Position numbers and translations under genes: made by a program
The notes under the pieces: model-generated
The model's database searches: none
What the model saw: the letters and a program-made list of their open reading frames with translations, nothing else
What the model was told of the DNA's origin: nothing
Shown: one piece after another, positions 1 through 55,572 of the stretch
How the letters are laid out: each line of letters begins with the position of its first letter
Numbering within the stretch: the stretch's first letter is position 1
Source of the DNA: Melioribacteraceae bacterium
GTDB lineage: Bacteria > Bacteroidota > Ignavibacteria > Ignavibacteriales > Melioribacteraceae
Direction: 5' to 3'
Assembly: GCA_015493615.1 (NCBI GenBank)
Contig: WGCV01000038.1
Coordinates: 1-55,572 of the forward strand
DNA: 55,572 bases

Positions 1-224
1 ACTGGAAATATTTAACGACAAAAAACGATGAACAATTACTCCTTTTTGACTGAAAGGGGGGTTCTATTTTTACTTTTGCACTTTTTCTTTGTTTTTATAC
101 GGTATATTTAATTATTTTTTATTTTCGTATTTTTATCGGACACCAATGAAACATAGTAGTAAATTGAAAAATTGTAGCGTTGAAATGCCAAACGCACCAT
201 ATTTAAACCGTTAATAAAAAGATA
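1..224. other. AT-rich leader before the first gene
   Basis: This stretch is AT-rich and shows no convincing gene. It presumably holds the promoter of the YhcG-like gene, but no clear -10/-35 pair or strong ribosome binding site is visible before the ATG at 225. The first bases could be the end of a gene lying outside the window; the frame starting at base 1 meets a stop at 13-15, which is too short to judge. Confidence 0.4.
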
Positions 225-1235
225 ATGTTAATAGATAAAAAAGCATATCAGAATATTTTAAATGAGATTATTTCAATTGTTGAAAATTCTAAAAATCAAT
301 TGATAATCCAAGCAAATAGTGTCTTAACATTGACTTTTTGGAATGTCGGAAACCAAATTAAAAAAGAGATATTAAAAGACAAAAGAGCAGAATATGGAAA
401 ACAAATTGTCGTTACGCTGTCACGAGATTTAGTAAAAAAATATGGACACTCATACGATGAAAAAAATTTAAGGCGAATGATACAATTTGCAAAGATATTC
501 TCTGACCCTGAAATTGTCGTTACACTGTCACGACAATTATCGTGGTCTCATTTTTTAGTTCTACTTCCATTAAAAAACGAAAACGAAAGGTTATTTTATG
601 CTAAACTTGTAATGGATAATAAGTTTAGTGTGAGAGATTTAAGAAAACAGATTTCTAAAAAAGTATTTGAAAGAACCATAAATGCAGATATACAAATATA
701 TGATAGTAAAACAATAGAAAAAGGAATATTAAAAGATCCGTATTTACTTGACTTTCTTGATCTGAAAACCGGATATTTAGAAAATGATTTAGAAAGTGCC
801 ATTCTTAAAGAATTAGAATTATTTTTACTTGAATTAGGAAACGGATTTACATTTGTAGAGCGTCAAAAAAGAATGATTATTGACGGCGACGATTATTATT
901 TAGATTTACTTTTTTATCATCGAAAAATCAAAAGACTTGTCGCTATTGAACTTAAAATTGACAAATTCAAAGCCAAATACAAAGGTCAAATGGAGTTATA
1001 TTTGAAATGGCTTGAAAAATATGAAAAACAAGAAGGAGAAAAATCACCAATCGGGATAATTTTATGCACCGAAGCAAGTAAAGAACAAATTGAATTGCTT
1101 GAAATGCACAAAGACGGAATAATGGTTGCTGAATATTGGACTGAATTTTTACCTAAAAAAGAATTAGAAAAAAAATTACATCAAGTATTAATAGAAGCAA
1201 GAGAAAGAATGAAAAGAAAAAAACTAAAAGATTAA
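225..1235 (+). CDS. YhcG/DUF1016-family PD-(D/E)XK nuclease
   Basis: The 336-residue protein has the two-part layout of the YhcG (DUF1016) family: a helical N-terminal domain (about residues 8-150, with the family-typical QLSWSHF at 104-110) and a C-terminal PD-(D/E)XK nuclease-like fold. The likely catalytic residues are visible: D227 in YYLDLLFY, then E242 and K244 in IELK, with a downstream Q255. A short stretch is repeated inside the N-terminal domain (IVVTLSR at 61-67 and 97-103). Members occur widely in accessory DNA and are often linked to restriction-modification or defence loci, but no such partner is visible here. The gene is AT-rich compared with the core genes downstream, which suggests transfer. 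The substrate cannot be told from sequence. Confidence 0.9.
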   Translation: MLIDKKAYQNILNEIISIVENSKNQLIIQANSVLTLTFWNVGNQIKKEILKDKRAEYGKQIVVTLSRDLVKKYGHSYDEKNLRRMIQFAKIFSDPEIVVTLSRQLSWSHFLVLLPLKNENERLFYAKLVMDNKFSVRDLRKQISKKVFERTINADIQIYDSKTIEKGILKDPYLLDFLDLKTGYLENDLESAILKELELFLLELGNGFTFVERQKRMIIDGDDYYLDLLFYHRKIKRLVAIELKIDKFKAKYKGQMELYLKWLEKYEKQEGEKSPIGIILCTEASKEQIELLEMHKDGIMVAEYWTEFLPKKELEKKLHQVLIEARERMKRKKLKD

Positions 1236-1239
1236 CAAT

Positions 1240-1423
1240 TACGGTGCACAACAATGTATATACGCCATAGCGGGGTTTGTGCCTGTTTGCACCGCAAAAA
1301 TTCTGCGAATTTTTTAGCGGTCAAAAATTAAAAAAGTTCGCAGAAATTTTGCTATCTTTGGTTCTAAATTGAAAAATATGAGAATTTAAGCCCGCTACGG
1401 CGCATATACTGAACCGTTGTGTG
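1240..1423. repeat. long imperfect palindrome, attC-like ends
   Basis: The outer arms, 1244-1275 (GTGCACAAC...CATAGCGGG) and 1389-1423 (CCCGCTACG...GTTGTGTGC), are inverted copies with a few mismatches and unpaired bases. The best-matching core is 19 bases with two mismatches. A second, nested inverted repeat lies in the loop: 1301-1316 (TTCTGCGAATTTTTT) against 1330-1345 (AAAAAAGTTCGCAGAA). The outermost CACAAC/GTTGTG pairs recall the R boxes of integron attC sites, with one base off consensus. The element directly follows the YhcG-like gene, as an attC would follow a cassette. No integron integrase is present, so the identity is tentative. Confidence 0.5.
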
Positions 1424-1472
1424 CCACTCAAAAACAGAATGGCACGGAAAAAATTAGCAAAACTTATAAATT

Positions 1473-1505
1473 TTTGAACTTTTGCCAATTTTTGATGTAT
1501 CTTTG
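1473..1505 (+). promoter_or_regulatory. Bacteroidota-type promoter (TTTG / TATCTTTG)
   Basis: TTTG at 1473-1476 and TATCTTTG at 1498-1505 are separated by 21 bases. This fits the Bacteroidota consensus TTTG-N19-21-TAnnTTTG. The predicted transcript would run straight into the hairpin at 1542-1561, and no gene starts in between. Two more TATCTTTG boxes occur nearby, at 1353-1360 and 1695-1702, without a well-spaced TTTG. Confidence 0.45.
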
Positions 1506-1523
1506 TACTATGATAGGATTGCT

Positions 1524-1564
1524 GAAAAAATCGCATAAAAAAAGCCGGGCAAAACCCGGCTTAT
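1524..1564. repeat. 41-bp direct repeat, left copy (with hairpin)
   Basis: This copy is identical over 41 bases to 3354-3394. It contains the hairpin GCCGGG-caaaa-CCCGGC. On the minus strand the hairpin is followed by a run of seven T, so it reads as an intrinsic terminator for leftward transcription. No minus-strand gene ends here, which makes this look like a duplicated copy of the operon terminator at 3354-3394. Confidence 0.85.
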
Positions 1565-1650
1565 TTGTCGTGAAATTTAAGTTCTGTTACTTATCGTTCA
1601 ACCACCTTCCGCTAAATGGGCAGCGCGAAAATAGAGCAAACTCCCGAGAT

Positions 1651-1688
1651 ATTCCTCAAACTAAAGATATTACAATACTTTGAGGAAT
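1651..1688. promoter_or_regulatory. 10-bp perfect inverted repeat upstream of the ATPase gene
   Basis: ATTCCTCAAA (1651-1660) and TTTGAGGAAT (1679-1688) are perfect inverted copies around an 18-base loop. The pair lies just before a TATCTTTG box (1695-1702) and 38 bases before the ATG at 1726. It could be an operator or the end of a small element; nothing in the sequence decides between these. Confidence 0.4.
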
Positions 1689-1725
1689 TTTAATTATCTT
1701 TGCAATAAATATTAAAAAAAATTAT

Positions 1726-2940
1726 ATGCAACAGATATTAAGAAAAAAATTACTTAACAAGCTTCTTGTCCTAAAAGATAAGAACTTCATAAAGGTTGTT
1801 ACAGGTGTTCGTCGTGCCGGGAAATCGACTTTACTTTTACAATTTCAAGAATTATTAAAGGGAAAAAACCCGGGTGTGTCGCTTATTTACATAAATATGG
1901 ATTTACCCGAATTCCGTTTTCTTGCTGAAAATAATTGGAAAGAAATTTACGATTATATTCAATCATTGTTACGAGAAAATGAAACAAATTATGTTTTTAT
2001 AGACGAAGTTCAAAACATTCCTGATTTTGAAAAACTCCTTGAAGGACTATATGTTACTTCATATATAGACTTATATGTTACAGGTTCTAACGCCTACCTT
2101 TTATCAAGCGAATTGGCTACCATACTTACAGGTAGAGCATATGAAATTAACGTTTTACCCTTCTCATTTGCCGAATATTTGGAATTTACCGGCAAAACAG
2201 AAAATCATGACCGTGCTTTTGCTAATTATATGCGAACAGGTGGTTTTCCTGAGGCTGCCGGATTGGTTGATGCCGGAGAAAGCTATGTTTATGAATACCT
2301 GAAAACTGTTTTTCGAAACATTTATGAAAACGATATACAAAAACGGCACAAAGTATATTATGAGACATCTTACAACGAAGTGGTTAAGTTTCTAGTTGAT
2401 AGTGTCGGTTCAAGAGTTTCAGCAAGAAATATCGCAAAAGTTCTTACCGCAAACGGGAAAAAAATTGATAATAAAACAGTATCTAAATACATTGATACAC
2501 TTGTGGAATCTTATCTTTTTTATAAAGTAAACAGATACGATATAAAAGGAAAACAGCATTTGTCAACTCAGGAAAAATACTATCTTGTGGATTTAGGTTT
2601 ACGATATGCATTACTTGGAAAAGAACTTACAACAGATACAGGACATTTATTGGAAAATGTGATTTATCTTGAACTACTACGTAGAAATTATCAAATTTGG
2701 ATCGGAAAAACAGATAATCTTGAAGTTGATTTTGTAGTTCGGGATAAAAATGGTTATACTCAATATATTCAAGTAGCATACACGGTTAAAGATAGGAATA
2801 CTCTTGAACGAGAGTTGGCTCCATTTAATAAAATTCCTGACTTTAATGAAAGACTGTTAATTACAATGGATTATGAAACAGGGAACCACAACGGAGTAAA
2901 ACAGATAAATGCTATTGATTGGCTATTAAATTCTGATTAA
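1726..2940 (+). CDS. AAA (AAA_14) ATPase with C-terminal DUF4143 domain
   Basis: The 404-residue protein has the build of the widespread AAA_14/DUF4143 family. Walker A is GVRRAGKST (27-35), Walker B is VFIDE (90-94), a sensor-like TGSNAYLL lies at 119-126 and LTGR at 134-137. The C-terminal region (about 200-370) matches the DUF4143 domain, a degenerate PD-(D/E)XK-like fold; it keeps EVDF but has IQVAY where an active enzyme would have a lysine motif. The role of these ATPases is unknown, and they are often single genes in accessory DNA. This one stands alone between two 41-bp direct repeats and is AT-rich like its left neighbour. A TATCTTTG box lies at 1695-1702. Confidence 0.9.
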   Translation: MQQILRKKLLNKLLVLKDKNFIKVVTGVRRAGKSTLLLQFQELLKGKNPGVSLIYINMDLPEFRFLAENNWKEIYDYIQSLLRENETNYVFIDEVQNIPDFEKLLEGLYVTSYIDLYVTGSNAYLLSSELATILTGRAYEINVLPFSFAEYLEFTGKTENHDRAFANYMRTGGFPEAAGLVDAGESYVYEYLKTVFRNIYENDIQKRHKVYYETSYNEVVKFLVDSVGSRVSARNIAKVLTANGKKIDNKTVSKYIDTLVESYLFYKVNRYDIKGKQHLSTQEKYYLVDLGLRYALLGKELTTDTGHLLENVIYLELLRRNYQIWIGKTDNLEVDFVVRDKNGYTQYIQVAYTVKDRNTLERELAPFNKIPDFNERLLITMDYETGNHNGVKQINAIDWLLNSD

Positions 2941-3093
2941 AAAAAATAGAGCCTGCCTAATTGTATTTAAGTAATGGCTGGCAAAATATTAGAAATAAAC
3001 CAAATATGAATAAAATAAAGGGCAGTGCACAAATAAAAGTATGTGCCAAAAATCCTCATTATTCTTATAGTGAACCGTTATCCAAATATAATA

Positions 3094-3320
3094 ATCCCAA
3101 AATTGTCATTAGACAAAAAACCATGTAAGAAAATCTTACTCGTTCTATTTGTAGCGCAGATTGATTAGTGAGCTTGCGAACGGTCTCCGCCACGGCGGAC
3201 TGTGGGTGCAATTTAGCATTAAGCTGTTTTTTCGCAGATTGCAAGCAATCTACGTTACAAAGAATAGTATTTTTCTTAAAAATTTTAGATTAGAAAAAAT
3301 TCTAATGACAATTTTGGGAT
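3094..3320. repeat. MITE-like element with 20-bp terminal inverted repeats
   Basis: The ends are 3094-3113 (ATCCCAAAATTGTCATTAGA) and 3301-3320, which are perfect inverted copies over 20 bases. The inner arms are also partly complementary: AAGAAAATCTTACT from about 3127 and its counterpart ending near 3278, and two CAATCTGC/GCAGATTG-type blocks. The element could fold into one long hairpin. It encodes nothing of note. Similar CGCAGATTG blocks recur at 15390-15480. Confidence 0.6.
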
Positions 3321-3353
3321 AATTTTCAGTTGCAACCCCGTATGCAATCCCAC

Positions 3354-3394
3354 GAAAAAATCGCATAAAAAAAGCCGGGCAAAACCCGGCTTAT
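3354..3394 (-). terminator. intrinsic terminator of the Mbx-like operon; right copy of the 41-bp repeat
   Basis: Read on the minus strand, GCCGGG-ttttg-CCCGGC is followed by seven T. It lies about 25 bases beyond the stop of the last operon gene (3418). The 41 bases are identical to 1524-1564, exactly 1830 bases away. Confidence 0.8.
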
Positions 3395-3417
3395 CTATAA
3401 AGTATATTTAACTTTTC

Positions 3418-4410
3418 TTACTTATTGGTAAATGTACCGAAATATTTCATGAACTGAACTCTTTGGAGCAGCGAAGGATTATCCACTTTGCCATAGCTTA
3501 ATTTTCCGCGGAAATCGTCAAGGGAATTGTACCCTTTTTTGTTCATCCACTCCTCAAGTTCTTTCAGCATAACGCCGATTTGCTCCGGTCCGTTTTTATA
3601 AAGCGTTGAAGCAACCTGCACGGCTTTTGCTCCGGCAAGTAATTGTTTAATAACGCCCGCTCCGTCGTGAACGCCTGTTGACGCAGCCAAATCACAATCG
3701 ACTCTGTCGGACATCATTGCAATCCATCTGAGGGACATGTAAATATCTCTCGGACCGCTTAAAACATAAGTCGGAGTAACTTTTTCAGAATTAATATCAA
3801 AGTCGGGCGCAAAGAATTTGTTAAAAAGCACCAAACCGCTCAAACCGGTTTCCGATAACTTTTTAATCATCATTCCGAGGTTGGAGAAGTAGTGACTCAT
3901 CTTCAGCGTAACCGGAACATCAACCTCTTTAAGAAGTTTGTTGACAACATCGAAGTAAAGTTTTTCATTCTCATCGCATGTTCTTGTCATATCGGAAGGA
4001 AGAAGAAACATGTTCAGCTCAATTGCGTCAACGCCTACTTCAACCATCTTCTTGGCAAAGTAAACCCATTCGTGGTTGGACATCGCGTTAATGCTTCCGA
4101 TAACCGGAATTTGAGTTTGACGCTTGCACTCGAGAATTAAATCGAGGTAATCATCAACATTCTGCTGTTTTACTCTGGAATCGAAGTAATCGAACAAACC
4201 TTCGTCGTATCCTTCTTTAACCGCCTGACTAACCACATGCTCGGCTTCCATTGTAATTTCTTCTTCAAAAATAGAGCGCAGTACCACGGCTGCAGCGCCG
4301 TTGTTCTCTAAGTTTTTTATGCTTTCGATATTATCCGTTAAAGTTGAACTCGAAGCAATAACCGGGTTCTTTAACGAAAGACCTAAATATTTAGTTGTTA
4401 GATCAGCCAT
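3418..4410 (-). CDS. dihydroorotate dehydrogenase-like FMN flavoprotein
   Basis: This 330-residue TIM-barrel protein resembles class 1 dihydroorotate dehydrogenases. It begins with LTTKYLGLSLKNPVIASS and has a C-terminal FMN-phosphate region (STGVHDGAGVIKQLLAGAKAVQVASTL). The catalytic loop is changed: DHODHs have an NxSCPN-type motif after ELN, whereas here the sequence is ELNMFLLPSD (131-140), without the catalytic Cys or Ser. True pyrimidine synthesis is therefore unlikely. The gene is the last of the operon, one base after the NuoI-GltD fusion gene. Together the two carry the same kinds of modules as dihydropyrimidine dehydrogenase (Fe-S, FAD/NADPH and FMN barrel). A role as an extra flavin subunit or substrate module of the complex is inference. 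Confidence 0.8.
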   Translation of the reverse strand: MADLTTKYLGLSLKNPVIASSSTLTDNIESIKNLENNGAAAVVLRSIFEEEITMEAEHVVSQAVKEGYDEGLFDYFDSRVKQQNVDDYLDLILECKRQTQIPVIGSINAMSNHEWVYFAKKMVEVGVDAIELNMFLLPSDMTRTCDENEKLYFDVVNKLLKEVDVPVTLKMSHYFSNLGMMIKKLSETGLSGLVLFNKFFAPDFDINSEKVTPTYVLSGPRDIYMSLRWIAMMSDRVDCDLAASTGVHDGAGVIKQLLAGAKAVQVASTLYKNGPEQIGVMLKELEEWMNKKGYNSLDDFRGKLSYGKVDNPSLLQRVQFMKYFGTFTNK

Positions 4411-4411
4411 C

Positions 4412-6205
4412 TTAATTTTCCTTATTTAATATAAACTTTTCGATTCCTTTGGTCGCGCGGAAACCATCGGCAATTGCGCTGATAGCGTCTGCGCGGTTGT
4501 TGGCAATGTCGCCGCCGGCAAATAACCACTCAACGCCTGTTTGCTGAGATTCGTTAACTACAATTCTTCCGCGTTTTATCTCAATCTGAGACTTAATTTT
4601 TTCAGATATAAACGAGTAGTCGGCTTCCTGTCCGATAGCTCCGATTACCGCCGTTGTTTCAATGATATGCTCGTCCCCTTCGATTATCTTAGGTCTCGGG
4701 CGTCCGCCTTTAGGATCGGGCACCATCTCGGCGTTTGCATATTTAATCGCAACAACTCTGCCGTTTTCGTTTGTGATAAGCTCAAGCGGAATTGCCTGCG
4801 GTTTAATATGAACGCCTTCATCTTCTGCGCCTTCAATTTCTTCCCAGTCGGCGGGCATATCCTGAACTCTTCTTCTGTAAAGAATCGTTACGTCTGCTCC
4901 GAGACGGCGGGAAACTCTCGCAGCGTCAATCGCCACATTACCGCCGCCGATAACAACAACCTTATCGCCGATTTCAACATGCTTGTCGCTGTTGATTGCG
5001 CGGAGGAAATTTACAGCCTGAATTGAACCTTCGGCTTCTTCGTTTGTCAAACCTATTGAATACGGTTTTTCAAAACCAATTCCGACAAATACCGCTTCAT
5101 GTTTCTGATGGAGTTCTTCAAGCGTTACGTCTTTGCCTACCATTGTGTTGTAATGTATCTTAACTCCGATGCTTTCCATATATTCGATTTGTTTATCGAT
5201 GCTGTCGAGCGGGAGACGATATTTAGGAATGCCGTACATAATCATACCGCCGGCGTGCGCTTTCGATTCGTAAATTTCAACATTAAATCCGCGCATCGCC
5301 AAATAATACGCCGCCGTCAATCCCGAAGGACCGGCGCCGATAATTCCCACGCTGTGTCCGTTAGGCGGAAGAATGGTAGGATTAACAATTTCCTTAACCA
5401 TTTCTTCGTTTGCGGCTCTTTCCGTAGCATAGCGTTTCAGCCAGCGGATTGCAACAGGCTCGCCTCGTTTGCTGATTGCGCAAATCTCCTCGCAGCGGCG
5501 CGTACAAACTTTACCGCAAGTTTCGCCGAGCGGGTTGTTATCGTAAATGATTCGGATTGCATCTTCGTCATTGCCGTGAGCAATGGCGTTAATATATTCC
5601 GGAATATGCATATGAACTGGGCAGTTGTCGGTACAAATACCGCAACCGATACAACGTTCGGCTTCTTTTCTTGCTTCTTCTTCGGAGTAACCGAGAACAA
5701 CTTCGGCGAAAGATTTTACTCTTTCGGAACCTTCCAATTCGCGCATCGGAACGCGGGCATATTCCAGTAGCGAATGTTCGGAATCGGAGACAAAAGATTT
5801 TTTCTCCTTTCCCTCAGGATTATCAACGCCCGGAGTCCACAAAAACGAATCCGCGTCTTCCGTAACATAAATATAATCGGTAGTTAAACTTAACGAGCCG
5901 GTAGGACAAACCTCGACGCAGAGAGCGCACCAGCAGCAGCGTCCGTTATCTACACGCGGTCTTAAGCCGGTATCGCCCGAACTCGGGTCGATTCCTTCAA
6001 TATTTATCATATCGATTGCTTTGTTCTGACAAATAGTAGAACAAGTTCCGCAGCCGATACATTCTTCCAAATCGTTAAAGTGAAGTCCTCTGTAGCGAGG
6101 AGCCGTAACTTTTTCTTCGTAAGGAAATTTAACCGTGTGAGGATGTTTCCCCATCTGATTTAGAGCTTTAAACGGTGACAATATTCCTTTTATATCAAAT
6201 GCCAT
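4412..6205 (-). CDS. NuoI/MbxN-like ferredoxin domain fused to GltD/NfnL-like NAD(P)H oxidoreductase
   Basis: The 597-residue protein joins two parts. Residues 1-115 form a NuoI/MbxN-like 2x[4Fe-4S] ferredoxin domain (C49-x2-C52-x2-C55-x3-C59 and C90-x2-C93-x2-C96-x3-C100). Residues 160-590 form a GltD/NfnL-type flavoprotein. That part has a further C185-x2-C188-x2-C191-x3-C195, then C230, C234, C238 and C242, a FAD site (GAGPSG at 290-295) and a second nucleotide site (GGGNVA at 420-425). The latter is followed by LYRRR, which in this family points to NADPH. The protein would connect NAD(P)H or ferredoxin to the membrane complex. A GltD-like gene next to Mbx genes is, from memory, also found in Thermotoga. 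The gene follows the large-subunit gene by 10 bases. Confidence 0.9.
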   Translation of the reverse strand: MAFDIKGILSPFKALNQMGKHPHTVKFPYEEKVTAPRYRGLHFNDLEECIGCGTCSTICQNKAIDMINIEGIDPSSGDTGLRPRVDNGRCCWCALCVEVCPTGSLSLTTDYIYVTEDADSFLWTPGVDNPEGKEKKSFVSDSEHSLLEYARVPMRELEGSERVKSFAEVVLGYSEEEARKEAERCIGCGICTDNCPVHMHIPEYINAIAHGNDEDAIRIIYDNNPLGETCGKVCTRRCEEICAISKRGEPVAIRWLKRYATERAANEEMVKEIVNPTILPPNGHSVGIIGAGPSGLTAAYYLAMRGFNVEIYESKAHAGGMIMYGIPKYRLPLDSIDKQIEYMESIGVKIHYNTMVGKDVTLEELHQKHEAVFVGIGFEKPYSIGLTNEEAEGSIQAVNFLRAINSDKHVEIGDKVVVIGGGNVAIDAARVSRRLGADVTILYRRRVQDMPADWEEIEGAEDEGVHIKPQAIPLELITNENGRVVAIKYANAEMVPDPKGGRPRPKIIEGDEHIIETTAVIGAIGQEADYSFISEKIKSQIEIKRGRIVVNESQQTGVEWLFAGGDIANNRADAISAIADGFRATKGIEKFILNKEN

Positions 6206-6215
6206 TTAAATTACC

Positions 6216-7319
6216 TCAACGTTCAATTTCTGGTGGACAAGTACCTAAACTGTTCATTATAAAAGATACATCGGCTATGTTTGCTCCCTGCAAGATTCTT
6301 TCGAGCAGCGAAACGCCGTGTACATACGCCGGGCCGCGGGCGTGAACTCTTCTCGGTTTCAACGAGCCGTCGCTAACCGCGTAGTAACCGAACTCGCCGC
6401 GAGCCGATTCCGTTTTAACGTAAGCGTCTCCCGGGGGAACTCTCCAATTGAGCGGGTTAGGAATTTTGTTGTAAAAATCTCCGCCCGGCATATTTTCAAT
6501 CACTTGTCTTACAATCGAAATAGATTGTTCAAATTCCTGACGTCTTACCATTGCGCGCGCCCATACGTCTCCGCCTTCATAGGTCGGAACGATAAAGTTA
6601 AGTTTATCGTAAACTTCGTAAGGTTCGTCAATTCTAACGTCATGTTTAATTCCGCAGCCTCTTAACGGAGCGCCTACTACGCCCCATTCCTGCGCTTTAG
6701 CTTTATCGATTACGCCGACGCCTTTTGCTCTTTTGTAGAATAAAGCATTGTTAAAGAGCAAATCGTCGTAATCTTTTAATCTCTTTTCAAGATAGTCCAT
6801 AACTTTCAGAACTTTATCTCCGAAACCTTCCGGAAGATCCCTGCGAACTCCGCCGGGCCAGATGTACATATGATAAACTCTGCCGCCGGTGAGCTGCTCG
6901 AACAAATCGAGAATATAATCACGATCTCCGACCGTCCACTGGGGCATTGTGTAAAGTCCCATGGAGCCGGACTGTCCGCCCATCCACAAAAGATAAGTTG
7001 CAAGGCGCGAAAGTTCGAGGACAAGCACGCGGATATATTTTGCTCTTTCCGGCACTTCCCTTCCTTCGATTTCCTCAATCACACGCGACAGATTTTCTTC
7101 GTTCGGATCAGGTTCGGGAACGCAGATTCTGCAAACGATAGGGAAGCACTGCAGCCATGTTCTCGCTTCCATTAATTTTTCAAACGCTCTGTGAAGGTAA
7201 CCTACGTGAGTTTCGGCGCTAACAATCGTATCGCCGGTAACTTTAAGTTTTACCATCATGTTTCCGGTAATACCCGGGTGCTGCGGACCTAAATATATTG
7301 TAGTTTCTTTTTCTCTCAT
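6216..7319 (-). CDS. NuoD/MbxL-like large subunit with altered Ni-Fe motifs
   Basis: This 367-residue protein is the large-subunit homologue shared by complex I (NuoD, 49 kDa) and group 4 [NiFe] hydrogenases, as shown by GPQHPGITGN near the N-terminus. Hydrogenases bind Ni-Fe with two CxxC pairs. Here the N-terminal pair reads RIC-VPE (C66, E69) and the C-terminal pair reads GTC-PPE-IER (C361, E364). One cysteine of each pair remains and the second is glutamate. H2 catalysis is not expected. The pattern fits the Mbx/MBS class rather than Mbh hydrogenase, and complex I NuoD would lack these cysteines. The C-terminus ends directly after the motif. The start overlaps the stop of the NuoC-like gene by 4 bases. 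Confidence 0.9.
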   Translation of the reverse strand: MREKETTIYLGPQHPGITGNMMVKLKVTGDTIVSAETHVGYLHRAFEKLMEARTWLQCFPIVCRICVPEPDPNEENLSRVIEEIEGREVPERAKYIRVLVLELSRLATYLLWMGGQSGSMGLYTMPQWTVGDRDYILDLFEQLTGGRVYHMYIWPGGVRRDLPEGFGDKVLKVMDYLEKRLKDYDDLLFNNALFYKRAKGVGVIDKAKAQEWGVVGAPLRGCGIKHDVRIDEPYEVYDKLNFIVPTYEGGDVWARAMVRRQEFEQSISIVRQVIENMPGGDFYNKIPNPLNWRVPPGDAYVKTESARGEFGYYAVSDGSLKPRRVHARGPAYVHGVSLLERILQGANIADVSFIMNSLGTCPPEIER

Positions 7320-7903
7320 TCTAAATGCCGTACTGAATAAACTTTTGCCAATTCAGGGATTTCTTCCCCGCTTTTTTTAGTAATTGTAGTTCTAACATCT
7401 TGTGCATCTTCTCTTCCGGGACGGTTAAAATATGTTTCTTTCGCATATTTAACCGTATCGAAATCTCTTCTCATCGGCGGAATCCCTTCCCAATCTTCCA
7501 AAATGAAATCGGTCAGGTTTCCATGCCCGAGGAAATTAACACCGTACATTTCGTGGATTTCCCGCTCGTAGGTTTCAATCTGCGGCCAGAATTCCCGCAA
7601 TGTAGGAATTTCGGGTTTCTCTCTGTCCAAACGGATTTTCGCAATTACTTCAACCAGGTTGTCGTAGTTCATAACGATATAAACCAACTCGATTTCGTTT
7701 TCTTCAAGCCAGTCAACGGTTGAAATATGGGAAAGGTGTTTAAATCCGAGAGTATCCTTTAAGTAAGCAAGAAAAGGGTGAATCAAATCGTTTCTCAGCT
7801 TAACTTCAACACGCTGTTTTCTCGGGATACTTACTTCAGCCGAATGAAAAGTGTGCTTTATTTTATCTAATATTTCGTTTTCTACTTGTAGTTTAACTTC
7901 CAT
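7316..7903 (-). CDS. NuoC/MbxK-like 30-kDa subunit
   Basis: The 195-residue protein matches the 30-kDa subunit family of complex I and group 4 hydrogenases. The family signature appears as FWPQIETYEREIHEMYGVNF around residues 104-123, followed by the FILEDWEGIPPMRRDF type of ending, which is the C-terminal hallmark (GHPLRKDF in NuoC). It has no cofactor and forms part of the soluble arm beside the large subunit. It overlaps the large-subunit gene by 4 bases and follows the NuoB-like gene by 4 bases, so the three are translated together. Confidence 0.88.
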   Translation of the reverse strand: MEVKLQVENEILDKIKHTFHSAEVSIPRKQRVEVKLRNDLIHPFLAYLKDTLGFKHLSHISTVDWLEENEIELVYIVMNYDNLVEVIAKIRLDREKPEIPTLREFWPQIETYEREIHEMYGVNFLGHGNLTDFILEDWEGIPPMRRDFDTVKYAKETYFNRPGREDAQDVRTTITKKSGEEIPELAKVYSVRHLE

Positions 7904-7907
7904 TATC

Positions 7908-8459
7908 TCACCAATTATAGTCAGGCATGTTCCAATTATGAATTATCTTCTGCTGGTTTGCTCTGTACCAATCCAAATTCTCTTTATATTTCCTTGCGCC
8001 TTCGGCTTTACCTTCGGCTATTACTTTCTGAAGCTCGATAAAACCGCTGATAACGGCTTCGGGACGCGGCATACAGCCGTTAATGTAAACGTCAACCGGA
8101 ATGTACATATCGAGGAGTTTTATCGTATTGTAAGAATCCCAATACATTCCGCCGTTAATCGTGCAAGAACCGAACCCGATAACATACTTGGGGTCCTGCA
8201 TCTGTTCGTAAGTTCTGATTACTCTTTTTAATGTTTTTACCGAAAGATAGCCCGTAATCAAAAGTACGTCCGCTTGTCTCGGAGTTGCGGCTCCGCGGAT
8301 ACCGAAACGCTCGGCGTCGTACCGGGAAGTCATTGTCGGCGGAACTTCAATCGCTCCGCAGCCTGTTCCGTAAGCCAATACCCACAACGAGTGTTTACGG
8401 GCGAATCGTTCTATCGCTTGAACTATTTTCCTTGATTCTTTATCGTATGATACTTCCAT
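7908..8459 (-). CDS. NuoB/MbxJ-like small Fe-S subunit
   Basis: This is the small subunit that binds the [4Fe-4S] cluster next to the active site. I chose the ATG at 8459 (MEVSYDKES, 183 residues): it has an AGGA site and leaves 11 bases after the NuoH-like gene, whereas the longer frame to 8519 would overlap that gene by about 49 bases. Visible ligands are C34 (GTGCGAIE), C99 (GSCT) and C129 (GCMPRPE). NuoB has tandem cysteines (CCAIE) at the first site; here the second is glycine, so only three of the four usual ligands can be seen. Confidence 0.9.
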   Translation of the reverse strand: MEVSYDKESRKIVQAIERFARKHSLWVLAYGTGCGAIEVPPTMTSRYDAERFGIRGAATPRQADVLLITGYLSVKTLKRVIRTYEQMQDPKYVIGFGSCTINGGMYWDSYNTIKLLDMYIPVDVYINGCMPRPEAVISGFIELQKVIAEGKAEGARKYKENLDWYRANQQKIIHNWNMPDYNW

Positions 8460-8470
8460 ATTCTCGTTTC

Positions 8471-9382
8471 CTACAAAACAACTATTAATATTGCAATAAT
8501 TCCGAAAACTGTCGGCCATTTCCAGAAGAACGTAATAGCCTGTTCGGTTCTATATCTTGGATTTACAATGCCCGTCAGAACGGGAATCATATAAAGTAAA
8601 AATGTTTTAACAATCAAAGTTACAAGGTCGCCTGCGCCTCCGAGGAAAATATCTGTAAAGAGGACTAATTTAGCGAAAGTAAAAATTGAGCCGCTTGTCT
8701 GCATCAGGGCTAAGTATTTTCCTCCAAACTCCGAAGCGGGACCGGAAGCGATTTCAGCCGGAGCAAAAGTAACATCGAAAGGAGCATAATGCATCATACC
8801 GAGAAACGCAAGTATTGCGGCAATAAATGCAAAAGGCGATTGAAAAATAAGCCAGTTGGAAAAACCATCCTGAACTGCCATTAACTCGGCGATTGATGTG
8901 GTTTTAAACTGAATCATAATTGCGACAAGCGCCAGTACAAACGGAACTTCGTAGCCGACCATCAACGCCAAACCTCTCGCTACGCCGATTGCAGAGTTAG
9001 GGTTTCCGGTTTGACCTGCGCCGAGAGCCATGCCCAATGAGCCGAACACCATCATATAAAGCAGAAAGATTATGTCGCCGTTAAAACTGTTGTTCAGCCA
9101 AAGAGGCGAATCTTTAAGCACCGGGATGAAAAACAGCGATGTTACTGATGCGGTGATTGCAAAAACCGGGCCCCAGTGCTGCATTAATCCGTGATGTACC
9201 GCAGTTTTCTTACTGTAAAGTTTTATTATATCCCAAAAGTTCTGGGTAATCGGCGGTCCGAAACGGTTCTGGACTCTTGCAGTAATTACTCTTACGATAC
9301 CGCCGTAAGTTACGCCGACCACAAAAGCCGTAATCGGAGTAATTATATATCCCAAAATTTTTAGCCAAGTTGATGAATCCAT
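8471..9382 (-). CDS. NuoH/MbxM-like membrane subunit
   Basis: The 303-residue protein has about eight membrane segments and the conserved motifs of the NuoH/HyfC/MbhM family: RVQNRFGPP near residue 36-44, EVPFVLALV, and the acidic loop YAPFDVTFAPAEIASGP. It anchors the soluble arm to the membrane arm and carries the link between redox chemistry and ion pumping. It sits between the second antiporter subunit and the NuoB-like gene, as in Mbx and Mbh operons. Confidence 0.92.
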   Translation of the reverse strand: MDSSTWLKILGYIITPITAFVVGVTYGGIVRVITARVQNRFGPPITQNFWDIIKLYSKKTAVHHGLMQHWGPVFAITASVTSLFFIPVLKDSPLWLNNSFNGDIIFLLYMMVFGSLGMALGAGQTGNPNSAIGVARGLALMVGYEVPFVLALVAIMIQFKTTSIAELMAVQDGFSNWLIFQSPFAFIAAILAFLGMMHYAPFDVTFAPAEIASGPASEFGGKYLALMQTSGSIFTFAKLVLFTDIFLGGAGDLVTLIVKTFLLYMIPVLTGIVNPRYRTEQAITFFWKWPTVFGIIAILIVVL

Positions 9383-9409
9383 TTTTCTTCCTTTTTATTC
9401 CAGCATTTA

Positions 9410-11269
9410 CTATAAATGAATACCAAATATTGAACCGGAAAATAGAATCAGAATCACTACCATCAGGATTACATACATTGCGTAAGTCTGACCGTTTCCC
9501 GTATAAACATATCTCAAATACTCAAATGTCGATTCGAGGTTTTCGCCTAATAAGTTAAACAATTTATCCACGCTCCATTTAAGAATCGGGGCAATTGCTC
9601 TTTCAAACGGCTGATTAAAATTAACCGCATAAGTCAAATTTTCATTTTCAGTCGGAATTTCACCGGCAGTGTGAATATCTTTAGTTGAAACGACTCTGGT
9701 TGCTTTTCTATTCTTAAAGCCGATGAACAAAGCACCGAGAATAAATATCGTGCCTATTGTTCCGGCAATTACCTGCATATTGATTTTTTCACCCCAAGCG
9801 CTGAAGACAACCTGCGGTTCCCATGACGCTTTGAAGTTTCCGAGATATCCCATTGCCTTTCCAATCGGATCCAATACAAGTCCCGGAAATACGCCGGCAA
9901 CCAAAACAAACAGAGTCAGAAGCATCATCGGGACAAGCATTGACCAGGGAACTTCCTTAACATGTTCAAACTCTTTTTCCCTCTGCCCCAAGAACAATGA
10001 GAAAATAAATCTGTAGAGATAGAGGAATGCCGCCGTACTTGCGATAAATATCACAATAATCAAAAAGTAATGATTTGTTTCGAGCAGAGCTTGATAAAGC
10101 ATCCATTTTGAAATAAATCCTCCGAGCGGCGGGATTCCCGCAACGCTTATAATACCGAATAGCGCGGTTAAGAACGTCAGAGGCATTTTTGTAATCAGTC
10201 CCGAAACGTCATCCAAGCTTGTGGTGCCGGTTCTCATATAAACAGCTCCGGCGGACATAAATAACATTGCCTTAAATGCGCCATGCATAATTGTGAGGAA
10301 CAATGCCGCCATAATTCCGAGCGGAGTTCCGAGCGCCAATCCGACGATAATATATCCCAACTGTCCGATTGAGGAGTAAGCCAAAAGTTTTTTTGCGTCG
10401 CTCTGGATAACTGCGTAAAATGTTGCAAGCATTGCGGTTAAGCCGCCAAGCCAAGCTAATGTTTCTCTTACATAGACAAAAAATTCTGTATTTGCCGCAA
10501 ACTTAAAGACTACCAAGCCCAGTCCGAAAATACCCATTTTTGATAACGCGCCGGAAAATACCGCGGTAAATCCGGAGGGCGATTCCTTGTAAGCTTCGGG
10601 CGCCCAAACATGCAGAGGCATCATCGCGCTTTTAACTCCAAATCCGAGAGCGAGAAACGAAATTACCATAATTTGAGTTCCGAGACTCATACCGGAAAAC
10701 ATCTTAACGTTTTCACTAAGCAAAAATGAATTGGACTGCGCGTAAAGAATAACAATCGCGGATAAAATTAAGTACGCCCCGATTGCGCTGTAAGCAAAAT
10801 ATTTAATGCCCGCTTTGTGTGATTTTTCTTCGCCGGAATAAATAACCAGCATAAAGGAAGACCAAGTCATAACTTCCCAGAAGAAGAAGAGGGAAACTAA
10901 ATCCTGACTGTAAACAATTCCCAGCATTGCTCCGAGCGCAAAGAGGAAATTCATATAGTAATAGCCTAAATTCTTTTTCCCTGCCATAAAGTCCATGGAA
11001 TAAAGAATCCCGAGAAATCCGAGAACCGCAACCAGCATGGCAAATAGCGCTGAATAGTTAGTGCTTTTCCAAACAAGCGTAATGGAACCGAGCGCCAATG
11101 TATATTCGCCGCCGCACGAAGGAAGAGCAAAGACTAAATATCCTGCAAACGCAGCAATTATTGCTGCCGTCCACGAAGCTCCTTTGGGAACAAAACGGTT
11201 TGCAAGCCAAGCCAGCACTCCGCCTAAAAACATAACCGATAATATTACTGGAACCGAAATCATATTCAA
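9410..11269 (-). CDS. NuoL/MrpD-type antiporter subunit H' with C-terminal extension
   Basis: The 619-residue membrane protein belongs to the NuoL/M/N-MrpA/D antiporter family (Proton_antipo_M). Conserved pieces include VSLFFFWEVMTWSSF, the half-channel stretch around KSAMMPLHVWAPEAYKESPS, and AYSSIGQLGYI. It is about 130 residues longer than its neighbour. The extra C-terminal part contains a soluble-looking linker and a last membrane helix, as expected for the H' subunit of Mbx/MBS, which has a lateral helix. Two antiporter subunits in a row (H and H') is the feature that separates Mbx/MBS from Mbh, which has one. It likely translocates Na+ or H+. Confidence 0.9.
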   Translation of the reverse strand: MNMISVPVILSVMFLGGVLAWLANRFVPKGASWTAAIIAAFAGYLVFALPSCGGEYTLALGSITLVWKSTNYSALFAMLVAVLGFLGILYSMDFMAGKKNLGYYYMNFLFALGAMLGIVYSQDLVSLFFFWEVMTWSSFMLVIYSGEEKSHKAGIKYFAYSAIGAYLILSAIVILYAQSNSFLLSENVKMFSGMSLGTQIMVISFLALGFGVKSAMMPLHVWAPEAYKESPSGFTAVFSGALSKMGIFGLGLVVFKFAANTEFFVYVRETLAWLGGLTAMLATFYAVIQSDAKKLLAYSSIGQLGYIIVGLALGTPLGIMAALFLTIMHGAFKAMLFMSAGAVYMRTGTTSLDDVSGLITKMPLTFLTALFGIISVAGIPPLGGFISKWMLYQALLETNHYFLIIVIFIASTAAFLYLYRFIFSLFLGQREKEFEHVKEVPWSMLVPMMLLTLFVLVAGVFPGLVLDPIGKAMGYLGNFKASWEPQVVFSAWGEKINMQVIAGTIGTIFILGALFIGFKNRKATRVVSTKDIHTAGEIPTENENLTYAVNFNQPFERAIAPILKWSVDKLFNLLGENLESTFEYLRYVYTGNGQTYAMYVILMVVILILFSGSIFGIHL

Positions 11270-11290
11270 ATCCGTTAACTCTCTTTAATA

Positions 11291-12754
11291 TTAAAACAAT
11301 CCTGCCTTTATGTAATCGGCAGCATTTAGTAAATTATTAGCAGCGGGCGCCAACCACTTTTCAATAACGCCCGGATATAAACCAACATATAAAATTATTG
11401 CGGCAAGAATTCCCATGGCAACCAATCCTGAAATAGGCGTGCGGCGCACATTATCGGGAACTTCTTTCCTTGTATAAAGCTTAACAACAGCTCTTAAATA
11501 ATAAATTGCTTCTATTACGCTTCCGGTTAAAATCAGAAGCAGTATTGCAATATCGCCCGCTTTTGCTACAGATACCAAAATCAGCAGCTTGCTCCAAAAT
11601 CCCGAGAAAGGAGGAAGACCGATAATAGCCAGCGCTCCTACTGCAAAGAAGAAACTTGTTACCGGCTTGTCGTAGCCCAAACCTTCCAAATCCTCAATTT
11701 GCTTTGATCCGGAATGAAACACCAGATAACCGGCGGCGAAGAATAAAAGCGACTTAATCAAAGCGTGATTAAACATTTGGAACAACGCCGCGCTTGTGCT
11801 TCCCATAGTCCCGATTCCGAGCGCGATAATTACCAAGCCCATTTGTCCGATACTGGAAAACGCAAGCATTCTTTTAATCTGATGCTGACGCATTGCAGCC
11901 ATTTCCGCAATCAACAATGTTAAAATTCCCATGAAGATGAGGAACTGCATAACTTCCGGAGTTTTGAAGAATAAGAAAACAATTCTTATCATCGCGTAAA
12001 GTCCGGCTTTTACAACTATTCCGCCGAAAACAGCGCCAACGGGACTCGGAGCCTGTGAATAAGCGTCCGGCGCCCAGCCGTTAAGGGGAAACATTTCCGC
12101 TTCGATTCCCATTCCGACTAAAACCAGAACGAGAACAAAACCTTTTGCCATCGGGGGAATTAAATCTATTTTTCCGGCGATATCGGCAAAATTAAGCGTT
12201 CCCGTATAACTGTAGATAATCATTACGGAAAGAAGATAAAATGTGGATGAAAACGAACCGATAAGCAGATATTTAAATGCAGCTTCGGCGCCATCCTTGT
12301 CGCGGAGAAATGCCGTTAACGAATATGCCGCAATCGAAGTAATTTCGAGAAATACGAACATATTGAACATATCGCCCGTGAGCAAAATTCCCGTCGAACC
12401 GGTTATCAGCATCATAAAAAGCATGTAGTACTTTTCAATCGGTTCGCGGATAATAAATTTATAGCTGTATAACCAAATTACAAATCCGACTATTGTAACC
12501 ATTGTGATCAAAAAAGCCGCCGTCGCTCCGTAATAGAGGGAAATTCCAAACGGAGGTTTAAAACCGGCAACTACCTGAACAATAGGTTTTTCCATTGCTT
12601 TCGGGAAAAGAAGAATCGAACCGTATGACAAATAGAGAAATACGATTCCGGGAGTTAACTTTACTAAAGTTTTAGAAACTTTTCCCAACAATGGAATTAA
12701 AAAAGCTGCAAAAAGAGGGATTGCTATATAGAGTACAGGAGAAAATTCCATCAA
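11291..12754 (-). CDS. mrpD: MrpD/MbxH-like cation:proton antiporter subunit
   Basis: The 487-residue protein has about 14 membrane segments and the MrpD/MnhD signatures: FLEITSIAAYSLTAF, EAEMFPLNGWAPDAYSQAPS and AFSSIGQMGLV. The glutamate after the second family helix and the lysines in the discontinuous helices are in place, so it should be an active ion-translocating unit. It lies between MrpC and the longer H' subunit, with gaps of 7 and 21 bases. Confidence 0.92.
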   Translation of the reverse strand: MMEFSPVLYIAIPLFAAFLIPLLGKVSKTLVKLTPGIVFLYLSYGSILLFPKAMEKPIVQVVAGFKPPFGISLYYGATAAFLITMVTIVGFVIWLYSYKFIIREPIEKYYMLFMMLITGSTGILLTGDMFNMFVFLEITSIAAYSLTAFLRDKDGAEAAFKYLLIGSFSSTFYLLSVMIIYSYTGTLNFADIAGKIDLIPPMAKGFVLVLVLVGMGIEAEMFPLNGWAPDAYSQAPSPVGAVFGGIVVKAGLYAMIRIVFLFFKTPEVMQFLIFMGILTLLIAEMAAMRQHQIKRMLAFSSIGQMGLVIIALGIGTMGSTSAALFQMFNHALIKSLLFFAAGYLVFHSGSKQIEDLEGLGYDKPVTSFFFAVGALAIIGLPPFSGFWSKLLILVSVAKAGDIAILLLILTGSVIEAIYYLRAVVKLYTRKEVPDNVRRTPISGLVAMGILAAIILYVGLYPGVIEKWLAPAANNLLNAADYIKAGLF

Positions 12755-12761
12755 ATCCTTC

Positions 12762-13103
12762 CTACCATTTCAATTGTCTGATCTTGTTAATATTTAATGT
12801 TTTATGATGGTCGTAAAGTCTGATGACCAAACCGAGCGCTACCGCCGTAGTCGCAAGTCCGATTACGATAGCCGTAAGTACCAAAGCTTGCGGAACAGGG
12901 TCAACCATCTTATCGGCAGTGAGCGAAGGCATCGAAAAAATAGGCGCCGTCGCATCCTTTACGTATCCTACCGAGATGAATAAAAGATTAACACCACTAT
13001 CTACAATGGAAAGTCCGACAACGATTTTCAGAAGATTTTTCTTCGTAAGAACCGCGTACATTCCGATTAATATTAGTGATATTGCTCCGATATAATATAG
13101 CAT
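12762..13103 (-). CDS. mrpC: MrpC/MbxG-like subunit (NuoK family)
   Basis: The 113-residue protein has three membrane segments in the NuoK/MrpC pattern, with the family motif ADKMVDPVPQALVLTAIVIG around residues 66-85 (MrpC proteins carry DPLPQALVLTAIVI). It is the small subunit that packs between the antiporter subunits and the connecting part of the complex. It follows the MrpB-type gene by 10 bases. Confidence 0.92.
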   Translation of the reverse strand: MLYYIGAISLILIGMYAVLTKKNLLKIVVGLSIVDSGVNLLFISVGYVKDATAPIFSMPSLTADKMVDPVPQALVLTAIVIGLATTAVALGLVIRLYDHHKTLNINKIRQLKW

Positions 13104-13113
13104 TCTATATTTC

Positions 13114-13794
13114 CTACCTAATAGTTTTTAACATGTTATCCAAAACGCCGGTTAATTCCGCGCCTACCTTAAATCCGACGGCGATATAAATAATCGGTAT
13201 AATTCCCGCGCTTACCAAGTCGTTGGGGGTTCCGAGCGGCAAAAAGTTCTGCAAGAATGTCGTGCCGAGAGCAAGCCCGATTAACCCGACCGTTGCAAAT
13301 GTTAATCCGGCTAACGATTCAATCCAAGTTAAAGCATTATGACTGACATTGAAATGCCTGTAGGACATAAACATCAGCAAAACGCCAGTGGCGATAATTG
13401 CGCCTCCCTGGAAACCTCCGCCCGGAGTCAGATGCCCGTGAACAAATACATAAGCGCCGAGAAGAACGACCATCGGGTAAAGCATCATCGAAGTTGTTTT
13501 CACGATAACGCTTGCGCCCTGCAGACGGCGTTTTTCGCCGCGTTTGCCGAACAAAATGGCTCCGAGACCCGTTGCCGCAAGAAACAGCACGGTTACCTCG
13601 CCGAGCGTATCAAAACCTCTGTAACTTACGACAATAGCCGTAACTACGTTAGCCGCGCCGGTTTCTTTAACGGTGTTTTCCAAATAATATTTCCCAACGC
13701 CTTCGCGTTTTTCGCCGAAAGGCATGTGGATAAAAACATTTATAAAATAATACCCTACTATTGCGAGCAGAAGTATCGCGATTGCTTTTCTCAT
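13114..13794 (-). CDS. mrpB: MbhE/F (MrpB-type) membrane subunit
   Basis: The 226-residue protein combines an N-terminal part similar to MbhE (one helix, then NVVTAIVVSYRGFDTLGEVTVLF) with a C-terminal MnhB/MbhF domain (HGHLTPGGGFQGGAIIATG). In Mbh and Mrp systems these may be separate or joined; here they form one chain. It belongs to the cation-translocating module. It overlaps the MbhD-like gene by 4 bases. Confidence 0.88.
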   Translation of the reverse strand: MRKAIAILLLAIVGYYFINVFIHMPFGEKREGVGKYYLENTVKETGAANVVTAIVVSYRGFDTLGEVTVLFLAATGLGAILFGKRGEKRRLQGASVIVKTTSMMLYPMVVLLGAYVFVHGHLTPGGGFQGGAIIATGVLLMFMSYRHFNVSHNALTWIESLAGLTFATVGLIGLALGTTFLQNFLPLGTPNDLVSAGIIPIIYIAVGFKVGAELTGVLDNMLKTIR

Positions 13795-14039
13795 TCTTCG
13801 TACCTATCGGTTTTCTTAATTGCAATTACAAAAATGATTGTTGAAAGCGCCACCCCGATTGCGGCTTCGGTTAACGCCACGTCGGGAGCCTGGAGCAAAT
13901 AAAACAAAACTGATAAAACAACACTGATTGCCGATGTTCCAAGCGCTGCAAGGAGCAAATCTTTCTGCCAAACAGAAAACAGAGCGGCAATAATCTGAAC
14001 AACAACCAATACCAAAACTAAAACTGCCAACCAACTCAT
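13791..14039 (-). CDS. MbhD-like (DUF4040) small membrane subunit
   Basis: The 82-residue protein has three membrane helices and the DUF4040 core ALTEAAIGVALSTIIFVIAI, which corresponds to MbhD and to a segment of MrpA. No full MrpA exists in the operon. MrpA's parts are supplied by this gene, the MbhE-type N-terminus of the next gene and the large antiporter subunits, as in Mbh/Mbx systems. It overlaps both neighbours by 4 bases. Confidence 0.85.
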   Translation of the reverse strand: MSWLAVLVLVLVVVQIIAALFSVWQKDLLLAALGTSAISVVLSVLFYLLQAPDVALTEAAIGVALSTIIFVIAIKKTDRYEE

Positions 14040-14386
14040 TCTTCTTCATCCTCCGATTTATCAACAACCGGCTCCAGATCGTCCATATTTTCTTCTTTCG
14101 TGAAAGGTCTGATTCCCATTTTATAGCTTCCCCGCGCCAAAGCATGGGAGCTGATAGGGTTGGATATTGCGATAAAAACAGCAATAATCAAAGTTTTCCA
14201 AAACCATTCGGGATGCACCAAGCCGACGCCGAAAATTGTTCCCATCGTTCCGAAAGTAACGGATTTTGTTGCCGTCTGCATTCTGGAATAAACATCCGGC
14301 ATTCTAAAAAGTCCGAGCGCGCCGAGAAAAAGGAAAGCCACTCCGATAACAATAATTACCCAGCCGATAATTTCAACAACGCCCAT
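14036..14386 (-). CDS. mrpG: MrpG/MnhG-like subunit
   Basis: The 116-residue protein has three membrane helices and the MnhG motifs GALGLFRMPDVYSRMQTATKS (residues about 22-42) and NPISSHALARGSYK. The last 25 residues are acidic and predicted soluble, a common tail. It overlaps its neighbours by 4 bases and 1 base. Confidence 0.92.
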   Translation of the reverse strand: MGVVEIIGWVIIVIGVAFLFLGALGLFRMPDVYSRMQTATKSVTFGTMGTIFGVGLVHPEWFWKTLIIAVFIAISNPISSHALARGSYKMGIRPFTKEENMDDLEPVVDKSEDEEE

Positions 14387-14634
14387 TATAAACCTCCCTC
14401 CAAATATCTTGCGAGAGTAAGAACGCCGATAAAGGATAAAACGCCGTAAATAAGCGCAACATCGATATAAATATAACGGTCGAAGTACAAACCGAGTAAA
14501 ACCAGACCGGCTGTAGTAATCGTTGTAATATTATCGAGCGCTACAATTCTATCCGACGGGGTTGGTCCTTTTAATCCGCGATGTACAACAAAAAAGGTTG
14601 CTAATCCCAATACAATCAAGATGTATAATATCAT
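14386..14634 (-). CDS. mrpF: MrpF/MnhF-like subunit
   Basis: The 82-residue protein has three membrane helices and the MnhF core GPTPSDRIVALDNITTITTAGL, with the conserved Asp of this family. It overlaps mrpE by 4 bases and mrpG by one base. It belongs to the Mrp-like module of the complex. Confidence 0.92.
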   Translation of the reverse strand: MILYILIVLGLATFFVVHRGLKGPTPSDRIVALDNITTITTAGLVLLGLYFDRYIYIDVALIYGVLSFIGVLTLARYLEGGL

Positions 14635-15119
14635 TTAAAAAATTCCTTTAAAATCTTTTCAAAATCTTCTCCGATTTCTCGGACAATTCCTTCAGGATCC
14701 TTTGTGGTTACGTCAATCCAATGAATAAAAAGACTATTATCGATAACGTCCACGGTTAACGTTCCGGGAGTCAGCGTAATAGAATTGGCAAGAATGGTAA
14801 CTGCCGTTGGATTGGTCAGCTGAGTTTTATACTCAACTATTCCGGGGTTGATTGGTAACTTAGGCGAGATTACACGCTTGGCGACGTCAATGTTCGCCTT
14901 AATCAGAGCTATCATAAATACAAATAAATACTTGATAATAAGAACCACGCGGCGGGGCGAGAAAAATCCCAGCCCTTCTACAGTAAAAGTTTTGTATGAA
15001 AATGACGCTATGATTAAACTGAGGACTGCACCCGTAATAAGTTCCGCAGTTGCGAGAGATGTTGTGAAGCCTAACCAAATCAGAAACAAGACAATAAAAG
15101 TAAATAAGAATCGGCTCAT
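14631..15119 (-). CDS. mrpE: MrpE/MnhE-like subunit, first gene of the operon
   Basis: The 162-residue protein has an N-terminal pair of membrane helices, a third around residues 58-76, and the MnhE C-terminal domain with the signature NSITLTPGTLTVDV and the FIHWID strand. It is the first gene of the 14-gene Mbx-like operon. In the Mrp antiporter MrpE helps assembly. The ATG at 15119 is followed by an unbroken frame, and an inverted repeat lies about 55-75 bases upstream. Confidence 0.92.
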   Translation of the reverse strand: MSRFLFTFIVLFLIWLGFTTSLATAELITGAVLSLIIASFSYKTFTVEGLGFFSPRRVVLIIKYLFVFMIALIKANIDVAKRVISPKLPINPGIVEYKTQLTNPTAVTILANSITLTPGTLTVDVIDNSLFIHWIDVTTKDPEGIVREIGEDFEKILKEFFK

Positions 15120-15647
15120 ATTTTTTTATTCTACAATTAATTCTACAAATAAATAATAATACAATACCAAAATATCTTATATTCTAAAATAAGATACAAT
15201 ACTATTTTTATATTTTTTTTTGTTTTTACGAAAAAACCTTGTCGTGAGCGAAAAAGGAAGACGATAAACGCGAGACGAGAGACTCGAAACGAAAAAGACC
15301 GAAACAGATGCCAATCACAAATGTGTCACTCTAAAACCCTCAATATGCTGATCAAAACGACCAAGTATGTTTAGCAGAAGCGTTTCCGTAGCGTAGATTG
15401 CTGAATTCTTCCGCGGGGAGCGGGAAAATGGGCAATCTGCGTTGGTTATTTTTCTTACACTTACACTCGCAGATTGAACGCTCATCCCTCATGTTCCGGG
15501 ATGCGCTAATCAATCCGCGCCAGAATTCACCCGCTTTTCATCTCAAATCTTGTATAAATTATAGGAAAGAGATTCTTATTTTCGTCTAACTACTCAATTC
15601 AGAAAAAAAAGCAATGATATTGGATAAATCATCTTCCGTCTCACATC
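15120..15647. other. intergenic: operon promoter region plus repeat debris
   Basis: The first 100 bases are very AT-rich and must hold the promoter of the Mbx-like operon. They include a direct repeat of TGTAGAAT (minus strand) close to the start. Between about 15380 and 15540 there are CGCAGATTG-type repeat pieces like those at 3160-3260. No gene is evident. Confidence 0.5.
15173..15196. promoter_or_regulatory. candidate operator: TATCTTAT-N8-ATAAGATA
   Basis: TATCTTAT (15173-15180) and ATAAGATA (15189-15196) form a perfect 8+8 inverted repeat with an 8-base spacer, centred about 65 bases upstream of mrpE. The spacing and symmetry suit a dimeric regulator. No regulator gene is adjacent. Confidence 0.4.
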
Positions 15648-16223
15648 TTAAAACGAAACCACTAAATTTACGCCGTAAACAGGTTTGTTTCGGTAAAAGG
15701 AAAGATTCGGTTTTACTTTAGCTTTAATTTTTAATCCGTATTTGTAATAGATTTGATTTCTCTCGTTCTCAATAATCCAATCGCTGTGAGTCCAGTCGAT
15801 TGCAAACCCGATAAAATTCACAATTGTACCGCCGAGAAAAAGCAGAAAGTTTCGCTCCGATCTTGTCTGGACAGTGTCAAAATCGGAGACAACCGAAAAA
15901 AGATTGAGTGAATTAGTGTAATTAAGCTGGTCAACGGCGGCAAAAACCATTACTCCGCCTGCAATTAAACGGGCTGCAAGAATGTAATAGCCTTCCTTAT
16001 TATGGTCTGCATAAAAATGGAGATATCCGGGAATAAACGCCGCCGCCGCAATTCTCTGCCATGTAATTTCCCTCTGAACCTTTAAAAATTCATTGTAAGT
16101 CATTCCGTCGGGAATTTCCGTAATCTCCTTAACCCCGTTATAGCGTTGTGAATCATCAATATTCTGAGCAAATGAAGAAACGGAAAAAATCATTATGAAG
16201 AGCGCTAATAAAACACTTTGCAT
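15648..16223 (-). CDS. predicted inner-membrane protein, unknown function
   Basis: I do not recognise a named family. The 191-residue protein starts with a signal peptide ending near FAQ (residues 18-20). It then has a soluble part and two or three membrane helices (about 56-70, 80-98 and 127-142). The stretch AAAFIPGYLHFYADHNKEGYYIL recalls the PGxGQIY membrane motif also seen in the proteins at 19886-20728 and 20938-21810, so it may belong to the same loose group. A likely beta-rich end follows. It stands alone, with an R1 repeat fragment before its start. Confidence 0.6.
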   Translation of the reverse strand: MQSVLLALFIMIFSVSSFAQNIDDSQRYNGVKEITEIPDGMTYNEFLKVQREITWQRIAAAAFIPGYLHFYADHNKEGYYILAARLIAGGVMVFAAVDQLNYTNSLNLFSVVSDFDTVQTRSERNFLLFLGGTIVNFIGFAIDWTHSDWIIENERNQIYYKYGLKIKAKVKPNLSFYRNKPVYGVNLVVSF

Positions 16224-16268
16224 CTTAATACATCTTTTAATTTTTATATTCTATTAATTAATTTTGTT

Positions 16269-16383
16269 GCGAAAGTAAAATCCGTTCGAAAAATCTCTAA
16301 ATTCAGTGTAATTATCGGTTCTGAGATTCTTCTCCCGCCAAGGCGGGATCAGAATGACATATTGCTGGGTTATGCAAAACCTT
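16269..16383. repeat. R1 repeat, truncated copy
   Basis: This is the right part of the R1 family, from GCGAAAGTAAAA through the GAGATTCTTCTCCCGCC block to GGTTATGCAAAACC. The left end is missing. It lies between two minus-strand genes. Confidence 0.75.
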
Positions 16384-16396
16384 CTATTATTCATTC

Positions 16397-17128
16397 TTAC
16401 CAACCGCCGCTTGCGCCGCCGCCTCCGAAACTTCCGCCGCCGCCGGAAAAACCTCCGAATCCGCCCGAACCGCCAAATCCTCCGCCGCGACTTCCGCCGC
16501 CTCCAAGCATTCCCGCTCCGAGCCACAACAATCCTATCCCGCTTCCCCTTCCGCCGAAGAGAGAAATAATCATAATTATAAGAAAGATAATCGTACCTAT
16601 CGGAAGTCCTTCTTTCTCGTCATTTTTCTTGTTGTTCTTATATTCTCCGACAGTGGCTTTCATAATTGCGGTAAGCCCTGCTGCAATTCCCGAAAAATAA
16701 TCTCCGCGCCTGAAATAAGGGCGGACTTCGTTGCGCAAAATCGAACTTGCCAAAGCGTCGGGAAGCGCGCCTTCAAGTCCGTAGCCGACCTCGATGCGCA
16801 TCTTCTTATCCTTTTTTGCAACAACGAACAAAATTCCGTTATCGTGCTTCTTCGTTCCGATTTTATTTTTTTCGGCGACATTATTAGCAAAATATTCTAT
16901 CGGCATTCCGTCGAGAGAATTAACCATCAGAAAAACTATTTGGTTCGATGTTTTTTTCTCAAAATCGGAAAGAGCTTTATTAATTTGCCTAATTTGAGCC
17001 GGAGTTAAAGTTCCCGTAAAATCATTACAATAGGAATTGAGTTTCGGCGTTTCGACTTCCCCGGCAAAAACAGCGCTCCCGAAAAAAAAGAGGAGCAGCA
17101 GAACGATATTTAACGCTTTCGATTTCAC
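16397..17128 (-). CDS. TPM-domain protein (YgcG family)
   Basis: The 243-residue protein has a signal peptide (cleavage near FAGE, residue about 21), a TPM domain (TLP18.3/Psb32/MOLO-1 fold, residues about 28-150, with YCNDFTGTLTPAQI and GNDGILFVVAKKDKKMRIEVGYGLEG-type pieces), one membrane helix at about 176-195, and a glycine-rich tail ending GGGGASGGW. The start codon is GTG. The LemA gene lies 2 bases upstream. LemA-TPM pairs are common in bacteria. Their function is unclear; envelope stress or membrane-protein quality roles have been suggested. Confidence 0.9.
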   Translation of the reverse strand: MKSKALNIVLLLLFFFGSAVFAGEVETPKLNSYCNDFTGTLTPAQIRQINKALSDFEKKTSNQIVFLMVNSLDGMPIEYFANNVAEKNKIGTKKHDNGILFVVAKKDKKMRIEVGYGLEGALPDALASSILRNEVRPYFRRGDYFSGIAAGLTAIMKATVGEYKNNKKNDEKEGLPIGTIIFLIIMIISLFGGRGSGIGLLWLGAGMLGGGGSRGGGFGGSGGFGGFSGGGGSFGGGGASGGW

Positions 17129-17130
17129 GA

Positions 17131-17727
17131 TTAAAACTGAACTTTCGGAGCTTTTTCGGCGCCTTGAACTGCTTTAAAATATTGTTTTTCTCTAAAACCC
17201 GCAAAGCTGGCGATTATGTTTCCCGGAAAACGGCGGATCTTCATATTGTACTGCTGAACGATTTGATTAAAGCGTCTTCTTTCCACCGAAATACGATTTT
17301 CCGTTCCTTCCAACTGAGCCTGCAACTGCAGAAAGTTTTCGTTTGCCTTTAACTGCGGATAACGCTCGACAGTAACAAGCAAACGGGAAAGCGCGCTTCC
17401 GAGGTTATCCTGAGCCGCCTGAAACCGCTTCAATGCGTTCGGGTCGGAAAGCATATCCGGGGTGAGCTTAATGTTATTAACTTTTGAACGGGCTTCGGCA
17501 ACCGCAGTGTAAGTTTCCTTTTCAAAATTAGCCACGCCTTTTACGGTGTTAACCAAATTCGGAATTAAATCCGCGCGCCGCTGATATTGGTTCTCAACTT
17601 GACTCCAAGCCTGAGCAACGCCTTCGTCAAGCGAGACTAAGTCGTTGTAAACGCCTACGCCCCAGCCGATAATCAAAAATAAAAATATGACTATCGCGCC
17701 GCCGATAATTAATCCTTTGTTTTTCAT
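17131..17727 (-). CDS. lemA: LemA family protein
   Basis: The 198-residue protein has one N-terminal membrane helix (residues about 5-25) and a long helical domain with the LemA signature: VSLDEGVAQAWSQVENQYQRR, DLIPNLVNTVKG, and the C-terminal YNMKIRRFPGNIIASF-type motif. LemA proteins are membrane-anchored helical bundles of unsettled function. The gene forms a two-gene operon with the TPM-domain gene. Confidence 0.92.
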   Translation of the reverse strand: MKNKGLIIGGAIVIFLFLIIGWGVGVYNDLVSLDEGVAQAWSQVENQYQRRADLIPNLVNTVKGVANFEKETYTAVAEARSKVNNIKLTPDMLSDPNALKRFQAAQDNLGSALSRLLVTVERYPQLKANENFLQLQAQLEGTENRISVERRRFNQIVQQYNMKIRRFPGNIIASFAGFREKQYFKAVQGAEKAPKVQF

Positions 17728-17761
17728 AATTTATTGCTTCCTTTTTTTATTTCACTTTTAG

Positions 17762-17943
17762 AGACCTTTGCATAACCTAAATTTGTCATATTGAGTCCGC
17801 CAAGCTTGCCCCAACTCCTTTTGTTTGGGTGCGAAGGTAAAAGCCGAACTAAATATCTCGTATTTTAGTTTAATTTCCGGTCATGAGATTCTTCTCCCGC
17901 CAAGGCGGGATCAGAATGACAAATTATATAATTAAGCAAAACC
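17762..17943. repeat. R1 repeat copy (MITE-like)
   Basis: This is an almost full copy. It starts CCTTTGCATAACCTAAATTTG and ends TGACAAATTATATAATTAAGC, and the two ends are inverted relatives. It contains the block GAGATTCTTCTCCCGCC and its adjoining CAAGGCGGGA hairpin. It is upstream of lemA and may affect that promoter. Confidence 0.8.
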
Positions 17944-18039
17944 AACTATTATTTCTTTTAACAATTTACTATTTACAGTTGACAATTCACAAACAAAACT
18001 TGTGAAACTCAACATATATTTAGATTCGATTAATAAAAT

Positions 18040-18067
18040 AAAAACGGGGTCTTTCGCCCGATTTTTA
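18040..18067 (-). terminator. intrinsic terminator after the UPF0210 gene
   Basis: On the minus strand AAAAATCGGG-cgaaaga-CCCCGTTTTT forms a short hairpin followed by T-rich sequence. It begins directly after the stop codon at 18068. Confidence 0.6.
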
Positions 18068-19429
18068 TCAATTTGTCAAACTTCGAGTCGGAGCGGGAAT
18101 ACGCCCGCCGCGGTTTACAAAATTTGCGCTGCTAATTTCCCGCACGCTCATTACAGGCGCCAAACCGAGCAGTCCGCCGTAATCGACAACGTCGCCGACC
18201 TTCTTTCCGTATGCCGGAATAACCCGCACGGCGGTTGTTTTATCGTTAATCAGACCTATCGCGGATTCGTCGGCGATAATTCCGGCAAGCGTGGAAGCGG
18301 GCGTATCGCCGGGAACGGCAATCATATCAAGTCCCACCGAACAAACGGCGGTCATCGCTTCCAATTTTTCAATGCTTAAGTTGCCGCGTCTGACCGCGTC
18401 TATCATTCCCTGATCTTCGCTGACGGGAATAAAAGCGCCGCTTAGTCCACCCACGGAGGAGCTTGCCATAAGTCCCGCTTTTTTTACCGCATCGTTCAAC
18501 ATTGCCAGCGCGGCTGTTGTTCCGTGCGCGCCAACATCTTCTACTCCCATTGCTTTAAGAATATCACCGATGCTGTCTCCTTCGGCTGGAGTCGGCGCCA
18601 ATGAAACATCGACTATTCCAAACGGAACTCCGTGCTTCTGCGCAACCTCGCGCCCGATCAGTTCTCCCGCGCGGGTTATCTTAAAAATTGTCTTTTTTAT
18701 CACTTCGGAGATTGTCTGCAAATCGACTTTACCGGCGGCTTTTATAGCGTCAAGCACAACTCCGGGACCGCTGATACCTACATTCAAAACGACTTCCGGC
18801 TCGGTTACTCCGTGAAAAGCTCCGGCTACAAAAGGATTATCTTCAGGAACGTTCGTAAAAACAACAAACTTTGCGCATCCGATTGAATCCTGATCTTTTG
18901 TAAGCTCGGCTGTTTTTTTAATTAAATCGGCTACCTTTAAAATCGCATCCATATTGATTCCCGCCTTCGTCGAGCCGACATTCACGCTGGAGCAAATTCG
19001 TTTTGTTTCCGCAAGCGCAAAAGGAATCGCTTCGAGCAGCTCGCGCTCCCCTCTGGTAAATCCTTTCTGAACAAGCGCGGAAAATCCGGCAAGATAATCA
19101 ACGCCGACATCTTCGGCTGCTTTATCAAGCGTTTTAGCCATCTCGATAAATTCATACCTGTTCAATCCGTCAAAAGGAATCGAAATAGGCGTAATCGAGA
19201 TTCTTTTGTTTGCGATTGAAATTCCGTATCGCGCCTCAACTTCTTCGGCAAACTTAACGTGATTTTTTCCATACTTAATTATTTTATCGTAAACTTTCTG
19301 TTTGCTCACTTCCAAATTTCTGTCTGCGCAATCCCGCAAACTGATTCCCAGCGTTACGGTACGGATATCGAAATGCTCGATTTCCGTCATTTTTATGGTA
19401 TCTAATATTTCATCGAATTCGTAATTCAT
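18068..19429 (-). CDS. UPF0210 / DUF711 (PFL family) protein
   Basis: The 453-residue protein matches the UPF0210 (DUF711) family over its full length, with the family's usual size. Recognisable pieces are [16 protein letters not shown] near the start, [14 protein letters not shown], the glycine-rich stretch around [15 protein letters not shown], and the C-terminal [20 protein letters not shown]. The family resembles glycyl-radical (PFL) fold proteins, but its chemistry is not known. The ACT-domain gene lies 22 bases upstream; this pairing (UPF0237 with UPF0210) is conserved in many bacteria and suggests the two act together. Confidence 0.9.
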
Positions 19430-19451
19430 TTATCTTCTTATCCTTTTAAAA

Positions 19452-19889
19452 TTAAATTCTGTGCATTTGTCTGAAAAGATTTTCGTGCTGTAAAAATATT
19501 TTAACATTAAGTTCCGCTTCAATTTTCGATAACTTCTCTATCAGTTCTTTCATCTGATATTTCGAGGAAGAAAGATCGACAATCATAATGAGCGTATAAA
19601 AATCGTCCATTATTTTCTGTGAAACGTCGCGCAGATCGCAGCCCGATTCGGCAAGGAGCGCGGTGATTTTTGCAATTACTCCGGGTCGGTTCAACCCGAA
19701 CGAAGTAAGAATTGCTCTGTCCAAAACCGGCGCGGCTGAAGTTTCGGCTTGCGGTAATTCCGCTTCGGCTCCGAGCTTATCAACGGCGGATGAAACAATG
19801 TTGCGCACTAATTCCGGGGAAGCTTTATCCCCGAGTTCGTTAATTGCGGTCAAAGTTATTTTTCGTAATTCTTCTTCTGAAATTTTCAC
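19452..19889 (-). CDS. ACT-domain protein (UPF0237-like) with N-terminal extension
   Basis: The 145-residue protein has a C-terminal ACT domain (about 58-140: ILTSFGLNRPGVIAKITALL, then DVSQKIMDDFYTLIMIVDLS) like UPF0237 proteins, which are about 90 residues. The first 50 residues are an added helical part containing two similar copies (LTLTAINELGDKAS / IVSSAVDKLGAEA). ACT domains bind small ligands such as amino acids, so it may sense a ligand for the partner UPF0210 protein. The start overlaps the stop of the TPR gene by 4 bases. Confidence 0.85.
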   Translation of the reverse strand: MKISEEELRKITLTAINELGDKASPELVRNIVSSAVDKLGAEAELPQAETSAAPVLDRAILTSFGLNRPGVIAKITALLAESGCDLRDVSQKIMDDFYTLIMIVDLSSSKYQMKELIEKLSKIEAELNVKIFLQHENLFRQMHRI

Positions 19890-20728
19890 GGTTTTTTACC
19901 TTTATAATTGTTTTGCAAATTTTCGATTAATTGATTAACTAATTTAATATTTTTTTCTTTAGCAAACCTTTCCGCATTTTGAATATTCCCTTTATAAAAT
20001 CTCAGCCACAGCAAATCGCCGATTAGCAGACCTTCCACGATTCTTCTGTCCTGAAATGCCTTTACTGTCATATATCCGAAGAGGGCGTTCCACGCAAAAG
20101 AAACAGCTCCCGAAAAATAATGTCCGGTGTAAATCTGCCCGCTTCCCGGCAAAATATATGACATCAATTTAATATTAAAAAGAGGATATTCATCACTAAT
20201 AATTTTATTTAATCTCTCCGAAATTTCTTTTCCGGCAAGAGATTCGTTAAAATAGAAAGACGCAAGCTCCGGCTGATTGTTCAGTAAGTAAGTCCAACCC
20301 CGCCAATAATCGGCGATTAATGAATCTCCGAATTTATTTTCAAAAGTATCCAGCTCGTTTAACGCGCAGTTTGTTTTCCTGCTCAATATCATCGTGCGAA
20401 TCAAGTCAACTTCCGTAGTTTTTTGGGCATTGATGCTTTTTTCAAACTTCATTGCTTCACGAAAATTATTCTCGGCTTTCTCATAAAATCCGCCCGCCTT
20501 GTACGATTCGGCTATTTGCGAAAAACAATACCCCGCCGCGGAACTATCCTCATCGAAAAAGAGGTAGCGCTTATATTCCGTAATCGCTTGGTAGTAATTT
20601 CCCGATTTAAATAAAGAATCGGCAAAAGCAAGCTGAGATTTCAACGGCTGCCCGGCAAATAAATTTCCGTGCCCGATTATAAAGAGAAAAACAAAAATCG
20701 ATATTTCGGCAAACAACGATTTATTCAT
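19886..20728 (-). CDS. TPR-containing exported/membrane protein with PGSGQIY motif
   Basis: I chose the ATG at 20728 (MNKSLFAEIS, 280 residues), because it begins a signal peptide and has AAAGG upstream. Ten more codons in frame would lie inside an R1 repeat. After the signal (about 1-26) come two or three TPR-like helical pairs (residues about 30-150) and then YILPGSGQIYTGHYFSGAVSF with two short membrane helices. The same plan is seen in the protein at 20938-21810, so these are distant paralogues. The function is unknown. The gene overlaps the ACT-domain gene by 4 bases, which suggests a shared transcript. Confidence 0.7.
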   Translation of the reverse strand: MNKSLFAEISIFVFLFIIGHGNLFAGQPLKSQLAFADSLFKSGNYYQAITEYKRYLFFDEDSSAAGYCFSQIAESYKAGGFYEKAENNFREAMKFEKSINAQKTTEVDLIRTMILSRKTNCALNELDTFENKFGDSLIADYWRGWTYLLNNQPELASFYFNESLAGKEISERLNKIISDEYPLFNIKLMSYILPGSGQIYTGHYFSGAVSFAWNALFGYMTVKAFQDRRIVEGLLIGDLLWLRFYKGNIQNAERFAKEKNIKLVNQLIENLQNNYKGKKP

Positions 20729-20730
20729 AG

Positions 20731-20890
20731 AAACCTTTGCAGAACCTATAATTGTCATATTGAGTTCACCACTGCGAAGGTGGTAGCCGTCCGAAATATC
20801 CTAAAATCCGAACAATTACCGGTTTTGAGATTCTTCATTCCGCTTCGCTCCATTCAGAATGACATATTACTAGGTTATGCAAAGCCTTTT
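20731..20890. repeat. R1 repeat copy (MITE-like)
   Basis: This copy runs from AAACCTTTGCAGAACC to GGTTATGCAAAGCCTTTT, whose ends are inverted relatives. Inside are TTGTCATATTGAG, CCGTCCGAAATATC and GAGATTCTTC. It separates the two TPR genes. Confidence 0.8.
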
Positions 20891-20937
20891 CATACATAAT
20901 TTTTCTTAACACTTTCAATGACTTACTCTTTAATTAA

Positions 20938-21810
20938 TTATTTAATAAACAGCTTTTCCGTATCGGGCAAAAAGTATTTTTCCTTTTCGGCATATTCAAT
21001 CAGCTTACTTTCGAACTCGAATCGCTTTTGCGCGTTGTAAATCTGCGCCGAAGTCGCCGAGCCGTAAACGCTTCCCGCGTGAAAGAATAATCCGATTCCC
21101 GCAAAGAGCGCGCCTTTGGCGTTTTTTGCGACGGCAAAATTATGCGCCGCCAATCCGTAAAATAATCCACTGAAAATAAAAGCCACAATTCCGTCCGAGT
21201 AATCCTCCGTGTAAATTTTCCCCGCTCCAGGAATCACAGCCGATAAAACCGCTGCAAGAAGCTCGTCTTTCCTCTCGGGTCGCTTCTTAACGCTGTAAAA
21301 TTTTGAGATAACCCGCCGCTGACTTTCGGCAAAACCGGAAACAAACTCCGCGGAATCTGTAATTTCCGTTTCCTGAAGAATCAAATATGTAAAATATTTC
21401 AGGCGTTTTATACCGACGGAAAAAGTATCGGGACTGTAAAAACTCTCGCCGCTTAAATTAACAAATCCGGAATAGTTTCCTCTGATAAATTCGGTTTTTA
21501 AAAATTCAGTTTTGGCGTAATCTTTTAAACGGGAAAAGAAAAAGAGTCCTTGTAAATAATCTTCGGCTTCATCAAACCTTCCGAGATTGCGCAAAGCCAA
21601 TCCGGCGGCAAGTCTTAACGTGTCGTCGGGCGTTCCTGTAAGGAGAGCGCGGTATTCGTCAAAAGCGCGAATGTAATCTCCCGTTTTATAAAGATGAGAA
21701 GCAAACTTAACTCTGTTTGGGACTGAAAACAAAGGGTTAACGGCTTTGCTCTGACCTCGTACTACGGCGGCAAGAATAAGCAGCAAAAAGAAGAAACGAT
21801 AAAATCTCAT
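20938..21810 (-). CDS. TPR-containing exported/membrane protein, paralogue of 19886-20728
   Basis: The 290-residue protein has a signal peptide (about 1-20, ending VRGQ), TPR-like repeats (KFASHLYKTGDYIRAFDEYRALL and GRFDEAEDYLQGL), a middle helical part, and AVIPGAGKIYTEDYSDGIVAF followed by two membrane helices near the C-terminus. The order of parts is the same as in the neighbour at 19886-20728. Its start overlaps the end of the YidD-like gene by 4 bases, so the two are translated together. The specific function is not known. Confidence 0.7.
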   Translation of the reverse strand: MRFYRFFFLLLILAAVVRGQSKAVNPLFSVPNRVKFASHLYKTGDYIRAFDEYRALLTGTPDDTLRLAAGLALRNLGRFDEAEDYLQGLFFFSRLKDYAKTEFLKTEFIRGNYSGFVNLSGESFYSPDTFSVGIKRLKYFTYLILQETEITDSAEFVSGFAESQRRVISKFYSVKKRPERKDELLAAVLSAVIPGAGKIYTEDYSDGIVAFIFSGLFYGLAAHNFAVAKNAKGALFAGIGLFFHAGSVYGSATSAQIYNAQKRFEFESKLIEYAEKEKYFLPDTEKLFIK

Positions 21811-22265
21811 TTTTTCTCCTTATCGATATGCTTAGGAAGAATAACAATCCCCCTTTCTTTTAATTCATAATTTTGGGGTAAATCAATCAGCCGTCCGTCT
21901 TGAGACCGCGGATATTTATCCCTCTCGATAAAATTCAGATCGCGCGTAAATCTGTCGGCAAACATCAGCGCGCCCTGAAAAATGTTAGTCCTCTTAACCG
22001 ATTGCACAAAAAAGTTGGAGCAGGTTGGAGTAAACGGACAGTTGTCCCCGTCGTAATCCGAAATCAGAAAATAGTAAGCGTATTGAAATCCGCTGACAAG
22101 CGACATCATTACGGACGAGTCGTCAATCAAATAATTCCGTTCACTGACTTCCGGAATTTTGTAGTCGGCTTTTTTTTCGCCCCACCGGTGTGTTTCCGTC
22201 TGAGCAAAAACGGCGAAAGTTAAGAATATCAGTATTGTCAGAGTTCTACTAATCAATTTTTCCAA
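21807..22265 (-). CDS. YidD-like protein with signal peptide
   Basis: The 152-residue protein has a YidD domain at about residues 60-110: FQYAYYFLISDYDGDNCPF, TPTCSNFFVQSVKRTNIFQG, MFADRFTRDL. YidD proteins carry the same YxxxISP...CxxxPSCSxY..A pattern, including both cysteines. Normal YidD is about 80 residues, lacks a signal peptide and helps YidC insert membrane proteins. This one has a signal peptide (about 1-22, ending VFAQ) and a C-terminal extension rich in charged residues, so it probably acts outside the cytoplasm. It is translationally coupled to the TPR protein gene downstream. Confidence 0.8.
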   Translation of the reverse strand: MEKLISRTLTILIFLTFAVFAQTETHRWGEKKADYKIPEVSERNYLIDDSSVMMSLVSGFQYAYYFLISDYDGDNCPFTPTCSNFFVQSVKRTNIFQGALMFADRFTRDLNFIERDKYPRSQDGRLIDLPQNYELKERGIVILPKHIDKEKK

Positions 22266-22440
22266 ATCACTTTATGATTGCTGAAGTAACAAAAATAATC
22301 TTTTGAAAATTCAAAACCAAAGCCCGCAATAAAATTCAACTCCAGTGGAGCAGATTATTCTTCCCTCGCTATGACGTGATGGTGTAGAACAAACTATCCA
22401 CCCATGGCTAATTGCGAAAACCGGAGAAACAGAAAAAACA

Positions 22441-22619
22441 AGCGTCATTACGAGACAATCCGTGTGAGCAGATTGTCGTGGCAATCTCACTAATATTTAA
22501 CCTTAGCTGTTAAAACGTTGTTGAATATTCGGCAATAGCGTGTTTTCCGGTGAGATTGCTTCCCCCGTATTCTGCGGTGTCGCAATGACGAGACGCTTCA
22601 GTCGTCGCAATGACGCTTA
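22441..22619. repeat. R2 repeat, diverged copy
   Basis: This contains the R2 pieces GCGTCATTACGAGACAATC, CAATCTCACTAATATTTAACC, GTTAAAACG, GGTGAGATTGC and CGCAATGACGAGACG. It is more diverged than the copies at 42809 and 46055. The ends are inverted relatives (GTCATTACGAGAC / CGCAATGACG). Confidence 0.65.
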
Positions 22620-22698
22620 CGATGACAAGAATGCGCCGACAACATTTAATTGAAAATGATAAGAACCGCCCACCGGCGTGATTTCTTTGTTTGTTCAA

Positions 22699-22840
22699 CC
22701 TAACCCGGACAAGTCTGAAACAAAACGAGAAAAAGTTAAACAAAAAAACAATCTCTGAAAACCCTACAAATAAAGGACTTTAGAGCATCATGCAAAATAT
22801 TCTACCAAAAACAACACGAATATTACTGATAAGCGACTAA
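22699..22840. repeat. R3 repeat copy
   Basis: It starts CCTAACCCGGACAAG and continues through CAATCTCTGAAAACCCTAC and ATATTCTACCAAAAACAACA to ACTGATAAGCGACTAA. Related copies are at 54946-55086 and 55452-55520. Confidence 0.65.
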
Positions 22841-22888
22841 AATTGTCAATAGGGATAAATTTATGATGACAACTCCGGAATAAAAAAT

Positions 22889-22911
22889 AAGCGGACAAAA
22901 ATTGTCCGCTT
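22889..22911 (-). terminator. intrinsic terminator after the secreted nuclease gene
   Basis: AAGCGGACAA-TTT-TTGTCCGCTT on the minus strand is followed by ATTTTTTA, a strong hairpin with a T-run about 30 bases after the stop at 22939. Confidence 0.85.
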
Positions 22912-22938
22912 ATAATTTGTATTCAAATAGAAAAACTC

Positions 22939-24921
22939 CTATCTCATCAGAATCATTTTTCTTGTTGCGGTAAAATTCCCCGCGCTTAATCTGTAGAAAT
23001 AGATTCCTGAACTTAATTTGCTTGCGTCGAATTGTACTTTATAGTTTCCGGCTTCAACATTTTTATTAACCAATGTTGCCACCTCTTCCCCGAGAGCATT
23101 AAAGATTTTTAATAAAGCGTGTTCGGCTTTCGGAACTGCAAATTCAATAACAGTAGTCGGATTAAACGGGTTCGGGTAGTTTTGAGCAAGACTGAACTTT
23201 GCCGGAACCTCGCCGCCCGCGTCCCTGACGCCTACCGGATAAGTGGTAAACCGCATTACCGCTCCGTCGTGGTCGGACGTTCCGATGGGAGTTGAATCGT
23301 CGTTTTCAAAATACTCCGGAAAATCGGAATTTGCATGAACGAACTTAAAATATCTTACATAATTAAACATCGCCGGTGAAACGACAATATGATCCAGCGC
23401 CTGCGCGTCTCCGTTATACACATAGGAATATCTGTTCGACTGCACATCCTGCTTTGTAAGATTAACAAAATCGGGGTTAACTACATCCGTCGCGGGTTCG
23501 AGAGATTGAAGCGTATCCAAATCGCCTGTAATTTGTCCGAGTACATCAAAATAACCGTCGGTAAATTCAAAAGAATTATAATCGCCGAGAACGACAATTT
23601 TTGCGTTTGCGTCGTTTGTTTGTCTGCTCTGCAGATAATCGGCAAGCCATTCCGCCTGAGCCTGTCTTTTTGCTCTTACAAAATCGCCGTCGTTCGGATC
23701 GTCAATATTATTTCGCGAACGAAGATGAACGTCAACGAACGTTACAGGGAAGTTGCCTCCGGCGTTTCCTTCCAATACGAGAGGAGGTCTGTCAAACGTA
23801 TATTTTGTTTCGCCTCCGATTTGGAACGTGGCGTTTTCGCCGACTGCGTCAACATTTGCGACGGTGATTCTGTCGTTAACCAGGTAACCTACGTTTATAT
23901 CAAATGCGTAGTTGGAATAAATTAAGTGCGCCGTATAATTTAAAGTCGGATCGTCAGAATGAATCTGATTAGCCAAATCGGTCAACACGCTTTGGTTCTC
24001 AACTTCCTGAAATGCTATAATATCAGGGGCTTTCATTACTTCACGAACATATTTTGAAAATTTCTTCAGCCGCGTCGGATAAACGGAAGGATCGTCGTTA
24101 TTGAAAACATGACAGTTTAGCGTGCCAACCGAGTATAAATTCGGATTGTCGTCGGGGTCGGTAGCGGCATCGGGAGTAATATCGGTATCGACATTAAGTT
24201 CAAGCGGGAAAATTCCGTAATCGCCGAAACTGTACCGGACAACGCCTTTGCAGTAAGTTATTGCGTTTCCCCCTTTCACCATAACCGGGTCCGTGCTGTA
24301 TGTGTCAATTTCAAATTTCTCGGGATTTCCATCAAACACAGGAAGTCCGTTTAGACCGGGATAATCAATTCCCGGTTCGCGAAAAATTCTGGTCGGTTTG
24401 GCGACGGCGTAAAAGTCGCCGTGAATATTCGTTCCCGAACACGCCACGCCGTTATAAAACTCGACAAGCATTCCCTCGAATCTCTCCATCTCGTTTTCAG
24501 GCTGAGGACGGTTCGGAGAAGGAGTATTAGCGTCCCAGAGAACCGGAGTTGGGAGGGGATTATTGCTAGAAACAACCGTTACGCTCGGGCTTCCGATTTC
24601 CGTTAAGCCGTAATATTCCGAAACATCGCCGGTAACGTTTACATAATCGCCTACCTGCACGTTAGGGGTTTCGCCGACGTAAACGTCAATGCCGTTGGAT
24701 GTTTCCGGATTGTTGTCGTCGCGGCTGTCGGGCGTCTGCATATAAAATCCGTTGGAAAGAACAAACGTTACAACGTTATTCTGCGTAGTTACGGTTTGCC
24801 CTACGTATGGGGATTCCATTCCCGTTCCTTGAATCTGATATATTTCAAGAACGTCTTTTCGCTGTCCGAAAATAACGGACGCGAAAATCATAATTACAAT
24901 TACAGGTAATAATTTTTTCAT
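22939..24921 (-). CDS. secreted endonuclease/exonuclease/phosphatase-family nuclease with T9SS tail
   Basis: The 660-residue protein has a signal peptide (about 1-19, ending IFGQ), an N-terminal OB-like domain of extracellular nucleases (about 25-130: IQGTGMESPYVGQTVTTQNNVV), and an endonuclease/exonuclease/phosphatase domain (about 270-560: GTLNCHVFNND, IIAFQEVEN, VVLGDYNSFE and GTSDHDG as the catalytic motifs). It ends in a T9SS type A sorting domain (QNYPNPFNPTTVIEF then SGIYFYRLSAGNFTATRKMILM). It resembles ExeM/NucH-type extracellular DNases. It should be exported by the type IX system and could degrade environmental DNA for nutrients. A terminator follows. Confidence 0.88.
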   Translation of the reverse strand: MKKLLPVIVIMIFASVIFGQRKDVLEIYQIQGTGMESPYVGQTVTTQNNVVTFVLSNGFYMQTPDSRDDNNPETSNGIDVYVGETPNVQVGDYVNVTGDVSEYYGLTEIGSPSVTVVSSNNPLPTPVLWDANTPSPNRPQPENEMERFEGMLVEFYNGVACSGTNIHGDFYAVAKPTRIFREPGIDYPGLNGLPVFDGNPEKFEIDTYSTDPVMVKGGNAITYCKGVVRYSFGDYGIFPLELNVDTDITPDAATDPDDNPNLYSVGTLNCHVFNNDDPSVYPTRLKKFSKYVREVMKAPDIIAFQEVENQSVLTDLANQIHSDDPTLNYTAHLIYSNYAFDINVGYLVNDRITVANVDAVGENATFQIGGETKYTFDRPPLVLEGNAGGNFPVTFVDVHLRSRNNIDDPNDGDFVRAKRQAQAEWLADYLQSRQTNDANAKIVVLGDYNSFEFTDGYFDVLGQITGDLDTLQSLEPATDVVNPDFVNLTKQDVQSNRYSYVYNGDAQALDHIVVSPAMFNYVRYFKFVHANSDFPEYFENDDSTPIGTSDHDGAVMRFTTYPVGVRDAGGEVPAKFSLAQNYPNPFNPTTVIEFAVPKAEHALLKIFNALGEEVATLVNKNVEAGNYKVQFDASKLSSGIYFYRLSAGNFTATRKMILMR

Positions 24922-24931
24922 GAATAACCTC

Positions 24932-26491
24932 TTATTTTAATGTGATTTCTTTTTCAACTTCGCGTAAAATTTCGCCCGATTCCACCAGCTCAATCGCTTT
25001 ATCCAGTTGAGTGTAAAGGATTCTGTCCCTCTTAATCGGTTTAATTTTTTTTCTGATAATGCTGTATGCTACGGACGTTCCTTTTCCACACTTCAGCGGT
25101 TTTAGGAACTCCGCGCCCTGCGCCGCCGTAAGAAGCTCAATCGCAATAACTTTCTGCGCATTTTTTAATATCTGATAACAATGGCGGGCGGCAATCGAAC
25201 CCATGGAGTTGTGATCCTCCTGATTAGCCGAAGTCGGGATTGAATCGACGCTTGCCGGATGAGCGAGTGTTTTATTCTCCGAGACCAGCGCCGCCGCCGT
25301 ATATTGGGCAATCATCAAGCCGGAATTTAATCCTCCTTTTTCCGTAAGAAAACGGGGAAGCATACTCAACGAACCGTTTACAAGCCGCTCGGTTCGCCGT
25401 TCGGAAACATTCGCCAATTCGGCGAGAGCGATTTTCATAAAATCCAGAGGAAGAGCGACCGGCTGTCCGTGAAAGTTTCCCCCTTCGAGATGATCCCCGT
25501 CGTCGGGAAAAATCAGCGGATTATCGTTTGCCGAATTCAGCTCGATCTCAACCTGCGAACAGATGAAATTTACTGCGTCCTTTGACGCTCCGTGAATCTG
25601 CGGAACGCAGCGGAGAGAGTAAGAATCCTGAACGCGGTTGTCGTTTTTCAGATGCGACTTTCTTATTTCGCTTCCTTTAATCATATTAAGCATATTTTGC
25701 GCCGTGTTTATTTGTCCTTTGTAGGGACGAAGTTTATGAAGACGCAAATCGTAGGCTTTGTCGGTGCCTCGCAGAGCTTCGTGCGAAAGCGCGGCGGCAA
25801 TATCGGAAATTTTAGCAAGCTCGCGGGATTTAATGCAAACGTATGAAGCGAAGGCGGTCATCATCTGCGTTCCGTTGTTAAGGGAAAGCCCTTCCTTTGC
25901 AGTCAGTTTTGCCGGCGTTAATCCGAATTTCTTTAAAACGCTTTTTGCGCCTTGTACCTTTGCATCAGCCGCTTCCGGGGAATTGATATCGGGAATAATT
26001 TGAACTTTCCCTTCCCCGATCATTGCAAGCACGAGATGAGATAAAGGCGCCAAATCGCCGCTTGAGCCGACGGACCCTTGAGATGGAATTACGGGAATAA
26101 TATTATTGTTCATCATGTCAATCAGCAGCTGAAGAGTCGAAAGACGAATGCCGGAAAAACCCTTGGCAAGCGCGTTAGCGCGTAACAGCATCATTATTTT
26201 AACTATGTGCGGCGGAAGCGGTTCGCCTACTCCGGCTGCGTGACTTCTGATAAGGTTAACTTGTAATTCCTCGATATGCTCTTTTGAAATTTTAACGTTG
26301 GCAAATTCGCCAAATCCGGTTGTAACTCCGTAAATGACCTCGTCAGATTCAACCCATTTTTCAATTTGTTTACGGGCTTTTATAACATTTGCTTTTGATT
26401 CTTTCGATAAAACAACAGTAGAGTTTTCTTTAAGGAAGAAATCTATTTTTTCCAGAGTCAAAGAATTTCCGTCAATAATCAATTTTTTCAT
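24932..26491 (-). CDS. hutH: histidine ammonia-lyase (aromatic amino acid lyase)
   Basis: The 519-residue protein belongs to the MIO-dependent lyases, with GVTTGFG (55-61), SHAAGVG (83-89, H84 at the HAL substrate-binding position), GSVGSSGDLAPLSH (139-152) and NQEDHNSMG. These positions favour histidine as substrate, giving trans-urocanate and ammonia. The MIO triad is normally Ala-Ser-Gly; here it is Ser143-Ser144-Gly145, confirmed in the DNA (tca agc ggc on the minus strand). Thr-Ser-Gly variants are known in relatives, so activity is plausible. No other hut genes are nearby. The nuclease gene lies 10 bases downstream. Confidence 0.88.
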   Translation of the reverse strand: MKKLIIDGNSLTLEKIDFFLKENSTVVLSKESKANVIKARKQIEKWVESDEVIYGVTTGFGEFANVKISKEHIEELQVNLIRSHAAGVGEPLPPHIVKIMMLLRANALAKGFSGIRLSTLQLLIDMMNNNIIPVIPSQGSVGSSGDLAPLSHLVLAMIGEGKVQIIPDINSPEAADAKVQGAKSVLKKFGLTPAKLTAKEGLSLNNGTQMMTAFASYVCIKSRELAKISDIAAALSHEALRGTDKAYDLRLHKLRPYKGQINTAQNMLNMIKGSEIRKSHLKNDNRVQDSYSLRCVPQIHGASKDAVNFICSQVEIELNSANDNPLIFPDDGDHLEGGNFHGQPVALPLDFMKIALAELANVSERRTERLVNGSLSMLPRFLTEKGGLNSGLMIAQYTAAALVSENKTLAHPASVDSIPTSANQEDHNSMGSIAARHCYQILKNAQKVIAIELLTAAQGAEFLKPLKCGKGTSVAYSIIRKKIKPIKRDRILYTQLDKAIELVESGEILREVEKEITLK

Positions 26492-26586
26492 TTTGCATCA
26501 AATTTTATTTACGTTCAAACAAAGATATTCCAATTTTGAAATATTAGAAAGTGAATTTACGAGAAAAATCAAACTCTGTTTTTATT

Positions 26587-28125
26587 TTACTTCTTCCACA
26601 GTTCTCTGTCCAGACTTCTGTACTGAATCGCCTCCCCGACATGTTGAGCAAGAATGTTTTCGGAATTCTCCACATCGGCGATTGTCCGGCTTACTTTCAA
26701 AATTCTGTCGTAAGCGCGGGCGGAGAGACCAAGTTTGGTTATAGCCATTTTCAGCAAATCTTTTCCCGCGCTGTCGAGCTTGCAGTACTTTCTGATTTCA
26801 TGCGTTCCCATATCGGCGTTTTTATGGACGTTAGGCAAATCCTTATATCTTTCGGTTTGAATTCGGCGCGCGGCGATAACGCGTTTTCTTATTTCAGCGG
26901 ATGTTTCTCCCGTCGTATCGCTCGCAAGCTCTTTGTATTTAATTGCGGGAACTTCAATCTGAATGTCAATTCTATCGACAAGCGGTCCGGAAATTTTGCC
27001 CATATATCGCTGTATGGCGTTAACGCTGCATGTGCATTCATGGTCAGGGTCGGTCAGATAACCGCACGGGCAGGGATTCATCGCGGCGGCAAGCATAAAA
27101 TTTGCGGGGAACTCAACCGACATCTTGGAGCGGCTTATCGTTACCCGCCTGTCTTCCATCGGCTGGCGCAATACTTCAAGAACGTTTTTTTTGAATTCGG
27201 GAAATTCGTCAAGGAACAAAACTCCGTGGTGCGCAAAGGAAACTTCGCCAGGACGGGGATAAGAACCGCCGCCGATTAACGCCGCGTCGGAAACGGTGTG
27301 ATGCGGACTGCGAAACTGTCTTTCAGTAATTAAAGAACTTGAGGCGTCGAGAACTCCGGCGACGGAATAAATTTTAGTGGCTTCAAGAGCTTCGTCAAAT
27401 GTAAGAGGCGGAAGGATAGAGGGAAGACGCTTTGCCAGCATTGTTTTTCCCGAACCGGGAGGTCCGATCATCAAAATATTATGCCCGCCGGCGGCGGCTA
27501 CTTCAAGCGCGCGTTTTACGTTTTCCTGTCCTTTAACGTCGGCAAAATCCAACACATAATTATTAATCTGTCTGAAAAGGTCATCCTTGCTTACAACGGT
27601 TAGATTAAAACCTTCTTCTCCGTTCAGAAACCTTACTACTTCGGCAAGCGAATTAAATCCGTAAACCTCAATACCGTCAACGATTGCGGCTTCCTCGGCG
27701 GATTCTTTCGGCAGGAGCAGATGTTTAATTCCCAGTTTTTTTGCTTCAACCGCGATAGGAAGCGCGCCGCGGATTTTTCGCAGTTCGCCGTTTAACGAAA
27801 GCTCGCCGAGCATCATTGAATTCCTTAAATAGTAAGGACTGATTTCTCCGGTGGCTGCAATTATCCCCACAGCGATCGGCAAATCGAACGCGCTTCCTTC
27901 CTTGCGCATATCGGCGGGCGCAAGATTAACGGTTATTTTCTTAATGGGAAATTTGAAGCCGGAATTTTTAATCGCCGCGTTAACTCGTTCGCGGCTTTCT
28001 TTTACGGCATTATCGGGAAGCCCGACAACAGTAAAAGAAGGCATTTGTTTTTCGTAATGAGTTTCAACGTCAACGGCGTAAGCGTCAATGCCGAATGTGG
28101 CTGCAGAAATAACTTTTGAAAACAT
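26587..28125 (-). CDS. comM: ComM/YifB-family Mg-chelatase-like AAA+ ATPase
   Basis: The 512-residue protein has the N-terminal ChlI-type (Lon S16-like) domain (NLAPADMRKEGSAFDLPIAV), the AAA+ core with Walker A GPPGSGKT, Walker B LFLDEFPEF, and the Mg_chelatase C-terminal domain. It also shows the family stretch SVAGVLDASSSLITERQFRSPHHT around mid-protein and a cysteine motif CPCGYLTDP. ComM is a hexameric helicase that promotes branch migration during natural transformation. The length is typical. A ComEA-like gene lies about 9 kb away at 37036. Confidence 0.94.
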   Translation of the reverse strand: MFSKVISAATFGIDAYAVDVETHYEKQMPSFTVVGLPDNAVKESRERVNAAIKNSGFKFPIKKITVNLAPADMRKEGSAFDLPIAVGIIAATGEISPYYLRNSMMLGELSLNGELRKIRGALPIAVEAKKLGIKHLLLPKESAEEAAIVDGIEVYGFNSLAEVVRFLNGEEGFNLTVVSKDDLFRQINNYVLDFADVKGQENVKRALEVAAAGGHNILMIGPPGSGKTMLAKRLPSILPPLTFDEALEATKIYSVAGVLDASSSLITERQFRSPHHTVSDAALIGGGSYPRPGEVSFAHHGVLFLDEFPEFKKNVLEVLRQPMEDRRVTISRSKMSVEFPANFMLAAAMNPCPCGYLTDPDHECTCSVNAIQRYMGKISGPLVDRIDIQIEVPAIKYKELASDTTGETSAEIRKRVIAARRIQTERYKDLPNVHKNADMGTHEIRKYCKLDSAGKDLLKMAITKLGLSARAYDRILKVSRTIADVENSENILAQHVGEAIQYRSLDRELWKK

Positions 28126-28224
28126 AAACCCCCGCTATCTATATTATTCAATAAACAAATTTACAATATTTTGTTTTTATTCCCTTCTCGGAGTTAAAAA
28201 TCTTCTGCGGAATGAAATAAACCG

Positions 28225-29835
28225 TTAAATCTCTTTTCCTCCGAGTTGCTCTATTATCGCTTTGATTAAAGGAGTTTCTTCCTTTTTCTGATTATTAATT
28301 TTTTTCTTTTTGTTATCGACCACCTCAACTTTTAATTGGGCGCTGAAATAATCGTTAAGCATCATTGTGCATTTCTCGGTTCGCCCCTTCAAAATTTTTG
28401 CATCGACTTCGGGAGAAAGTTCAATAAAAAGCGTATTTTCTTTTAAGGCAATCGGAGTTGATTCAACAAGATTTGTCGCTACTCTAAAATTAATTTCCTG
28501 CAGTTTTATTAAAAATTGCCGCCATTCCCGTTTTACCTTCAAAAAAAGTTCATTCTCCGAAGGATTATCCCGGACAACTTTCTCTATCGATTGTTCCTCA
28601 ATAAAATCGGTCTCTTTTTCGGGACGGGAATAAACGCTTTTCTCTTTAACTACTTTTTTTTTTACAGGATTAATTCCGGAATCAGGCAAAGAAGAAGTTC
28701 CCCCTTCGTTTATCAGCTTAATCAAATTTGAAATTGTTTCCGATTTCTCAAAACCAATCAGCTGACTTAGCGCAATCTCAATTGTCAGTTTTTGATTTTG
28801 AGAAGTTTTCATTTCATTTCTGAGTTGTCCGAGAAAATTAAGAACGCGCAGTAAATCTCCTTCGCTGAATTTATCGGCGTACTCCAAATAACGAGTTTTG
28901 AACATCTCGGAAGTTTCGAGAAGGTCGGATTTTTTTGTGATTACAACAGTCAAAATATTTCTGAAATGTTCCAGCAATCCGTTTGCCAAATCAACAAAGT
29001 TCCATCCGTTTTCATAAACTTTTCGTGTAACGGAAAACGCAGTGTGAAAATCTTTTGACAGCATAGCGTCCGAGATTTCAAAAAAGACTTCGTCGTTGAT
29101 AAGATTAAACATTGAAGAAACGTCTTCGACTTTTATCTCTTTCCCCGAAAACGAAACAACCTGATCAAAAAAACTCTCGGCGTCTCTCAAAGCGCCGTCG
29201 CTTTTGCGCGCAATCAGTGTTAAGCTCTCGTCGTCAATGTTTATACCCTCGTCGTCGGCTATCTTTTTTAATTGCGCTTTAATTATGTCAAGCTCTATTC
29301 TTCTGAAATCAAACCGCTGGCAGCGGGAAAGAATTGTTAACGGCACTTTGTGAACGTCCGTCGTAGCAAAAATAAAAACGGTATGATCGGGAGGCTCCTC
29401 CAACGTTTTAAGAAAAGCGTTAAACGATTCCGTTGTAAGCATGTGGACTTCATCGATGATGTAAACTTTATATTTGCCGACTGCCGGAGCGTACTTTACA
29501 GATTCGCGCAAAGTCCGGATTTCATCAATTCTTCTGTTGGAAGCGCCGTCTATCTCAATGATATCAACGGTTTGCTGGTTTTCAAAAGCTTTGCACATTT
29601 TGCATTCGCCGCAGGGTTCCCCATCCTGCGGGTTTTCACAATTCAACGCTTTGGCAAAAATTCTCGCGGTTGTTGTTTTACCGATTCCCCTAGGTCCCGC
29701 AAAAATAAAGGCATGCGCAATTCTATTGTTGATAATTGCGTTTTTCAACGTTTTCGTTATATGCTCTTGACCGACAACTTCGCTGAACAGTTTGGGTCGC
29801 CATTTTAATGCGGTAACTCTAAAACCCATCTTCAT
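28225..29835 (-). CDS. dnaX: DNA polymerase III subunit gamma/tau
   Basis: The 536-residue protein is the clamp-loader ATPase. Walker A is GPRGIGKTT (47-55), zinc ligands are C66, C75, C78 and C81, DEVHML lies near residue 129, and the SRC motif is in LSRCQRF. The C-terminal part (370-536) is a tau-like extension with a basic end. The ATG at 29835 or the one two codons later could both start it. The fRMsr gene ends one base upstream, so co-transcription is likely. Confidence 0.95.
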   Translation of the reverse strand: MKMGFRVTALKWRPKLFSEVVGQEHITKTLKNAIINNRIAHAFIFAGPRGIGKTTTARIFAKALNCENPQDGEPCGECKMCKAFENQQTVDIIEIDGASNRRIDEIRTLRESVKYAPAVGKYKVYIIDEVHMLTTESFNAFLKTLEEPPDHTVFIFATTDVHKVPLTILSRCQRFDFRRIELDIIKAQLKKIADDEGINIDDESLTLIARKSDGALRDAESFFDQVVSFSGKEIKVEDVSSMFNLINDEVFFEISDAMLSKDFHTAFSVTRKVYENGWNFVDLANGLLEHFRNILTVVITKKSDLLETSEMFKTRYLEYADKFSEGDLLRVLNFLGQLRNEMKTSQNQKLTIEIALSQLIGFEKSETISNLIKLINEGGTSSLPDSGINPVKKKVVKEKSVYSRPEKETDFIEEQSIEKVVRDNPSENELFLKVKREWRQFLIKLQEINFRVATNLVESTPIALKENTLFIELSPEVDAKILKGRTEKCTMMLNDYFSAQLKVEVVDNKKKKINNQKKEETPLIKAIIEQLGGKEI

Positions 29836-29836
29836 C

Positions 29837-30337
29837 TCACGTTAAATTAAACTTCTCTAATGTAACATTCTTTTTCAAAATTTCAACAATCTTTTCAAGA
29901 TAATATTTGTCCGTTTCTCTAAAAGCCGCGTAATCGTAACTATCCAGATCCAAGACCGCAAAAACTTTTCCGTTAACAACTATCGGGACGACAATCTCGG
30001 AGTTTGTATTTGCGTCGCACGCAATATGTCCGCTGAATTCATGAACATTTTCGACGACAACCGTTTCTTCCTTTTTCGCCGAAACTCCGCATACGCCGCT
30101 TCCGAAATCAATCGTCTCGCATGCGACATCGCCCTGAAAAGGTCCTAAAAAAAGTTTTTCTCCTTTTGCAATATAAAAGCCCACCCAGCTGATTTTTGAA
30201 AAGGAGCGTTTTAACAACGCCGCTAAATTTGAAAGATTAGTCAGAACAGGATTGCCGTCGCTAAGCAGGTAAACCGCTTGAGATAAAACTTCTTTATATT
30301 TCTCTGTCGGGTCGATTATTTTTGAATTAATATTCAT
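29837..30337 (-). CDS. msrC: free methionine-(R)-sulfoxide reductase (GAF domain)
   Basis: I chose the ATG at 30337 (MNINSKIIDP, 166 residues), which has a GGAG site and leaves 5 bases after the Memo-like gene. The longer frame to 30442 would overlap that gene by 100 bases. The GAF domain carries the fRMsr pattern: GPFQGDVACETIDFGSGVCG and GHIACDANTNSEIVVP. The three cysteines in these motifs correspond to the catalytic and resolving cysteines of E. coli fRMsr (YebR). The enzyme reduces free methionine-R-sulfoxide with thioredoxin. Confidence 0.92.
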   Translation of the reverse strand: MNINSKIIDPTEKYKEVLSQAVYLLSDGNPVLTNLSNLAALLKRSFSKISWVGFYIAKGEKLFLGPFQGDVACETIDFGSGVCGVSAKKEETVVVENVHEFSGHIACDANTNSEIVVPIVVNGKVFAVLDLDSYDYAAFRETDKYYLEKIVEILKKNVTLEKFNLT

Positions 30338-30342
30338 TAATA

Positions 30343-31389
30343 TTACTCCGCGTAAAATCCGGCTGAGAAAAATCCGCACCAATGCTCGTAGGAAAAAGGA
30401 GCCGTCGTTCCGAGGTTTGTGTTTTTTATCGGAAGAACCCACTCCGAACGGGAATCCGAATACTTAAACAATTTCCCTTTTAACTTTTTGCCTAATCCGT
30501 TAACCGTTTTGGTAATTGTAAGCAAACCGAAAACAATCGGATATCTTCCGCACCAGAGAGGAATTATTTTTTCTTTATTCGGCCAAATTGCTTTTGTTAA
30601 ATTTTTCAGATCTGTCTTGTTAATTTCCGCGCCAATATATTTCTCCGCAATTTCTCTATCCATTGAAACAGCTTTATCATGAGCCTTTTTATTGACGCCG
30701 AAAGGGGCGTTGTTAAAATCTTTTCCGTAATGGTCGGCGTCGTTAGAAATCAGAAAGAAAATGTCTTTCCCGAGTTTAAGATTATTCTTTTTTATGTAAG
30801 AAAGGAAAATCATGGAAAGCTGCGAACTGATTTTATCCATCCGCTCAAACGGAATATCGGTAACCATTATCGGGGTAATCTTCACATCTCGGTTGTAGTA
30901 TTGAAGAAATGGAATCAGCGCTTCAATTGAATGCTCTATTGTGTGCGCTTCGTCGCTTGTCTTAAAAAAATCCGGATTTAATTTTTCCTTTATCGCTTCT
31001 CTCAAGGAAGACGTTTTAACGTTTCCGTAAGGTCCCCGCCAGTAGTCAAAGTTATCCAGAAGAAGAACATTCTTCGGGTCGTGAAGAGCGCGCCGGACAG
31101 CGCCGTGGGTAACGCCAAAGATTACAACTTCTTTAGCTTTTATCAATCTGTAGAGAGGAAAATAAACTCTTCCCGCATAAAGATAATCGTCATGCGGCGA
31201 AATACCGGCGACAAGATTTTTCCCGCTTAAATTTTTGTATTTACTCGAATCGTTATCGAGATAAGTCATCACTTTTTCAACTTCGGATTTAGTCCAACAA
31301 AATCCGACATGATCGCGAATCGGGCGAACGGACTGAGCCGTCAAATTAACCGAAAAAAGTATTATAAATATCAGACCCAACTTTTTCAT
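30343..31389 (-). CDS. Memo-like (AmmeMemoRadiSam system protein B) exported protein
   Basis: The 348-residue protein matches the MEMO1 family: GISPHDDYLYAGRVYF (metal-binding His), FGVTHG, EHSIEALIPFLQYY and ISNDADHYG. In many bacteria a Memo protein sits with an AMMECR1-domain protein and a radical-SAM protein; neither is next to this gene. It carries a signal peptide (about 1-19), which suggests a periplasmic or lipid-side role that the usual cytosolic members lack. It overlaps the lon stop by 4 bases, which links its translation to Lon. Confidence 0.82.
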   Translation of the reverse strand: MKKLGLIFIILFSVNLTAQSVRPIRDHVGFCWTKSEVEKVMTYLDNDSSKYKNLSGKNLVAGISPHDDYLYAGRVYFPLYRLIKAKEVVIFGVTHGAVRRALHDPKNVLLLDNFDYWRGPYGNVKTSSLREAIKEKLNPDFFKTSDEAHTIEHSIEALIPFLQYYNRDVKITPIMVTDIPFERMDKISSQLSMIFLSYIKKNNLKLGKDIFFLISNDADHYGKDFNNAPFGVNKKAHDKAVSMDREIAEKYIGAEINKTDLKNLTKAIWPNKEKIIPLWCGRYPIVFGLLTITKTVNGLGKKLKGKLFKYSDSRSEWVLPIKNTNLGTTAPFSYEHWCGFFSAGFYAE

Positions 31390-33782
31390 TTTTTCTTTGC
31401 GGTCCTTCTCTTTCTTCCGAAAACATAGGGAAAAGCATCCTTTATCTCTTCAATCGGAACAATCTTTAATCCCTCCTTAACCGGAGCTTTAATTTCTTTA
31501 AGATCGCGCTCGTTTTCCTTCGGGATTAAAACGGTTTTAATTCCGTAACGCCTTGCGGCAAGCAGTTTTTCGTTTAATCCGCCAATCGGGAGAACGTCTC
31601 CGCGGAGCGTTATTTCGCCGGTCATTGCAACATTGCTTTTCACCGGTTTCTGCGTCAACACGGAATACATAGCCATTGTCATTGTAATGCCCGCCGAAGG
31701 TCCGTCTTTGGGAATTGCGCCTTCCGGAAGGTGGATGTGAATTTCTTTATCTTTAAAAGCCGTCTGCGGAATTTTAAGTTCTCTTGCGTTCGAGCGAAGA
31801 TAACTGAGAGCCGCCATTGCCGATTCTTTCATCACGTCGCCGAGCTGTCCCGTAAGCGTAAGTTTCTCGCGCCCTTTCATAATAGTGGCTTCCACGTTTA
31901 ATATTTCGCCGCCCACGCTTGTCCAAGCCAATCCGGTAACCGAACCGATTTTTTCTTTCTTGTCCATTTTATGGCGGCGGAATTTCGGCGTTCCGAGAAA
32001 TTCTTCAACCCTGTTGACGTCGATAACTTCTTTATGTTTTCGTCTCGGTGAACTTTTAACTTTTTTCCTTACAAGTTCTTTAGCGGTTTTTCTCAGTACC
32101 GAGGCAATTTCGCGCTCAAGATTTCTGACGCCCGCTTCCCGCGTATATTCCGATATGATTTTTTTAATCGCTTCATCGTCAAATAAAATATCGAATTTAT
32201 TTAGACCGTGCGCCTTTATCTGACGGGGAATAATATGCCGTTTGGCAATTTCCATCTTTTCAAATTCCAGATATCCGGGCAGCTCGATAATTTCCATTCT
32301 GTCCTGCAGCGGAACGGGAATATTGTATCTTACGTTCGCCGTAGTGATAAACATAACCTGAGATAAATCGTAATCGACTTCGAGATAGTGGTCCTGAAAC
32401 GTGTTATTCTGTTCGGGATCTAAAACTTCAAGCATCGCCGAAGTCGGGTCGCCGCGGAAGTCCGCGCTCATTTTATCAATTTCATCCAATAAAATAACAG
32501 GGTTAATCGTTCCCGCTCTTTTCATCGACTGAATTATCTTTCCGGGCATCGAGCCGATGTAAGTTTTTCTGTGTCCGCGGATTTCCGCTTCGTCCTTTAC
32601 TCCGCCGAGACTGATGCGAACGAACTTTCTGTTCAACGCGCGCGCAATGGATTTACCGAGCGATGTTTTTCCAACTCCTGGAGGTCCCACCAGACAAAGG
32701 ATTTGTCCGCGCATCGATTTAACAAGATTAAGAACGGCGATATGTTCAACGATTCTTTCTTTCGGTTTTTCCAATCCGAAATGATCTTCGTCCAGCATCT
32801 TTTCAACGCTTTCAATTTCCAGATTGTCCTTTGTTTTCTTCTTCCAAGGAATATCAAGAAGCCAATCAAGATAGTTGTGAACAACTGTCGCTTCGGGCGA
32901 GCTTGGCGGAATTCGTTTTAATTTATTAAGCTCCTCAAATGCCTTATCCTCAACGTCTCTCGGCATTTTTGCTCTTTTTATCTTTTCCGTTATCTCTTCA
33001 ATCTCGCCGGACTCTTCCGATTCATCTCCAAGCTCCTCGCGCAGTAATCTGATTTGCTCTTGAATTATAAAACGCCGCTGAGATTTCGAAATATTTTCAT
33101 GAACCTTTTCTTCAATTTCCCTGTCCATTTTTAATATTTCGATTTCCATTTTCAGAATTCGAATTACTTCGTAATATTGATTCTCCAAATCGAACTTTTC
33201 CAGCACCGCATGCTTGATATTCACCGGCTGCTGAATATTTGCGGCAACGTAGTAAAGGCGTCTGTCCAACTCCTTTAAATTTTCAAACGCTACAAATATT
33301 TCCGGCGGAAGATTTTTATTTATGTCGGTATATTCCCTGAACAAATCCGTCATTGCCCTGTCGAGAGTAAGCGCTTTTTTTTCGTCAACTACAATAGGCG
33401 GAACAACCTCAATCTTTCCTTCGAAATAATTTTTCTTCCCGGTAAAAGATTTTATCTTTCCATGTATTGCGCCTTCGACAAGAATTTTAAGCAGTCCGTT
33501 TGGTAATTTTAATATTTGAACAATTTTCGCAACCGTTCCTTCCCTGTAAAAATCCTCTTTTTTCGGATTTTCGACCGAAGCGTCTTTCTGCGAAGAAACA
33601 AAAATAAACTGAGAGCGCTCCATTGCCTCGTTTGCGGCTTTAACGGAACTATCCCGTCCGACAAGAATAGGGAAAATCACATATGGAAAAATTACATTAT
33701 CCCGTAAAGGAAGTATCGGCATTACTTCCGGAATATCTTTTAAAATTTTATAATCTAAAGCGGAAACTTTAGTTTCTTGCAT
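31386..33782 (-). CDS. lon: ATP-dependent protease Lon
   Basis: The 798-residue protein has all Lon parts: an N-terminal substrate domain (about 15-210), a coiled middle part, an AAA+ module with Walker A GPPGVGKTS and Walker B VILLDEIDKM, and the C-terminal S16 protease domain with PKDGPSAGIT (catalytic Ser) and GLNEKLLAARR (catalytic Lys). The C-terminus ends in a basic tail (GRKRRTAKKK). It degrades damaged and regulatory proteins in the cytoplasm. It is followed by the Memo-like, fRMsr and dnaX genes in one tightly spaced series. Confidence 0.96.
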   Translation of the reverse strand: MQETKVSALDYKILKDIPEVMPILPLRDNVIFPYVIFPILVGRDSSVKAANEAMERSQFIFVSSQKDASVENPKKEDFYREGTVAKIVQILKLPNGLLKILVEGAIHGKIKSFTGKKNYFEGKIEVVPPIVVDEKKALTLDRAMTDLFREYTDINKNLPPEIFVAFENLKELDRRLYYVAANIQQPVNIKHAVLEKFDLENQYYEVIRILKMEIEILKMDREIEEKVHENISKSQRRFIIQEQIRLLREELGDESEESGEIEEITEKIKRAKMPRDVEDKAFEELNKLKRIPPSSPEATVVHNYLDWLLDIPWKKKTKDNLEIESVEKMLDEDHFGLEKPKERIVEHIAVLNLVKSMRGQILCLVGPPGVGKTSLGKSIARALNRKFVRISLGGVKDEAEIRGHRKTYIGSMPGKIIQSMKRAGTINPVILLDEIDKMSADFRGDPTSAMLEVLDPEQNNTFQDHYLEVDYDLSQVMFITTANVRYNIPVPLQDRMEIIELPGYLEFEKMEIAKRHIIPRQIKAHGLNKFDILFDDEAIKKIISEYTREAGVRNLEREIASVLRKTAKELVRKKVKSSPRRKHKEVIDVNRVEEFLGTPKFRRHKMDKKEKIGSVTGLAWTSVGGEILNVEATIMKGREKLTLTGQLGDVMKESAMAALSYLRSNARELKIPQTAFKDKEIHIHLPEGAIPKDGPSAGITMTMAMYSVLTQKPVKSNVAMTGEITLRGDVLPIGGLNEKLLAARRYGIKTVLIPKENERDLKEIKAPVKEGLKIVPIEEIKDAFPYVFGRKRRTAKKK

Positions 33783-33867
33783 AGTTTGTCCTTAATAAAT
33801 TTTTTTGTGAGCAACAAATATAAGAAAAGCGGATGTATTATTACATCTTTGAATTTTCCGGAAAGGG

Positions 33868-34524
33868 TTAGTTTTCTTTAAAAATCCTTTTCTTTTTCTC
33901 CCTCGAAACTTTAATATTTAAGTATGCGCCGGTCAGAATTAGAACAAATGAAAGCAGGGAAACCGGCAGACCGTAATGAACATAATTTTCAACAGTGAAC
34001 CATGAATTTTCTCCGAGCGTAAATACATGAAGCAACAAAAAGAGGTAGCCCAGCGAAATCAGAAAAGGAACGTTCCTCCTTTTGGAATTGTAGTTTTTAG
34101 CGGTTACGCCGATAATGGCAATCGCCATAAAAATCGAAAGAGCGGAAATTCCCCACAGCAGAGTCATATCGCCTGTTTCGTTCAGATAACCGCTTGTGAA
34201 AAATTTGGGAAGATGAACTTCGTCAAAAACTATTACGGAAAGAAATGCGTGTAGAAACATTAATGCGGTGGAAGTTGTTCCGTAAAACTTAAAATGATAT
34301 TTTTTTTCCGTTCCGCTCTCTTTTGATTTTATCTGATTAACCTTATCAAAGGCAATCCGGAAAAGAAGAAAAACCGCCGTGAACGCGAGAGCTTTATTCA
34401 GAAGAACAACTGCGTTGCCATATATCGGTATTCGTTTCAGAAGCGCGTATCTGAACAACACGTACAAAAGAGAAACGGTAAAATATATTAACGTTATGAA
34501 AATAGGTTCTTTATTTTTTGTCAT
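33868..34524 (-). CDS. six-helix membrane protein, possibly ferric-reductase-like heme domain
   Basis: The 218-residue protein has about six membrane helices. Histidines lie within helices in FLHAFLSV (about residue 93) and LLLHVFTLG (about residue 167), in a spacing that resembles the ferric-reductase-like transmembrane domain (YedZ/MsrQ), where such histidines bind heme b. SKRRNVPFLISLGYLFLLLH resembles the loop-helix that precedes the second histidine in that family. The match is suggestive only. The coaD gene overlaps its start by 14 bases, so the two are co-transcribed. Confidence 0.55.
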   Translation of the reverse strand: MTKNKEPIFITLIYFTVSLLYVLFRYALLKRIPIYGNAVVLLNKALAFTAVFLLFRIAFDKVNQIKSKESGTEKKYHFKFYGTTSTALMFLHAFLSVIVFDEVHLPKFFTSGYLNETGDMTLLWGISALSIFMAIAIIGVTAKNYNSKRRNVPFLISLGYLFLLLHVFTLGENSWFTVENYVHYGLPVSLLSFVLILTGAYLNIKVSREKKKRIFKEN

Positions 34525-35014
34525 GTTTCGAGTATTGTTCCGAAAATTTTTCTCTTAGCTTTTGTTCGACAATCGGAGGAACAAATTTACTTACGTCTCC
34601 GCCAAACATAGCCAGATTTCTGATAATAGTTGAGTTTAAGTAAGTATATTTTTCGTGCGGCATAACAAAAATTGTTTTAATGCCGGAGGAAAGTTTTCTG
34701 TTCATCAACGCCATTTGAAATTCATATTCAAAGTCGGTAATAGCCCGCAATCCCCTTATTATTCCGATAGCTCCGAGACTTTCGGCGTGTTCCACCGTCA
34801 GTCCGTCAAATGAGTCAACGCGCACATTTTCAAAATCTTGAATGCTTTCTTCAATCATCATTACCCGCTCCTCAACCGAAAACATTCCGGTTTTTGCGGG
34901 ATTGCGCGCCACCGTAACCACTACTTCGTCAAACAACTCCATGGCTCTTTTTATTACATCGATATGCCCGTTTGTTACCGGGTCAAACATTCCGGGATAA
35001 ATAACGCGTTTCAT
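34511..35014 (-). CDS. coaD: pantetheine-phosphate adenylyltransferase
   Basis: The 167-residue protein is CoaD: YPGMFDPVTNGHIDVIKRA at the N-terminus (the TxGH nucleotidyltransferase motif), RGLRAITDFEYEFQMALMN and the C-terminal STIIRNLAMFGGDVSKFVPP. It transfers AMP to 4'-phosphopantetheine, the penultimate step of coenzyme A synthesis. The length is typical. The start overlaps the stop of rsmD by 4 bases, a very common gene pair. Confidence 0.96.
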   Translation of the reverse strand: MKRVIYPGMFDPVTNGHIDVIKRAMELFDEVVVTVARNPAKTGMFSVEERVMMIEESIQDFENVRVDSFDGLTVEHAESLGAIGIIRGLRAITDFEYEFQMALMNRKLSSGIKTIFVMPHEKYTYLNSTIIRNLAMFGGDVSKFVPPIVEQKLREKFSEQYSKHDKK

Positions 35015-35568
35015 TTATTTTCATCCTTCATTTTAAAAAGATAAATCAAGCTGTCGCCCAAACGTCTGACCGGTTCGGCGCCGAAAGCTTCGGTGTCTTT
35101 ATCTTTAGTTTGAATTGAACGTTCAATAATTAATAATCCGTTTTCCGAAAGCAAGTTACGGAAAAAAATATTTTGAAAAACTTTGTAAATGTCGTCGCGG
35201 AAAAAGGGAGGATCGGCTATAATAAGGTCAAATTCTTTTTCCGTTTGTCCGCTGAATTTTACCGCATCGCTTTTATGAACCTTGCACGACTCGGCAACAT
35301 CTAACGAATTTACGTTATCTTGAATATTCTTAAAAATCTTAAAATTTTGTTCTACAAAATCCACAAACTCCGCGCCGCGGCTTAAAGCTTCAAAACCGAG
35401 CGCTCCCGAGCCGGCGTATAAATCGCAGACTCTTGCATCGCTAAAGTCAAAAACATTGTTTAGAAAATTAAAAATTGCTTCGCGGTTTTTATCTGTCGTA
35501 GGGCGGACTTGCTTTGAGTTAGGGACTTTTATCGTTCTGCCACGCAAAAAACCGGCAATTACACGCAT
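35011..35568 (-). CDS. rsmD: 16S rRNA (guanine966-N2)-methyltransferase
   Basis: The 185-residue protein begins with the RsmD signature RVIAGFLRGRTIKVP, followed by RPTTDKNREAIFNFL. It has the SAM-binding DLYAGSGALGFEALSRGA and the catalytic ADPPF. It methylates G966 of 16S rRNA during ribosome assembly. It overlaps coaD and directly abuts the PilM-like gene without a gap. Confidence 0.95.
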   Translation of the reverse strand: MRVIAGFLRGRTIKVPNSKQVRPTTDKNREAIFNFLNNVFDFSDARVCDLYAGSGALGFEALSRGAEFVDFVEQNFKIFKNIQDNVNSLDVAESCKVHKSDAVKFSGQTEKEFDLIIADPPFFRDDIYKVFQNIFFRNLLSENGLLIIERSIQTKDKDTEAFGAEPVRRLGDSLIYLFKMKDENK

Positions 35569-36438
35569 TTAACTGACTCTCAAAAATAGCCCTAAAATCG
35601 GAGCGTAAGCGGCGCTCTCGGCGTCCGAAAGCCCTTCGCTGCTTAGCTTTGCCAAGTAGTTAATTTCGACAGGTTGGAGCGCGCTGTTTATTTTTTTCCC
35701 GATTTCATCGCCGGAAATAGATCCCGCAACCGCGACCGGAAGCTCCGAACCGGAAGCGATAAGCTCCGTAAAAATCTTCTTTTCCCTTTCAACCGAGTCC
35801 GTAAGATTTTCCGGATTAAAGTTTATCGACTTTATCCGTTTAATTTGATTATCCGAAATCAATAAAACCGCAAACTCATTCTCCTCAAAATAAAAAAACA
35901 AAACAGATTCAGGCAAATCTTTCTTAACCGCCTTAAAAGCGTTTACGGCGGAAATTGCCGGATGATCAATAAACTTCAGTTTTAAGTTTTTCCTTAAAAC
36001 AAATTTTTGAAGAATTTCAATATTCCTTTTTTTCAGCGTAAAGGCATTTACATATCTTCTGTCATTAAGCTCGGATGTAAAAAAGGAAACCGCATATTGT
36101 TCGCTTTCCGCTTCGGGAAGCAGCTGAGAAAACTCCCAAAGAATTTGAGATTGAATTTCTTCATTGGTTAATTTTTCTTCAAGCGGGAAAAAGAAAGATG
36201 TGTAAAAATTCAAAGGAAAAGTAAAGGAGATTTCGTCAAAATTTTCTTCCGATTTCTCCAGAGCGTCTTCAAGCAATGAAATTAAGGCGATTTCGGAAAT
36301 ATCTTCGGTGATTCTTTCTTCGGAATCAATTGAGAATGCGTCGGAAATAATCAGACGCTTTTCTTCAAAAACTTTTTTGGCGAAAAATATTTTGGAGCCG
36401 GTAATTGTTACTCCGGCTCCATTATTAAAAAATGACAT
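35569..36438 (-). CDS. PilM-like ATPase-fold protein
   Basis: The 289-residue protein resembles PilM/actin-fold proteins of type IV pilus systems in its layout: FAKKVFEEKRLIISDAFSI at the start, EFSQLLPEAESEQYAVSFF, a helix-strand middle and a C-terminal nucleotide-binding-like part. The similarity is weak and inferred from the general pattern plus neighbours. It is preceded by a pseudopilin-like gene and a ComEA-like gene, so a role in DNA uptake or a pilus-like machine is possible. There is no gap to rsmD. Confidence 0.5.
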   Translation of the reverse strand: MSFFNNGAGVTITGSKIFFAKKVFEEKRLIISDAFSIDSEERITEDISEIALISLLEDALEKSEENFDEISFTFPLNFYTSFFFPLEEKLTNEEIQSQILWEFSQLLPEAESEQYAVSFFTSELNDRRYVNAFTLKKRNIEILQKFVLRKNLKLKFIDHPAISAVNAFKAVKKDLPESVLFFYFEENEFAVLLISDNQIKRIKSINFNPENLTDSVEREKKIFTELIASGSELPVAVAGSISGDEIGKKINSALQPVEINYLAKLSSEGLSDAESAAYAPILGLFLRVS

Positions 36439-36447
36439 TCTTAAAAA

Positions 36448-37011
36448 TTATTCCCAAGATGCGGTGTTTAACGAAGCGTTGTTGTACAAATCTCCAATAG
36501 AACCGTAACCGTCTTTATCTTCAAGATAGTAACGGTGTCCGAAAGTTCTTACCGTATCAATTTTAATAATTTTTCCTCTTCTGTTTACGGTTGTGTCGTA
36601 TTCAACGGAGGAATCGACCTGCAGCAGATAAGGACGCAGCGACTTAGGCGAATGCGCCAACGATTCCGGAACAAACGCTCCGACGGAAACAAGCGGCTTA
36701 AACGGATTCGTCGGTTTTTTCGTAATTGTGTCGATACCGGTCATTACCTTTTTAACGGTGGAATCGGTTTTGATAAACTCAATCAAACTGTCGAGGTTAT
36801 CCGTGTAATATCCTTTTTCCTTTTGCCAAAGAATTTCAGCTTGGCGTATGTCGTCCATTCTGATTCTTGATTCTTTCTTAAAATATCTTTCCTTACGCAT
36901 AATTTCTCTCGGTTGAATAATAGCTACTTCAATCAAAACATAAGATAACACTACTATTACAACCCACAGAGCCGCATGAATGTACCATGGCTCCTGCTTT
37001 TTCTGAATCAT
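36448..37011 (-). CDS. single-pass membrane protein, pseudopilin-like
   Basis: The 187-residue protein has a short N-terminal tail, one membrane helix (about 11-33) and then a charged region. The helix is followed by IRQAEILWQKEKGYYTDNLDSLIEFI, which resembles the region after the pilin helix in GspG-type pseudopilins. The typical prepilin peptidase site is not obvious. It sits between a PilM-like gene and a ComEA-like gene, 9 and 24 bases away. The role is inferred from this context only. Confidence 0.5.
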   Translation of the reverse strand: MIQKKQEPWYIHAALWVVIVVLSYVLIEVAIIQPREIMRKERYFKKESRIRMDDIRQAEILWQKEKGYYTDNLDSLIEFIKTDSTVKKVMTGIDTITKKPTNPFKPLVSVGAFVPESLAHSPKSLRPYLLQVDSSVEYDTTVNRRGKIIKIDTVRTFGHRYYLEDKDGYGSIGDLYNNASLNTASWE

Positions 37012-37035
37012 ATTTTCCTCCGAGAGTACTCTTTT

Positions 37036-37527
37036 TTATTTAACAATAATAAACTTCTTAATTTCGGCAAATTTTTTATTTCCGATTCCTTTAACGAGAA
37101 GCAAATCTTCTTTATGTTTGAACGATTTTAACTCCTCCCGTTTTTCGATAATTCGCTCGGCGGTTTTCATGCCGATGCCGGGCAAATCGCTTAATTCCGC
37201 TGCCGAAGCTGAATTTATATTAACAAATCTGCTCTTTCGAGAAAGAGTATTTTTTATTTTTGATTTATTTTTACTAAAATCTAAAAGTTCTTGTTTAGAA
37301 TCAACTTTTTTTTCTTTAATTATTCCTTCTTTTACTTTTTTTACCGAATCGTAAGCGGCAAAAAGGGAATCTTGCCGAGAATAATCAAATTCGGTCGGCG
37401 AACTATTTTTTTCAAAATCAAAATATCTCAGGATCAATCCCGCCAATAAAGCAAAACCGAGTATCAATATAACTTTCAGCTCGGTCGGCGTAAAACCGAA
37501 TTTTCTTGCAACCTTTTTAAAATCCAC
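37036..37527 (-). CDS. ComEA-like helix-hairpin-helix DNA-binding protein
   Basis: The 163-residue protein has one membrane helix (about 17-37), a charged linker (40-95) and a C-terminal tandem helix-hairpin-helix domain (about 100-163: NINSASAAELSDLPGIGMKTAERI, then LLLVKGIGNKKFAEIKKF). This is the build of ComEA, which binds incoming DNA in the periplasm. It is the first of the series ComEA-like, pseudopilin-like, PilM-like, rsmD, coaD, all on the minus strand with short gaps. Confidence 0.85.
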   Translation of the reverse strand: MDFKKVARKFGFTPTELKVILILGFALLAGLILRYFDFEKNSSPTEFDYSRQDSLFAAYDSVKKVKEGIIKEKKVDSKQELLDFSKNKSKIKNTLSRKSRFVNINSASAAELSDLPGIGMKTAERIIEKREELKSFKHKEDLLLVKGIGNKKFAEIKKFIIVK

Positions 37528-37622
37528 TTTTTTTAATAACGTTTTTTATATAGAATTTTAGAATGTTATTTCTTCTCAATCCTTTCACATTACATCCGTA
37601 ATTCAAAATTTGCCGCTGAAAG

Positions 37623-38753
37623 TTATTGCGGAACTTTAATATTCGGCTGATTCTGAAGTTCCTTCAGCAATTCTTTTTCTTTCGACGTAATTTTTTTCGG
37701 AACGTAAATATTAATTCTTACAAGCTGGTCTCCCGCGCCGTGACGGTTAAGATGCTGAATTCCTTTGTGTCTCATCTTCAACAACTTTCCGGGCTGAATT
37801 CCCGCTTCGATTTTTAATTTCGCTCTTCCCGTCAATGTCGGAATTTGCACTTCGGTGCCGAGAACCGCTTCGGGGAAACTGATAGTCAAATCGTATATTA
37901 CGTCGTCTCCGTTGCGCGTAAAATATTCGTGAGGCAGCTCTTTAAATATTACGACAATATCTCCTGCGGGACCTCCGTTTTTACCGGCGTTTCCCTGACC
38001 CCGCAGCGTCATATAATTGCCGTCGCTTACGCCGGCGGGAACATTTATCTTAATTGTTTCCTCTACTCTTACTCTTCCTTCACCGTTGCAAACATTGCAG
38101 GGATCGGTAATTATTTTTCCGGTTCCGCCGCATCTCGAACATGTTGTAATATTTACAAACTGTCCGAACATCGATTTTGAAACCTGCCTTACTTCTCCGC
38201 TTCCGTGGCAGACAGGGCAAGTCTGGAAAGCGTTTGCGTTCTTTGCGCCCGTTCCGCCGCAAGCCGAACACGTTTTATATTTTTTCAGCTTAATTTTTTT
38301 TGTAGTTCCGTTGGCGATTTCTTCCAAAGTCAGTTTCAGCGTTACTTTCAAATCGGAACCTGGCGTTCCCGTTGCGGCTCTTCTGCCGGAAGACGCGTGT
38401 CCGCCGCCGCCGAATATATCGTCGAAAATTGAACCGCCTCGTCCGCCGCCGCCGCCACCGAAAATATCGGAGAAGTGACTGAAAATATCATTAATGTCGC
38501 TGAAACCCTGAAAATCTTGTCCGCCGCCCGGAGCGTTAAAACCGAAGCGATCGTATTTTTCGCGCTTTTCATCGTTGCTTAAAACTTCGTAGGCTTCAGC
38601 CGCTTCTTTGAATTTTTCTTCCGCGGCTTTATCTCCCGGATTTTTATCGGGATGATATTTCATTGCCAGTTTTCTGTACGCTTTTTTTATTTCATCTTTC
38701 GAAGCGTCTTTTGAAACGCCTAAAACTTCGTAATAATCTCGTTTATTTCCCAT
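37623..38753 (-). CDS. dnaJ: chaperone protein DnaJ
   Basis: The 376-residue protein is a full-length DnaJ: J-domain with HPD (KYHPDKNPG), a Gly/Phe-rich stretch ([20 protein letters not shown]), four CxxCxGxG zinc repeats ([32 protein letters not shown]) and the C-terminal substrate domains. It stimulates DnaK. It follows grpE by 6 bases; dnaK itself is not in the window. Confidence 0.97.
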
Positions 38754-38759
38754 ATTTTA

Positions 38760-39377
38760 TTATCCTTCATCCTTTGCTTGTTCTTCTTTTTCCTGACTTA
38801 CAACAACCTTAGTGTGCTTGATAACCTTATCCTTGTAAGTATATCCCGGCTCCACTTCGTGAAGAACAGTGTTGGGTTCAACTTCGTCCGATTCCTGACG
38901 CATCAGCGCTTCGTGCAGATTGAAATCGAACTCTTTTCCCAACGCCTCTATTTTCTTTACTCCTTCTTCTTCCAGTAATTTTTTAAAATTGGAGTAAACC
39001 ATTTTTATTCCTTCGGCGAAAGATTTTATGTCGCTCTTTTCGTCCGCGTGATCAATAGAACGCCCCAAATCATCATAAATCGATAAGATTTTTTTAATAA
39101 ACGGTTCGGCGGCGTATTTGAAAATATTATTTTTTTCCTCGTCCGTTCTTCTTTTGTAATTTTCGAACTCCGCAACTTTCCGCTGAAGTAAATCGCTTAA
39201 ACGTTTGTTGTCCTCTTCAAGTTCTTTAATTCTTTCTTCAAGATTTATATTTTCGTTAGTTTCCTTATTTTTCCGCTGTTCCTCAGCATTGTTTTCTTTG
39301 TTAACTTTTTGATTTTTTTCGTTATTCATCTTTTCCTTTTTTTCTTCTTTCTTGCTCTTTGATTTATTCTTACTCAT
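38760..39377 (-). CDS. grpE: nucleotide exchange factor GrpE
   Basis: The 205-residue protein has a low-complexity Lys/Glu/Asn N-terminus (1-48), a long coiled coil (about 49-105, RIKELEEDNKRLSDLLQRKVAEFENYKRR) and the GrpE beta-wing head ending in VEPGYTYKDKVIKHTKVVVSQ. It releases ADP from DnaK. It lies between hrcA and dnaJ in the usual heat-shock order. Confidence 0.95.
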   Translation of the reverse strand: MSKNKSKSKKEEKKEKMNNEKNQKVNKENNAEEQRKNKETNENINLEERIKELEEDNKRLSDLLQRKVAEFENYKRRTDEEKNNIFKYAAEPFIKKILSIYDDLGRSIDHADEKSDIKSFAEGIKMVYSNFKKLLEEEGVKKIEALGKEFDFNLHEALMRQESDEVEPNTVLHEVEPGYTYKDKVIKHTKVVVSQEKEEQAKDEG

Positions 39378-39398
39378 CTCTTTAATCCCCTAAAATTT

Positions 39399-40448
39399 TT
39401 ATGATTTCAACTTCTTCATTTCTTTTGATAGCATCTCCGCGATATATTCTATTGCGGCGACTGTTTTTGAATACTCCATTCGCTTCGGACCGATAATGCC
39501 CAAAGCTCCGCTTATTTCGCCAACTTTATATTTTTTTGTAACCAAACTGTATTCCTGAAACTTTTCATTATCGGCTTCTTTCCCGATTGAAATTGCAAAC
39601 ATATCCTGATCGCCGAAACGTTCATCAATAAAATGAATGATAACATCTTTGTTCTCAATCAGTTCGATTACGCTTTCAAACTTTTCGTGATCCTTAAATT
39701 CCGGCTGACTCAAAACGTTCCGCGCTCCCGAAATATAAGATTTATCCTCTATCGTCATATCGGAAAAAATCTTATCCGAAGAATCGAGAAAAAGCCGGAT
39801 AATCGGTTCAAGTTCCGATTTTACCGTGTCGCGCAAGCGTTCCTGCATACTCCTTTTAATATCGACAAATTTCAACCCGGAAAGGCGTTCGTTTAATAAT
39901 CTCTGAACGGCTTCCAACTTTTCCGGACTAAGCTTTGTATTTACTTCCATCGTTATTGTGCGAATAAGTCCTGACTTAACGCTGATTACAATCAGCAGCC
40001 GCGACGTTGAAATCTTCACAAGCTGAATTTTTTCCAAAATCGCGTCCTTAAATCGCGGATAAGTTACGCATGCCAGCTGGTTTGTAATCAAACTTAAAAC
40101 CGACGAAGCTTGTTTTAAAATTTCGTCGGGGGAATCACTCTGAGAATCAAGTTTTTTCTTAATCAGCTTTTTCTCTTCCGGCATCAGCTTCGGCTTCGGC
40201 ATTAAGGAATCCACGTAATACCGGTAGCCTTTATCGGTCGGAACTCTTCCCGCCGACGTATGAGGATGATCCAATAAGCCCGCCTCCTCGAGATCCGCCA
40301 TGATATTTCTCACCGTCGCGGGAGAAATCCCGAGATCGTATTTCTTTGAGATATTCCGCGATCCGACCGGCGTCGCCGTCAGAATGTACTGATGAATCAC
40401 ATATCTCAAAATCGATTTTTCTCTATCCGAGAGCTTAGTTACGTTCAT
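39399..40448 (-). CDS. hrcA: heat-inducible transcription repressor HrcA
   Basis: The protein (349 residues from the ATG at 40448; a GTG one codon earlier is also possible) starts with the HrcA winged helix (LSDREKSILRYVIHQYILTATPVGSRNI, SPATVRNIMADLEEAGLLDHPHTSAGRVPTD) and has the usual GAF-like C-terminal part. HrcA binds CIRCE operators and represses grpE-dnaK-dnaJ-groE genes. No CIRCE (TTAGCACTC-N9-GAGTGCTAA) is visible upstream, and an R1 repeat begins about 18 bases before the start. Control here may differ from the classic model. Confidence 0.95.
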   Translation of the reverse strand: MNVTKLSDREKSILRYVIHQYILTATPVGSRNISKKYDLGISPATVRNIMADLEEAGLLDHPHTSAGRVPTDKGYRYYVDSLMPKPKLMPEEKKLIKKKLDSQSDSPDEILKQASSVLSLITNQLACVTYPRFKDAILEKIQLVKISTSRLLIVISVKSGLIRTITMEVNTKLSPEKLEAVQRLLNERLSGLKFVDIKRSMQERLRDTVKSELEPIIRLFLDSSDKIFSDMTIEDKSYISGARNVLSQPEFKDHEKFESVIELIENKDVIIHFIDERFGDQDMFAISIGKEADNEKFQEYSLVTKKYKVGEISGALGIIGPKRMEYSKTVAAIEYIAEMLSKEMKKLKS

Positions 40449-40465
40449 CACTCATTTTTTAGAAA

Positions 40466-40607
40466 TTTTTGCAAAACCTATAATTGTCATATTGAGGACG
40501 GTGTAAGCCGTCCGAAATATCTCTAAATTCGGTATAATTTTCACTTTCGAGATTCTTCTCCCGCCAAGGCGGAATCAGAATGACAAATTATTAAATTATG
40601 CAAAGCA
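40466..40607. repeat. R1 repeat copy in the hrcA promoter region
   Basis: It runs from TTTTTGCAAAACCTATAATTG through CCGTCCGAAATATCTCTAAA and GAGATTCTTCTCCCGCC to AAATTATGCAAAGC. The ends are inverted relatives. It occupies much of the 333-base gap between the divergent hrcA and purM genes. Confidence 0.8.
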
Positions 40608-40784
40608 TTCTTTTAGTTTAAATATGTAAATGTATGAAAAATTAACTATTTTTTCACTCCGAATGAGATGCTTTAAACGGAAATGCGGTTCTTTTTTCCA
40701 CGTGGTTTTCTCTCCGTTTGCAAAGCGAATCTTATACATTTTTGATTTTTATTTGTTTCTTAATTAATTATCGGGAAAACCCCC

Positions 40785-41780
40785 ATGAACAACTCCTACA
40801 AAAAAGCCGGAGTAGATATTTCAGCCGGCGAAGAATTGGTGAACAGAATAAAGAAAACAGTAAAACCCACATTCAACGAAAACGTTTTAACCGGACTCGG
40901 ACATTTCGGGGCTTTTTTCAACGCCGATTTTCACGGCTACGAAAATCCCGTCCTCGTTTCAAGCGTTGACGGAGTAGGGACAAAATTAAAAATTGCCATT
41001 ATGGCGGATAAGCACGACACCGTAGGGCAAGACCTTGTGAACCACTGTGTTAACGATATCGCAGTCGGCGGTGCGAATCCTTTGTTTTTCATGGATTACT
41101 TGGCTTTCGGAAAACTCGACATTGATAAAGCCGAAAAGATAATTTCCGGATTTGCAAAAGCCTGCCGGGAGAACGGAGTTGCGTTAATCGGCGGAGAAAC
41201 AGCCGAGATGCCCGGCTTATATAACGAAAAAGATTACGACATTTCCGGAACCATTGTCGGCGTTGTCGAAAAATCAAAAATTTTAGATTCGGATTCCGTT
41301 TCCTCCGGAGACGTTTTAATCGGGGTCGAATCTAACGGACTTCACACAAACGGTTATTCGCTCGCAAGAGAAGTCCTTTTTCCGAAATACACGCTTGAAT
41401 ATCGTTCGGACGATTTGGAGCTGCCTCTCGGCGAAGAACTGCTGCGCGTTCATCGTTCATACCTCGACTTAATCGGAAAGCTTACCGGAAAAAATTCGGT
41501 AAAAGTTTTTTCGCATATTACAGGCGGCGGAATTATCGGCAATACGAAACGGGTTGTACCGAAAAACCGAACAATTTACATTAATTGGACCGCGTGGGAA
41601 GTTCCCCCCATTTTCCAATTAATTCAACAAACCGGGGAAATTACCGATGATGAAATGCGGAGAGTTTTTAATATCGGGATAGGATTAATTGCCGTTGTTT
41701 CGCCTGAAAAAGTCAGTTCCGTACTTGAAATATCAAGAAAAATGAATTATAATTGTTTTACAATAGGAGAAATAAAATAA
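40785..41780 (+). CDS. purM: phosphoribosylformylglycinamidine cyclo-ligase
   Basis: The 331-residue protein is AIR synthetase: YKKAGVDISAGEELV at the N-terminus, SSVDGVGTKLKIA, VNDIAVGGANPLFFMDYLA, GGETAEMPGLY and GLHTNGYSLAREVLF, with FSHITGGGIIGNTKRVVP near the end. It makes aminoimidazole ribonucleotide in purine synthesis. The length is slightly short but complete. It diverges from hrcA, and the sugar transferase gene follows 14 bases later. Confidence 0.96.
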   Translation: MNNSYKKAGVDISAGEELVNRIKKTVKPTFNENVLTGLGHFGAFFNADFHGYENPVLVSSVDGVGTKLKIAIMADKHDTVGQDLVNHCVNDIAVGGANPLFFMDYLAFGKLDIDKAEKIISGFAKACRENGVALIGGETAEMPGLYNEKDYDISGTIVGVVEKSKILDSDSVSSGDVLIGVESNGLHTNGYSLAREVLFPKYTLEYRSDDLELPLGEELLRVHRSYLDLIGKLTGKNSVKVFSHITGGGIIGNTKRVVPKNRTIYINWTAWEVPPIFQLIQQTGEITDDEMRRVFNIGIGLIAVVSPEKVSSVLEISRKMNYNCFTIGEIK

Positions 41781-41794
41781 GCTATGAGGTATTT

Positions 41795-42634
41795 TTGAAA
41801 CGGATTGCCGACATATTTTTGTCCGGAGTTTTTATAATAATTTCCCTTCCGGTTCAATTGTTGATTTTTACTATTCTTTATTTTGATTTAAAGGAGTTCC
41901 CGATTTTCATTCAGCCACGCGGATTAACGCTGGAAAAATCAAGGTTTCGCTTAATTAAGTTCAAAACAATTAAAACTCTTCCCACAAAAGTTTCCGAACA
42001 CAACGCTTTCCTAAAACCGCGACTTTCCAAGTATATTTCAGGATTTTGTAAATTTCTCCGCATAACGGGATTGGACGAAATTCCGCAGCTCTACAATGTG
42101 TTTTCAGGTAAAATGAGTTTAGTCGGACCGAGACCTTTGATGCTGGCGGATTTGAAACTGATAAAAAAAGATTTTCCGGCTGAGTACGCGGAAAGAAATT
42201 CGCTGAAATCAAAGCCGGGCTTAACGGGTCTTTGGCAGCTTTTCGGAAACAGAGAGGAAGGAATTTCAAATCTCGTTGAACTCGACAAACTTTATGAAAT
42301 CAATAAATCGTTTTTACTTGATGTAAGATTACTCGGCTTTACTTTTGCGGCAATTATTTTCCGTAAAAACTCTGACGCAATTTTTTTCAACGAAGAAAGA
42401 AAAGCGGAATTAGCAAGAAAACGGATTGCCGTTATTGCCGACACTACAATTAAGGTAAAAGTTAACCGAGATAAAGACCTCTATTTTCTCAGCCGCTTAA
42501 AAAGAAAAAACGATTCATATTCAATTGAAATTCCCGAAGGGTACTGGACAAAAGACACAACAATTTCCTCCTCAGAAAAAAAGGAAAACTTTCCTAAGAT
42601 CGTTGATATTAAAGATAAATCGAAACCGGCTTAA
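41795..42634 (+). CDS. bacterial sugar transferase (WcaJ/PglC-type)
   Basis: I chose the TTG at 41795 (MKRIADIFLS, 279 residues), because GAGG lies 7 bases upstream and the family usually starts with such a K-R-x-D-I segment. An earlier TTG at 41753 would overlap purM by 28 bases. The protein has one N-terminal membrane helix and the polyprenyl-phosphate sugar transferase core: RLIKFKTI, GLDEIPQLYNVFSGKMSLVGPRPL and KPGLTGLWQLFGN. It starts glycan assembly on a lipid carrier. The last 70 residues are a charged tail not typical of the family. Confidence 0.88.
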   Translation: MKRIADIFLSGVFIIISLPVQLLIFTILYFDLKEFPIFIQPRGLTLEKSRFRLIKFKTIKTLPTKVSEHNAFLKPRLSKYISGFCKFLRITGLDEIPQLYNVFSGKMSLVGPRPLMLADLKLIKKDFPAEYAERNSLKSKPGLTGLWQLFGNREEGISNLVELDKLYEINKSFLLDVRLLGFTFAAIIFRKNSDAIFFNEERKAELARKRIAVIADTTIKVKVNRDKDLYFLSRLKRKNDSYSIEIPEGYWTKDTTISSSEKKENFPKIVDIKDKSKPA

Positions 42635-43404
42635 GCAAAGGTTCCTTTTTTACAACGGTCATCGGTCAATTAGTCATTAGTTTGTTTTGACTCGCCACTT
42701 AGCCATTCGAATCGCGAATCCATAATAAAAACAAACTGACCGCCCTGGCGGCTTGTGAGCAAACGGCGCTTCGGCAAACTCAGCAGACTAAAGGCAAAAG
42801 TAAAAAACAAGCGTCATTGCGAGCGAACGGAGTGAGCGCGGCTCCGCCTTGGCGGACTCACCAATATTCAGCCTCAGTCGTTAAAGCGCTTTTGAATATT
42901 CAGCATCTGTAAGTTTTCCTGTGAGATTGCCACGTCGCTATGCTCCTCGCAATGACGAGACGGTGTTGATAACAACAAAGATCAAACTGTCATTTCGCAC
43001 CCGTTTTCGAAAAGCACATCGTCATTGCTAATAAATTGTGCAAACAATTTATGCGGCAATCTCACCAATATTCAACCTAAGCCGTTAAACCGCTTTTGAA
43101 TATTTAGTAATTGCGAATTTGTTAATAAGATTATCGAAAATACAAGTTAGGGGATTCTTCATTTCATTGGCTATTATTTGTGATATTCAGACGGCGACCT
43201 TCAGAATGACAATTTTGGGATTTGTGTAATGTTGTCATTCTGATTCCGCCGTTTTTGGCGGAAGAAGAATCTCGAAATTAGAATATACATAAATACAAGA
43301 AAGGAGAATTTCATTTTTTCGGCTAATATTTGCGAGCTTCAGATGGCGACCGTTAGAATGACAAGTGTGGAGTTTGAGTAAAATTAGTTTTTTGAACTGC
43401 TATT
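42635..43404. repeat. repeat-rich intergenic region
   Basis: This 770-base stretch has no gene. It holds a well-conserved R2 copy (42809-42967), a second R2 fragment (about 43018-43110), and two half copies of the R1 block in reversed order (ATTCTTCATTTCATTGG at about 43152; GTCATTCTGATTCCGCC at about 43232). The pieces look like insertions within insertions. Confidence 0.65.
42809..42967. repeat. R2 repeat copy
   Basis: It starts AAGCGTCATTGCGAGCGAAC and ends CTCCTCGCAATGACGAGACG; the ends are inverted relatives. It is nearly identical to 46055-46208, differing at about ten of 150 positions, so the copies separated recently. A short GC-rich GCGCGGCTCCGCC block lies inside. Confidence 0.8.
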
Positions 43405-43451
43405 CAAAAAAATAACCCTCCGAGCAATTCCGAAGCGCCGCCCGAAGGGTT
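43405..43451 (-). terminator. intrinsic terminator after the LamG T9SS gene
   Basis: On the minus strand AACCCTTCGGGCGGCGC...GCTCGGAGGGTT folds into a hairpin (outer stem AACCCT/AGGGTT) followed by ATTTTTTTG. It lies about 35 bases after the stop at 43484. Confidence 0.75.
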
Positions 43452-43483
43452 AATACCGCGAATGAAAACCGCTATATGAAATG

Positions 43484-45457
43484 TTACTTCATCAAAATCA
43501 TTTTTTTGATTGCGGTAAAGCCGTTACTCTGCATCTTGTAAAAATATATTCCCGACGACAAATTACTTCCGTCAAATTTTACTCGGTGCGTTCCGGCTGA
43601 AAGTTTTTCGTTCAGTAAGTCGGCTACTTTCTGTCCGAGAGCGTTATATACGCTTAATCTTACTCTGCTCTCTTTCGGAACGTCAAAACTGATTTCCGTT
43701 GTCGGATTAAAGGGATTAGGGTAATTCTGTTTAAGCGCAAATTTTGTTACCGAGCCGAGGTCAACCGTTACAGCGTCCGAATACTTAAACGCTCCGTCCA
43801 AATCGATTTGTTTCAGTCTGTATGAATAGCTTCCTTTTTCAAAAGGATTATCGATATAGGAATAATATTTTGTCGAGTTGCTGACGCCGTGTCCCTGTAC
43901 AAACCCAATCGTCTCAAATTCTGAACGCTGACCGCGGATAGCTGAACGCTGGATTTCGAAACCGTAGTTGTTTACTTCGGTTGCCGTAGCCCAGTTAAGT
44001 TCAACTTTTTTCCCTTTAACCGTTGCAGTGAAGGATTTTAACTCAACTGGGTAAGGGATTTCGGAAACGTCGGTTTCCCATGCTACCCCATTATTAAGAG
44101 TTGCGTTTGTTTCGGAAGGTACATTCTTTGTGCTAGTACCACTTCCCTCGTCAAAATGGAATAAACCGGCTGTATTAGCGTCGGACATATATGCGTTATC
44201 CGTTTTTGAACTATGCAAATCGGAAGGACTTACCGCTTTATTGAGTAATCTCACTTCATCAATATAACCACCAAAAGAGTTATTGGGCGTAGATGCTTTT
44301 TTTGAACCAATGTATAAATGGTCATTACTACTTGAAGATGGCATATTTCTGTTTGAATATCCCCCAGATGTTGTTACATCAGAACCATTAACATAGAGTT
44401 TCAAACTATTATCGGATGAATTATTAATAACGGCAATATGATTCCAATCGTCGAGCGTTAGAGTAGCGTCGCCTTCCGTATTATAATATTTCCAACTAGA
44501 TGAACTCTTATCATAAATTTGAAAATACCAATCTCTAACTTTATCGTCATTATTCCCATCATACATCACGATTGCAAAAGAATAATATCTCTGTAAAACT
44601 CTGTCATATTCAGCAACGGTTCCGTCAACCGGGTAAATCCACGCTTCAATAGTATAATCAGTTGCTCCGTCCATTCTTCCCAAGGTAGCATCATCAGAAT
44701 ATTTTACATAATCATTATCGCCGTCAAAAGAGAGATACGCGTAATTTTTCCGCATTACGTAATCTTGAGAGTTTCCATCGTTCGGATTGTAGCCGGTTTC
44801 TAACGTAAAACCTTTGTAATGGGTTATAGACTGACTTGCAGCTCTATTAGCATCCGTCCAATCTTCGCTTGGGAAAGCAAAATATCTCCAATTATCTCCC
44901 CATTGTTGTTCGGTAAAAGAGCAAAACTTGATTGCAGAGGGAGAACCAATTGTTGAACGCGCAATCCCAACTTCACGATAATCTGTGCCGATTGCCCATT
45001 TAACCTTGTAATCCCCATCGTCCAAAGATGAAGAACTTGCAGAAGAAACTTTATCCCAAGACGAACCATTCCAGTGCATAACTTCAATATAATCATCGCC
45101 GGATTTATTTTTCCAGACAACAACATAGTCCGCATTAAACGGAGTTGTAATATTTTCACCCCAAGCGTAGGCGTCTGTAGTTCCGTTTGTTCCTTCAGGG
45201 TCTGTGTCAAAATACATAAATGTCGCCATATTATCGTAATCGGCTTCTCCATCGTAAATACCGAAAAATATTGAGTCTGCGCTCCAAGTAAAATAAGCTC
45301 TTTGCGAAGTGTTAGAACCATGTGAGATATCTGTAAATTCTTCATAAGTAGTATTAAAATGATTTGTTCCGTCAATCTTCATAGAGTGATTACTCTGCGC
45401 AAACGCAAATCCGGAAATGATAAAAACCATCGCCATTAATTTTGTAAATATTTTCAT
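43484..45457 (-). CDS. secreted LamG-domain protein with T9SS tail
   Basis: I chose the ATG at 45457 (MKIFTKLMAM), because it has a strong GGAGG site and starts a signal peptide. The 657-residue protein has a signal (about 1-20, ending FAFAQ), a beta-rich N-terminal domain (about 25-240), a LamG/concanavalin-type domain (about 245-440: DYTIEAWIYP, DDWNHIAVINN, GGYIDEVRLLNKAV), and a fibronectin-like stretch (NWATATEVNNYGFEIQRS). It ends in a T9SS sorting domain (QNYPNPFNPTTEISF, SGIYFYKMQSNGFTAIKKMILM). It is probably surface-exposed and may bind glycans. The N-terminal two thirds are more AT-rich than the C-terminal third. Positions 43921-43952 look like repeat DNA inside the frame. Confidence 0.85.
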   Translation of the reverse strand: MKIFTKLMAMVFIISGFAFAQSNHSMKIDGTNHFNTTYEEFTDISHGSNTSQRAYFTWSADSIFFGIYDGEADYDNMATFMYFDTDPEGTNGTTDAYAWGENITTPFNADYVVVWKNKSGDDYIEVMHWNGSSWDKVSSASSSSLDDGDYKVKWAIGTDYREVGIARSTIGSPSAIKFCSFTEQQWGDNWRYFAFPSEDWTDANRAASQSITHYKGFTLETGYNPNDGNSQDYVMRKNYAYLSFDGDNDYVKYSDDATLGRMDGATDYTIEAWIYPVDGTVAEYDRVLQRYYSFAIVMYDGNNDDKVRDWYFQIYDKSSSSWKYYNTEGDATLTLDDWNHIAVINNSSDNSLKLYVNGSDVTTSGGYSNRNMPSSSSNDHLYIGSKKASTPNNSFGGYIDEVRLLNKAVSPSDLHSSKTDNAYMSDANTAGLFHFDEGSGTSTKNVPSETNATLNNGVAWETDVSEIPYPVELKSFTATVKGKKVELNWATATEVNNYGFEIQRSAIRGQRSEFETIGFVQGHGVSNSTKYYSYIDNPFEKGSYSYRLKQIDLDGAFKYSDAVTVDLGSVTKFALKQNYPNPFNPTTEISFDVPKESRVRLSVYNALGQKVADLLNEKLSAGTHRVKFDGSNLSSGIYFYKMQSNGFTAIKKMILMK

Positions 45458-45476
45458 AACTCCTCCTCTCAGGTAA

Positions 45477-45842
45477 TTATATGTTTGATAAAACAAAAGA
45501 AATAAAGTAAATCACAGCGGAAGCGATAACAACCGCAGGATAAACCGAATATTTAATTAATTTTAATTTAAGGTCGCGATAATAAACATAATCTTTTCTG
45601 TAAGGTTCGCGTACGCGGTAATCTCCGTTTGCCGAAGTCCATTTTTTGTGTGTCGCTTTCAAATCGCCGAACGGGGTAAATTTTTGAATCGGGAAAAGTC
45701 TCGCGGGCTTTTTCTGTCGGCTTCGAACCGGAGATATTGAAAAATCGGCGCTCCACCAATTGTGAGGCAGGGAGATTGTTACATCCTTATTCTCTTTTCC
45801 GTGTTTGGGAAAACTTTCCGATGAAATGGGAATAATATTCAT
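45477..45842 (-). CDS. small protein with C-terminal membrane helix, unknown
   Basis: I do not recognise this family. From the ATG at 45842 (AGAGG upstream) it is 121 residues: a polar, basic N-terminal region (NWWSADFSISPVRSRQKKPARLF, then KWTSANGDYRVREPYRKDYVYY) and one membrane helix at the C-terminus (SVYPAVVIASAVIYFISFVL). A TTG at 45857 could also start it. It lies 19 bases upstream of the LamG gene and is probably co-transcribed with it. Confidence 0.6.
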   Translation of the reverse strand: MNIIPISSESFPKHGKENKDVTISLPHNWWSADFSISPVRSRQKKPARLFPIQKFTPFGDLKATHKKWTSANGDYRVREPYRKDYVYYRDLKLKLIKYSVYPAVVIASAVIYFISFVLSNI

Positions 45843-46054
45843 ACGACCTCTCAGCAATCCTTTAATTAAAAAATTATGGTTTCGCTATAATTATTTATGT
45901 GAATGAATAAAAGATAGGTTTTTTCAATAAGATATGCAAACAAAAAATTATTATTATTCGAATTTTTAAACTCTTAAAACGCCGCCGTAAAATAATTAAG
46001 AATGAAGAGTTAGAAATGAAGAATGAAAAAAAAACAAGCTGTCCGCCATTGGCG

Positions 46055-46208
46055 GATTGCGAGCGAACGGAGTGAGCGCGGCTCCGCCTTGGCGGACTCA
46101 CTAATATTCAACCTCAGCCGTTAAAGCGCATTTGAATATTCAGCATTTGTAAGTTAACCGGTGAGATTGCCACGTCGCTACGCTCCTCGCAATGACGAGA
46201 CGGTGTTT
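46055..46208. repeat. R2 repeat copy
   Basis: It is almost identical to 42809-42967 over about 150 bases and lies in the gap between the small membrane protein gene and prfA. After it come simple repeats of the type GTTAACTGTTAACT (about 46240-46275). Confidence 0.8.
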
Positions 46209-46272
46209 GTACGCCGTGGCGGATAACTCATTACTCATAACTGTTTACTGATTACTGTTAACTGTTAACTAA

Positions 46273-47349
46273 TCACAATCCCGCGTTCAATCTTTCCGTT
46301 CTATCGGCAAGTTTTAATTTTTCAATTATCTCAAATAAATCGCCGTCCATAATATTCGTCAGGTTGTATAATGTCAATCCTATTCTGTGGTCGGTAACTC
46401 TGTTTTGAGGATAGTTGTAAGTCCGGATTTTTTCGCTTCTGTCGCCGCTCCGCACCATAGATTTGCGCTGTTCCGCCTGCTCCTTATTGTGTTCCTGCAG
46501 TTTCATGTCGTAAAGTCTGGCTTTCAAAACTTTCATTGCCTTCTGGCGGTTTTTAAGCTGCGACCGTTCGTCCTGGCACTGGACCACAATTCCGGAAGGA
46601 AGGTGAGTAATTCTGACGGCAGTTTCAACTTTATTTACGTTTTGTCCTCCGGCGCCGCCGCTCCGGTAAATATCGATTTTCAAATCATTCGGGTCAACTT
46701 CCACGTGAACGTCCTCGACTTCGGGCATAACGGCAACAGATGCGGCGGACGTGTGCAGCCTTCCGCTCGCCTCGGTTGCGGGCACTCGCTGAACGCGGTG
46801 AACGCCGCTTTCAAACTTCAGCTCGCCGTAAACTCCTTTTCCGTTAACCGAAAAAACCGCCTCCTTCAACCCGCCCATTCCGCCGGATTCGTTCATGTCT
46901 ATAATTTCATATTTCCAGCCGACGCGCTCTGCAAAACGGGTGTACATCCGGAATAAGTCGGCGACAAACAATCCCGCTTCCTCGCCTCCGGTTCCGGCGC
47001 GGATTTCCACAATCACGTTTTTATCGTCGTCCGGGTCTTTGGGAATAAGCAAGAATTTAATCTGTTCTTCAATCCGGTTTTTCTTTTCTTCAAGCTCTTC
47101 GAGTTCGGCTCTCGCTAAATCCTTAAAATCTTCATCTTCGTCCGATTTTACAATCTCGCGGTTATCCTCAATATCGGAAAGAGTTTGCTGATAATCGTTG
47201 TAAGCGTTTACAATATTTTCCAGCTCGCTTCTTTTTTTGCTTAGTTCAATCAGTTTTTTCTGATCCGACATAAAAGCCGGGTCCGCAAGCTGATTGTTTA
47301 TTTCGTCATATTTTTCTTTAATAGATTTTAATTTTTCTATAAAGTCCAT
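46273..47349 (-). CDS. prfA: peptide chain release factor 1
   Basis: I chose the ATG at 47349 (MDFIEKLKSI, 358 residues), which has GAGG upstream. A longer frame from a TTG at 47412 would run into the divergent ispH gene. The RF1 marks are RVPATEASGRLHTSAA (PAT recognises UAA/UAG) and GGAGGQNVNKVETAVR (GGQ loop that triggers peptide release). It ends translation at UAG and UAA. Confidence 0.96.
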   Translation of the reverse strand: MDFIEKLKSIKEKYDEINNQLADPAFMSDQKKLIELSKKRSELENIVNAYNDYQQTLSDIEDNREIVKSDEDEDFKDLARAELEELEEKKNRIEEQIKFLLIPKDPDDDKNVIVEIRAGTGGEEAGLFVADLFRMYTRFAERVGWKYEIIDMNESGGMGGLKEAVFSVNGKGVYGELKFESGVHRVQRVPATEASGRLHTSAASVAVMPEVEDVHVEVDPNDLKIDIYRSGGAGGQNVNKVETAVRITHLPSGIVVQCQDERSQLKNRQKAMKVLKARLYDMKLQEHNKEQAEQRKSMVRSGDRSEKIRTYNYPQNRVTDHRIGLTLYNLTNIMDGDLFEIIEKLKLADRTERLNAGL

Positions 47350-47433
47350 TTTTTCCTCAAATTTAGATTGTGAATATAATGAAATTTTATGCAAATTTAA
47401 TTTTTGAAACAACGGAAGTTTACAAACAGATAT

Positions 47434-48660
47434 ATGAAAAAATTCGATATTCCCAATTACTTTAAAAGCGGCGCCATCTCGAAAGTTAAAAATTTCAGGA
47501 AAATTAACGATAAATATAAGAATGATTTTTCTCCGACTTTACTTGATTTCGGGAAAATCCGGTTTTATATCTCACGGCATTTCGGCTTCTGCTACGGAGT
47601 GCAGAATGCGATTGAAATTGCATATTCGGCTCTGAATGAAAATCCGGGGAAACGGATTTTTATGCTTAGCGAGATGATTCACAACCCCGACGTCAATCAG
47701 GATTTAAAAGAGCAGGGAATTAATTTCATTCAGGATTCACAGGGAAATCCCCTTATGGATTGGGACGAAATCACTTCCGATGATATTGTTATTATCCCCG
47801 CTTTCGGCGCGCCGATTGAGACCGAGAAAAAATTAAAAGAGATGGGAATTAATCCCGAGCGGTACAACACCACTTGTCCCTTTGTCGAAAAAGTTTGGAA
47901 TCGCTCTGCGCAAATCGGGAAAAACGGATACACTGTTATTATTCACGGAAAACATAATCACGAGGAAACGCGGGCTACTTTTTCACATTCCAAATCGGCA
48001 ACGCCTTCGCTGGTTATCCTCAATCTTGAGGAAGCCGAGTTTCTTTCCAAGGTTATTCTCGGTGAAATTCCGGAGCGCATGTTTTACGAACAGTTCAAAG
48101 GAAAATTTTCCGCCGGTTTTAATCCGGAAAAAGACCTTCAAAAAATAGGCGTGGTAAATCAAACCACGATGCTCGCCGAAGAAACGGAAACCATCGCCGA
48201 TTTGCTGCGCGAAACCATGATTAAAAAGTACGGCGGGAAAAATCTTACCGAACATTTTGCGGATAACCGCGATACGCTCTGCTACGCGACAAACGACAAT
48301 CAGACGGCGACCAAAGCGCTTGCCGAATATAATGCCGACTTTGCAATTGTCGTAGGAGGCTACAACAGTTCGAATACTTCTCACCTTGTCGAATTGCTAG
48401 AAAAGAATCTCAAGACATACTTTATCTCCAACGTTCGGGAAATAATTTCCCGAGATGAAATTTTTCATTTTTCTCTTAAAAATAAAACGAGAGTTAAATC
48501 GGAAAACTTTTTGCCGGATAAGGAAATTGTTTCCATAGCGATAACTTCCGGGGCGTCGTGCCCCGATTCCGAAGTAGAAAAAGTGCTTGCAAAAATTCTC
48601 GGTTTTTACGGACTTGAAAATAATCTTCCCGAAGCGACTCCGGAGAAAGTGAATAAATAA
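47434..48660 (+). CDS. ispH: 4-hydroxy-3-methylbut-2-enyl diphosphate reductase
   Basis: From the ATG at 47434 the protein has 408 residues. The three cysteines that bind the [4Fe-4S] cluster are visible: HFGFCYGVQNA, NTTCPFVEKVWNRSAQ and SGASCPDSEVEKVL, along with HGKHNHEETRATFSHS and VVGGYNSSNTSHL. It makes IPP and DMAPP in the last step of the MEP pathway. It is the long form (about 400 residues, as in cyanobacteria and plants) rather than the 310-residue proteobacterial form. It is divergent from prfA, with 84 bases between the starts. Confidence 0.95.
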   Translation: MKKFDIPNYFKSGAISKVKNFRKINDKYKNDFSPTLLDFGKIRFYISRHFGFCYGVQNAIEIAYSALNENPGKRIFMLSEMIHNPDVNQDLKEQGINFIQDSQGNPLMDWDEITSDDIVIIPAFGAPIETEKKLKEMGINPERYNTTCPFVEKVWNRSAQIGKNGYTVIIHGKHNHEETRATFSHSKSATPSLVILNLEEAEFLSKVILGEIPERMFYEQFKGKFSAGFNPEKDLQKIGVVNQTTMLAEETETIADLLRETMIKKYGGKNLTEHFADNRDTLCYATNDNQTATKALAEYNADFAIVVGGYNSSNTSHLVELLEKNLKTYFISNVREIISRDEIFHFSLKNKTRVKSENFLPDKEIVSIAITSGASCPDSEVEKVLAKILGFYGLENNLPEATPEKVNK

Positions 48661-48706
48661 ATCAGAGAATTCAGATTGATATTTTTAAAATCTTTCACGG
48701 ACAAAA

Positions 48707-48896
48707 TATTAGAAGGCTTTGCGTAACTCCTAAATTTGTCATATTGAGTCTGCCAATCCGCCAATCCGCCAAGGCGGAGGAGGAGTGTAAGCCGTCCGAA
48801 ATATCTCTAATCATGTATTATTACCGGTTTTGAGATTCTTCTCCCGCCAAGGCGGGATCAGAATGACAAATTTAGGTTATGCAAAATCTTCTAATA
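48707..48896. repeat. R1 repeat, best-preserved copy
   Basis: The ends are the clearest inverted repeats in the window: TATTAGAAGGCTTTGCGTAA at the left and GGTTATGCAAAATCTTCTAATA at the right, matching over about 37 of 41 bases in inverted order. Inside are a CCAATCCGCCAAGGCGGAGG hairpin, CCGTCCGAAATATCTCTAA and GAGATTCTTCTCCCGCC. It sits between the convergent ispH and oxyR genes. Confidence 0.85.
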
Positions 48897-48965
48897 ATTT
48901 AAAGAGATTATCTGCAAACTCAAATCATAATTTGAAATAGAATTCTTACAGCGTTACATTTTCCC

Positions 48966-49904
48966 CTACGTTATTGTGCTGATTAACTCTCCGTGCTTTT
49001 CTCTCATCTTTTTCGGCATACTTTGAATAATAATTTCCGTTAAACCCTCTATCAGATTTTTCTTGAGAAAAGTTTTTTCTACAACGAGACTTACTTCCCG
49101 CACCGGATGATAGCCCAAAAACTTTTTCACTTTATTTTTTCCCGAAACGGGAATATCCTCCAGCGCCAGTTCCGGAATAACCGTTATTCCTTTGCTGCTG
49201 TTAACTATCTTTAAAAGCGAATCAATGGATAAACTTTCATAGTCGAATTTCCATTTGCTTTTGTAATCCTTTTCCCTCCGGCAAATATTTATTACCTGAT
49301 TTCTGAAGCAGTTCCCTTCTTCAAGCAGCCATAAATCCTGTAAATTAAGTTCGGACACTCGAATGTTTTTTCTTTTTATCAACGGATGTTTATCGGAAAC
49401 GTAAAGGAAAAACTCTTCATAATACAAGGGAAAAACCGTCATGTTTTTCATCGGGTAAGGGGTTACGATAATTCCGGCGTCAAGCGTTCCATCTTCAAGA
49501 TGCGACAAAATATCATCCGTTATCAATTCCGTAAACTGAAGATTAACTTCCGGAAAATTCCCGATAAATTCATTGACGAACTTAGGCACAAGGTAAGGAG
49601 AAACAGTCGGAATGATTCCGATTCTCAAATTGCCCGACAACTCCCGCTTAAACTCGGAAACAATATCGGAAAGCTTCTCAATATTCTTTTGCAGAAACCG
49701 GGCTTGCTCGATTATTCTCTCGCCGATTTCGGTCGGTGCAAGAGGTTTTTTATTTCGGTCGAAAAGCTCAACGCCCAATTCATCTTCCAATCTCCTGATT
49801 TGAATTGTAAGCGCCGGCTGCGTTACAAAAATGTTTTCGGCGGCTTTACTGAAGCTCCTGTATTTATTTACCGCGAGCAGGTATTCGATTTGCTGAATGT
49901 TCAT
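48966..49904 (-). CDS. oxyR: OxyR-type LysR transcriptional regulator
   Basis: The 312-residue protein is a LysR regulator with an N-terminal winged helix (NIQQIEYLLAVNKYRSFSKAAENI) and a C-terminal sensor domain. The peroxide-sensing cysteines of OxyR are present: C199 and C208 in NCFRNQVINIC, with the same spacing and even the same numbers as E. coli OxyR C199/C208. It is divergent from a dps gene, a classic OxyR target. Confidence 0.92.
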   Translation of the reverse strand: MNIQQIEYLLAVNKYRSFSKAAENIFVTQPALTIQIRRLEDELGVELFDRNKKPLAPTEIGERIIEQARFLQKNIEKLSDIVSEFKRELSGNLRIGIIPTVSPYLVPKFVNEFIGNFPEVNLQFTELITDDILSHLEDGTLDAGIIVTPYPMKNMTVFPLYYEEFFLYVSDKHPLIKRKNIRVSELNLQDLWLLEEGNCFRNQVINICRREKDYKSKWKFDYESLSIDSLLKIVNSSKGITVIPELALEDIPVSGKNKVKKFLGYHPVREVSLVVEKTFLKKNLIEGLTEIIIQSMPKKMREKHGELISTIT

Positions 49905-50020
49905 TTGCTATAAATTTTATTAATGGATATATAAATATTATAAATTTGTTTTATATATGCAACGGCTGTAAATTGTATTCAGAAAATAAAAACATAATAA
50001 CAAACTTAAAGGAGTTAAAA
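49905..50020. promoter_or_regulatory. divergent oxyR-dps promoter region, possible OxyR site
   Basis: The region between the two starts is very AT-rich. It holds two LysR-like T-N11-A type pieces, ATAAATTTTATTAAT (about 49917-49931) and ATAAATATTATAAAT (about 49932-49946, palindromic), arranged side by side. The dps ribosome site AAAGGAG lies 8 bases before 50021. OxyR binding is inferred from the gene pair; AT-richness makes such matches easy to find. Confidence 0.4.
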
Positions 50021-50497
50021 ATGGAAAACTTAAATCAAATCGGACTAAGAACGAAAGACAGCGAAAAAATTTCGGAATTGCTTAACGGATTACTCTCCGA
50101 TTATCAAATCTATTATCAGAATTTACGCGGACTGCACTGGCTCGTAAAAGGGGAACGTTTTTTCAGTCTGCACGAACTTTACGAAAAGCTCTATGATGAA
50201 GCCGCCGACACGATTGATGAAATCGCGGAAAGAATATTAATGCTCGGCAATACGCCGCTGCATAAATATCAAGACTATCTGAACAGTTCTACAATTCAGC
50301 CTGTGGAAAATATAACGGACGGAAAAAAAGGATTGAACATTGTAATAAAGGAAATTTCGATTCTTCTCGGGGAAGCGAGAAACATTCTATCCGAAGCGGC
50401 AAGCGTAAAAGACGAAGGAACCGTAGCGCTTGTCAGCGAGTTAATTCCGGGCTTTGAAAAACATTTGTGGATGCTAAACGCCTGTGCGGCAGAATAA
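50021..50497 (+). CDS. dps: Dps family ferritin-like DNA-protection protein
   Basis: I chose the ATG at 50021 (MENLNQIGLR, 158 residues), because AAAGGAG lies just upstream. The ferroxidase motif is GLHWLVKGERFFSLHELYEKLYDEAADTIDEIAERI-type (H39, H51, D66, E70), as in Dps proteins, which form dodecamers that oxidise and store iron with hydrogen peroxide. The protein has a short N-terminal tail and no clear DNA-binding lysine tail. Confidence 0.93.
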   Translation: MENLNQIGLRTKDSEKISELLNGLLSDYQIYYQNLRGLHWLVKGERFFSLHELYEKLYDEAADTIDEIAERILMLGNTPLHKYQDYLNSSTIQPVENITDGKKGLNIVIKEISILLGEARNILSEAASVKDEGTVALVSELIPGFEKHLWMLNACAAE

Positions 50498-50508
50498 ACT
50501 TAAAAAAA

Positions 50509-50660
50509 ACTTTGCTGAACCAAAAGTTGTCATATTGAGTTCGCCACGGCGAAGATGGAAACCGTCCGAAATATCTAAAAATTCGGTTTAATCTCCGGTT
50601 CTGAGATTCTTTCCGCCAAGGCGGATTCGCTTCGCTTCATTCAGAATGACAATTGGCGTT
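50509..50660. repeat. R1 repeat copy
   Basis: It starts AACTTTGCTGAACC and contains GTCATATTGAGTTCGCC, CCGTCCGAAATATCTAAAAA, GAGATTCTTTCCGCC and TTCAGAATGACAATTGG. The right end is less well preserved. It is downstream of dps and the convergent protease gene. Confidence 0.75.
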
Positions 50661-50675
50661 AAACGTTTAATTAAA

Positions 50676-50719
50676 CAGCCGCGAAAGAATTTGCAACTCC
50701 TTCGCGGCTGATTTTTTTA
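50676..50719 (+). terminator. intrinsic terminator between dps and the convergent protease gene
   Basis: CAGCCGCGAAAG-aatttgcaac-TCCTTCGCGGCTG is a strong hairpin followed by ATTTTTTTAA on the + strand. The T-run overlaps the stop codon of the protease gene on the other strand. On the minus strand the following T-tract is weak, so it mainly serves dps. Confidence 0.75.
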
Positions 50720-52774
50720 ACTCTGCAGAATAATAAAATCGGCTAATACATGTCCGGTTTCTTCAAGAAACGGATCGTCTGTTTTCAAATCTTTTTTCTT
50801 CTTATCATCGGGGTGCAGTTTTTCCCTTTCCTTCTTTCTTTCCTTTTTGATTTTATCTCTTTTTGCCCGCTCTTCTTTTCTGATTTTTAAATTCAGCGAG
50901 AATTTTGTTTTGCTTTTATTCGCATAATATTCTTTAATATCCTCTTCGATATACTTGAATTCGGAATTGTTCTTTATTCTCGCATCGTGTTCTTTTTCGA
51001 GCTTCGGAATAAATCCCTTGAGGTTGGAAAAAGGAACGAATTGCGCCGGAGCAATCGTATCCCACGGCAGCGCGGAAGGATTTGCAACTTCGCCGAATAC
51101 TTTCGGGTCGTGAATCGCCGGATATTTGATGTCGGGAATGACGCCTTTTTCCTGAGTGCTGCTTCCGGTTACGCGGTAAAATTTGGCAATCGTTAATTTT
51201 AAAGAACCGATTTTCTGGTCGGGAGTTTCGGGAATAATTCTCCGAAGATCAATCATATTCTGTACGGTTCCCTTTCCGTAAGTTTGACCTCCGACAATAA
51301 CGCCTCTTCCATAATCCTGGATTGCTCCGGAAAAAATTTCAGACGCCGAAGCGCTGTATTTATTGACCATAACCATCATCGGTCCATCGTAAACAATTGC
51401 CGGGTCGGGATCGTCCTCAACGTCAACTTTTCCCGTTACGCTTCTTATCTGAACAACCGGACCGTTCTTAATGAACAATCCCGTCAACTGAATCGCTTCC
51501 TGCAGCGAACCTCCGCCGTCGTTCCGCAAATCAATTATCAGACCCTGTATCTTTTCGGTTTTTAAAGAATCGAGCAATTTCCTTACATCCTTTGAAGTGC
51601 TGGAAATATCTTTTCCCTTATTGCTTCCGCCGAAGTTTGTGTAAAATTCGGGAATCGTAATAACGCCGAGCTTAAACTCCTTTCCGCTTTCTTTAATATT
51701 AATTGTTTTGGCTTTAGCCGCCTGGTCTTCGAGTTTAATTTTATCCCGAACCAAATCAATTTCAACAGGGGGCGAATCGGGATCGGCGTCGGCATGAATT
51801 ATCTGCAGGCGAACAAGCGTTCCTTTCTTGCCGCGAATCAGCTGAACAACATCGTCTATTCTCCAGCCGATTACATCAACCCACTCGCCCGACTTGCCTT
51901 GAGCAACCGCCACGATTTTATCGTCAACTTTTATTTTTCCGCTTCTTGCGGCGGGACCGCCGGGAATAATCCTGACAATAGTTGTGTAATCATCTTTAAC
52001 CGTAAGGGAAGCCCCGATTCCTTCGAGCGAGAGCGACATTCCGATTTTGAAATTCTCGGAGTCCTTGGGAGAAAAGTATGTTGTGTGCGGATCGTATGTG
52101 TAGCAAACAGAATTCATAAAGAGCTGAAACACATCTTCGGCGTCATACTGTAAAATCAGCTTGTGAAATCTGTGGTATCTTTTTCGCAGCGTCTCTATTG
52201 CCTTATCTTCTTTCTTGCCGTTTAAAATTAAACCGAGCGCTTCGTACTTTAATTTTTTCCGCCAAAGTTCGTTTAACTCCGGTTCCGTTGTCGCATAGGA
52301 ACTCTCCTCTCTGTCGGGTGAGAAATATTCGTCTTTGGTAAAATCAAAACCTTTGTCGAGCTGTTTATCTATCAGTTTAACTCGTTGAGTAAGAATTTTT
52401 TTGAACCGGTTGAAAATTTTATAAGCGGGCATAACATTGCCGGAATACAAATCGTCGTCCAACTCATCTTTATATTTGTTAAAATCGTCAATGTCTTTCT
52501 GCATAAAATACATTCTTTGGTTGTCTAACCGTTTAAGATAAGTATTGTAAATAACTTCCGAGAGGGAGTCGTTTAAGGACTCGCGGCGATATTCGTAACG
52601 AGTTAAAAGCCGCGCAATTGTCTCGGCTATCTGCGGATGTTTTGCCCAAGGCAGAATAACTTTATTTGTATCAATTTCAGAATTCCGTTTGATTAAGTCC
52701 GCCGTGGTTTGCGCATTAAGAATTGACAAAAGCGAAAAGAACACTACAAACAAAAGAGATGAAGCTTTTTTCAT
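50717..52774 (-). CDS. prc: tail-specific (C-terminal processing) periplasmic protease
   Basis: The 685-residue protein is a Prc/Tsp-type S41 protease: signal peptide (1-21, ending LNAQ), an N-terminal helical domain, a PDZ domain (about 240-330: SLEGIGASLTVKDDYTTIVRI, IPGGPAARSGKIKVDDKI), and the S41 core with KYSASASEIFSG (catalytic Ser) and QTYGKGTVQ (catalytic Lys). A DUF3340-like basic C-terminus follows (RKEERAKRDKIKKERKKERE). It cleaves proteins from the C-terminus outside the cytoplasm. GAGG precedes the ATG at 52774. Confidence 0.93.
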   Translation of the reverse strand: MKKASSLLFVVFFSLLSILNAQTTADLIKRNSEIDTNKVILPWAKHPQIAETIARLLTRYEYRRESLNDSLSEVIYNTYLKRLDNQRMYFMQKDIDDFNKYKDELDDDLYSGNVMPAYKIFNRFKKILTQRVKLIDKQLDKGFDFTKDEYFSPDREESSYATTEPELNELWRKKLKYEALGLILNGKKEDKAIETLRKRYHRFHKLILQYDAEDVFQLFMNSVCYTYDPHTTYFSPKDSENFKIGMSLSLEGIGASLTVKDDYTTIVRIIPGGPAARSGKIKVDDKIVAVAQGKSGEWVDVIGWRIDDVVQLIRGKKGTLVRLQIIHADADPDSPPVEIDLVRDKIKLEDQAAKAKTINIKESGKEFKLGVITIPEFYTNFGGSNKGKDISSTSKDVRKLLDSLKTEKIQGLIIDLRNDGGGSLQEAIQLTGLFIKNGPVVQIRSVTGKVDVEDDPDPAIVYDGPMMVMVNKYSASASEIFSGAIQDYGRGVIVGGQTYGKGTVQNMIDLRRIIPETPDQKIGSLKLTIAKFYRVTGSSTQEKGVIPDIKYPAIHDPKVFGEVANPSALPWDTIAPAQFVPFSNLKGFIPKLEKEHDARIKNNSEFKYIEEDIKEYYANKSKTKFSLNLKIRKEERAKRDKIKKERKKEREKLHPDDKKKKDLKTDDPFLEETGHVLADFIILQS

Positions 52775-53115
52775 TTTTTCCTCGAATAATCCTATATTGA
52801 AGCCGGGAAGATCATGTTACAGTTATCAGCAAACAGTGAACAGTTGTCAGTCAGATAAAATACAAATGAATTTATCTAAAACATGAAAACCCAAAAAGAG
52901 CCTACTCATCACTCATAACTCATTACTCATTACTGCTTTTCCCGAGCAAAACTTTTTACTAAACATTTTGTTGAAATAATAGTTCCTCAAGATAAAGTAT
53001 TTTTTTAATTTTAGAAACGAGTTATCCCTAAAAAGAGACGTTTGTATAAAATTTTTATTCTTCTTCTCTATAAGGAGTTTTTTTCTCAACTGTAAAAATT
53101 GAACTTGGAATTATT
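52775..53115. other. intergenic: divergent promoter region with simple repeats
   Basis: The 341 bases between the divergent prc and cmoA genes hold short simple repeats of the type CAGTTATCAGCAAACAGTGA (about 52820) and ACTCATTACTCATTACT (about 52905-52935). The last 100 bases before cmoA are AT-rich, with TTGTATAAAATTTTTATTC (about 53041) as a possible promoter. No small gene or RNA is evident. Confidence 0.4.
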
Positions 53116-53847
53116 ATGACTGTTAAAAAAGATAATGTGTTTTCAGAACCGCTTTCACAAATTGTGGGTTTTAAGTTTGACGAGAAAGTAGCCGATATTT
53201 TTGAAGATATGTTAGCCCGCTCCATTCCCGGCTATTCGCTGACGATTTCAATGATAGGCGTAATTGCCGATAGGTTTTTCATTCCCGGAACAAACTGCTA
53301 CGACTTAGGGTCTTCTCTCGGAGCCGCTACAATCACAATCAGGCGAAAGCTGGCAGGCAAGGATGGTAAAATTTTCGCCGTGGATAACTCTCCGCAAATG
53401 ATTTCACGAAGTAAAAATTTTATTTCCTCAGACAAATCCGATTTTCCCGTAGAGCTGATTTGCGCCGATGTGCGGGATATTAAAATCAAAAACGCGTCAA
53501 TTGTGATACTCAATTTTACTCTGCAGTTTATTCCGCCCGAAGGACGAAAAGAACTTCTTCAGAACATCTTTAACGGATTGAAGGAAGGGGGAATAGTTTT
53601 AATCTCGGAAAAAATAAAGTTTGAAAATCCGGAAGAAGAAAATCTGATGGTAGATCTTTATTACGATTTCAAAAGATTAAACGGCTACAGCGAATTGGAA
53701 ATCAGTCAGAAACGCGACGCGCTGGAAAATGTAATGATTATTGATTCTCTTGCCGAACATCAACAGCGAGCGGAAGAAATCGGGTTTTCCAAATTCTTTC
53801 TTTGGTTCCGGACTTTCAACTTTGTTTCCTATTTACTGATTAAATAG
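53116..53847 (+). CDS. cmoA: carboxy-S-adenosyl-L-methionine synthase
   Basis: The 243-residue protein is CmoA: FDEKVADIFEDMLARSIPGY near the N-terminus, YDLGSSLGAATITIRR as the SAM-binding loop, DNSPQMISR, NFTLQFIPPEGR, and the C-terminal WFRTFNFVSYLLIK. It converts SAM and prephenate into carboxy-SAM, the donor used by CmoB to make cmo5U34 in tRNA anticodons. cmoB follows 11 bases later. The length fits E. coli CmoA (247). Confidence 0.94.
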   Translation: MTVKKDNVFSEPLSQIVGFKFDEKVADIFEDMLARSIPGYSLTISMIGVIADRFFIPGTNCYDLGSSLGAATITIRRKLAGKDGKIFAVDNSPQMISRSKNFISSDKSDFPVELICADVRDIKIKNASIVILNFTLQFIPPEGRKELLQNIFNGLKEGGIVLISEKIKFENPEEENLMVDLYYDFKRLNGYSELEISQKRDALENVMIIDSLAEHQQRAEEIGFSKFFLWFRTFNFVSYLLIK

Positions 53848-53858
53848 GCGCGACTGTT

Positions 53859-54821
53859 TTGGATATCTTGGAAAATATAAAAAGCGGATTAATCTCCTCC
53901 GGTTTTGAGGATTTAATCGAGATTGCAACAGCCGGATTTGCACAAATTTCCGCCTCTGCCGATTTTCCCCGTTTTCTTTCCCGCTTAAAAGCTTTACCCG
54001 ACGTTGCGCCAACTCAAATCGATTTCAACCGAAACGAAGTAACGGTAGGAGATATTTCCGATTTAACGGAAAGTGAAAAACTTGAATTTCAAGCAAACCT
54101 AAAAAAAATGCTTCCCTGGCGAAAGGGACCTTTTAATTTGTTTGGAATAAATATCGATGCGGAGTGGCGGTCCGACTTAAAATTTTCCCGCCTCGAAAAT
54201 TCCGGGATCGATTTCACCGGCAAATCTATTCTCGACATCGGCAGCGGAAACGGATATTATATGTTTCGTCTGCTCGGCAAGGGAGCGGAATCTGTTGTGG
54301 GAATTGAGCCGTACTTACTTAATTTTATGCAGTTTAACGCCATTCGAAAATTTGTGCCGCAATCAAATATCGTAACGCTTCCGGTTGGAATCGAAGCTCT
54401 TCCTGATAATTACGGAAAGTTCGATGCCGTACTTTCAATGGGCGTATTTTATCATCGTAAATCTCCTTTTGACCATTTGGCAAAACTCCGGAGTTTACTC
54501 CGTCCGGGAGGTGATATCGTACTTGAAACTTTAGTAATTGAGGGGAAGGAAGGGGAAGTTCTCGTGCCGGAAAACCGTTACGCAAAGATGAGAAATGTAT
54601 GGTTTATTCCTTCCGTTCCGACTTTAACGGCTTGGCTGAAACGGGCTAAATTCCGTAATATTTCGGTAATCGACGTAAGCAAAACCACATCATCGGAACA
54701 GAGAAAAACCGACTGGATGCCGTGGGAATCGCTATCCGATTTCCTTGATAAAGGAAACCCTGAAAAAACAGTAGAAGGTTATCCCGCCCCGCAAAGAGCG
54801 ATGATTACGGCGGCAATTTAA
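53859..54821 (+). CDS. cmoB: tRNA U34 carboxymethyltransferase
   Basis: The 320-residue protein is CmoB: KMLPWRKGPFNLFGINIDAEWRSD (the family core), SILDIGSGNGYYMFRLLGKGA (SAM-binding), GVFYHRKSPFDHL and the end KTVEGYPAPQRAMITAAI. It transfers the carboxymethyl group from carboxy-SAM to U34 of tRNA. The start is a TTG at 53859. It forms a two-gene unit with cmoA. The length fits E. coli CmoB (323). Confidence 0.94.
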   Translation: MDILENIKSGLISSGFEDLIEIATAGFAQISASADFPRFLSRLKALPDVAPTQIDFNRNEVTVGDISDLTESEKLEFQANLKKMLPWRKGPFNLFGINIDAEWRSDLKFSRLENSGIDFTGKSILDIGSGNGYYMFRLLGKGAESVVGIEPYLLNFMQFNAIRKFVPQSNIVTLPVGIEALPDNYGKFDAVLSMGVFYHRKSPFDHLAKLRSLLRPGGDIVLETLVIEGKEGEVLVPENRYAKMRNVWFIPSVPTLTAWLKRAKFRNISVIDVSKTTSSEQRKTDWMPWESLSDFLDKGNPEKTVEGYPAPQRAMITAAI

Positions 54822-54945
54822 ACATGTTTGAATAAAATTTATTTGTAAAGGCAAATTCTTAAAATGCACGACGCGAATCTGTTTTGAGTTGATTTGCAAG
54901 TTAAGATCAATTTTTCAGTTATTCAAATCTTAGTTTTTTTAATCT

Positions 54946-55086
54946 TAACCCGGACAAGCCGGAGCCAAAAAGGGAGAAAAGCTAAAAAAATAATCTCCTA
55001 AAGCCCTACCAACAAATTACTGTAGAGTATTTAGGAAAAATATTCCGCCAAAAATAATACGAACTTTTACTCAAAATGCACTAAGG
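54946..55086. repeat. R3 repeat copy
   Basis: It starts TAACCCGGACAAGCCGGAG and runs through AATCTCCTAAAGCCCTACC and AATATTCCGCCAAAAATAAT to CACTAAGG. It is similar to 22699-22840 and, over the first half, to 55452-55520. Confidence 0.65.
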
Positions 55087-55158
55087 ATTTAAACCATAGA
55101 GAAGATAATACTGTACACTCGAATAAAATGAAATAGAAAAGAGTGTTCCCGTTGATTC

Positions 55159-55408
55159 AACTGCTTTGCAGTTGGCATTTTTTCTCCCTTTCATAACCCC
55201 GAATTAAATTCGGGGCTATTGTGAATTTAACTGCTTCGCAGTTACTTTGTTAAAATAAATAATTTTCCGGCTTCGGTTTTTGTAAACCGTGATAGTCAAC
55301 AATTTAATATTTCACTTCAAAAGCGCGAAGCGCTTAAATTTCTAATAACTATGGGTGAAACCCATAGAGGAGATATCTTCCCAAATCACAAGAACTGCGA
55401 ATGCAGTT
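55159..55408. repeat. cluster of five short palindromes (REP-like)
   Basis: Five small hairpins lie within 250 bases: AACTGCTTTGCAGTT (55159-55173), CCCCGAATTAAATTCGGGG (55197-55215), AACTGCTTCGCAGTT (55229-55243), AAGCGCGAAGCGCTT (55321-55335), CTATGGGTGAAACCCATAG (55349-55367) and the related AACTGCGAATGCAGTT (55393-55408). Such groups occur in FCB-group genomes as remnants of REP/RAYT-like or IS200-like elements. No transposase is present. Confidence 0.6.
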
Positions 55409-55451
55409 CAATATAATTTTTATTAACAAATATTAGAAAGCTTTACAAAAC

Positions 55452-55520
55452 CTAACCTGGACAAGCCAGAACCAAAAAGGGAGATAGGCTGAAAAGAATA
55501 ATCTCTGAAAGGATTTTACT
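55452..55520. repeat. R3 repeat, partial copy
   Basis: CTAACCTGGACAAGCCAGAACC through AATCTCTGAAAGGATTTTAC repeats the left half of the R3 family. It may continue beyond recognisable similarity toward the window end. Confidence 0.55.
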
Positions 55521-55572
55521 AATGAATGTCGGCGGGGTAATTCCCAACGAAAGGCAGTCGGGACAAGTTCGG

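Follow-up and report, generated by a model that had tools for sequence, protein, structure and literature searches.

The closest described system is the MBS complex of P. furiosus, and the same family also includes the hydrogenase MBH, the bacterial MBX complex and complex I. In MBH, the Ni-Fe centre is held by four cysteines of the large subunit MbhL (C68, C71, C374, and C377; PMC11228991), and it is by their cysteine pairs that hydrogenases have been told from MbxL and NuoD (PMC6085437). Two of these four cysteines are absent in MBS, and the two that are left, C85 and C385 of MbsL, lie close together, adjacent to the proximal cluster, and were named as a potential site about 12 Å from it (Yu et al. 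2020, PMC7684303). As reported in the same work, the catalytic site is the proximal [4Fe-4S] cluster, which is held only by C28, C93, and C123 of MbsJ, and both the MbsL C85A/C385A and the MbsJ C25A variants had an activity on dimethyltrisulfide comparable to that of the wild type, in an assay that used the cytoplasmic subcomplex and this model substrate (PMC7684303). The quinone ligands of complex I are given there as H38 and Y87 of Nqo4. With regard to expression, the mbxA gene of the T. maritima MBX, a homolog of MBS, was reported to rise with sulfur or thiosulfate (PMC9431562), and 10 of the 13 MBS genes of strain 3DAC were reported to do so with sulfur (PMC10356935). In the genome paper of Caldithrix abyssi, a complex I locus is described together with a second locus, a putative NADH dehydrogenase that comprises 11 genes and lacks NuoEFG, and the terms "Mrp," "Mbx," "sulfane," and "antiporter" are absent from it as whole words (PMC5317091).

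The window, that is, the whole stretch of 55,572 nucleotides that was analysed, belongs to a Melioribacteraceae bacterium (assembly GCA_015493615.1, contig WGCV01000038.1). It contains an operon of the MBS type, which reads from position 15119 down to position 3418 in the order A B C D E G H H' M J K L N and is followed by a dihydroorotate dehydrogenase (DHOD)-like gene (Table 1). As in MBS, two antiporter-like subunits and a series of small Mrp-type subunits are present, the four smallest being named by their place only. As the orthologue set we used the best 80 of 156 confirmed places of the large subunit, mostly from assemblies of Bacteroidota/Chlorobiota, Ignavibacteria (Melioribacteraceae), and Calditrichota. 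The complete A-to-N order was found in 45 of these best 80 of 156 loci, with one pair of small genes swapped in 2 more, and K precedes L in 79; in the remaining loci some of these genes are missing, and many of these loci are short contigs.

Table 1. Features of the window, with positions, strand and basis of assignment
Feature	Positions	Strand	Basis or remark
DUF1016/YhcG PDDEXK nuclease	225-1235	+	beyond the DHOD-like gene
AAA_14/DUF4143 ATPase	1726-2940	+	beyond the DHOD-like gene
Dihydroorotate dehydrogenase-like protein	3418-4410	-	directly after N; PRK07565, over its cut-off
MbsN-type 2x[4Fe-4S] part + NfnL/GltD-like NADPH oxidoreductase	4412-6205	-	597 aa; 17 conserved Cys
MbsL/MbxL-type large subunit	6216-7319	-	367 aa; C63, C66, E69 in N-terminal motif; C361, E364 in C-terminal motif
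MbsK-type subunit (Complex1_30kDa)	7316-7903	-	family scan
MbsJ-type small subunit	7908-8519	-	C54, C119, C149 = P. furiosus MbsJ C28, C93, C123; G51 for P. furiosus C25
MbsM-type membrane anchor (NADHdh/NuoH family)	8471-9382	-	overlaps the listed MbsJ ORF
MbsH'-type antiporter-like subunit	9410-11269	-	best NCBIfam match PRK08668, below its cut-off; Proton_antipo_M
MbsH-type antiporter-like subunit	11291-12754	-	best NCBIfam match PRK08377, below its cut-off; Proton_antipo_M
MbsG/MnhC-type subunit	12762-13103	-	family scan
MbhE + MnhB-type subunit	13114-13794	-	both Pfam domains in one ORF
Small MbsD-type membrane subunit	13791-14039	-	named by operon place; homologs in 49/80 loci (best 80 of 156)
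Small MbsC/MnhG-type subunit	14036-14386	-	named by place; homologs in 49/80 loci (best 80 of 156)
Small MbsB/MnhF-type subunit	14386-14634	-	named by place; homologs in 49/80 loci (best 80 of 156)
MbsA/MnhE-type subunit, first gene of the set	14631-15119	-	named by place; homologs in 49/80 loci (best 80 of 156)
Aromatic amino acid lyase	24932-26491	-	Pfam PF00221, 634.5 bits

The translated large subunit bears the motifs RIC66-VP-E69 and GTC361-PP-E364. The first-pass annotation had placed these four residues at the four Ni-Fe ligand positions, and this is borne out by an alignment with three hydrogenase large subunits from relatives (3 of 9 candidate ORFs, chosen by a length of 380 to 520 aa; locus L137 gave no candidate), in which C66 and E69 stand under the two cysteines of RICGIC/RICGVC and C361 and E364 under both cysteines of DPCxxC. 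The HMMER alignment to MbhL stops at residue 361 of the query and residue 374 of the chain. Where group 4 [NiFe] hydrogenases (MBH) have two CxxC pairs, the large subunit described here has CxxE twice.

Among solved structures, the best match is P. furiosus MbsL (6u8y_L, E value of 5.6e-107), followed by complex I Nqo4 (2fug_4, 1.7e-71) and MbhL (6cfw_L, 3.5e-38). The identity to 6u8y_L is 171 of 360 aligned residues (47.5%), and the alignment pairs C66 with C85, E69 with E88, C361 with C385, and E364 with D388, the P. furiosus protein reading RICVPE and CPPDIDR at its two ends. C66, E69, C361, and E364 are invariant in all of the best 80 of 156 orthologues, which are 71 to 99% identical, and the first three are also found in P. 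furiosus, so the earlier judgement that the pattern is not a random loss holds. One of the six peptide patterns of the scan, EPDPNEEN, starts at E69 and introduces a mild bias to rows with this residue; orthologues L003 to L011 overlap the 80 and were not added to the count. Invariance alone is a weak argument, since 123 of the 367 positions do not vary among the best 80 of 156 orthologues. A stronger fact is a set of only 30 positions that are invariant in these 80 (best 80 of 156), the same in P. furiosus MbsL and unlike the genome's own NuoD, which includes C66, V67, P68, E69, C361, P362, and P363. To judge from these comparisons, the cysteine/glutamate pattern is a signature of the MBS/MBX family that was already in print. 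It had been asked beforehand whether Mbx large subunits already carry exactly this pattern; they largely do, with the qualification that P. furiosus has Asp as the second partner and that 6u8y_L is the sole distant MBS row in the residue comparison. As for distribution, MbsL orthologues were found at an E value of <1e-200 in 9 of 96 other close relatives, and in this search a genome of the same genus, reported to be 100% complete, had none.

The small subunit MbsJ agrees with the published picture of the proximal cluster. Its three cysteines C54, C119, and C149 are kept in 73 (with one gap), 74, and 74 of 74 aligned rows, which come from 74 of the 80 loci (best 80 of 156). As the lineage has Gly at the place of MbsJ C25, it is a natural counterpart of the C25 mutant of P. 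furiosus, which fits the conclusion reported for that mutant (PMC7684303). The listed MbsJ ORF and that of MbsM share 49 bases. As residues 9 and 14 of the listed MbsJ belong to a stretch missing from 71 of the 74 aligned rows (from the best 80 of 156 loci), its true start is probably further in.

The N subunit departs from the stand-alone, ferredoxin-accepting MbsN of P. furiosus MBS. In the window, 6u8y_N matches residues 8 to 118 (an MbsN/NuoI-like part) and 5jca_L matches residues 150 to 593 (an NfnL/GltD-like part), while MbsN of P. furiosus is a separate chain of 208 aa that matches only residues 8 to 118. The fusion is present in 70 of 70 long ORFs of relatives (from the best 80 of 156 loci), and so are all 17 cysteines, which would be enough for four [4Fe-4S] clusters. 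These counts use 70 of 77 rows, as 7 ORFs of <550 aa, all cut by a contig end, were dropped; 66 of the 77 ORFs, all among the 70 long ones, reach a stop codon before their contig ends, 3 of the 80 loci have no match to N, and no locus shows a separate short N (all from the best 80 of 156). In pairwise alignment, C230 of N faces a Thr of P. furiosus NfnL, and the last cluster of N may for this reason have a fourth cysteine ligand that is missing in NfnL. The fusion is not new in kind, since the NCBIfam model PRK13984.1 covers N nearly over its full length (669 bits, which falls short of its cut-off of 946; positions 8 to 609 of 611) and since 1 of 14 well-known control genomes passes this cut-off. 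Among 247 genomes sampled from the phylum, the model matches at an E value of about 1e-200, starting at position 7, only in the genome of the window and in one of its genus; the next-best match, at 2.8e-106, starts at position 197. Among the open-licence PMC papers listed in literature searches, no title or abstract opening dealt with an MBS-type complex fused to NfnL, which does not prove that the fusion has gone undescribed. A stand-alone MbsN is taken here as a feature of P. furiosus that does not define MBS; a strict definition would exclude the complex of the window.

In 35 of the best 80 of 156 loci, a DHOD-like gene lies next to the MBS-type operon and is read from its strand; in 18 loci it stands upstream of A, and in 17 it stands downstream of N (in 2 of these at 2.3 to 2.5 kb). 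Where >1.1 kb of sequence was available on both sides (n = 22, from the best 80 of 156), the gene was found in 15 loci and was absent in 7. Since a DHO_dh match elsewhere in the genome is stronger (260 bits versus 61 bits), the gene of the operon is probably not the pyrimidine enzyme.

With the homology, the residue positions, the gene set, and the fusion established in this analysis, we consider it likely that the gene codes for an MbsL-type large subunit of a bacterial MBS/MBX complex, in which catalysis takes place at the MbsJ cluster and which works as an NADPH-fed, ion-pumping polysulfide reductase. C66 and C361 would be the pair of cysteines retained in subunits of this kind once the Ni-Fe site was lost, with E69 and E364 at the places of the other two, and neither Cys/Glu pair would hold a metal centre or do chemistry. 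NADPH would reduce the flavin of the NfnL-like module fused to MbsN, and the electrons would pass via the [4Fe-4S] clusters of N to the proximal [4Fe-4S] cluster of the adjoining MbsJ, the most likely site of catalysis. This cluster is predicted to have a free iron facing the former Ni-Fe cavity, because it has only three cysteine ligands, and a polysulfide or another disulfide-like substrate would be reduced there, driving ion pumping by the Mrp-like membrane arm. NADPH as the donor, polysulfide as the acceptor, and ion pumping are what we infer for this organism, and the dispensability of the cysteines and cluster-based catalysis are assumed by analogy, being carried over from P. furiosus only (PMC7684303).

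The main competitor keeps the same subunit in a different complex, an ion-pumping ferredoxin:NADP+ oxidoreductase in which electrons would leave for NADP+ through the NfnL-like module, with sulfur reduction secondary or missing altogether. The consistent fusion of N to an NfnL/GltD-like module (70 of 70 long ORFs from the best 80 of 156 loci, versus the separate MbsN of P. furiosus) is what speaks for this arrangement, which we regard as unlikely but worth keeping in mind: there would be no need for the conserved three-cysteine cluster of MbsJ and the MbsL signature in a complex whose electrons exit via the flavin, and the response of T. maritima mbxA to sulfur or thiosulfate (PMC9431562) also points the other way. 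A quinone-reducing variant of complex I is very improbable. It could be argued from the homology to NuoD and from the match to the NCBIfam model for NADH-quinone oxidoreductase subunit D (421.8 bits, over the cut-off of 360), but this name decides nothing, because the solved MBS chain was itself deposited as "NADH dehydrogenase subunit D." The quinone ligands of NuoD are not found in the large subunit, where T18 and V67 align with Nqo4 H38 and Y87. Both are invariant in all of the best 80 of 156 orthologues, whereas 21 of 21 NuoD-type paralogues, the genome's own NuoD among them, have His and Tyr there, and on this ground a quinone reductase was rejected. These paralogues (L002 and L012 to L031, the loci that were fetched, which are part of all matches) also have Asp at 63 and 66, Tyr at 67, and Val at 361. 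The NuoD-type gene of the same genome is a separate one, on another contig.

The symmetrical change from Cys to Glu emphasized in the first-pass annotation stands insofar as Glu occupies both partner places. The symmetry is only apparent, however, because all 21 NuoD-type paralogues examined (21 of 21) have Glu at 364 as well, and P. furiosus MbsL has Asp; the C-terminal Glu is thus shared across the NuoD/MbsL side of the family, which leaves E69 as the one glutamate that is specific to the MBS type. We therefore rejected the symmetrical change as such. Complex I is not known to hold a metal at the place of Glu 364. An altered metal site had been proposed on the basis of these residues; whether of Ni-Fe or of another metal, it would have two cysteines and two glutamates as ligands, and the residues do sit at ligand positions and are invariant in the best 80 of 156 orthologues. 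Nevertheless, searches of the genome (96.8% complete, 67 contigs) turned up neither a [NiFe] hydrogenase-family match nor one to the maturase HypD, which makes a Ni-Fe site very unlikely, although the absence of HypD could stem from the incompleteness of the genome. As E364 is in addition shared with the NuoD-type paralogues, and no metal is described at this place in the account of MBS available to us (PMC7684303), an altered metal site is scarcely credible and was rejected. The other proposal of the annotation, a redox-active cysteine pair, would make C66 and C361, together with C63, a thiol/disulfide or persulfide site in sulfur chemistry, and we find it improbable. C66 and C361 occur without exception in the best 80 of 156 orthologues and also in P. 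furiosus, their counterparts were named as a potential site (PMC7684303), and C63, which the first-pass annotation overlooked, completes a CxxC in the motif C63-R-x-C66-V-P-E69 of 79 of the 80 (best 80 of 156). Against it, the C85A/C385A variant of P. furiosus was reported to be about as active as the wild type on dimethyltrisulfide (PMC7684303), and the place of C63 is Leu in P. furiosus. In the 21 NuoD-type paralogues this place is Asp, and the clade with C63 comprises Ignavibacteria, Calditrichota, and Bacteroidota. A version specific to this clade, in which the C63-C66 CxxC, close to C361 given a fold like that of P. furiosus MbsL, would form with the NADPH-fed N a thiol-based disulfide/polysulfide site, seems decidedly improbable to us; such a site would necessarily have escaped the mutants made in P. 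furiosus, because that protein has Leu there.

An MBS-type complex fed by NADPH through its fused module, if the preferred reading is true, would let its hosts respire polysulfide with NADPH while pumping ions. With two of the four cysteines left, the residue pattern corresponds to the intermediate between [NiFe] hydrogenase and complex I that is already in print. The strict conservation of C66 and C361, whose counterparts were dispensable in the published assay, suggests some role, and because that assay was done on the cytoplasmic subcomplex with a model substrate, a role in coupling, assembly, or regulation could still apply.

Compared with MBS of P. furiosus (6U8Y), the complex of the window has both retained cysteines with acidic partners, the three-cysteine cluster of MbsJ, and the Mrp-like membrane genes, but it differs in having Glu instead of Asp as the second partner, Cys instead of Leu at position 63, Gly in place of C25 in MbsJ, MbsN fused to an NfnL-like NADPH module, and a DHOD-like gene after N. 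MBH (6CFW) has a homologous large subunit as well, with four cysteine ligands and a Ni-Fe site (PMC11228991), whereas only two cysteines remain here. NuoD/Nqo4 of complex I is also homologous and shares the Glu at 364 (21 of 21 examined), but it has no cysteine at these places and possesses the quinone ligands. The system it resembles among bacteria is the MBX of T. maritima, a 13-subunit homolog of MBS (PMC9431562).
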